Shown: piece after piece, positions 1 to 32,217 of the stretch | Position numbering within the stretch: position 1 is the first letter of the stretch | How the letters are laid out: each line of letters starts with the position of its first letter | Source: Candidatus Zixiibacteriota bacterium | GTDB taxonomy: Bacteria > Zixibacteria > MSB-5A5 > GN15 > FEB-12 | Direction: 5' to 3' | Assembly (NCBI GenBank): GCA_022571845.1 | Contig: JACZXB010000014.1 | Location: forward strand, 1-32,217 | Length of the DNA: 32,217 nt | Notes under the pieces: model-generated | Told to the model about the DNA's origin: nothing | The model's input: the letters and a program-made list of their open reading frames with translations, nothing else | The model's database searches: none | Program-made: the position numbers and the translations under genes

Positions 1-1395
1 GGCATACAAGTCGGAGCCTTCGAGAGCTGTCTGGAAGCTCAAGGCGGATGCGTCATAAGCGATCAGGAAGTCAAATCCCCACATCTGCTCGGAACCTTTT
101 TCTAAGGTTACGCAAACGAGTTCATGTCCGCCCTGAGCGGTATTATGGGTTTTTTCAATCAAGACTTCATAAGGCTCAGTAAACAGTACATCAATAGTAG
201 TTTCACAACAGACGGTTTCTTTACCATCACTCACGCAAACTGTAAAGACGAACTGTTTGTCACCGTCGGCATCATCGGTGTTGAAAGTCACCAGACCAGT
301 GCTGGCGTCAATGCTGTAGCCGCCGACCGGAGTCGGGGACACACCACTAATGCTGAAGCTGATCGGGTCACAGTCGCCAGAGACCGCATCAAAATCGAAA
401 ACAAGCGTGTTGCCTTTTCCAATTGGAATGAGCTCACCGCAACCGTCGGTAAAGGACGGAGCCACGTTAGTGAAGTTCAAAGATGTTACACAGTTCGGTC
501 CGAGGTTGCCCGGAGTATCCTGAGCTTGTACATCAATTGAAAGTGAAGCTCCAACATCAGCAAGTGTCGGGCTGTATGACCACAAACCTGCCGGGGTTGT
601 AGAGCCAGGTCCGCTGTTCTGTACGAATGTCAGCGGACGATCACCCAATTGATCTCTGTCCTCAGCTTCATACTGGAATGTAGCTGTAGCACAGTGAGTT
701 ATGTTGAGACTCGTCGGACAATTCGTGATGTCCGGAGGCTCGTTTGGCACTTTAAAAAGTGTGTAACAAACTGGTCCAGCATAACCAGGAGCTGGAAGCG
801 GTCCCCAAATAGGGAATACTCCGCCTTCGTTACTCATTGCCCACAGCCATTCAAAATTGATATCATAGCCTGACTCTGCCAAGCAGATTGTCTTACCGGT
901 ATCACCTACAGGGATACCAGGAGCTGGAATGGTAATAACAATCGCTCTTTCATTAAATCCAGGCAGGAATCCTGTAGTCAAGGCCGAAGCGATACCACCT
1001 ATACCAAGTGTATCGCCGGCTGCCGCACCACCCATACCATTATTGGTAGGTGCATGATACAGAAAATAACCAACAAGTAATTGGCCCATAAAGTCAGTAT
1101 AAACCGACCCAAATTCCACAATTGTTGGTACCTGCCAGGTTGCTCCATCAGGTGAATAAATACGGAAACCGTTATTACAACCTCTGACAGAGTCAATTGG
1201 GTCAGCATTATCGAGATTCAGTATCCAGACAATCTCTTTTTCCACTTGTAGAGTGTCAGTGCCATCACTATTGATGACGCCGAAGCCACCCTGGACACTG
1301 GAAATATAGATAGATCCTGGACCAAAGGCATTGGCCAGCCCAAAAGAAAGAACCAGCATTGCTGCTAAGGCAAGAAAGAATGAATAGCGTTTCAT
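1..1395 (-). CDS. Secreted Ig-like/cohesin-like repeat protein (3' part outside window)
   Basis: The frame is open from an ATG at 1395 to the left edge, giving 465 visible residues with no stop, so the gene is cut off at its C-terminal end. An AGGAGA ribosome binding site lies six bases before the ATG. Residues 1-23 form a Sec signal peptide (MKRYSFFLALAAMLVLS, then LANA). From about residue 225 the protein has Ig/cadherin-like beta repeats, recognisable by phrases such as YSIDASTGLVTFNTDDADG and FTVCVSDGKETVCC. The last visible residues (WGFDFLIAYDASALSF) resemble the start of a cohesin-type beta sandwich. It is probably a large extracellular or cell-surface structural or binding protein. 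The next gene upstream on the same strand is also secreted and ends in a dockerin-like module, which suggests, but does not prove, a shared surface system. The exact ligand cannot be read from the sequence. Confidence 0.8.
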   Translation of the reverse strand, partial: MKRYSFFLALAAMLVLSFGLANAFGPGSIYISSVQGGFGVINSDGTDTLQVEKEIVWILNLDNADPIDSVRGCNNGFRIYSPDGATWQVPTIVEFGSVYTDFMGQLLVGYFLYHAPTNNGMGGAAAGDTLGIGGIASALTTGFLPGFNERAIVITIPAPGIPVGDTGKTICLAESGYDINFEWLWAMSNEGGVFPIWGPLPAPGYAGPVCYTLFKVPNEPPDITNCPTSLNITHCATATFQYEAEDRDQLGDRPLTFVQNSGPGSTTPAGLWSYSPTLADVGASLSIDVQAQDTPGNLGPNCVTSLNFTNVAPSFTDGCGELIPIGKGNTLVFDFDAVSGDCDPISFSISGVSPTPVGGYSIDASTGLVTFNTDDADGDKQFVFTVCVSDGKETVCCETTIDVLFTEPYEVLIEKTHNTAQGGHELVCVTLEKGSEQMWGFDFLIAYDASALSFQTALEGSDLYA

Positions 1396-1679
1396 TGTTT
1401 CTCTCCTAATTTCTTCGTTAACATTAATAAACGTCTTATTGTCGTTAAACATACTCGCTATACCCCCCACAATCCACAAAAACGAACACTTCAGCAGATG
1501 AGAGCCAACTAACCTGCAATTGATTCGGATTAGGTAATTGCGAATACATAAAACGTTCTTTCGTTTGAGCGCGTGTCATTTATACCTCTTTTAAGAGTCC
1601 TCCTTTCCACCTTGGGGGTTAAAGTTTGAATCACAGCTTTCAAAAATACTGCAATCCATCGCTTTTATTTTATATTTTT
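1396..1679. other. Intergenic region between two secreted-protein genes
   Basis: These 284 bases separate the stop of the dockerin-type gene from the start of the cohesin-like gene. I see the AGGAGA ribosome binding site of the latter and a short CTCTTTTAAGAG palindrome near 1587, but no convincing gene, no clear terminator and no strong promoter. The size suggests that the downstream gene has its own promoter. Confidence 0.5.
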
Positions 1680-2786
1680 CTAACATCCCAAACAAACACC
1701 CGGACTTCCCCTGAATATGAAATCTACCAGATAAACCAAATCCAGGATATTCGCGCAGATGCCATTACAATCCAAGTCGGCACGACAGAGTGGATTGGGT
1801 GCATTACCACCCCTGAATATGAAATCGACAAAGAAAGTCAGATCAAGTATATTTGCATAATTGCCGTCGTTATTAATATCCCCACAGGGGGTAGTTTCAT
1901 TGATTAACATGGTGCCGTCGTAAAGTTTTATGCGAGTTGAATCAATGAAGGCAGTGGAGTCCAGCACAACCTCAATAGAATCCCAGGGAGGCAAACTTGA
2001 GCGCTCGTAGTTGAGGCAGCTGAGGGTATCGGGAGGATCAACGGTTGTATCAATAGCCCACTGAGTACAAATCCAGCCATTGGTATCTAAAAATACATTG
2101 TAGTCCCAGGGAGACCAGGACGGGTCTGAAGAAACCAGATTGAAATTGTCATTGTACAGCTTTTCAATTTGAAGCAGGATTGTTCTCTCGGTAGTAGTAT
2201 CAGGGACATCAAGAACATCCACCAACAACCTCATCAAAAGCCCGCCCTGCTGAGGAGCAAACCCTGGAGTAACTCCCCCGCCGGATAAATCCGCAAACCC
2301 CACCAAAATCAAGCTTGTAGTATTCTGGAGCTGAGACTGTGCCCCAACCCATTCCCAGCCGCCGATTAAAGTTCCTACGGTGTCAAAGTTGCCAATTAAT
2401 ACTTCAAAAGCCTGTACATAAGTGAAATCGTAGGAACTGTCGGCATCAACATTGGTGGAGTCAATACATACGGAATCGACATCGTATGAATTGCATATCC
2501 AGTAGGTGGTATCATATGAAACGCCGCTATCGGTTTGAAACTCGACCAAACCGGGAGGGCCGTTTAAGGTGATTGCTAATTTGAAACCAACTATTGTATC
2601 TGCTGACGGAAAATTATCGATAAAAACAGAAATAACAGTATTTGTGGTGTTGGGAAACGCAATTGTATCACCTACCGATATCACTACATCATTCTGGGCA
2701 GATGACATCGAGCTAAAACTAAATAGAATTAGCATGACCGCTAGAGATAGCCGAAAAACTTTTGATGCAAAACTGACCGGGGCCAT
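1680..2786 (-). CDS. Secreted cohesin-like protein with C-terminal dockerin-like module
   Basis: The protein has about 368 residues. A signal peptide covers residues 1 to about 30 (LSLAVMLILFSFSSMSSAQ). The N-terminal half is beta-rich and begins with VVISVGDTIAFPNTTNTVI, a cohesin-like opening. The C-terminal 70 residues contain two dockerin-like calcium-binding loops, DINNDGNYANILDLTFF and DLDCNGICANILDLVYL, each followed by VDFIFRG. Cys residues bracket the module, and the protein ends in CLGC. Such dockerin-like tails are common in large sets of exported proteins of Zixibacteria-type genomes and probably mediate surface retention or assembly. Two ATGs stand side by side. AGGAGG lies three bases before the first (2789) and six before the second (2786), so the second is preferred. 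No enzymatic domain is visible. Confidence 0.8.
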   Translation of the reverse strand: MAPVSFASKVFRLSLAVMLILFSFSSMSSAQNDVVISVGDTIAFPNTTNTVISVFIDNFPSADTIVGFKLAITLNGPPGLVEFQTDSGVSYDTTYWICNSYDVDSVCIDSTNVDADSSYDFTYVQAFEVLIGNFDTVGTLIGGWEWVGAQSQLQNTTSLILVGFADLSGGGVTPGFAPQQGGLLMRLLVDVLDVPDTTTERTILLQIEKLYNDNFNLVSSDPSWSPWDYNVFLDTNGWICTQWAIDTTVDPPDTLSCLNYERSSLPPWDSIEVVLDSTAFIDSTRIKLYDGTMLINETTPCGDINNDGNYANILDLTFFVDFIFRGGNAPNPLCRADLDCNGICANILDLVYLVDFIFRGSPGVCLGC

Positions 2787-3684
2787 CATAGTCCTCCTGA
2801 AATCAGGGTTTCATTAGTTAACTGCTTTATAGATCAGAAATCTCTTGCACAACAGACAACAAGCGGTCAGGGCAATTGAATGCACCCGACAACTCTTTCG
2901 ATTTTCTGATTCTCTTCAGTTAACAGTTGCGGCCTATAAACGTAACCTGTTGTATATCCCGAGCGTCCCCCATAGGCCACCCGAAGATGAAGTAACTATT
3001 TAAGTACTCCGGAAAGTTACGAACCCATTAGTTGGGCTCTTTACTCTAACATAAGTTTAAGTTTGGATTGTTCACCTATCATCCGAGAGTAAATATACTG
3101 TCGTCCTTTCGAACTGTCAATAGGTAAAATGCAATCTAGGCCATTTTTTTTACTGTCCTGTTTTTGTAGAAAACCGTGGCAGGACGCTTGACCAATCTGA
3201 ATTGACAACAGACTTATGGATCTTCAAAAAAGCTACTTTGGGTCTAATCAGCATACTGTTGTAATTGTCAATCTTCATTTCAGTCAATCGAAACTGCCAT
3301 ACAAGAGGTTTCTGGTTTTAGCACTTAAGGTTAACTCTGGCAACAATTGTGCCGTTTGATTTTCTTACAAATGACCGCAGACCGCCTGTTTGAAGATTAT
3401 AACCCATTGTTTGTCAAAAGCTTATGCCCGCCGTTTTACGCCTATTTGAGAGGCTGCTCTATATAGGCAGTTATTTGCAAATTTTCAGCCTTATGCTTTG
3501 TCAAAAATTAATTGGAAACTGTTAAAATACTACTCAATTGTTCAGGCCGGGAAATTACAAATTCAAGCGACTTTGACAGGTTGCCAACAGCCCTTAGTGG
3601 TTGACTTGGCAAGAGTTCGACCGCTTATTCTGAGCTGTTACAAAACTTTGGTAACAATCAGAAATACTTAGTGAAATAATTCGC
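2787..3684. other. Long gap between divergent genes, no gene recognised
   Basis: About 900 bases separate the divergent genes at 2786 and 3685. I found no credible open frame, tRNA or repeat. A TATAAA at 2826-2831 (read on the minus strand) could be the -10 element of the dockerin-type gene. TTGTCA at 3498-3503 with TAAAAT 19 bases downstream is a weak plus-strand promoter candidate. GCCTAT/ATAGGC arms at 3440-3468 could form an imperfect hairpin. The length leaves room for an untranslated RNA, but nothing seen here identifies one. Confidence 0.4.
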
Positions 3685-4620
3685 ATGGCCAGAATATCTA
3701 ATCAGACCAAAGAAATCATTAACATTATTCTGTTCTTTTTGATGGTAGGAATCCTGGTAACTTTCTACTGGATCTATCCGCTGAGCCTGGCCAAAACCGG
3801 CATGGGCAGAAATGACCTCAAAGAATATAGTGACATGCTGGACACATTGTCGGAGCTGCCTAACGAAGCATTGCTCTGGGAAGAGGCCGGTCTTAAACCG
3901 GATACTTTCCGGGTAGATGCCGACGGGCTGACTACTTTGGCCTGTCTGCGCCTTCAGCCTGAAGACAGTGCGATCGGGACGGTATTTCTCCTGCATAATG
4001 ACAACCAAAATCGCGACTCGATTCTATGGCTGGCTTCAGCTCTTGTGCAAAACGGTTATATTGTATTAGCCTGTGACCAGCGAGCCTCGGGACGCTCCAG
4101 CGGCCAGTATCGGGGAGGCGGCCAGTACGAATCTTCTGATTTAGACGAGCTTATAGCGAATATAGATTTGCGTTATCGTATTCAACGTCCGCTGTTTGCT
4201 GTCGGTTTTGGTACCGGTGCAGATGCGGTTATTCTCTCTTCGCAAAAAGAAAGCCGCCTTGATGCCATCGTTGCTATAGAGCCATACCTGACTTCGACCC
4301 GCCTGTTAAATAAACTTAAGGAACAGCATGAAATGATCTGGTTTCCATTTTTCAGGTCGGTTGTCTGGTGGTGGTATGAAATGCGCTCAAGCTACGCCGT
4401 AGAGTACAGGGAGATTTCGGATATTGTTTCGGCAGAAATTCCTACTTTATTATTCGTGCCAGAAGAAGATTTGGAAGATGAAGAAGTGAGGCAGATTCTG
4501 ACAATATCAAAAGAGGCTGAGAGATTGATGATAAAGAAAACGCCGACCGACAGAAAAAAGCTAGAACAGATGCTTTTGGATTTTATCAATAACCAGCCAG
4601 CCGAATCTCCGACTTTATAA
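3685..4620 (+). CDS. Membrane-anchored alpha/beta hydrolase-fold protein lacking catalytic residues
   Basis: The protein has 311 residues. Residues 11-35 form one hydrophobic N-terminal helix (IINIILFFLMVGILVTFYW), so it is probably a signal anchor with the rest in the periplasm. From about residue 97 it follows the alpha/beta hydrolase layout: strand GTVFLLHN, then YIVLACDQRASGRSSG, then the nucleophile elbow at 174-178. The elbow reads GFGTG, so the catalytic Ser of the usual G-x-S-x-G is Gly176. The only His residues are 104 and 215, and none is near the C terminus where the catalytic His belongs. The fold seems kept and the chemistry lost, so a binding or scaffolding role is more likely than hydrolysis. 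The next gene starts 12 bases downstream, suggesting co-transcription with the AhpD-like selenoprotein. The ribosome binding site is weak. Confidence 0.75.
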   Translation: MARISNQTKEIINIILFFLMVGILVTFYWIYPLSLAKTGMGRNDLKEYSDMLDTLSELPNEALLWEEAGLKPDTFRVDADGLTTLACLRLQPEDSAIGTVFLLHNDNQNRDSILWLASALVQNGYIVLACDQRASGRSSGQYRGGGQYESSDLDELIANIDLRYRIQRPLFAVGFGTGADAVILSSQKESRLDAIVAIEPYLTSTRLLNKLKEQHEMIWFPFFRSVVWWWYEMRSSYAVEYREISDIVSAEIPTLLFVPEEDLEDEEVRQILTISKEAERLMIKKTPTDRKKLEQMLLDFINNQPAESPTL

Positions 4621-4632
4621 AGCTGATAATTT

Positions 4633-5187
4633 ATGGCTTTCATAAAATACATTTCCTATGACGAAGCTTCCGAAGAACTAAAAGCACTCTATGAAAAATA
4701 CGGCGGCAAGAACAAAATTCCGGCCAATATAGTCAGGATTGCCGGTTTTAACCCAAAGGCACTGGCCGCCCATATAGATTTATACAAGGCGATAATGTTC
4801 GGCAAGTCTCCTCTCAGCCGTGACCAGCGGGAGATGATAGCCGTAGTTGTCTCTGCTATAAATGGTTGCCACTACTGAATTGAGCATCACTGGTCCGCGT
4901 TGCGGGCTCTGGGGAATGTCGAAGATTCGCTTAAAGAGCAACTGGTCAGAGATTTCAAGTCTGCAGAGATATCTGATCTGGATAAAGCCATTTTGGATTA
5001 CGCCGCCAAATTAACCAAAGAGCCGGCATCTATATCCGTGAGCGATGTCAGTGATTTTCGAACCAAACACTCCGAACTAAATGACCATATGCTTCATGAT
5101 ATTGTTCAGGTTGTTTCATATTTCAATTATGTCAACCGCTTAGCTGACGGCCTGGGGGTTGAACTCGAAGAGCGCGACAATAAATAA
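4633..5187 (+). CDS. AhpD-like (carboxymuconolactone decarboxylase family) selenoprotein, TGA read as Sec82
   Basis: Read straight through one in-frame TGA at 4876-4878, this is a 184-residue AhpD/CMD-family protein. AhpD proteins carry the signature E-x11-C-x2-C-x3-H. Here Glu67, Cys79, codon 82 (TGA) and His86 fit it exactly, with TGA at the second, nucleophilic Cys (NGCHY-U-IEHHW). Both halves belong to the same family and frame: helices such as IPANIVRIAGFNPKALAAH come before it, and ILDYAAKLTKEPASI and VSYFNYVNRLADGLGVEL after it. A hairpin sits just downstream (separate entry). The expected activity is reduction of peroxides or of a partner disulfide through a Cys-Sec pair. The alternative is a pseudogene with a nonsense mutation or a sequencing error. 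The position of the codon and the intact second half argue against that. The gene follows the hydrolase-like gene by 12 bases. No selA, selB, selC or selD lies in the window. Confidence 0.85.
4876..4908 (+). promoter_or_regulatory. Putative bacterial SECIS element after the Sec UGA
   Basis: Immediately after the TGA, GGTCCGC (4892-4898) can pair with GCGGGCT (4902-4908), allowing G-U pairs, around a GTT loop. The loop begins 21 bases after the TGA, and its first base is G. Bacterial SECIS elements lie within the coding sequence just behind the UGA, with a small apical loop about 16-37 bases downstream and a G early in the loop. The fit is good but was found by eye. A folding calculation and covariation among relatives would test it. 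Confidence 0.6.
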
Positions 5188-5210
5188 AACGCTTCGGAAA
5201 TCCATCTCCT

Positions 5211-5335
5211 TGTAGGTCAGGAACCTTGTGTTCCTGACAATCTCTTCTTGGCAGAACCGCTAAAGGGTTCTGCCCTACTTTTCTAGGCGGACATGGTCCC
5301 GAGCGTAGTCTCGGGAGTCGAAGGGTGACAGCCAC
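5211..5335. repeat. Cluster of three small palindromic intergenic repeats
   Basis: Three hairpin units are packed between the selenoprotein gene and the asparaginase gene. Unit A at 5216-5238 has a perfect 9-bp stem (GTCAGGAAC/GTTCCTGAC, loop CTTGT). Unit B at 5250-5274 has a perfect 9-bp stem (GGCAGAACC/GGTTCTGCC, loop GCTAAAG). Unit C begins near 5286, with a 7-bp stem TCCCGAG/CTCGGGA at 5297-5316, followed by GTCGAAGGGTGA. Unit B recurs at 12584-12609 and unit C recurs, inverted, at 10191-10260. This makes them a dispersed REP/BIME-like family. In this convergent gap they could also act as two-way terminators. Confidence 0.75.
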
Positions 5336-5370
5336 ACGGTGAGTCCCGATTTCATCGACGTGGATTTGTA

Positions 5371-6435
5371 TTAATCTTTCTCAAACAAAGTCGCGCAATC
5401 TTCCAAGCGAGTGCCATTTTTATCGGTTACGGCAAATTTCGCCGGTCCCCACATGGAAACTCCGGTATGGCTGCCGTCTTTGGAAAGTAAGTAGAACCTT
5501 AGCCCAAATTCAGGGCGGCCCTTTTCATCAAGTAATCGATTTTCGGTATGAGCTTTGACCCGTTTTAGGATTTCTATCCCCGCATCTTTAGGCGACATGC
5601 CGCTTCGCATTAATTCTACCGCTGCAAAACTGCACAAATTCTGAAGATTGGCTTCACCACGACCGGTACTGCCGCATGAGCCTATTTCATTGTCCACATA
5701 CAATCCTGCACCTATTATCGGCGAATCTCCAACCCGTCCCGGAATCTTAAATGATAGTCCGCTGGTAGTAGTAACACAGGATATGTCGCCGTTGGCATTC
5801 ATTCCGGAGCAGTGAATCGTGCCGGCTGGACGGCCAAAGAATTTCGCCACATCCGGATCAAGCTCTGAATCCGGGGGCGGTACCCAGTCGTCCTTATTAG
5901 AGAGTGATTGTTTCCAGTAAAGCCAAATTTTACGTGCTTTTTCTGTAAGTAGATTCTCCTCCTGAAATCCATGTGCCCTGGCGAAGCGAAAGGCGCCTTC
6001 GCCGACCAGTAAAACATGGTCGGTTTGCGTCATAACAAGTTTAGCTACTTTTGAAGGGTTGCGGATTTTCTGAATTGCCGCGACGGCGCCTGCTTTGTGG
6101 GACGGGCCGTGCATGACCGCAGAATCCAATTCCACCACTCCGTTTTCATTGGGCAGCCCGCCAAGGCCAACGCTGATATCTTTCGGATCGTCTTCCTGAA
6201 TATTGACTCCGGCTATTACGGCATCAAGCGTGTCCTTACCGGCAAGCAGCATTTCGTAGGCTCGTTTGGTTGCCTTTTCGCCATTTGCCGACGAAATCGC
6301 TTTGACAGGAAAGTTACCTTTGGCCGGGCGCGCCATCTTGTCCAGCGCTTGCGCCTTGGTCAATAGAGGCACCGATGCTGCCAATGCAGCCGATGTTAAC
6401 AAGAATTTCCGACGTGAAACCGAGTTTTCCTTCAT
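5371..6435 (-). CDS. N4-(beta-N-acetylglucosaminyl)-L-asparaginase (glycosylasparaginase), Tat-exported
   Basis: The protein has 354 residues from the ATG at 6435, chosen because AGGAGG lies five bases before it. A longer frame starting at 6471 has no such site. The N terminus is a Tat signal: SRRKFLLTSAALAAS, followed by a hydrophobic stretch and an AQA cleavage site. The body is an Ntn-hydrolase of the glycosylasparaginase family. The autoprocessing and nucleophile Thr is Thr206 in GTIHCSG, followed by the family block IPGRVGDSPIIGAGLYVDN and GSCGSTGRGE. The enzyme cleaves the GlcNAc-Asn bond of glycosylated asparagine and is cut into alpha and beta chains before Thr206. The length matches the family. 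The location suggests turnover of glycopeptides in the periplasm. The gene stands alone, convergent with the selenoprotein gene. Confidence 0.9.
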   Translation of the reverse strand: MKENSVSRRKFLLTSAALAASVPLLTKAQALDKMARPAKGNFPVKAISSANGEKATKRAYEMLLAGKDTLDAVIAGVNIQEDDPKDISVGLGGLPNENGVVELDSAVMHGPSHKAGAVAAIQKIRNPSKVAKLVMTQTDHVLLVGEGAFRFARAHGFQEENLLTEKARKIWLYWKQSLSNKDDWVPPPDSELDPDVAKFFGRPAGTIHCSGMNANGDISCVTTTSGLSFKIPGRVGDSPIIGAGLYVDNEIGSCGSTGRGEANLQNLCSFAAVELMRSGMSPKDAGIEILKRVKAHTENRLLDEKGRPEFGLRFYLLSKDGSHTGVSMWGPAKFAVTDKNGTRLEDCATLFEKD

Positions 6436-6936
6436 ATCCACCTCCTGTGTAAATTTTTGTTGAGTGGGCAATATAGCAGACTACAGCCTGAACAAAATCG
6501 AATTTTTGACAACCTTCACAGAAAATTGAGTTGGGCTTGCTGAGCCGACTTGCCGCGCACTGAACATCTCATTTTGGCTCAAAAATGCAGGAAAATGGAC
6601 CACGGCCCCTCGACGCTTCGCGCGAATGGTCCACGGACCCTCGGGTACGAATGGCTTCGTTTTGTCATATTTAACATCTTTTTTTCTGTACTTTGATTTG
6701 CCGTTATGCAGGGTCACACGCCCGACGAGCCGGACGCAAGACCCTGCGCAACAGAAAAAATGGGTTCGTTTTGTCATATTTTACTTTCCGTATATCAGGA
6801 TTTGTAGTCATTTTGCAAAAGTCAAATTCTTGCTTCGTATTGCGGTACGGCGGAGTATTTTGTGGGGAATTGGGGGTGATTTTGACGGGAACCCATTTAG
6901 TAGGCGGGGCGGCCATCCTATTGACTCAATAAAATA
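6436..6936. repeat. Repeat-rich intergenic DNA, no gene recognised
   Basis: This stretch of about 500 bases has no convincing gene. It contains a direct repeat of about 23 bases at 6651-6673 and 6760-6782 (ATGGCTTCGTTTTGTCATAT and ATGGGTTCGTTTTGTCATAT), 109 bases apart. Between the copies is a hairpin with arms GCAGGGTC (6708-6715) and GACCCTGC (6740-6747). Further left, the near-copies TGGACCACGGCCCCTCG and TGGTCCACGGACCCTCG lie around 6595-6645. Several open frames run across it in different phases, as repeats often allow, but none shows domain-like composition or a ribosome binding site. It borders the toxin-antitoxin pair and may mark an insertion boundary. Confidence 0.6.
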
Positions 6937-7437
6937 TTATTCCCACTTAATGCCAAGTCTTCTTATCAATTCAAATGTGTCTATGCATGTTACACTAAAA
7001 GGTAAACAAACATCAGGTATTTTAACTTTCGTGTGTGTATTCAGATCGGAAACTTCTTCAGTAACTAACACTCTCTTCTTGACACAAGAATATGCTATCA
7101 ACCACCCGTCGGGATCGTTTGCATATTTTGATTTGGCAGTATCATAATATTGACTATTATCGTTAACCCAAACCATTAATTCGCCGTATTGAGTAGTTAC
7201 AGCTACGTAGTCAGTAGAAGCGAAAAAGTCTATAAACTCTGAATCTGCCCAATCTGATAATTCATCTTTACCTTTGTTCAGTTCCTCTTTGATCTTGTCA
7301 ATGCTTTCGATTTGACCGTTTCGAGCCTGTTCGACTAAACTCGTCCAAAACCTCGGTGCGAAGTCAAAAGCGTAGTAACGACGTTTCGCTTCAATGAAAA
7401 CGTTAGCATCGAGAACATATACGACTTCATCTTGCAT
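6937..7437 (-). CDS. DUF4411 PIN-like toxin candidate
   Basis: The protein has 166 residues from the ATG at 7437. It opens with VVYVLDANVFIEAKRRYYAF, the first PIN-type acidic residue being Asp10. Further conserved acidic positions occur in DPDGWLIAYS and VTEEVSD. This matches the DUF4411 branch of PIN-like nucleases, which is predicted to cleave RNA in toxin-antitoxin systems. Its start codon overlaps the stop of the upstream gene as TGATG, with GGGAG seven bases earlier, so the two are translationally coupled, the antitoxin candidate first. The activity is inferred from the family and context. A TTG one codon upstream is possible but less likely. Confidence 0.8.
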   Translation of the reverse strand: MQDEVVYVLDANVFIEAKRRYYAFDFAPRFWTSLVEQARNGQIESIDKIKEELNKGKDELSDWADSEFIDFFASTDYVAVTTQYGELMVWVNDNSQYYDTAKSKYANDPDGWLIAYSCVKKRVLVTEEVSDLNTHTKVKIPDVCLPFSVTCIDTFELIRRLGIKWE

Positions 7438-8588
7438 CAAACTCCCTTGATTCCCAGAGAAGTTGCATAACGTTCAAATGTCTTACCATAAAGACTTGTC
7501 AATTTATAGGCATCAGAATAAAGGAGCTTGCCTTCTTTCGCAGCTATGATCACTGCTGAGGCAAATCGCCGCCCCACCCGCATATTCTGAGTTGCATAGA
7601 AATTTCCACCATCAGGTCGACGGGCTGCTGTACGACGTTCATCGCTTTGATAAGCACTGTAAAATTCTAAGAATTCTCTTTTACTAATTAGGCCTAAGTC
7701 TAACGCCCTTCTCGCTCCGACAATGGAGCTAACCTTAAATATGCTTGCGATCCTTTGAAAAGTTTCCGTGTCTTTTTTTATTGCAGTCCATCTTTGTCGT
7801 AATTCACTTTCGGGCACGAGAAACTCTGCTGCAACTTGATTACATGCTAACTCCGTCGGGTCATTCGCGGGCAACATATTTCTTAGGTCAAATGCGGCAC
7901 TGCTACCGAAAATCAAATGAGCTATTTCGTGAGCAAGAGTAAACATTTGTGATGCTTTACCGTCCGCACCGTTAACAAATACTAGTGGCGCATAATCGTC
8001 AACCAGAACAAATCCCTTGAATTCATCTGGATCAAGTTTTCTACTCGTGTTGTTGTCTACTACTCCATTTACTACCACCATTATGCCTGCGGATTCAATA
8101 GATTCCCGCAATGTGCGTAACGCTTCTGTCCAATTTCGTTCTTTGCTAGCCCAGCTAGGAGAAAACCCTAAAGCCTTACGTATTTTTTCTGCAACGAGAT
8201 TGATACCTTGGCTTATTCGAGCAGTATTGATAAATGAAAGCGGTTCTTGACCCTGTTCAATCAAATTTTCTCTCATCCAAGATTGTCGTCGCTGCATAAT
8301 ATGAACAGTTTCGAGAAGATTGGGGCTCGGTCCCTTTGTTGTTCTTTTTCGAATCGTTCGAAAATGTGGCATCGGTAGCTGCTCTTCAGGTGGTTCTGAT
8401 AGGAAAAAATAACCCAAAGGCGTTAGCGTAGCTCTTGCCAGAGATTCTAATTGTCGAAGGGTAGGGTCTGTCTTACCTGCAATCCATTCTTCTAATCGGG
8501 GAAACCTTTTTTGTAAGTCTCTAACTGTTCGATCTGAACGCTTTAGTGCCCAGCGCAAAATATTTTCACTTACTGCAACCCGACTCAT
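7437..8588 (-). CDS. XRE/ImmA-IrrE family metallopeptidase, antitoxin partner of DUF4411
   Basis: The protein has 383 residues. Residues 5-65 form an XRE-like helix-turn-helix region (VSENILRWALKRS, then FPRLEEWIAGKTDPTLRQLE). Residues 170-260 carry the ImmA/IrrE zinc peptidase core. HEIAH at 220-224 supplies two His ligands and the catalytic Glu, and TELACNQVAAEFLVP follows with the distal acidic ligand. Members of this COG2856 group with a DNA-binding head are paired with DUF4411 toxins in predicted type II toxin-antitoxin systems. The head is expected to repress the operon, and the peptidase may respond to stress. It is the first gene of a two-gene operon. A palindrome lies just upstream of its start. 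Confidence 0.85.
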   Translation of the reverse strand: MSRVAVSENILRWALKRSDRTVRDLQKRFPRLEEWIAGKTDPTLRQLESLARATLTPLGYFFLSEPPEEQLPMPHFRTIRKRTTKGPSPNLLETVHIMQRRQSWMRENLIEQGQEPLSFINTARISQGINLVAEKIRKALGFSPSWASKERNWTEALRTLRESIESAGIMVVVNGVVDNNTSRKLDPDEFKGFVLVDDYAPLVFVNGADGKASQMFTLAHEIAHLIFGSSAAFDLRNMLPANDPTELACNQVAAEFLVPESELRQRWTAIKKDTETFQRIASIFKVSSIVGARRALDLGLISKREFLEFYSAYQSDERRTAARRPDGGNFYATQNMRVGRRFASAVIIAAKEGKLLYSDAYKLTSLYGKTFERYATSLGIKGV

Positions 8589-8598
8589 ATCTCAGCCC

Positions 8599-8615
8599 CT
8601 ATCAATAAATGATAG
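8599..8615. promoter_or_regulatory. Inverted repeat upstream of the antitoxin gene, candidate operator
   Basis: CTATCA and TGATAG (6-bp perfect arms, five-base spacer ATAAA) lie 11-27 bases before the ATG at 8588. An XRE-type antitoxin commonly represses its own operon by binding such a palindrome over the promoter or leader. No clear -35/-10 pair was found close by, so the operator role is an inference from position and symmetry. Confidence 0.4.
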
Positions 8616-8733
8616 TTTTGTACAAATACTAGCGTTCTCTCTTTGGCGTTTGCACGAAGTTTCTTCCCCGTCTTTCTATAGCTTAATAAATGAGTTGTTT
8701 TCATACAACATAAAATGGAGCAATGTGCTCTCT

Positions 8734-9633
8734 CTAATACAACCTCTCCCTTTTAGCCAAAAAGGCATACAGGGCTTTGTCGAAGGGCATCGAAGTGTCG
8801 ACCGGGTGGTAGTCGATCCTTGACTGGCGGCAGGCGGCGGCAATCTCTTCAGAGAAATCAGAGACCGCTCTGGCGTAATGCCCTTTGATCTGATAAGGCA
8901 GAGTGGTCAGCTCCTCGCCGGTTTCCATATCTTTAAATATCGCCTCCGACGGAAAAGCAAAATCCCGTTCGCGCGGGTCAAGAATATGAAAAACTATAAC
9001 CTCGTGCTTGTTGTACCTGAAATGCTTGAGTCCGGAGATAATCTTGCCGGCATCGTCTAAGAGGTCAGACAATATAATAACCAGCCCGCGCCTTTTGATA
9101 CGCTCGGCCATTTCGTGTAAAGTTGAGGTAATATCAGTTTTGTCCGATGGCGCTTGCCGGGCCAGTTCGTTTAAAAGAACATGCAGATGTCCAGATTTTG
9201 AGCGCGGGGGAATATAGCGCCGGATTTTTTCATCAAAAGTTACCAAGCCGACAGCGTCTCTTTGCTTGAGCATCATGTAGGACAGCGCGCCGCATAACAG
9301 ACGAGCATAATCCATTTTAGTGATGCGGTCTCCGGACTTATAGGCCATCGAAGCCGAGCAGTCCAGCAGCAGATAGGCTTTGAGATTGGTTTCTTCTTCG
9401 AACTGTTTGATATAATAGCGGTCGGATTTGGCGTAAACTTTCCAGTCGATGTCGCGGATATTATCACCGGGCATATACTGACGGTGCTCGGCGAACTCGA
9501 CCGAAAAACCATGGTAGGGAGATTTGTGAAGACCGGCGATGAAACCTTCGACCACCATGCGGGCGCGGATTTCCATCCCTTTTAGTTTGGAGACAATCTC
9601 CGGGTTGAGGTATTGCTGATAGCCTGTGTTCAT
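8734..9633 (-). CDS. DUF58 protein with von Willebrand factor A-like fold
   Basis: The protein has 299 residues. It carries the DUF58 signature (MPGDNIRDIDWKVYAKSDR, residues 54-72) and then a vWA-like domain with a DCSASM metal-binding motif at 91-96, matching DxSxS. There is no signal peptide or membrane helix, so it is probably cytoplasmic at the membrane face. DUF58 proteins are standard partners of MoxR ATPases, and the vWA domain binds client proteins. It is the last gene of the moxR operon and overlaps its membrane-protein neighbour by four bases (ATGA). The batA/batB-like genes that often follow are missing. The client is unknown. Confidence 0.88.
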   Translation of the reverse strand: MNTGYQQYLNPEIVSKLKGMEIRARMVVEGFIAGLHKSPYHGFSVEFAEHRQYMPGDNIRDIDWKVYAKSDRYYIKQFEEETNLKAYLLLDCSASMAYKSGDRITKMDYARLLCGALSYMMLKQRDAVGLVTFDEKIRRYIPPRSKSGHLHVLLNELARQAPSDKTDITSTLHEMAERIKRRGLVIILSDLLDDAGKIISGLKHFRYNKHEVIVFHILDPRERDFAFPSEAIFKDMETGEELTTLPYQIKGHYARAVSDFSEEIAAACRQSRIDYHPVDTSMPFDKALYAFLAKRERLY

Positions 9634-10169
9634 AATGAATCAGCCGGTTTTTCAAGTAAGTTTACGTAAATGACAAAAGACATATAAGCAATTGAACCGA
9701 GAATCAAAAATCCGCTGATAGCCAGAATGTCGTCATAGAACCAATGGAAATGCTGGCCGGCCAGTCCGAAAGCGTGAACGAATATAGAAAGACCAAAAAC
9801 CCAGAGGACAGTTTTTTTTAATTTTGGTTTTACTGAGGTGAACAAAAAGACAAAGCCGATTGCAAAGAACAATAGCGTCTGGCCGTTAATGTGCGTGTGT
9901 GCCAGCTTAACATTTCGCTCGAATCGTTCCGAGCTTAGCTCGTTTTCTGTTTCGCCAATTTCTGTCTCATCGTCAGAGCTATCAGCCGGTTCTGCTTCAC
10001 CGTACGGCTCGGTGACATAGGCGGGAACGTCTTCTTCGCTAATCATCCCTTCCTGGACATAGAGAATCAATATCGTCCAAGCACAGACACAAAGCATCAG
10101 TGTGGTAAAGAGCCCAACGAATAGCTTAGCATAGGGCGGAAGATTTGAGATTTTGAGCGATTCAAACAT
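9630..10169 (-). CDS. Four-helix membrane protein of the moxR operon
   Basis: The protein has 179 residues and I do not recognise the family. There are four likely membrane helices: about 15-40 (LFVGLFTTLMLCVCAWTILI), 95-112, 120-138 and 145-170. A very acidic loop of about 45 residues follows helix 1 (EPADSSDDETEIGETENE). His residues cluster at the membrane edges, in LAHTHINGQ, VHAFGLAGQHFHWFYDD, and could bind metal or heme, though this is only a guess. The gene lies between moxR and the DUF58 gene and overlaps the latter by four bases, so it probably works with that chaperone pair as a membrane anchor or client. Confidence 0.75.
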   Translation of the reverse strand: MFESLKISNLPPYAKLFVGLFTTLMLCVCAWTILILYVQEGMISEEDVPAYVTEPYGEAEPADSSDDETEIGETENELSSERFERNVKLAHTHINGQTLLFFAIGFVFLFTSVKPKLKKTVLWVFGLSIFVHAFGLAGQHFHWFYDDILAISGFLILGSIAYMSFVIYVNLLEKPADSL

Positions 10170-10190
10170 ATTCTTTGCTTTCTAGTCAAG

Positions 10191-10260
10191 GTCTGACCCT
10201 TCGACTCCCCTCGACTCCCACGGGACTTCGTAAGCTTCGGGACTTTGTCCGCTCAGGGTG
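10191..10260. repeat. Palindromic intergenic repeat, inverted copy of unit C
   Basis: The stretch from ACCCTTCGACTCCC to TTTGTCCGCTCAGGGT lies between moxR and the membrane-protein gene. Its ends are mutually inverted (ACCCT/AGGGT). It shares ACCCTTCGACTCCC, CGGGAC and TGTCCGC with the reverse complement of 5286-5328, so the two are copies of one dispersed element. It interrupts an operon, so it may shape mRNA processing. Confidence 0.65.
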
Positions 10261-10281
10261 GCGCCTGCCAGGATTTGCCTG

Positions 10282-11289
10282 TTAACTCTTTTCTTTAACC
10301 GTTTCAAGTATCCGTTTGATGATTTCGTTGGTGTCGATGCCATCAGCCTCGGCGTTAAACGAAGTTACAATCCTGTGACGCAGAACCGGATAAGCTGCAA
10401 AGCGGACATCTTCGGCGCCGGGGGTAGGGCGGCCATCGAGAATCGCTTTGGTTTTGGCGGCCAGTATCAAATACTGCGAGGCTCTTGGACCGGCGCCCCA
10501 GTTAACCCAGTTTTTAATAAAGTCTGGCGCGCTGTCATCGGGCGGGCGGGTGGCTCTGACTAAGTTAACCGCGTATTCAATTAGATGATCCGAAACCGGC
10601 ACCCGGCGCACCAACTGCTGAAAAGCTATAATTTCTTCCGGCGAAAGAACTTTGCTAAGCTGATAGTCAGGCACGGCGGTAGTCGATTTTACAATTTCCT
10701 GTTCTTCGGCACCTGAGGGATAATCGACCATTATGTTAAACATAAAGCGGTCAAGCTGTGCTTCGGGAAGCGGGTAGGTGCCTTCCTGTTCAATCGGGTT
10801 CTGGGTAGCCAGCACAAAAAACGGTTCGTCTAACTTATAGGTGTTACCGGCGGCAGTGACCTCGTGTTCCTGCATCGCTTGTAAGAGAGCGGCCTGAGTC
10901 TTCGGAGGGGTGCGGTTTATTTCATCGGCTAAGACTATATTTCCAAATACGGGACCTTTGACAAAGCGGAATTCCCTTTTGCCGGTCGTGTGATCTTCTT
11001 CGATTATCTCAGTGCCGGTGATATCCGCGGGCATAAGATCGGGCGTAAACTGAATCCGGCTGAATTTGAGATTTAGAGCATTGGCCAGGGTTGAAATCAG
11101 AAGCGTCTTGGCCAGACCGGGCACACCTATTAATAGAGAATGACCGGAAGACAAAAGCGATATCAACAGCAGCTCTATGACTTTTTCCTGGCCGATAATA
11201 ACTTTGCCGATTTCTTTAATAATCTTCTGGTGAGCGGTGTGAAGTTGTTCTACCGCAGTAATATCGGATTTTGTATCAACAAGGGACAT
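10282..11289 (-). CDS. MoxR family AAA+ ATPase
   Basis: The protein has 335 residues, full length for MoxR. Walker A is GVPGLAKT at 55-62 (Ala before Lys is normal in MoxR). Walker B is NIVLADEINR around 117-126, followed by TPPKTQAALLQAMQE and the sensor region FVLATQNPIEQEGTYPLPEAQLDRF. MoxR proteins are hexameric chaperone-like ATPases that mature or insert metal cofactors into client complexes together with vWA proteins. Here the partner is the DUF58 protein two genes downstream. GGAGG lies four bases before the ATG. About 110 bases containing a palindromic repeat separate it from the next gene. Confidence 0.92.
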   Translation of the reverse strand: MSLVDTKSDITAVEQLHTAHQKIIKEIGKVIIGQEKVIELLLISLLSSGHSLLIGVPGLAKTLLISTLANALNLKFSRIQFTPDLMPADITGTEIIEEDHTTGKREFRFVKGPVFGNIVLADEINRTPPKTQAALLQAMQEHEVTAAGNTYKLDEPFFVLATQNPIEQEGTYPLPEAQLDRFMFNIMVDYPSGAEEQEIVKSTTAVPDYQLSKVLSPEEIIAFQQLVRRVPVSDHLIEYAVNLVRATRPPDDSAPDFIKNWVNWGAGPRASQYLILAAKTKAILDGRPTPGAEDVRFAAYPVLRHRIVTSFNAEADGIDTNEIIKRILETVKEKS

Positions 11290-11340
11290 CTAACCTCCAA
11301 ACAGGCGTAACTTGATTAATTCCAGATTTTAACTTCCCCC

Positions 11341-11346
11341 ATTATA
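11341..11346 (-). promoter_or_regulatory. Candidate -10 element of the moxR operon
   Basis: A consensus TATAAT read on the minus strand lies 52 bases before the moxR ATG. The sequence 17 bases upstream (CCACTT) is a poor -35 match, so an activator or a different sigma factor may be involved. The call rests on the -10 box and its position. Confidence 0.4.
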
Positions 11347-11394
11347 CTATATATTTGGAAAAAAAGTGGGGGAAATTTTGGGGGGAACCAATAT

Positions 11395-11419
11395 CCCACT
11401 GACATAAATTGTCAGTGGG
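11395..11419. promoter_or_regulatory. Perfect 10-bp inverted repeat upstream of a -35 box
   Basis: CCCACTGACA (11395-11404) and TGTCAGTGGG (11410-11419) are perfect inverted arms around TAAAT. The repeat ends 20 bases before the -35 box of the plus-strand promoter at 11440. The T/A-rich tract is on the wrong side for a terminator of the minus-strand operon, and moxR starts, not ends, here. A binding site for a dimeric activator or repressor is therefore the best reading. Confidence 0.5.
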
Positions 11420-11439
11420 TAAAAAAGTCTATTTTTCAC

Positions 11440-11468
11440 TTGACATGCTATTCTTATGCTCATATAGT
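11440..11468 (+). promoter_or_regulatory. Sigma70-type promoter
   Basis: TTGACA (11440-11445), a 17-base spacer and TATAGT (11463-11468) form a near-consensus housekeeping promoter. Transcription would start near 11475, about 90 bases before the ATG at 11564, and cover the thioredoxin-like gene and probably the Cys-rich peptide gene. Confidence 0.75.
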
Positions 11469-11563
11469 TATTCTCAGATAACGCAGTAAGAACTGTTCAG
11501 AAAAATTTAATCAATTAGCTGGGTGACTTTGGGCTGGTTTCCAGCTTGTCTCAAGGAGGAGCT

Positions 11564-12130
11564 ATGCGCCACTTTATCGTTAAGGCGATCATTGCCAGCG
11601 TGCTGATTTTTGTCGGTGTCGGAGGTGGGGTTTATGTAGGTACTGCGCTTTCCAACCGAGCCACACCTTTGGGCATTTCTCCGGAAATGTTTACTAATAG
11701 TTCATATCTAAAAAGAAATGAGAAATTCCCTGATTACAAACTGACCGAATACAAATCTGCAAACGAAGTCTCGATTACCACTTTGACAAAAGAATCACCG
11801 ACATTGCTATTTTTTCTTAGTACGTCCTGCGATGCCTGTTACCACCTAGCGACATTTATCAGAAACGCAGTGGCCGGAAATTTACATGACGATATTCAAA
11901 TTGTTCTAATCTTTGATGCTGGTGACTTGACCGACTCGACGTACTATCCGGATTCCCTGATAATTCCAAACGCAAGAACATTTATTACGGAGCGCCGGGC
12001 CCAGATTTTAGAGGATGGCCTGAATGTCATGCCGTCTGTTGTGGGTCTGGATAAAGAGAACGTTATCAAATTTATTATGTCAGGCTACAACAGGATGATA
12101 AATGCAGACTTTATTAATAGATATCTTTGA
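11564..12130 (+). CDS. Membrane-anchored thioredoxin-fold protein (CxxC)
   Basis: The protein has 188 residues. The start is the ATG at 11564, four bases after AGGAGG; a TTG start six codons earlier would include that site in the coding sequence. Residues 4-28 form one N-terminal helix (IVKAIIASVLIFVGVGGG), so the domain is probably anchored facing the periplasm. The redox motif is Cys89-Asp-Ala-Cys92, following the strand PTLLFFLSTS. VMPSVV later supplies the Pro that faces the active site in thioredoxin folds. It resembles TlpA/ResA-like thiol-disulfide proteins but lacks extended similarity that I can name. The next gene encodes a secreted peptide with ten Cys, a plausible substrate for disulfide formation or repair. 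Confidence 0.75.
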   Translation: MRHFIVKAIIASVLIFVGVGGGVYVGTALSNRATPLGISPEMFTNSSYLKRNEKFPDYKLTEYKSANEVSITTLTKESPTLLFFLSTSCDACYHLATFIRNAVAGNLHDDIQIVLIFDAGDLTDSTYYPDSLIIPNARTFITERRAQILEDGLNVMPSVVGLDKENVIKFIMSGYNRMINADFINRYL

Positions 12131-12222
12131 ATTCATATTGAGCAATAGGTCTGGATTTTGTGCCAATGAGACTTTTTGGGCAAAATTCAGGGAGTCGTTA
12201 ACATATTACAAAAGGAGTTGCA

Positions 12223-12519
12223 ATGAAGAAGAACATTTCCAAAATGGCCGGAGTATTAGTTCTGGCCCTAACCCTCGGCCTACTGGTCGGCATGACTTAT
12301 CCGACTAAAGTTCAGGCCGGCCCATCGCCGTGCCCCCTAAGGCTTAATTATTGTTTTGCGTACGCTGGAGGGTGCGGTGGGGGCGCATGCGGCGATTGCG
12401 AGAGACCTTATCAAATTACTACACGAACGAGAGAAAATGGTAGTTGCTGCGGGACTGTAGTAGTAACGGGTTGTGAACTGGACACATCATGTCCTAGTTA
12501 TCCCTGCGATATTCCGTAA
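12223..12519 (+). CDS. Small secreted Cys/Gly-rich peptide
   Basis: The product has 98 residues, and GGAG lies a few bases before the ATG. Residues 1-32 are a Sec signal peptide (AGVLVLALTLGLLVGM, cleavage likely after VQA). The mature part has about 66 residues with ten Cys, at 37, 44, 51, 56, 59, 75, 76, 84, 90 and 95, including GGCGGGACGDC and SCC. An even number of Cys in so short an exported protein implies a disulfide-rich mini-fold or metal binding. The layout (short exported peptide next to a membrane thioredoxin-like protein) recalls the NVEALA-type peptides of Bacteroidetes, though the motif itself is absent. The function is unknown. A hairpin terminator follows the stop. Confidence 0.75.
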   Translation: MKKNISKMAGVLVLALTLGLLVGMTYPTKVQAGPSPCPLRLNYCFAYAGGCGGGACGDCERPYQITTRTRENGSCCGTVVVTGCELDTSCPSYPCDIP

Positions 12520-12538
12520 TTCTTGAGGGTAGAAGAAA

Positions 12539-12571
12539 TGAGGGAGGAATTTTTCCTCCCTCAAATATTTA
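12539..12571 (+). terminator. Hairpin terminator after the Cys-rich peptide gene
   Basis: TGAGGGAGGAA (12539-12549) pairs perfectly with TTCCTCCCTCA (12553-12563) around a TTT loop, followed by AATATTT. The stem is strong and only 20 bases past the stop codon. The T-tract is short and broken, so termination may be partial. The A/T layout would allow some function in the other direction too. Confidence 0.65.
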
Positions 12572-12583
12572 CGAAATGAATTA

Positions 12584-12609
12584 GGCAGAACCGCTAAGGG
12601 GGTGCTGCC
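12584..12609. repeat. Second copy of palindromic repeat unit B
   Basis: GGCAGAACCGCTAAGGGGG followed by TGCTGCC repeats the unit at 5250-5274, including GGCAGAACCGCTAA. One stem position is mismatched (A opposite G), so this copy is slightly decayed. Confidence 0.7.
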
Positions 12610-12666
12610 CTACAAGGCCTGGATTGATAGTATCCTGTTAGAAATCAATCAGTTAATCGCTGCAAC

Positions 12667-12763
12667 TGTGGATAAAGCTATACTTTTAATTTATCTCAAG
12701 GTCGTTAGTGCTTGAAATATAACAATTTAGGGTCTTATCCACACATCGGGCTGTTTTTCCACA
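12667..12763. other. Cluster of DnaA boxes, candidate replication origin or DnaA-binding site
   Basis: Two perfect 9-mer DnaA boxes, TGTGGATAA (12667-12675, minus orientation) and TTATCCACA (12735-12743), and one near-box TTTTCCACA (12755-12763) fall within 100 bases. AT-rich DNA (12676-12730) lies between them. I saw no other perfect box elsewhere in the window. The site is directly beyond the bactofilin gene of the parAB block, where origins are often found. Against it, both flanking operons are transcribed towards the site and dnaA is absent. A DnaA-titrating or regulatory site is the alternative. Confidence 0.5.
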
Positions 12764-12805
12764 ATTCAACAATCGAGCAAATGGAAGATCAAAAATGTAG
12801 AAAAA

Positions 12806-13237
12806 CTAATCTTCGTAGTCTTCGTCGCCGGATTCAACTGCCGGTACCGGCTCGCGACTCTCTTTTGGGTCTAAAAAGCCCAAATCCGGGTCGCTGTCTT
12901 TCATATTACAGGCGCCCGAGAACATAGCGCCCTGCTCAATAACCAGCGATTTAGCCCGAATATCACCGTCCATCTCGCATTTGGCCTGAAGCTCTACTTT
13001 TTCTGTGGCGCTGACATTGCCGATCATCCGTCCGGCGATAATGACTGTGGAGCCTTCGATTTCTGCCTCGACCACGCCGGTCGCACCGATTGTAACCGCA
13101 TCGGAACAGATAATTTTGCCTTTGGCCGTGCCGTCAACTCTAAGCCCGCCTTTGACATCAAGAGTTCCGTTAAATACGGTGTCCTTGCCAATAATCGTAT
13201 TCATTGCACCATCCGTTTCGCTTTGAATTAGTTTCAT
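12806..13237 (-). CDS. Bactofilin
   Basis: The protein has 143 residues. The central region (about 13-112) is a bactofilin beta-helix with repeating short strands: TLDVKGGLRVDGTAKGKI, VTIGATGVVEAEIEGS, MIGNVSATEKVELQA. It is flanked by a short N-terminal tail and a Pro/acidic C-terminal tail (ESGDEDYED). Bactofilins polymerise without nucleotide into filaments at the membrane and help place cell-wall enzymes and chromosome-segregation proteins. It follows an M23 peptidase gene by three bases and lies downstream of parAB, the known bactofilin/M23 and bactofilin/Par association. It is the last gene of this block. Confidence 0.92.
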   Translation of the reverse strand: MKLIQSETDGAMNTIIGKDTVFNGTLDVKGGLRVDGTAKGKIICSDAVTIGATGVVEAEIEGSTVIIAGRMIGNVSATEKVELQAKCEMDGDIRAKSLVIEQGAMFSGACNMKDSDPDLGFLDPKESREPVPAVESGDEDYED

Positions 13238-13240
13238 AAA

Positions 13241-14008
13241 TTACTTCAATTCTAAAGGGTTAATTGGTTCATCGTTTATTTTTACTTCATAATGCAGATG
13301 CGGGGCGGTGGACTTTCCGGTATTACCTGATAGCGCAATACGGCTGCCCGGCAAGACTTTGTCCCCTTTCTGCACCAAAATCTCTTTGTTATGGCCGTAA
13401 AGCGAGATAATGCTGTCATTATGTTTTAGAACGACAATTTTGCCGTAAACTTCATCATCACCGGTCATTACAACTTCACCAATAGCTGTCGCCAAAACCG
13501 GTGTTCCCTCGGCGCAGGCTATATCAATACCCGGGTGGTAGCGGGCCGAGTCATCTATCACAAAATCCTGTGAGATAAATCCCTGTATCGGCAAGCCCGA
13601 GGGAATGCTCATATCTGCCCCGGCAGAGCGTCTGACCGCCGCCATAGCTGTTTTATCAATTGAGGCAAACAATGTGGAATCATCGGGCAGCACCGGAAAC
13701 TTAATATCGATTCCGGCCAGTTCAATCAGGCGGCTGACAATGTCGCGGGTTTGATTTAAGTTTTGTTCTAACAGCTGCACTTTATACTGATATTTTAAGA
13801 GTCGTTCGTTTTCTTCTCTCAAATTATCGGCCATTGTTGCTTCGGCCAAAATTCTACCATAAAAAACAAAAAATAAAATTATACCAAGTATTAAAACACC
13901 GAAAGCACCGGCGACCGCCTGAAGAAGCCATTTGCGGACACGAATGCCGCGCTGGGCCTCTGCCCCTTCGGGGATGAACATAATGGTTATAAATTTCGAA
14001 CTTGCCAT
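13241..14008 (-). CDS. Membrane-anchored M23 (LytM-type) peptidoglycan endopeptidase
   Basis: The protein has 255 residues. A membrane helix spans about 28-50 (LQAVAGAFGVLILGIILFFVF), a coiled coil follows at about 57-98 (LREENERLLKYQYKVQLLEQ), and the LytM domain occupies 140-250. The zinc ligands are all present: His158 and Asp162 in HPGIDIA, and His239 in HLHYE, with His237 and His206 (YGHN) as catalytic partners. It should be active on cross-links in the periplasm. M23 proteins encoded next to bactofilins are positioned by the filament for local wall cutting and cell-shape control. It is separated from parB by nine bases. Confidence 0.92.
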   Translation of the reverse strand: MASSKFITIMFIPEGAEAQRGIRVRKWLLQAVAGAFGVLILGIILFFVFYGRILAEATMADNLREENERLLKYQYKVQLLEQNLNQTRDIVSRLIELAGIDIKFPVLPDDSTLFASIDKTAMAAVRRSAGADMSIPSGLPIQGFISQDFVIDDSARYHPGIDIACAEGTPVLATAIGEVVMTGDDEVYGKIVVLKHNDSIISLYGHNKEILVQKGDKVLPGSRIALSGNTGKSTAPHLHYEVKINDEPINPLELK

Positions 14009-14017
14009 TTTGTATTA

Positions 14018-14863
14018 CTAAATTCTTTTTAGAAGTGACACTATGCGCACCAGATCTTCTTCACCGTAGTACTCAATTTCAATTTTTCCTCTTTTGAGTC
14101 CATGCTTAATTTTTACCGACGTTCCCAGTAATTGTTTCAAAGTAGATTCAAAATCAGCAATCAACGGCGCTTTTCTTTTCGGAATCAAGCGTCTCTTTTT
14201 GATGCGCCTGATTGTTTCTTCAGTTTCCCGGACCGAAAAAGAGCCTTTGACAATCTGGTCGGCAAATTTCAGCATCTGCTCTTCGGTAGGCAGAGATAAT
14301 ACTGCCCGGGCGTGGCCTTCGGTCAGCCGCCCCTTTCTGACTAACTGCTGCACCGGTAGTGGTAAGGACAATAAGCGCATGACATTGGTCACCGAGGTTC
14401 TGCTTTTGTTGACGCGCCCGGCCAGCTGTTCGTGGGTCAAGCCGCACTTTTCCAGCAAAGTTGTAAAGGCGCAGGCAATTTCCATAGGATTTAAGTTTTC
14501 ACGTTGAATGTTTTCTACCAGAGCCAGTTCAAGTTTACGGGTGTCATCAGTTTCATCCATTACAATAACCGGCACTTCGGAAATATTTGCAAGTTTGGCG
14601 GCACGCAACCGGCGCTCTCCGGCAATGATGGTAAAGTCGCTGCCCGATTTCGTTACCACCAGCGGCTGCATAATACCGTCGGTCTTAAACGACTGCGCCA
14701 ATTCGCTAAGGCGTTCCTCGTTGAATGTCTGACGCGGCTGCATCGGATTTGGACTAATGCGATCAGTTGCTACCATCTTTAACTTATTAGCGGTAGTATC
14801 TGTCACAGTTTTATTGGGAATCAAAGCCTCTAGGCCGCGTCCTAACGCAATTCGATTATTCAT
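14018..14863 (-). CDS. parB: Chromosome partitioning protein ParB
   Basis: The protein has 281 residues, full length. It starts with the ParA-activating N-terminal tail (ALGRGLEALIP). The ParB/Srx CTPase domain follows, with ISPNPMQPRQ and the nucleotide motif GERRLRAAKLA. A helix-turn-helix region (LTHEQLAGRVNKSRTSVTNVMRLLSLP) recognises parS. The C-terminal segment (IKHGLKRGKIEIEYYG) serves dimerisation. ParB loads at parS as a CTP-dependent clamp and spreads, directing origin segregation with ParA. The start overlaps the parA stop by four bases. Two parS-like 16-mers lie nearby in rsmG and the mnmE-mnmG gap. Confidence 0.95.
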   Translation of the reverse strand: MNNRIALGRGLEALIPNKTVTDTTANKLKMVATDRISPNPMQPRQTFNEERLSELAQSFKTDGIMQPLVVTKSGSDFTIIAGERRLRAAKLANISEVPVIVMDETDDTRKLELALVENIQRENLNPMEIACAFTTLLEKCGLTHEQLAGRVNKSRTSVTNVMRLLSLPLPVQQLVRKGRLTEGHARAVLSLPTEEQMLKFADQIVKGSFSVRETEETIRRIKKRRLIPKRKAPLIADFESTLKQLLGTSVKIKHGLKRGKIEIEYYGEEDLVRIVSLLKRI

Positions 14864-15618
14864 CCTGCTATTACCTCTTTGGTGAGTGAAATATAATTTT
14901 CTGCACCGGTTGACATTATATCATAAAGGATTATCGGCTTGCCAAATGACGGCGCTTCAGATAACCGCACGTTTCGTGAAATTACCGTTTCATAAACGCG
15001 CTCGTCAAAATGTTTGCGAACTTCGTCCGAAACCTGTCTTGAGAGATTGAGCCTGCCGTCATACATTGTAAGCAGAACACCTTCGACGACAAGGTTCGGA
15101 TTCAAATTTTCTTTAACCAGATTGATGGTGTTCATCAACTGCCCCAGTCCTTCGAGTGCGAAGTACTCACACTGCATCGGAATAATAACCGAATCAACTG
15201 CCGTTAATACGTTGATAGTTAAAAGCCCCAGCGAGGGCGGACAGTCGATGATAACATAGTCGAACTTATCCGCTATTGGCGTCATCACTTTTTTCAGTTG
15301 ATACTCACGCGACATCATATTTACCATTTCAATCTCGGCGCCGACCAGTGATATCGACGACGGCAGGATTTTTAAGTACTCCAGGGCGGTCGCCTTAATA
15401 ACCTCTTTTGGAGAAGCGTTATTTATCAGGATGTCGTAGATTGACTGCTCTATATTATCCTTTGAAAGCCCTAGGCCGCTGGAGCTGTTGGACTGCGGGT
15501 CCATATCTACCAAAAGCGTCCTGTTTTCGGTGGCAGCTAAGCAAGAGGCCAGGTTAACCGCAGTTGTTGTTTTTCCGACCCCGCCTTTTTGGTTGGCAAT
15601 TGCAATTTTTTTACCCAG
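14860..15618 (-). CDS. parA: Chromosome partitioning ATPase ParA (Soj), probable CTG start
   Basis: The protein has 252 residues when read from CTG at 15618-15616. The deviant Walker A motif KGGVGKTTT begins at residue 11 (IAIANQKGGVGKTTTAVNLA), and VDMDPQSNSSSGLG and DYVIIDCPPSLG follow. Between an in-frame TAA upstream and the Walker A motif there is no ATG, GTG or TTG. CTG has AAGGAG six bases upstream and gives the normal N terminus (x-G-K-K-I-A-I-A-N-Q). A start at the first conventional codon would remove the ATP-binding loop. ParA binds DNA as an ATP dimer and is released by ParB. It is the first of the parAB pair, about 200 bases downstream of rsmG. Confidence 0.92.
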   Translation of the reverse strand: MGKKIAIANQKGGVGKTTTAVNLASCLAATENRTLLVDMDPQSNSSSGLGLSKDNIEQSIYDILINNASPKEVIKATALEYLKILPSSISLVGAEIEMVNMMSREYQLKKVMTPIADKFDYVIIDCPPSLGLLTINVLTAVDSVIIPMQCEYFALEGLGQLMNTINLVKENLNPNLVVEGVLLTMYDGRLNLSRQVSDEVRKHFDERVYETVISRNVRLSEAPSFGKPIILYDIMSTGAENYISLTKEVIAG

Positions 15619-15706
15619 AACAGACTCCTTAACTGATTACGGTTTCCTATAACTTCCCTTTAAGCTTATCTTTGGCTGAGTTTTCAAACAACAAAAAAGG
15701 AGACTG

Positions 15707-15873
15707 AGTCTCTTTCTTTTATTTACTGGATTTTCTTGAAAATCGTAAAGGCTTTGGCTGGCGAATCGTCACCGATAGCATAAAAACAGCTGGACGAAGT
15801 CTCTTTCTTTTATTTACTGGATTTTCTTGAAAATCGTAAAGGCTTTGGCTGGCGAATCGTCACCAGTAGCATA
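15707..15873. repeat. Tandem 76-bp duplication of the rsmG 3' end
   Basis: 15707-15782 and 15798-15873 are nearly identical 76-base copies, 91 bases apart. The right copy contains the true end of rsmG, including the stop, and the left copy is a tail fragment (YA-x-GDDSPAKAFTIFKKIQ and stop). They differ at two adjacent bases, turning Ala-Thr into Ala-Ile. The divergence favours a real, somewhat aged duplication over an assembly echo, although that cannot be excluded. Confidence 0.85.
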
Positions 15874-16431
15874 GGCATAGACAGTATAAGAAAGCTCCGG
15901 GGGGCATTTATCTGATCCAAAAGCACCATAGTAGATAAAAACGGCTGAATAAGATAATATCTCAGAAATCTTTTTTAGAATAGGACCAGAGAGACGGACT
16001 AAGCGGACAGTTATGAGATCAAAAGATTTATCAAAATCGATATCCTCGAATGTCTGCTCAATTATAGAGGGCTTTATTTTCAGCTCCAGTGAAATCCGTC
16101 TTAGAGCTGAGGCTTTTTTGTTTCTGCGCTCTATCAAGAGGGATTGTGCCGGATTTAAGGCTAATATGATAGGAATAGCAGGAAGCCCGCCGCCTGTACC
16201 GATATCAAGATACCTATTAACAGTCTCAAGGTCTAATTTTTCGAAGGGAACGAGAGACTCTGCTATGAGTCTCTTTAAGTCTGAGGCAGATGTTTCCCGT
16301 GAAACAAGATTAGTTTTCTCGTTTTCTAAAGTCAGCAGGCTTAGATAATCTTGAAATCTACCATCTCGGGAATGTTTCTTAAGAAGATCCTCTATTTTGA
16401 CTTCAAAAAAGGAGCTCTCTGAATCGGCCAC
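15814..16431 (-). CDS. rsmG: 16S rRNA (guanine527-N7)-methyltransferase RsmG
   Basis: The protein has 205 residues. It carries the SAM-binding motif YLDIGTGGGLPAIPI (about 74-88), ERRNKKASALRR as the next SAM loop, and the typical N-terminal lead-in SLLTLENEKTNLVSRET. It methylates N7 of G527 in 16S rRNA in the cytoplasm. It starts with GTG, sharing its G with the mnmG stop (TAGTG), so the two are coupled. This is the conserved mnmE-mnmG-rsmG-parA-parB order. A parS-like site lies inside the gene and its tail is duplicated downstream. Confidence 0.93.
   Translation of the reverse strand: MADSESSFFEVKIEDLLKKHSRDGRFQDYLSLLTLENEKTNLVSRETSASDLKRLIAESLVPFEKLDLETVNRYLDIGTGGGLPAIPIILALNPAQSLLIERRNKKASALRRISLELKIKPSIIEQTFEDIDFDKSFDLITVRLVRLSGPILKKISEILSYSAVFIYYGAFGSDKCPPELSYTVYAYATGDDSPAKAFTIFKKIQ
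16291..16306. promoter_or_regulatory. parS: parS-like ParB-binding site inside rsmG
   Basis: TGTTTCCCGTGAAACA matches the parS consensus TGTTTCACGTGAAACA at 15 of 16 positions. It lies about 1.4 kb from parB within rsmG. parS sites commonly lie within a few kilobases of parAB, sometimes in coding sequence. Confidence 0.75.
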
Positions 16432-18299
16432 TATGCTGTCGCCTTGTGCCTTTTTAAGTGAACAGAAAGTACTGCGACATCGCCCGGTGTGATTCCTTCC
16501 ATGCGGCTAGCCTGCCCTAATGAATCCGGGCGGAAACGTTGAAATTTCTCGGTAGCTTCCTGTTTTAGCCCCGTAATCGCTTGAAAAACAAAATCTTCCG
16601 GGATAGTCTCATGTTCCAATTTCTTAAACTTGTTGATTTCTCGCTGCTGCTTTTCGATATACCCTTGGTAGCGGATAATAATTGCGGCTCGTTCCAGGAC
16701 TTCAGGCTGGTCAGCAAATTCGCTATTATGTAAAACCAATAGAGGCATTGCCTTCTCAATACTTATCTGAGGTTGCTTGAGGAAATGCTCCAAGGTCATA
16801 CTATTCATATTGTTAAGTTCATTAGCGTACTTCCCCAAATCCACTGCTGCAAGTCGAACTTTCTTGAAACTCAAAATAGCTGTCTCGGTTTTGCTTTGAA
16901 GCTCCCGGAATGAATTTAGCACAGCTTTTGGAAGAAGATTATACTTTCGGGCGTAGTCAGCCATTCTGTCTCTGGCGTTATCTTCGCGCATTGAAAGTCT
17001 GTATTCGGCTCTGGAAGTAAACAGGCGGTATGGCTCGGTGGTCGAGCGCGTTGTCAAATCATCAATCATGACTCCGATATAACCTTCAGAACGGTCTAAT
17101 ATAAACGGCGGCTCCTTTTCGAGATGCAAGACAGCATTAATGCCGGCCATAAGTCCCTGTCCGGCTGCTTCTTCGTAGCCTGAAGTCCCGTTTATCTGAC
17201 CGGCAAAGAAAAGCCCTTTGACCAGGTGAGTTTCTAAATTTGCTTTGATCTGACGTGCCGGGCAGTAGTCATATTCGACCGCGTAGCCCGGGCGGGTTAT
17301 TTCCACTTGCTCCAGTCCGGTAACCGTTTTGATAGCAGCAGCTTGGACATCTTCGGGCAAAGAGGTTGAAAAGCCATTCGGATAAACTTCGCTGGTGCCG
17401 TTTCCTTCGGGCTCCAAAAAGAGCTGATGACGTGGTTTATCTACAAATCGGTAGAACTTATCCTCGATAGACGGGCAATAGCGCGGGCCGGCCGAATTTA
17501 GCTGGCCCGAAAAAATAGGGGAGCGTTTGATATTTTCTAAGATAATTTCTTTGGTTTTAGCTGTGGTATAGGTCAGATAGCAGGGCGTTTGCTTAAAAGC
17601 GTCTCTTTTGGTCTGATGCGAAAAGAGCGGCATCGGTTCATCTCCCGGCTGAATCTGGCATTTGTCCCAGTCAATAGAATCTCCATTGAGGCGGGGCGGC
17701 GTACCGGTTTTTAGTCTAGAGATTTCAAAACCTAATTCCCGAAACGAATCAGAAAGTTTATAAGCTGCATTTTCTCCAAAGCGACCAGCCTTGATCTTCT
17801 TTTCACCAATGTGAATCAGTCCGCCTAAGAATGTACCGGTAGCTACTATTATCGCACCACATTGTATAAGCGCTCCCGATTCTGTCCTGATTCCTTTTAC
17901 TCTGCCATTCTCTGTCAGAATTTCGCCGGCCAAGTCTTCGATAACCTCAATCCTAGCCTCTCCTGAGACATGCTCAACCACATAATCATTATAATAACGG
18001 CGGTCGCACTGCACCCTGGTAGACCAAACCGCCGGACCTCGCGATAAGTTTAGTCTCCGAAATTGAATCCCCGAAGCATCAGCAGCCATGCCCATAATTC
18101 CGCCCAGAGCATCTATCTCTTTGACGACGTGAGATTTGCCAATCCCGCCGATAGCAGGGTTGCAGGACATAAGCGCTAACTTTTTAGCGTCCATGGTGAC
18201 AATAGCAGAAGTTTTACCCATTCGTGAAGCGGCCAGAGCGGCTTCAACTCCGGCATGTCCGCCGCCTATTATAACTATGTCAAAATCTTTATAAGTCAT
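16431..18299 (-). CDS. mnmG: tRNA uridine-34 carboxymethylaminomethyl modification FAD protein MnmG (GidA)
   Basis: The protein has 622 residues, full length. The FAD-binding motif GGGHAGVEAA is at 12-21. The two family signatures GPRYCPSIEDK and TSGYEEAAGQGLMAGINA are present, as is the long helical C-terminal region that contacts MnmE. With MnmE it adds the cmnm group to U34 of tRNAs, using FAD and a folate donor. It lies between mnmE (95-base gap with a parS-like site) and rsmG (one-base overlap). Confidence 0.96.
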   Translation of the reverse strand: MTYKDFDIVIIGGGHAGVEAALAASRMGKTSAIVTMDAKKLALMSCNPAIGGIGKSHVVKEIDALGGIMGMAADASGIQFRRLNLSRGPAVWSTRVQCDRRYYNDYVVEHVSGEARIEVIEDLAGEILTENGRVKGIRTESGALIQCGAIIVATGTFLGGLIHIGEKKIKAGRFGENAAYKLSDSFRELGFEISRLKTGTPPRLNGDSIDWDKCQIQPGDEPMPLFSHQTKRDAFKQTPCYLTYTTAKTKEIILENIKRSPIFSGQLNSAGPRYCPSIEDKFYRFVDKPRHQLFLEPEGNGTSEVYPNGFSTSLPEDVQAAAIKTVTGLEQVEITRPGYAVEYDYCPARQIKANLETHLVKGLFFAGQINGTSGYEEAAGQGLMAGINAVLHLEKEPPFILDRSEGYIGVMIDDLTTRSTTEPYRLFTSRAEYRLSMREDNARDRMADYARKYNLLPKAVLNSFRELQSKTETAILSFKKVRLAAVDLGKYANELNNMNSMTLEHFLKQPQISIEKAMPLLVLHNSEFADQPEVLERAAIIIRYQGYIEKQQREINKFKKLEHETIPEDFVFQAITGLKQEATEKFQRFRPDSLGQASRMEGITPGDVAVLSVHLKRHKATA

Positions 18300-18362
18300 C
18301 TGAACTTTCTCTAAGCTTGAATTTATATGAAAAATAAAGAAAAGCGAATAGAAAAGACCGTG

Positions 18363-18378
18363 CGTTTCATGTGAAATA
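18363..18378. promoter_or_regulatory. Degenerate parS-like site between mnmE and mnmG
   Basis: CGTTTCATGTGAAATA matches the parS consensus at 13 of 16 positions and keeps the central inverted GTTTCA/TGAAA. It lies in the 95-base gap upstream of mnmG. A weaker ParB site is plausible, though the three mismatches leave this less certain than the site in rsmG. Confidence 0.45.
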
Positions 18379-18394
18379 TTTAAATAGTCAGACG

Positions 18395-19795
18395 TTATTT
18401 ACCAATGCAGAACTTTGAAAAAATCTGCCCCAGAATATCCTCATTATATATGCGGCCGGTTATCTCGGCCAGTTCACTTGCTGCCTGACGAAGGTCCAGG
18501 GCGGTTAACTCCGGCGACTGATTTTCGGCTAACTTAGATTTTGCCTGAGCTATTTCGTCAAGTGCTGATTTCAACTTTTGCATGTGACGCGCCGAGGTTA
18601 CGACCAGGCCGGAAGTCAGGTCCGGCATAGATTCAGCTATCCTGTTGACTAAAACACTCTTAAAGCTGTCAACTCCCTGGCTGGTAAGACATGACAGAGG
18701 CAGCACATTATGATCAGAAATGAATTTCTTAGTTTTCTCATCAAGAGAAACTTTGTCGATCTTATTGCCTAAAATAATTGAATTTCTATTTAGATCTTCG
18801 CTTAAGTCTTCAGACAAAAAATCCGCCCATTTTTTCTGAGAAAGGTCGGCCATCCAGACAATCAAATCCGCCTGGTTCATAATTTTCTTCGCTGAGCTCT
18901 GGCCGGCTTTTTCTATAACACCGCCACCGCTTCTGAGACCGGCTGTGTCTATAATGTTGACGGCCTGTCCTCCCAGTTCAATCCATTCCGACAGGTAATC
19001 TCTGGTGGTACCCGGGGTCGGAGTTACCAGAGCGCGCTCCTGTTTTAAGAGCAGATTAAAAAGTGATGACTTGCCTGCATTGGGTCGGCCGGCGATGGCA
19101 ACTTTGAAACCTTCACTGATTATCCTGCCGCCTGAATACGAATCCGCCAGCTCTTTTATCGACCGGGCCAGATTACTTAACCGTTTGACAAGTTTGCTGG
19201 TTTCTTCGGGGTCAATTTCTTCTTCAGGAAAATCAATAGAAGCTTCGACCTCGGCCAATATTTCGATTAGCTCGGTGCGAAGTTTTTCGATATGCTTGGA
19301 GTAATTTCCGATTAAGTGCTCTCTGGCAACATCAAATGATTTTTGGGTGTTGGCTTCGATAATTTCCGCCACAGCTTCGGCTTTGCTTAAGTCTATCCGC
19401 CCCGATAGAAAGGCAAGTTTTGTAAACTCTCCCGGTTCGGCTGCTCTGGCTCCTGACTTTAACAGAATTTCCTGAATCTTTTTGGCAACTAAAGAGCCGC
19501 CATGGCTGAATATCTCTATTTGCTCTAAGCCGGTATAGGATCTTTCTTTGGGCATGAAGACAGCCAGGATTTCATCTATTTTTTCAAGCTTGTCGTCGAC
19601 AAAAAACCCGTAACGCATCAGAAACGGTTTGAAGTCTGATTCATTTTTTCGGACAGCTCTAAAGTGTTTTGATAAAAGAGCGAGGCTTTGCCCGCCTGCT
19701 AAGCGAATAGCAGCAATGCCGCCTTCACCCGGAGGCGTGATAATAGCGACAATTGTATCCTCATTTGTCGAAGATTTTTGACTTGCGCTTGTCAT
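18395..19795 (-). CDS. mnmE: tRNA modification GTPase MnmE (TrmE)
   Basis: The protein has 466 residues. The N-terminal folate-binding domain contains TIVAIITPPGEGGIAAIRL. The GTPase domain has G1 GRPNAGKS at 236-243, then TPGTTRDYLSEWIEL, DTAG and NKID. The C terminus is CIGK (463-466), the essential Cys motif. It acts with MnmG on tRNA U34. It starts with ATG 12 bases after the yidC stop. The common jag/khpB gene between yidC and mnmE is not present. Confidence 0.96.
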   Translation of the reverse strand: MTSASQKSSTNEDTIVAIITPPGEGGIAAIRLAGGQSLALLSKHFRAVRKNESDFKPFLMRYGFFVDDKLEKIDEILAVFMPKERSYTGLEQIEIFSHGGSLVAKKIQEILLKSGARAAEPGEFTKLAFLSGRIDLSKAEAVAEIIEANTQKSFDVAREHLIGNYSKHIEKLRTELIEILAEVEASIDFPEEEIDPEETSKLVKRLSNLARSIKELADSYSGGRIISEGFKVAIAGRPNAGKSSLFNLLLKQERALVTPTPGTTRDYLSEWIELGGQAVNIIDTAGLRSGGGVIEKAGQSSAKKIMNQADLIVWMADLSQKKWADFLSEDLSEDLNRNSIILGNKIDKVSLDEKTKKFISDHNVLPLSCLTSQGVDSFKSVLVNRIAESMPDLTSGLVVTSARHMQKLKSALDEIAQAKSKLAENQSPELTALDLRQAASELAEITGRIYNEDILGQIFSKFCIGK

Positions 19796-19807
19796 CTATT
19801 GATTTGC

Positions 19808-21532
19808 TCAGGAGGTTTCTACTTTTTTTGCTTTGGGCCGCTTAAAGAAAACGTAGTCAAGCAAAGAGAATACTGAAAAACTTGTCCAGTACAAAACCAG
19901 TCCGGCTGCAAAGCTGTAAAATATAAAACCCATAAAGAGCGGCATAATATACATTATCATTTTGTTCTGCTGAGTTGAAGCCATCGTAATTTTCTGCGAC
20001 ACAAACTGAGCGCCTATCATAACTAAGACCAGCAAAATGTAGGGGTCAGTCAGGCCGGAGGCGCCGCGCGAGAGGTCATCGATGAACCAGAAAAAAGGCG
20101 CTTCACGAAGAAGTATAGTTGAGCGAAAAACAGAAAAAAGTGCAAAGAAAAGCGGCATTTGCGGCAGCATCGGCAGGCAGCCGGAAATAGGATTTACTCC
20201 GTGCTTTTTATAGAGCTTCATCATTTCCTTATTTAAGGCCTGCGGATCTTTTTTATGTCTTTTTTTCAACTCCTCGAGTTTGGGCTGGATATCTTTCATG
20301 GCCTGCATAGACTTAAAAGATTTTAGTGACAGCGGCAGAGTAATAATCTTAACCAATAGCGCAAACAGGATAATTACAATGCCGTAGTTGGGGATGAAAT
20401 CATACATTCGCGGCAAAATCCAGACAATAGCAATTGCAAACGGCTTTATCAGCCAGCCGACATAAGGGGTGGTGCCAATACCCAGAATATCTTCAAGCCC
20501 GACATCGTATTCCGATAGCAGATTATAATCCATTGGTCCGACAAAGATCGTAAAGCTGTCGGCAAACGAAGGAACATATTCGATTGGCAGATTAAGTCCG
20601 GCAATAATCTCGCGTCCTTCGACAGGGCCATCATTGGTCATTATTGTGCCAATCTGACCGCGGGCAAAAACTCTGTCGGCGGCTTTGCTCTGCGGGATAA
20701 TAATTGATGCAAAATATTTTGAGCGCAGACCGGCCCAGTGCGTGACGCCGTCAAGGGTCTGGTTAAGTCTGTCATCTTTGTAGTCGTCGAGCATCACTCT
20801 CGAGTCACCCAACATGGCCACCGCCGCCATCTCCTGGTAGTCCTGTTCGACCTGAGGTTCGGTTACTCCCGGAGGGGTATTCCAGACAATCTGGTATTGA
20901 CGCTCAAACCCGAACTGGTCCCGATTGCGAATTTCTATAACCAGCTCAAAGTGGTATTTGTCCGGATAAAATTTGTAGTGCTTAATCAGCTCACCGCCAT
21001 TGCCGTAGTTGTAGCGGTAGGTCACTTCGATTGCTTCAGATTCGGCGTAGTAAGTTCCCGCAGGTTTACTGCTGCTGTAATGAACTTTTGAAGCAGAAAA
21101 AGTCTCTGCTGCGAACGTAAAATCTGGCGTGGCGTTCTTGGACAAGCTCAGCATATCAATTTGTCCGTTACCGCCATAACTGTATTCTTTTAATAAGAGA
21201 GTAACAAGTCCCCCGCCGTAAGAACTGAGACTTACTTCGTATTTATTAGTGATTATTTTGACAGTATCAATTCTTTGTGTCCCGGCTGCAACGCTGGCGG
21301 TATCAGTTTTGAAAGGATCATAAGGTTGATAGGCCTGAGGTGATTGGTCAGATAATATTTGAGGCTTACTGTCGTCGGCCTGTCTGAGTTCTGATTCAGC
21401 CTGTGAAGTAGTGTCGGCAGTTTTTTCCTCTGGCGGCGGCGGCTCATACAGCCCCAGCATCTCAAGCAGGGGATAGTAAAAGATTATCAGCAGCGCCAAA
21501 ACTATTATGATGGGGAGAGTTTTCTTATCCAA
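19808..21532 (-). CDS. yidC: Membrane protein insertase YidC
   Basis: The protein has 574 residues, the long type found in diderm bacteria. It has an N-terminal membrane helix (LPIIIVLALLIIFYY), a linker, a large periplasmic beta-sandwich domain (about 90-350) and the conserved insertase core. The core includes ITLPLSLKSFKSMQAMKDIQPK and NPISGCLPMLPQMPLFFALF. It inserts inner-membrane proteins alone or with SecYEG. The start is TTG with AAAGGA eight bases upstream. It follows yidD by 28 bases in the rpmH-rnpA-yidD-yidC order. Confidence 0.96.
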   Translation of the reverse strand: MDKKTLPIIIVLALLIIFYYPLLEMLGLYEPPPPEEKTADTTSQAESELRQADDSKPQILSDQSPQAYQPYDPFKTDTASVAAGTQRIDTVKIITNKYEVSLSSYGGGLVTLLLKEYSYGGNGQIDMLSLSKNATPDFTFAAETFSASKVHYSSSKPAGTYYAESEAIEVTYRYNYGNGGELIKHYKFYPDKYHFELVIEIRNRDQFGFERQYQIVWNTPPGVTEPQVEQDYQEMAAVAMLGDSRVMLDDYKDDRLNQTLDGVTHWAGLRSKYFASIIIPQSKAADRVFARGQIGTIMTNDGPVEGREIIAGLNLPIEYVPSFADSFTIFVGPMDYNLLSEYDVGLEDILGIGTTPYVGWLIKPFAIAIVWILPRMYDFIPNYGIVIILFALLVKIITLPLSLKSFKSMQAMKDIQPKLEELKKRHKKDPQALNKEMMKLYKKHGVNPISGCLPMLPQMPLFFALFSVFRSTILLREAPFFWFIDDLSRGASGLTDPYILLVLVMIGAQFVSQKITMASTQQNKMIMYIMPLFMGFIFYSFAAGLVLYWTSFSVFSLLDYVFFKRPKAKKVETS

Positions 21533-21560
21533 TCTATATTCCTTTAATCAGTCCGCCTTG

Positions 21561-21854
21561 TCAGTTGACCGGATCGTATCCGCCCGGATGCCAGGGGTGG
21601 CATTTACTTAATCTTTTGAGCGTCATCAAAATTCCTTTCATCACTCCGTACTGGGAAAATGATTCGATGGCATAATTTGAGCAGGAAGGATGAAAGCGAC
21701 AGTTGCTGCCTAGAAGTGGTGAAATTAAAACCTGATAAATACGAATCAGGTAAACAAGCGGGTAGGCCAGAAAAGAAAGCTGGCTATTTCTGCTCGGAAA
21801 TTTTCCTGAATGCGAGAATGATGTCCTGGCTGATGTTCTGGAAAGAAAGTTCAT
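21561..21854 (-). CDS. yidD: Membrane protein insertion efficiency factor YidD
   Basis: The YidD core is clear: [32 protein letters not shown], and the C-terminal [12 protein letters not shown]. The protein is a small amphipathic membrane-associated factor that aids YidC. The start is uncertain. The first ATG (21854) gives 97 residues and overlaps rnpA by 71 bases, adding about 25 residues with no family match and no ribosome binding site. A start nearer the core, near the end of rnpA, would require a rare codon such as CTG. Confidence 0.88.
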
Positions 21855-22131
21855 TTTCAATTATGCGAAGCAGTATGGCGACTTTGACGGGACGACTTAA
21901 AAGATTTCTGTTTAACCTGACGGCCTCGCGGAAGAGACGTTTGAGGCGATTGCGAAATGCGGCAGTCTTTATCTTCCCTGATAACAACACCGCACATTTG
22001 AAAGAGAGTGAATTTTCCCATACAACAGTACAATAGCGACCCGAATAGCGCTGCCCGCCTTTCAAAAGCCGTGATATCTCAAGTCGGCTTTTCAGGCTTT
22101 CACTTCTGGTAAGTCTATTTGTTACCGGCAA
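21784..22131 (-). CDS. rnpA: Ribonuclease P protein component
   Basis: The protein has 115 residues, normal length. The RNase P signature [16 protein letters not shown] is present, as is the N-terminal [12 protein letters not shown] typical of the family. It supports the RNA subunit in tRNA 5' maturation. The start is TTG at 22131, inside rpmH (17-base overlap). No ATG is available in that region. Confidence 0.94.
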
Positions 22132-22267
22132 CTTTTACGGTCAATCTTTTCCTTTTTTTAGCGCGTCTACGAGCCAGGACATTACGGCCGCCTTTGGTCG
22201 CCATTCTTTTTCTAAAACCGTGATCGTTCAGTTTTTTACGGTTCGACGGTTGAAATGTTCGTTTCAT
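22115..22267 (-). CDS. rpmH: 50S ribosomal protein L34
   Basis: The product has 50 residues, beginning [18 protein letters not shown] and followed by [19 protein letters not shown], a complete L34. It carries a short C-terminal extension (LTVKVAGNK) that overlaps the rnpA start. It is the first gene of the minus-strand block, and the next gene upstream is divergent and unrelated. dnaA, the usual neighbour, is not here. Confidence 0.97.
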
Positions 22268-22294
22268 CTATAATACCTTTCTTACAAGCCACCC

Positions 22295-22322
22295 AATATA
22301 CAAACAGGCGGGCTTTCGTCAA
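22295..22322 (-). promoter_or_regulatory. Promoter of the rpmH operon
   Basis: On the minus strand TTGACG (22322-22317), a 16-base spacer and TATATT (22300-22295) form a good sigma70-type promoter, 28 bases before the rpmH ATG. AAAGG precedes the ATG as a ribosome binding site. Confidence 0.7.
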
Positions 22323-22418
22323 GGCAATATACGCATTTATTGCTATCTTCGAGAGGTATTTGGACAATTTCAAAAAGGTTTAACGAATCAGACTGAATAC
22401 CCTATATTGCTATTGTCA

Positions 22419-23360
22419 ATGAGCATGTCATTAATAGGTGAAAAAGCTGCGAATTTATTTGAGTATTTCGGCCTTAAATCGAAAAACTATTACCACTCTG
22501 AGGCAAAAGCCAATTATCAGGCCGATGACCTGCTGGCTTATTATCTTGATATGTCCGGCCGGGCTGAATTTTCCGGCTCTTTTGACGAAAACCTCATCCC
22601 GCTATATAGCTCTAAGGGGAAAATTGCCGTTCACCCGGTCTTGATTTCACTATATGCTTTGGGCAATTGCGAGATTTATCGTCAAACCAAAACCGAGAGA
22701 AGCCGTGATAATCTTATCAGGATAGCTGACTGGCTTTGTGAGTTTCAAAAAGCCGATGGCGGCTGGCAAAACCAATTCGCTATGCAGAAATTTGAGCTTG
22801 AGGCCGGTTTTTTGTCAGCGATTACTCAGGGAAAAGGGATTTCTGTTTTGGTCAGGGCTCATTTGGTCAGCAAAGAGTCCAAATATGTTGATTCGGCCAT
22901 CAAAGCTTTAGAGCCATTCTTTGTCGATGTCTCAAGTAATGGCGTGCGAAGACAAATAGGTGATATTGTTTTCTATGAAGAATACCCGGCTAAGAAAAAT
23001 TATCAGGTCTTAAACGGCTTTATCTACGCTCTCTGGGGTCTGCTTGATCTGGTAAGATTGACTGATAACCGGCAGGCCAAAGAGTTATGGCACGACGGCC
23101 TGGAATCTCTGGCACAGCTACTTCCCTCATTTGATATCGGCTACTGGTCACTTTATCATATCGGGGATGGTATCAGAAATCCGGCTACAATACCATACCA
23201 CAAGATGCATATTGAGCAGCTGAAAGTGATGTTTGAGATTACAGGCAACGGCCTGTTTTATGAATACTCTGAAAAATGGCAAAAATATTTAGATAATAGC
23301 TTTAACGCCCTGAAAACTTTACCGCAGAAAATTCTCTGGAATTTAAGCCGGGGACTATAA
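22419..23360 (+). CDS. D-glucuronyl C5-epimerase family protein
   Basis: The protein has 313 residues from the ATG at 22419; a second ATG at 22425 is equally possible, since no ribosome binding site is clear. It matches the C-terminal catalytic domain of D-glucuronyl C5-epimerase: WLCEFQKADGGWQNQF, FLSAITQGKGISVLVRAHL, FYEEYP, VLNGFIYALWGLLDL, GYWSLYHIGDG and YHKMHIEQLKVM. These enzymes flip C5 of glucuronate residues in heparosan-like chains. In bacteria such domains often sit with polysaccharide genes, but none lies beside this one. There is no signal peptide. The true substrate is unknown. Confidence 0.8.
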   Translation: MSMSLIGEKAANLFEYFGLKSKNYYHSEAKANYQADDLLAYYLDMSGRAEFSGSFDENLIPLYSSKGKIAVHPVLISLYALGNCEIYRQTKTERSRDNLIRIADWLCEFQKADGGWQNQFAMQKFELEAGFLSAITQGKGISVLVRAHLVSKESKYVDSAIKALEPFFVDVSSNGVRRQIGDIVFYEEYPAKKNYQVLNGFIYALWGLLDLVRLTDNRQAKELWHDGLESLAQLLPSFDIGYWSLYHIGDGIRNPATIPYHKMHIEQLKVMFEITGNGLFYEYSEKWQKYLDNSFNALKTLPQKILWNLSRGL

Positions 23361-23380
23361 TTGGTCTGATTTTCGGAATG

Positions 23381-24559
23381 CTAAAGTAACGGCGTGATTT
23401 CTGTCTGAAGCGGCAAGGTAGTAACTTCGGGTCCGTTTTCTGTCATAAGCAGGTCGATTTCAGAGCGAAAACCGCAATCTTCCAGATAAATTCCGGGCTC
23501 GACCGAAAAAAGATGCCCGCTCTGCAGCATTCTTCTGTCTTCGGTTTCAAGGTTATCGATATTTGGACCAACTCCGTGTACGCTACTGCCGATTGAATGT
23601 CCGGTGCGATGTGTGAAGTTTTTCGCATACTCGGTCTGATTGATGATATTCCGGCAAGCGTCATCGGCATCGGCGCCATAAAGCGGCTTCTTGCCAAAAT
23701 TTGAGCGAAGATATTCAACTGCAGCGTCTCTGGCTCTGGCAACAGTTGAAAAGATATCGCTGAGCCTTTGAGGGATTTCTTCTTTTGGGCCGCAAAATGC
23801 CATCCAGGTAATATCAGCAAAGACCGCTTTCGGCTGTTTTAATTTTCCCCACAGATCCAATAAGAGCAGCTGGCCCTTTTTGATCTCAGATGATTTCCCT
23901 TTTATAGATTCATAATGCGGATTGCCGGCGTTGCCATCGGCGCCGCATATCGGGGCGTGGTCTGTCTCCATATTGTTTTCTGCGAACTTTCTTAAGACAA
24001 ACTGGACCACATCGTATTCTGTAATGGCACTGCCGCTTTTCAGGGAGTCTGCCACGTACTCGAAAGCCTGGTCTTTTATTTTAAGAACATGTTTGACTGC
24101 CTGCCTGTGAAGTGTTACCTGTTCATCCGTAAGGCGGGCTTCGAAATTACCGATTAAATCTGCCGAAGAGACGATTTCCTTAACCTGCTGAGCTACCAGT
24201 TCGATGGTGCCGGCGTCTACCAGGCCGATATACGGCAGTCTGCCCGATGGTGAATATTCCATAGCGATTCTTTTTTTGCCCTGCAAAATTTCTGCGAGGG
24301 CAGCTTCGACTTTTTTGTAGCCAAAACAAGGCCGGATCTCCCCCGGCAGATGCTTATATAAGTTTTCTTCGATCGGATTAACCAGACAGATGGGGTTGCC
24401 GGCTGCAGGTATAAGGTAAAACATCCGGCGGGTCACGAAACCGGTAACGTTTAAGAAATCCATAGCGATTCTGTTATAGCCGTGGAAGTCAGCTAGTAGC
24501 CAGCCATCAAGATTGTGCTCCTTTAGATAGCTCTGTATTTTCGGTATATCTAAGGCCAA
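23381..24559 (-). CDS. M24 family metallopeptidase (Xaa-Pro aminopeptidase/dipeptidase type)
   Basis: The protein has 392 residues from TTG at 24559, chosen because AAGGAG lies seven bases upstream and because a longer frame would overlap the divergent gene. The N-terminal creatinase-like domain (to about 145) is followed by the pita-bread domain. All five metal ligands are in place: Asp235, Asp249 (ADIT), His321 (GHSIG), Glu354 (SVEPG) and Glu367 (RSEID). It is predicted to remove residues before Pro in the cytoplasm. It converges on the epimerase gene with a 20-base gap. Confidence 0.9.
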   Translation of the reverse strand: MALDIPKIQSYLKEHNLDGWLLADFHGYNRIAMDFLNVTGFVTRRMFYLIPAAGNPICLVNPIEENLYKHLPGEIRPCFGYKKVEAALAEILQGKKRIAMEYSPSGRLPYIGLVDAGTIELVAQQVKEIVSSADLIGNFEARLTDEQVTLHRQAVKHVLKIKDQAFEYVADSLKSGSAITEYDVVQFVLRKFAENNMETDHAPICGADGNAGNPHYESIKGKSSEIKKGQLLLLDLWGKLKQPKAVFADITWMAFCGPKEEIPQRLSDIFSTVARARDAAVEYLRSNFGKKPLYGADADDACRNIINQTEYAKNFTHRTGHSIGSSVHGVGPNIDNLETEDRRMLQSGHLFSVEPGIYLEDCGFRSEIDLLMTENGPEVTTLPLQTEITPLL

Positions 24560-24689
24560 AGAGAATCTCCTTTTTTTAAAATTCAAAGTTTGAATAACAA
24601 ATATAGCAAACAGAGCGGCTAAGTCACATATCATTTTAAGTCGTCTTGACCCAGGGAGCAGATAGCGATATGCTTTAGGGCTAAATAAT

Positions 24690-25232
24690 ATGAATATTCC
24701 TCGAATTGTCATAACGGGTGCTCCGGCCTCTGCCAAAACAGAATTTATTGAACGGCTCAAACCAATGCCCGAGTTCGGCCAATTCAGATTTTTCGAAGAG
24801 CTGGCCAGAAAGCTGTTAGGAGAAAACAGCCGCGGCAGAGATAGTCCCGAAGAGTTTCACCGGCGTATTTATGACGCACAAACCAAACGTGAAAGCGAGC
24901 TGGGAGAGAGGCCGTTTATTACAGACCGGGGGACTCTCGACGCTTTTGCCTTTCACCCAGAGTCAATTAATTTGATTGGTACAACCTTTGAGCGTGAATA
25001 TCGTAGATATTCAACAGTGATACATCTGGGGACAGCAGCAACACTGGGAGAAAAGTTTTACGCTCAGGATGACATTCGCACAGACAGCATAGAAGAGGCG
25101 CTCAAGATAGATAAAGCTTTGAGCGAGATCTGGAGCGGTCATGGTTCGTATAATTATGTAGCTGCAGAAATTGAAATAGAGCAGAAGTTTAGAGAATTTA
25201 TAACTTTACTTAGAGGTCTTATAAATCAATAA
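24690..25232 (+). CDS. P-loop ATPase/kinase of AAA_28 (NadR-like) type
   Basis: The protein has 180 residues. The P-loop is GAPASAKT at 10-17, with Ala where Gly normally precedes Lys. FITDRGTLDAFAF resembles the second acidic motif of NMP kinase-like AAA_28 proteins. It probably phosphorylates a small molecule or nucleotide, but the substrate cannot be named. The gene is divergent from the M24 peptidase gene and 64 bases upstream of the exported M1-like gene. Confidence 0.7.
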   Translation: MNIPRIVITGAPASAKTEFIERLKPMPEFGQFRFFEELARKLLGENSRGRDSPEEFHRRIYDAQTKRESELGERPFITDRGTLDAFAFHPESINLIGTTFEREYRRYSTVIHLGTAATLGEKFYAQDDIRTDSIEEALKIDKALSEIWSGHGSYNYVAAEIEIEQKFREFITLLRGLINQ

Positions 25233-25296
25233 CTTATTTGATAAAGGCGGCTACAAAACGTCGTATAAAGAACGTCTGAATATTTTAGGAGAAATA

Positions 25297-27525
25297 ATGA
25301 CAAGAATCATTTGTTTTGCTATATCAGTTTTGCTCGTACTTTCCACCAGTACTTTCGCCAATTCTGAATCTGACAAATTTAAGAAATTTAAGGCTGACTA
25401 TAAACAGCTTAATATTGACCTGCTTAATACTGCCTGCGAAGTAATTGAAGTTGAAAACTTTGTATACCAGAAAGATCTGGCCACTTTCACCTTTGAAAAA
25501 GGCACATTTTATCTGTTGAGATATGTGAATGACCGGCCTACTACTGCCATTTTTTCAGGGCAGGGCCGGGCCTATATTTCTATACCGTCCGATGTCGAAC
25601 GAAACAGTCTGAGATCTGTTGCCAAAGACAGCGTTGTAAATGAAAGTTTTGAATACTGCTTTATTCGCTTTGGCGACAATCTGGATGCGAAACTAAAAGA
25701 ACAATTTAAAGCCGAGCGGATAAAGCTTTCCTGGAAAATATATAACATCGCCAAGCAGGGACAGGGTGAGGTTTTTTTCCGTCCGGTCATCCAGCATTAT
25801 TACGACAACTATTTTCAACTTCTTCGTTCATGCTATGAACGGGCCGATGATGGTTTTTTCTGGATTGATTTTAACCGTTATGTGCTGGCATTTGACCCCA
25901 ATCAACCTGAAGAGTTTCATCTGTCTTATGAATTTCAAGGCGGCGATTTTACCGTTACTCCTGCCGCAGTTTTACAGCGGCAGGAAACTGCCATTTATGA
26001 CAATGCCGACATGTCAAAATTAGATTACCCCACTACCTGTCTCAAGCGACACGGTAAAATTGTGATGGGCGGCTCCGACGGTACCAGGCTTGATGCTGCC
26101 GAAAGTTCTATTTCAATTGTTATAAATCGCGACAGCCTGAAGTATGTTTCTCTGTTTTTGCACCGTTATCTCAGGGAAGATTCAATCTATTTTGACGGCG
26201 CCAAAGTAGACTATCATCGCAGAAGAGATTTTCAATTCATAGGCGTAATCCTGCCTGAATATAGATACAGGGGAGACACGTTGAATTTCAGACTATGGTA
26301 CCGCGGCAAGAATTTTGACAACGTCCTGCCATATGTAGACAACCCGGCTGCCTCAAGAGTATCGTTTGAATTTGAAGTTCGGTCCGGCTCAAACTATTAC
26401 ATGCCCGGAAAAATGGCCACCTCCAGTTCAGGCAGGAAAACAGATTCGTTTGAGGCTATTCCCGACCACCCCTATAACGCCTTTTATATTCAGGGGTATG
26501 TTTCGGGAACGGATACGGTCAGGTTCAATTCGGATATCGGCATTCAATTGAATCTTCTCAGACTGGGATATATTAACAAACGTAATTTTCTCTGTTTTAT
26601 CCCTGACCATACCCACCAGGGTGCGGTAGTAGACGCCTTTAATTATATGACATCAAAATTCGGCTCACCTCATGCCGCTTTCGAAATTTTTGTATCACCC
26701 GAAGATGGACGCGGTATGCCGGGACTAATTTTTGCCCCTCAGGTAGTCTGTACTTCTGAGAAGGAAGCCTTTGGCGGCATAGATCTGATTGCAGGTAATG
26801 GTGTGGCGGAGCAATGGTTTGGCGGAGCGCTCAGGCCAATGTCCGACAGGGAGTTGTGGGTTGGCAGAGCTATGCCAAAATACCTGTCGCTGTTGTTTGT
26901 AGAGCACAATCGCGATGCCCGCTCTTACTATTCCAATCTCTTTAACAGGCGCGATACTCTCCTGAATATTATCGACAGAGGTTGGGATAAACCGCTGGCA
27001 GCAGGCAACAGGCTTAGCGCAACACTCAGCAGCAACAAAGGTATCTGGTTGATGCATATGCTTCGCATACTGATGTTTGACACCGAAAAACATACCACAA
27101 CCAAGTTCATACGCTTCTTAAGAGAGCTGTCGGTGGTCTGCAACAATTCAACATTCACTAATTCAGACATAATCAAACTGGCCGAAAAACATTACAGCGG
27201 GTCACTAAGTGATTTTTTTGAACACTGGCTTTATGATTTTAATATCCCGGAGTTCAATGTTGAATATTCATTTATTAAAAAAGATGACGGTCACTATATC
27301 AGCGGTGCTGTTGTAACAAAAAAAGTTGGTGAAGATTTTGCAGCCTCGGTAATTATGCGAGTGCGGCTAAAAGGTGATGGTAAAGATGAGTCGGTTTATT
27401 TTCGTAAAATTATAAACGGACCGAGTGATACGTTTGAACTGGGACCATTTTCACGTGAGCCGAAAGAGTTTAAGTTCAACGAATTTTTCAGCGTTTTGTC
27501 CGAAGATAAAGTGAAAAAGAAGTAA
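25297..27525 (+). CDS. Exported M1-like protein without the zinc site (pseudo-peptidase)
   Basis: The protein has 742 residues. It has a signal peptide (1-21, IICFAISVLLVLSTSTF) and AGGAG five bases before the ATG. The C-terminal half has the M1 aminopeptidase-like layout: FASP-like strands, then LIAGNGVAEQWFGG at the catalytic helix and later DFFEHWLYDFNIPEFNVEY, the usual M1 tail. The zinc motif HELAHQWFG reads NGVAEQWFG (501-509), so both His and the catalytic Glu are lost. The third ligand in WLNEGFA is also gone (WVGRAMP, Arg524). The protein is therefore predicted to bind rather than cut. The N-terminal 350 residues are unassigned beta-rich sequence. Confidence 0.75.
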   Translation: MTRIICFAISVLLVLSTSTFANSESDKFKKFKADYKQLNIDLLNTACEVIEVENFVYQKDLATFTFEKGTFYLLRYVNDRPTTAIFSGQGRAYISIPSDVERNSLRSVAKDSVVNESFEYCFIRFGDNLDAKLKEQFKAERIKLSWKIYNIAKQGQGEVFFRPVIQHYYDNYFQLLRSCYERADDGFFWIDFNRYVLAFDPNQPEEFHLSYEFQGGDFTVTPAAVLQRQETAIYDNADMSKLDYPTTCLKRHGKIVMGGSDGTRLDAAESSISIVINRDSLKYVSLFLHRYLREDSIYFDGAKVDYHRRRDFQFIGVILPEYRYRGDTLNFRLWYRGKNFDNVLPYVDNPAASRVSFEFEVRSGSNYYMPGKMATSSSGRKTDSFEAIPDHPYNAFYIQGYVSGTDTVRFNSDIGIQLNLLRLGYINKRNFLCFIPDHTHQGAVVDAFNYMTSKFGSPHAAFEIFVSPEDGRGMPGLIFAPQVVCTSEKEAFGGIDLIAGNGVAEQWFGGALRPMSDRELWVGRAMPKYLSLLFVEHNRDARSYYSNLFNRRDTLLNIIDRGWDKPLAAGNRLSATLSSNKGIWLMHMLRILMFDTEKHTTTKFIRFLRELSVVCNNSTFTNSDIIKLAEKHYSGSLSDFFEHWLYDFNIPEFNVEYSFIKKDDGHYISGAVVTKKVGEDFAASVIMRVRLKGDGKDESVYFRKIINGPSDTFELGPFSREPKEFKFNEFFSVLSEDKVKKK

Positions 27526-27534
27526 GCGGAAAAT

Positions 27535-27891
27535 TTACAGTAACTTCTCAAGCAAGAGTTCAATGTCTGTCATCAGAAATGGCTTACTAAGAAAGCCATC
27601 CGGTTTGGGGCAGTCGGGATCGGACTCAATCTCGCTTGAGGAATAACCTGAAATAATCACTACTGGCAACTTCGGGTTCTTCCCTTTGATATTTTTTAAC
27701 AGTTCCAGCCCGTTCATATTGGGCATCCGCAAATCTGTGATAACCATGGCAAAGGCTTGTTTGTCTAATTTGGAAAGTGCCTCCTTGCCGTCTCCAGCCT
27801 GAACCGACTTATAATCAAAGACTTCCAGCATTTCTGATAGCAGAGATGCCATATTAGGGTTATCATCGACTATTAATATAGGTTTTTCCAC
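27535..27891 (-). CDS. Stand-alone response regulator receiver domain
   Basis: The protein has 118 residues and is one receiver domain with no output domain. Asp9 and Asp10 bind magnesium, Asp53 (TDLRMP) is the phosphoacceptor, Ser81 is the switch residue and Lys103 (SKPF) completes the site. The start is GTG with GGAG eight bases upstream. It probably relays phosphate or regulates a partner kinase by binding. No histidine kinase gene is in the window. Confidence 0.92.
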   Translation of the reverse strand: MEKPILIVDDNPNMASLLSEMLEVFDYKSVQAGDGKEALSKLDKQAFAMVITDLRMPNMNGLELLKNIKGKNPKLPVVIISGYSSSEIESDPDCPKPDGFLSKPFLMTDIELLLEKLL

Positions 27892-27935
27892 AGATACTTC
27901 TCCACCATAAGATATCGGCAGGTAAGGCCTATTGA

Positions 27936-29048
27936 TTAGTGCTTTTTGGGGCGGGCAAGCCGTTTTTCGGCCACAGCTACCAGCTCTGCCTGCATCGCCG
28001 GCAGACCGGTTTTGTTAAGGGCCGAAATCAAAAAGCCCGGGGAAAAATCATTTAAGGGCGTGATAAATTCCGGATTTGCATCCTGTTTATTATAGATCAT
28101 GAAGCAGGTAATATTTCCGGCCCCAATCTCCTGCAGAACTTCTCTAGTCTGGGCAACTCTCTCTTCGAGCTTCGGATCGGAGCAGTCGGCCACATGCAAG
28201 AGAAGATCGGCATTGTTGACTTCCTCAAGGGTAGATTTAAATGACTCTACCAGTTGATGAGGTAATTTTTTAATAAAGCCCACAGTATCAGAAAAAACAA
28301 TTTGACAGGGATAGCCCGAAGACATCACCCGGGTGGTTGAATCAAGAGTGGTAAAGAGCATATTGGCTGTTTGAACTTTGGCTTTGGTCAAAAGATTAAA
28401 TAAAGTAGACTTGCCGGCGTTGGTGTAACCGACCAGCGCAACTTTGAAAAGACTTTGTCTCCTTTTTCTCTGGGTAGAGCGCTGGACATCAAGCTTGGCT
28501 AATTTTGATTTAAGATGAGCAATTTTGATTCTGACTTGTCGCCGGTCTGTCTCAAGCTGAGTTTCACCGGGACCTTTGGCGCCGACACCTCCGTACTGCC
28601 TGGAAAAGTGCACCCAGGCACCGGTTAGTCTGGGCAATGTATATTCTAACTGCGCCAGTTCTACCTGCAGGCGCGAGGCAGCGGTTCTGGCGCGGGATGC
28701 AAAGAGGTCGAGAATAAGAACCGGACGGTCTAAAACTTTGGCGTCAAGTTTATTTTCAAGATTACGCTGCTGCGCCGGAGTCAGCTGGTCGTCAAAAATC
28801 AGGCAGTTGCCACCAAGTTCTTCCAGTTTTTCCTTTAACTCAAGCACCAAACCCTTGCCGATATAAAAAGCCGGGTCCGGGCGACTTTTGACCTGAATCC
28901 GTCTGCCAATTACTTTGCAGGCCGATGAAATCGCCAAAAGACGCAGTTCATCCAGCGAATCGTTAACATCAGACTTAAGCCGGGAATTGGCCGCCAGGCC
29001 TACCAGGATCGCTCTCTCTGTTGCTGAATTTTCGTTACTAAATGCCAT
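27936..29048 (-). CDS. hflX: Ribosome-associated GTPase HflX
   Basis: The protein has about 370 residues. The N-terminal HflX domain (ERAILVGLAANSR) is followed by the glycine-rich linker region (GGVGAKGPGETQLETDRR) and a GTPase domain with GYTNAGKST, DTVGF and NKQD. HflX splits stalled or hibernating ribosomes after stress. The start is ambiguous: the ATG (29048) sits directly after GGAG, and a GTG two codons upstream has no clear site. It lies about 45 bases upstream of the receiver gene, on the same strand. Confidence 0.94.
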   Translation of the reverse strand: MAFSNENSATERAILVGLAANSRLKSDVNDSLDELRLLAISSACKVIGRRIQVKSRPDPAFYIGKGLVLELKEKLEELGGNCLIFDDQLTPAQQRNLENKLDAKVLDRPVLILDLFASRARTAASRLQVELAQLEYTLPRLTGAWVHFSRQYGGVGAKGPGETQLETDRRQVRIKIAHLKSKLAKLDVQRSTQRKRRQSLFKVALVGYTNAGKSTLFNLLTKAKVQTANMLFTTLDSTTRVMSSGYPCQIVFSDTVGFIKKLPHQLVESFKSTLEEVNNADLLLHVADCSDPKLEERVAQTREVLQEIGAGNITCFMIYNKQDANPEFITPLNDFSPGFLISALNKTGLPAMQAELVAVAEKRLARPKKH

Positions 29049-29117
29049 CTCCACTATAATACATCAGTTATCAGCCGATTCCACCAAATTTTCTGCTAAT
29101 AAACCGATATAACTGTT

Positions 29118-30326
29118 ATGGCTGCTTTTGAAAAAATCGTGACTTCCGAGGGGCACCTGATAGACTCCGGCCTGATGCGCCAGATTTTTGATGTGATTAT
29201 CTCCGACGGCGGCGAATTTCAAATCCTCAATTTTGAGATAGGAAAAACCAATCAGGAACCGTCTAAGGCTAATCTCAAAATCATGGCCGGCGACATTAAG
29301 TCGATGAACAAAATCCTGCTCAAACTGAGTACGCTGGGTTGTGTGATTGATGAGGAGAGTGAAGTTTCACTAAAACCTGCCCCTGCCGATGGCGTGGTAC
29401 CTCCGGATTTTTACAGCTCAACCAACCATGAAACTTTCGTTCGTCTGAATGGCGGCTGGAGTGCGGTTGAAAATCTTAGAATGGATTGTGCGGTAGTGGT
29501 CGAGGGCAGCAAAGCATCGGTCAAGAAATTCCGCGATCTGAAAAAAGGTGAACAGATAGTGGTCGGGCTTGGCGGAATAAAAGTTGTGCCGGAATTCGCC
29601 GAGCGTGACCGGGCAGACTTTGCTTTCATGACCGGCGAAATTTCTACTGAGAGAAAAGTCAGGCTGGTGGTTGACCGGGTTGCTGAAATAATCGGAGATA
29701 AATGTAAAAGGGTGGCTGTTGTCTCCGGTCCTGTTCTGGTTCACACTGGCGGCTCGAACGGACTTATCAAACTTATAGACAACGGATATGTTCAGCTTCT
29801 CTTGGGGGGCAACGCCATAGCCGTTCATGATATAGAGGCAGCCCTCTACGGAACTTCGCTGGGCATTGATCTGTCCACGGGTAAACCGGTTGAGATGGGA
29901 CACCGCAATCATTTGAGAGCCATCAACGAAGTCAGGCGGGCTGGTTCAATTGCTAATTTGATTAAAGAAGGAACGCTAAAATCGGGTATCATGTACGCAG
30001 TTGTCAAAAAAGGCCTTCCTTTTTCGCTGGCCGGGTCTCTACGTGATGACGGACCGCTGCCTGAAACTATTACCGATATGAACGAAGCTCAGGATGACCA
30101 TTTCCGTCTTCTCAAAAACATTGATATTGTTATTATGCTGTCATCCATGCTGCATTCAATCGCAGTTGGAAATATGATACCGTCCCGGGTTTTGACAATC
30201 TGCGTTGATATTAATCCTGCGGTTATCACTAAACTCAAAGACCGCGGCTCTTTACAGACTATTGGTGTTGTGACCGATGTCGGCTTGTTTATTCATATGC
30301 TGGCTGAAAAACTGACCGGCAGCTAG
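29118..30326 (+). CDS. Archaeal-type ornithine cyclodeaminase-like protein (TIGR00300 / LOR-SDH domain)
   Basis: The protein has 402 residues, the family's normal length. The N-terminal LOR/SDH conserved region is EGHLIDSGLMRQIFDVII, then DGGEFQILNFEIGKTNQEPS. The C-terminal part contains an NAD-binding Rossmann-like region with VAVVSGPVLVHTGG and LLGGNAIAVHDIEAALYG. Archaeal members and the C-terminal part of cyanobacterial ArgZ/AgrE convert ornithine to proline and ammonia with bound NAD. The assignment rests on family resemblance. It is divergent from hflX with a 69-base gap and probably lies upstream of the IscU-like gene. Confidence 0.8.
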   Translation: MAAFEKIVTSEGHLIDSGLMRQIFDVIISDGGEFQILNFEIGKTNQEPSKANLKIMAGDIKSMNKILLKLSTLGCVIDEESEVSLKPAPADGVVPPDFYSSTNHETFVRLNGGWSAVENLRMDCAVVVEGSKASVKKFRDLKKGEQIVVGLGGIKVVPEFAERDRADFAFMTGEISTERKVRLVVDRVAEIIGDKCKRVAVVSGPVLVHTGGSNGLIKLIDNGYVQLLLGGNAIAVHDIEAALYGTSLGIDLSTGKPVEMGHRNHLRAINEVRRAGSIANLIKEGTLKSGIMYAVVKKGLPFSLAGSLRDDGPLPETITDMNEAQDDHFRLLKNIDIVIMLSSMLHSIAVGNMIPSRVLTICVDINPAVITKLKDRGSLQTIGVVTDVGLFIHMLAEKLTGS

Positions 30327-30383
30327 CTAAGACCGCTTATCCGGCAGTTTGCCTCTTGTCAATAATTTCAGTAACTTCCGATC

Positions 30384-30785
30384 ATGTACAATGAAACAGT
30401 TATCGATCATTTCAAAAATCCGCGTAATGCCGGTGAGATTGAAAATGCTGATGGCATCGGTGTAGTCGGCAATCCGGCTTGCGGTGATTTGATGAAAATG
30501 TATATCAAAGTGACAGATAACGTGCTTGCTGATATTAAACACAAGACCTTTGGCTGCGGCGCGGCCATAGCCTGCAGTTCAGTAGCGACCGAAATGGTTA
30601 AGGGGAAAAAATTAGATGAAGTTAACAGGTTGACGCGGGATGAAGTTGCCGCCGAGTTAAACGGCCTGCCGCCTGAGAAGATGGCCTGTTCCAATCTTGC
30701 GCCTGATGCAATCAGGGCGGCTATTGAAAATTATAGAGGAAACAAACCCAAAAACAAAGATGGTCAAAATGAATCAACGACTTAA
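30384..30785 (+). CDS. IscU/NifU-like iron-sulfur cluster scaffold
   Basis: The protein has 133 residues. The three scaffold Cys are present: Cys33 with Asp35 in GNPACGDLMK, Cys58 in FGCGAAIA and Cys102 in PPEKMACSNLA. The His that normally precedes the last Cys (IscU His105) is Ala101. Such a change occurs in some SufU/NifU-like proteins and may alter cluster release or zinc binding. It forms clusters from a desulfurase-delivered sulfur, but no desulfurase gene is nearby. Its 3' end overlaps the zinc-ribbon gene by 26 bases. Confidence 0.88.
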   Translation: MYNETVIDHFKNPRNAGEIENADGIGVVGNPACGDLMKMYIKVTDNVLADIKHKTFGCGAAIACSSVATEMVKGKKLDEVNRLTRDEVAAELNGLPPEKMACSNLAPDAIRAAIENYRGNKPKNKDGQNESTT

Positions 30786-30981
30786 CTACAAATGTTCAAA
30801 ATGCGCTAACAACATTTGCGAAATTGGCGAAATGCGGGTGGCCGGAGGATTCTGGAGCAAAATCTTTGACGTTCAAGGCAGCAAGTATACCGCCGTTATC
30901 TGTCAGCACTGCAGCTATACTGAGTTCTTCAGAACCGACAGCAGCAAGTTAGGCACAATTTTCGATTTCTTCACAAACTGA
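30760..30981 (+). CDS. Small zinc-ribbon protein (nucleic acid-binding type, DUF2082-like)
   Basis: The product has 73 residues from the ATG at 30760; a second ATG at 30769 is possible. Two Cys pairs, Cys12/Cys15 (CSKC) and Cys48/Cys51 (CQHC), form a zinc ribbon, and the tail KLGTIFDFFTN is typical of this small family. The function is not established. It overlaps the IscU-like gene in another frame, so the two are probably co-translated. Confidence 0.75.
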   Translation: MVKMNQRLNYKCSKCANNICEIGEMRVAGGFWSKIFDVQGSKYTAVICQHCSYTEFFRTDSSKLGTIFDFFTN

Positions 30982-31017
30982 CGAAGTCAGCTTGTCCGCT
31001 GCGCGATGTATTAAGAT

Positions 31018-31806
31018 TTAAGCCAGACTAAAAACACTTTCTTCGTATTCGTGGGTTTTTTGAAAACCAAGATTTGCGTAGCATTTTATAGCGGCCTCGT
31101 TATCACTTTTAACATTTAAAGCTACTAACAAGCCTTCGCCGACAAGTTCTCTAACTAAAGCCGCTGTTACTCGGGTTGCCAGTCCCTTATTTCGAAATTC
31201 CTCATAAGTGGCAATATTGCCCAGCACCGCTATTTTATATTTTTTTGAGTAAACATGCACACCTGCCGCCGCAACCAATTTATCTTCTATAAAACAGCCG
31301 AAATATTTCCGAGTCTCAAGCATACTGTTATTAAAATAGTTATCCGGGTAGGCTTGTTCATAAAGTTGCAGTAGCTGCCGGCTGTGTGATGAGTCGAGCC
31401 TAAGAATGTTGTCATTTTTGTCGAGAGCGTAACTCTCGCACATTTTTCTTTTAGTAAGTTTCATTTTCAGAAATTTGCCCAGCGGCTTTTCGTCGTAAAG
31501 CTGCCTGAAAACATTCCGGTAACTTTTAAGAAAGTGGCAGTAAAATTTAGTTGGCAGAAGTCCAATAGTTTCTTTAAGCAGCTGCTCGAATCTGTCTGTC
31601 AGGCCAAGTGCAAGTACGGTAGCTGTTTTTAGGCCGCTGTATATCAGGATCAGTTCTTCTATTCGGGCACGTTGGTGGTAGTCGGCCGCCCATTGACAGT
31701 CCGGGAAATAAAAGTCGTCAAGGTCTCCCTGATGATAGCCGAAGAGAACCGGGTCTTTCTGGAAGTGTCGCTCCAGATGCTTTTTGTTTACAGTAAAGAC
31801 CAGCAT
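31018..31806 (-). CDS. GNAT family N-acetyltransferase
   Basis: The protein has 262 residues. The GNAT domain is C-terminal (about 130-260): LVAAAGVHVYSK, then NIATYEEFRNKGLATRVTAAL as the acetyl-CoA loop, then ALNVKSDNEAAIKCYANLGF. The N-terminal 130 residues form a less conserved domain seen in two-part GNATs. The acceptor substrate is unknown. It converges on the zinc-ribbon gene. Confidence 0.85.
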   Translation of the reverse strand: MLVFTVNKKHLERHFQKDPVLFGYHQGDLDDFYFPDCQWAADYHQRARIEELILIYSGLKTATVLALGLTDRFEQLLKETIGLLPTKFYCHFLKSYRNVFRQLYDEKPLGKFLKMKLTKRKMCESYALDKNDNILRLDSSHSRQLLQLYEQAYPDNYFNNSMLETRKYFGCFIEDKLVAAAGVHVYSKKYKIAVLGNIATYEEFRNKGLATRVTAALVRELVGEGLLVALNVKSDNEAAIKCYANLGFQKTHEYEESVFSLA

Positions 31807-31854
31807 CTTCTTTATAGAACGAAAGAGTCAAAGATAGTCGTGGCTGCTTCGTGC

Positions 31855-32217
31855 TTACTCCTGTGATGAAACAGGTTCGGCCTCGATTGTATTTACTCTT
31901 GGATTACGAAAATATTCCGTCCCGGCCCAGCTTACTCCTATAAAGAACATAGCTTTTCCCTGTCCGGTAATATCAAATCGGGTTGGGAACCAATAGCCAT
32001 CGGAGTCCGGAGCGAACATCATAGACATCTCAAGTTTTTTCATTTTGAAAAAGAAATTCCCTCCTTTTTTAGCAGGAGCGAAATCTACTTTTACCAGATG
32101 AAATGAGTCGGCGTCAAAATAGTATTCACCATTGATGGCCTTTTTGTCTTCTGTCAATGATTCTACTTTAAATTTATGGCAAAGATAATCGCTGATCGTG
32201 CTGTCATGCACTCCAAG
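31855..32217 (-). CDS. Unrecognised beta-rich protein, C-terminal part (5' end outside window)
   Basis: The frame is open to the right edge, so only the last 120 residues are visible. They alternate short strands: INGEYYFDADSFHLVKVDF, then KMKKLEMSMMFAPDSDGYWF and FPTRFDITGQGKAMFFIGV. This resembles the outer-membrane or lipoprotein-sorting-like beta sheets seen in exported proteins. No signal peptide can be judged because the start is missing. I do not assign a function. Confidence 0.6.
   Translation of the reverse strand, partial: LGVHDSTISDYLCHKFKVESLTEDKKAINGEYYFDADSFHLVKVDFAPAKKGGNFFFKMKKLEMSMMFAPDSDGYWFPTRFDITGQGKAMFFIGVSWAGTEYFRNPRVNTIEAEPVSSQE

Follow-up and report, generated by a model that had tools for sequence, protein, structure and literature searches.

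An AhpD-like gene with an in-frame TGA codon in a Zixibacteria-like genome

The window analyzed here, a 32,217-nucleotide stretch from the genome of a Candidatus Zixiibacteriota bacterium, carries on its forward strand a gene for an AhpD-like protein with a CxxU motif (4633-5187). When TGA is translated as selenocysteine (Sec), the gene encodes 184 residues from the ATG at 4633 to the TAA ending at 5187, with the TGA at 4876-4878 corresponding to codon 82. Upstream lies a gene for a membrane-anchored alpha/beta-hydrolase relative (3685-4620, forward strand), and a hairpin with a GTT loop follows the TGA on the same strand (4892-4908). Just 3' of the gene, a pattern scan alone identified two terminator-like hairpins (5216-5274, forward strand), which possibly mark the end of the transcription unit. 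Under the standard code, an 81-codon fragment and a downstream open reading frame of 95 amino acids are obtained, the split that the first-pass annotation of this DNA had expected from gene calling; reading of the raw sequence recovers the selenoprotein that ordinary calling would divide.

The translated product matched TIGR01926 (peroxidase-related/AhpD-like proteins) with 132.5 bits against a cut-off of 81.8 and the Pfam family CMD (PF02627) with 48.6 against a cut-off of 23, whereas its score for TIGR00777, AhpD sensu stricto, was 24.7 against 191.95 bits. By these profiles the protein is assigned to the peroxidase-related branch and not to the TIGR00777 branch. The TIGR01926 match spanned residues 3-177 and the frame was intact, in agreement with the proposal that the sequence continues past the TGA as a single protein. 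Likewise, the family signature E-x11-C-x2-C-x3-H was recovered exactly as proposed, with Glu67, Cys79, TGA codon 82 and His86 forming the set E67-x11-C79-x2-U82-x3-H86. The residues E67, C79 and H86 as well as position 82 were invariant among 23 aligned relatives, and the proton-relay set was thus complete. In Mycobacterium tuberculosis AhpD the equivalent residues are Glu118, Cys130, Cys133 and His137, and in this mycobacterial protein and Pseudomonas PA0269 a Glu, two Cys, a His and one water molecule constitute a proton relay (PMC3141380). By analogy with these two proteins, E67, C79, U82 and H86 would form the active site of the present protein. It shares with them the proton-relay motif and the two-helix core (PMC3141380), but differs in carrying Sec in place of the second Cys and in belonging to the TIGR01926 branch.

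A structural model built from the 23 relatives had a mean pLDDT of 87, and its best match in the PDB was 3c1l (Mlr4105). Foldseek returned with a TM-score of ~0.8 the same solved structures that were the closest by sequence (3c1l, 2pfx and 6k40), and also matched PA0269 structures. Mlr4105 and the other "peroxidase-related" structures showed 35-37% identity in the structural alignment, but they contain Cys where the present protein has Sec.

Selenocysteine machinery and the identity of codon 82

The host genome (2.75 Mb, 21 contigs, 98.8% complete) was found to contain selA, selB, selC and selD, the complete set of genes of the Sec trait that the first-pass annotation had proposed to look for. 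The tRNA-Sec gene (selC, anticodon TCA) scored 71.3 bits, over the cut-off, selA (409 bits) and selB (331 bits) directly adjoined each other on contig 1, and selD scored 389 bits. The match to selD (G000:C2:167049-167969, locus L055) covered nearly its whole length and included one in-frame TGA of its own; on this basis the host SelD is probably a selenoprotein itself.

Codon 82 was TGA in 31 related rows and TGC or TGT in six, with no other residue in any relative examined, so that the UGA/Cys exchange typical of bacterial selenoproteins was observed. The TGA rows came from the family, order and class of the host and, in addition, from Chloroflexota and Bacillota, while the Cys rows came from Ignavibacteriota and other families of the host's class. 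Some rows represent one organism in two collections, and the 37 sequences in the tree comprise 35 distinct ones. In this unrooted tree, from which the direction of change is not readable, Sec and Cys forms were separated by one branch with 100/100 support. Downstream of the TGA, dN/dS values of 0.15-0.24 indicated purifying selection. So long an open frame on either side of a TGA is rare in the window and more than expected by chance: of 1250 such triplets, counted on both strands, only two were preceded by at least 82 and followed by at least 102 open codons. The second of these, on the minus strand at 29064, is no more than an open stretch between genes that runs into the next gene. A TGC or TGT misread as TGA at 4876-4878 had been named as a possible refutation, but the triplet is not a sequencing error, since it is also present in independently assembled relatives; the close relatives bearing it are Zixibacteria-like metagenome-assembled genomes. 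These comparisons identify TGA codon 82 as a Sec codon, with C79 as the first and U82 as the second member of the C79-x-x-U82 redox pair. Extra in-frame stops suspected in two homologs (L028 and L034) were discarded, as the translations contained the TGA at codon 82 as their sole internal stop and the other stop marked the C-terminus of the match.

A conserved and covarying hairpin follows the TGA codon

The hairpin was located 14-30 nt past the TGA, at the position originally claimed for it. Its 7-bp stem pairs 4892-4898 with 4902-4908 around the GTT loop, with a folding energy of -9.8 kcal/mol. Taken alone, the hairpin of the window is not energetically exceptional (z = -0.47 for 4870-4925). 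Because this single-sequence energy was not significant, conservation was used as evidence, and the support for the element consists of conservation, covariation and absence from Cys homologs. The folding energy of the 30 nt after the TGA ranged from -6.7 to -13.0 kcal/mol among the Sec genes, all of which have the hairpin, and from -0.1 to -1.7 kcal/mol among the Cys genes, none of which has it. Across 17 distinct hairpins in the same register, 99.2% of cells were paired and three pairs exhibited changes on both sides. The covariation score of these 17 hairpins was 0.403 versus a shuffled mean of 0.204 and was reached by none of 500 shuffles, and sliding of the partner strand destroyed the pairing. 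Restriction of the hairpin to Sec genes together with its compensatory changes, which were also the outcome of the folding check suggested earlier, identifies 4892-4908 as a bacterial SECIS. Furthermore, a stem change from CC/GG to AT/AT went together with substitutions at protein residues 88 and 91, T..R becoming N..H for instance, and the RNA constraint of the stem thus appears to shape the protein sequence.

Relationship to known AhpD-like selenoproteins

AhpD-like CxxU selenoproteins were first found in the Sargasso Sea with 27 sequences (PMC1088965), and "AhpD-like 1", with 299 sequences, was one of the most frequent groups in the GOS set (PMC2398784). The family was entered with COG2128 in a 2022 review (PMC9312934) and with TIGR01926 in Table 1 of a 2026 review (PMC13188914). 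Since such proteins (TIGR01926/COG2128) have been catalogued since 2005, the Zixibacteria gene is correct but ordinary in kind. The first-pass annotation had regarded AhpD-like selenoproteins as few; that others are known held true, but they represent a catalogued family rather than a rarity. The present protein shares with "AhpD-like 1", whose representative was compared by description, a TIGR01926 score over the cut-off, the CxxU motif, the UGA with a downstream SECIS and the existence of Cys homologs. It differs in its host, a Zixibacteria-like candidate phylum, and in its gene neighborhood, and no mechanistic difference was found. The AhpD core with CxxU is also common to NF041238 (AhpD-related selenoprotein) and NF041047 (GSU3128 family), but the scores of the present protein were 61 against a cut-off of 175 and 21.5 against a cut-off of 110, respectively.

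What is added here is the lineage, the covariation evidence for the SECIS and the gene context, in the form of a set of AhpD-like Sec genes with covarying SECIS elements from one candidate phylum. Additional AhpD-like open reading frames with an in-frame TGA were noticed in related genomes (L045, L046, L047, G043:C19:83226 and G048:C207:5438). In L045, L046 and L047 the TGA occupies the second Cys position (CVH-U, CRY-U), hairpins follow it in L046 and L047, and some of the proteins are short (~140 amino acids). These open reading frames probably represent further AhpD selenoprotein subfamilies in the phylum.

The selenoprotein gene adjoins a hydrolase relative without the nucleophile serine

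The hydrolase relative ends 12 nt before the selenoprotein gene, and the two are probably co-transcribed. It matched PF12146 with 31.9 bits against 27, both sequence and model indicated an N-terminal membrane helix, and its modest model (pLDDT 63) matched the fold of esterases in Foldseek (~1e-9). The nucleophile elbow reads GFGTG. In all eight aligned homologs the position of the nucleophile serine was G, D or E, so that the Ser of G-x-S-x-G was lacking, and no invariant His was found. Given these replacements, the product is very probably a pseudo-enzyme. The pseudo-hydrolase family (the window gene and homologs L059-L088) contains invariant WFP and WWY motifs and, within the host's family, often stands upstream of a flavodiiron protein.

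The pseudo-hydrolase was present in 65 of 98 related genomes versus 37 of 98 with any AhpD match, which weakened the idea that it is dedicated to the selenoprotein. In 15 genomes it was followed by a flavodiiron protein at a distance of 76-205 nt, and in seven genomes the selenoprotein gene came 18-170 nt after that flavodiiron gene. In seven others, namely the window genome, two congeners, G021, G033, G043 and G045, the selenoprotein gene directly followed the pseudo-hydrolase; no flavodiiron match at E <= 1e-60 was obtained there with one query in these partly draft genomes. The adjacency of pseudo-hydrolase and selenoprotein is conserved in g1, g4 and g20. The pairing with a dead hydrolase described in the first-pass annotation was therefore borne out in so far as the hydrolase lacks its nucleophile serine and the adjacency is real and conserved. 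Since a flavodiiron protein usually comes right after it, the hydrolase is a standing neighbor of the locus in this lineage and not a selenoprotein-specific partner. The open-access literature yielded nothing on operons of AhpD and flavodiiron proteins, and the sole open-access paper found with both Zixibacteria and a selenoprotein did not include AhpD.

Downstream, a gene of the Asparaginase_2 family (PF01112; 5371-6471, minus strand) is convergent with the selenoprotein gene and is a conserved neighbor in L011, L013 and L020.

Proposed function and alternative explanations

The proposal of an AhpD-like selenoprotein with Sec at the second catalytic Cys was favored by the family score, the Sec genes, the TGA/Cys exchange and the covarying hairpin. 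Overall, we consider it very likely (probability of roughly 0.95) that the gene encodes a TIGR01926 selenoprotein whose UGA is decoded through tRNA-Sec, SelB and the hairpin, and which probably serves as a peroxidase or peroxiredoxin adaptor in oxygen/peroxide defense. UGA 82 would be read as Sec by tRNA-Sec and SelB, steered by the immediately downstream hairpin, to give an all-helical protein bearing the AhpD proton-relay site E67/C79-H-Y-U82/H86. The selenolate of Sec82 would attack a peroxide or an oxidized partner, C79 would then resolve the selenenic acid, forming a selenenyl-sulfide, and the protein would be re-reduced by a thiol system of the cell. It may thereby either function as a peroxidase itself or serve a peroxiredoxin as its adaptor reductant, helping a lineage that seems to be anaerobic or microaerophilic to withstand oxygen and peroxide. 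The weak peroxidase activity that was all PA0269, a structural relative, displayed (PMC3141380) counts against the peroxidase reading. The genome encodes elsewhere a 1-Cys/AhpC-type peroxiredoxin C-terminal domain, which makes the adaptor role possible; no ahpC-like gene was found among the immediate neighbors of the selenoprotein gene.

The arrangement of flavodiiron, pseudo-hydrolase and selenoprotein genes suggests an oxygen/peroxide-defense locus and offers a role open to testing for the CxxU AhpD-like proteins, which have been little studied. As a tentative extension, the pseudo-hydrolase, the flavodiiron O2/NO reductase and the Sec-containing AhpD could form one oxygen/peroxide-defense cassette in this candidate phylum. 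The selenoprotein would then either complement the flavodiiron protein or, in genomes without one such as the window genome, work on its own, and the pseudo-hydrolase would act as a membrane scaffold or sensor for the cassette.

A different thiol/selenol reaction of the CMD/AhpD kind, such as Bmp8-like dehalogenation or sestrin-like regulation, perhaps tied to the membrane pseudo-hydrolase, is rather unlikely. The model also matches the debrominase Bmp8 (6ohi/6ohj) and sestrin, members of TIGR01926 are mostly functionally uncharacterized, and the pseudo-hydrolase is the immediate neighbor in this genus. Against such a reaction, the proton-relay set of AhpD is retained in full, its nearest structural matches belong to peroxidase-related and antioxidant proteins, and a flavodiiron protein adjoins the gene in the family's other genera, as would fit oxygen/peroxide defense.

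That the TGA is a true stop, leaving a pseudogene or two separate fragments, is highly improbable. The two standard-code fragments agree with this view, and a single genome with a genuine stop would look alike, but the TGA is kept at one codon over several families and three phyla with the frame intact and Cys as the only alternative residue, and selection downstream, the covarying SECIS and the Sec machinery also speak for selenocysteine. A pseudogene or sequencing error was ruled out by the conserved TGA, the independent assemblies and purifying selection. Reading of the TGA as another amino acid, through general recoding (e.g., as Trp) or readthrough, would also leave the frame open past it but can practically be dismissed, as TGA terminates five of the 23 larger open reading frames of the window and is therefore not generally recoded, the exchange is with Cys and never with Trp, and tRNA-Sec, selA, selB and selD are all present.

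Elsewhere in the window, M23 peptidase-, parB-, parA-, mnmG-, mnmE- and yidC-like genes stand in a row (13241-21532), as is typical of a replication-origin region.
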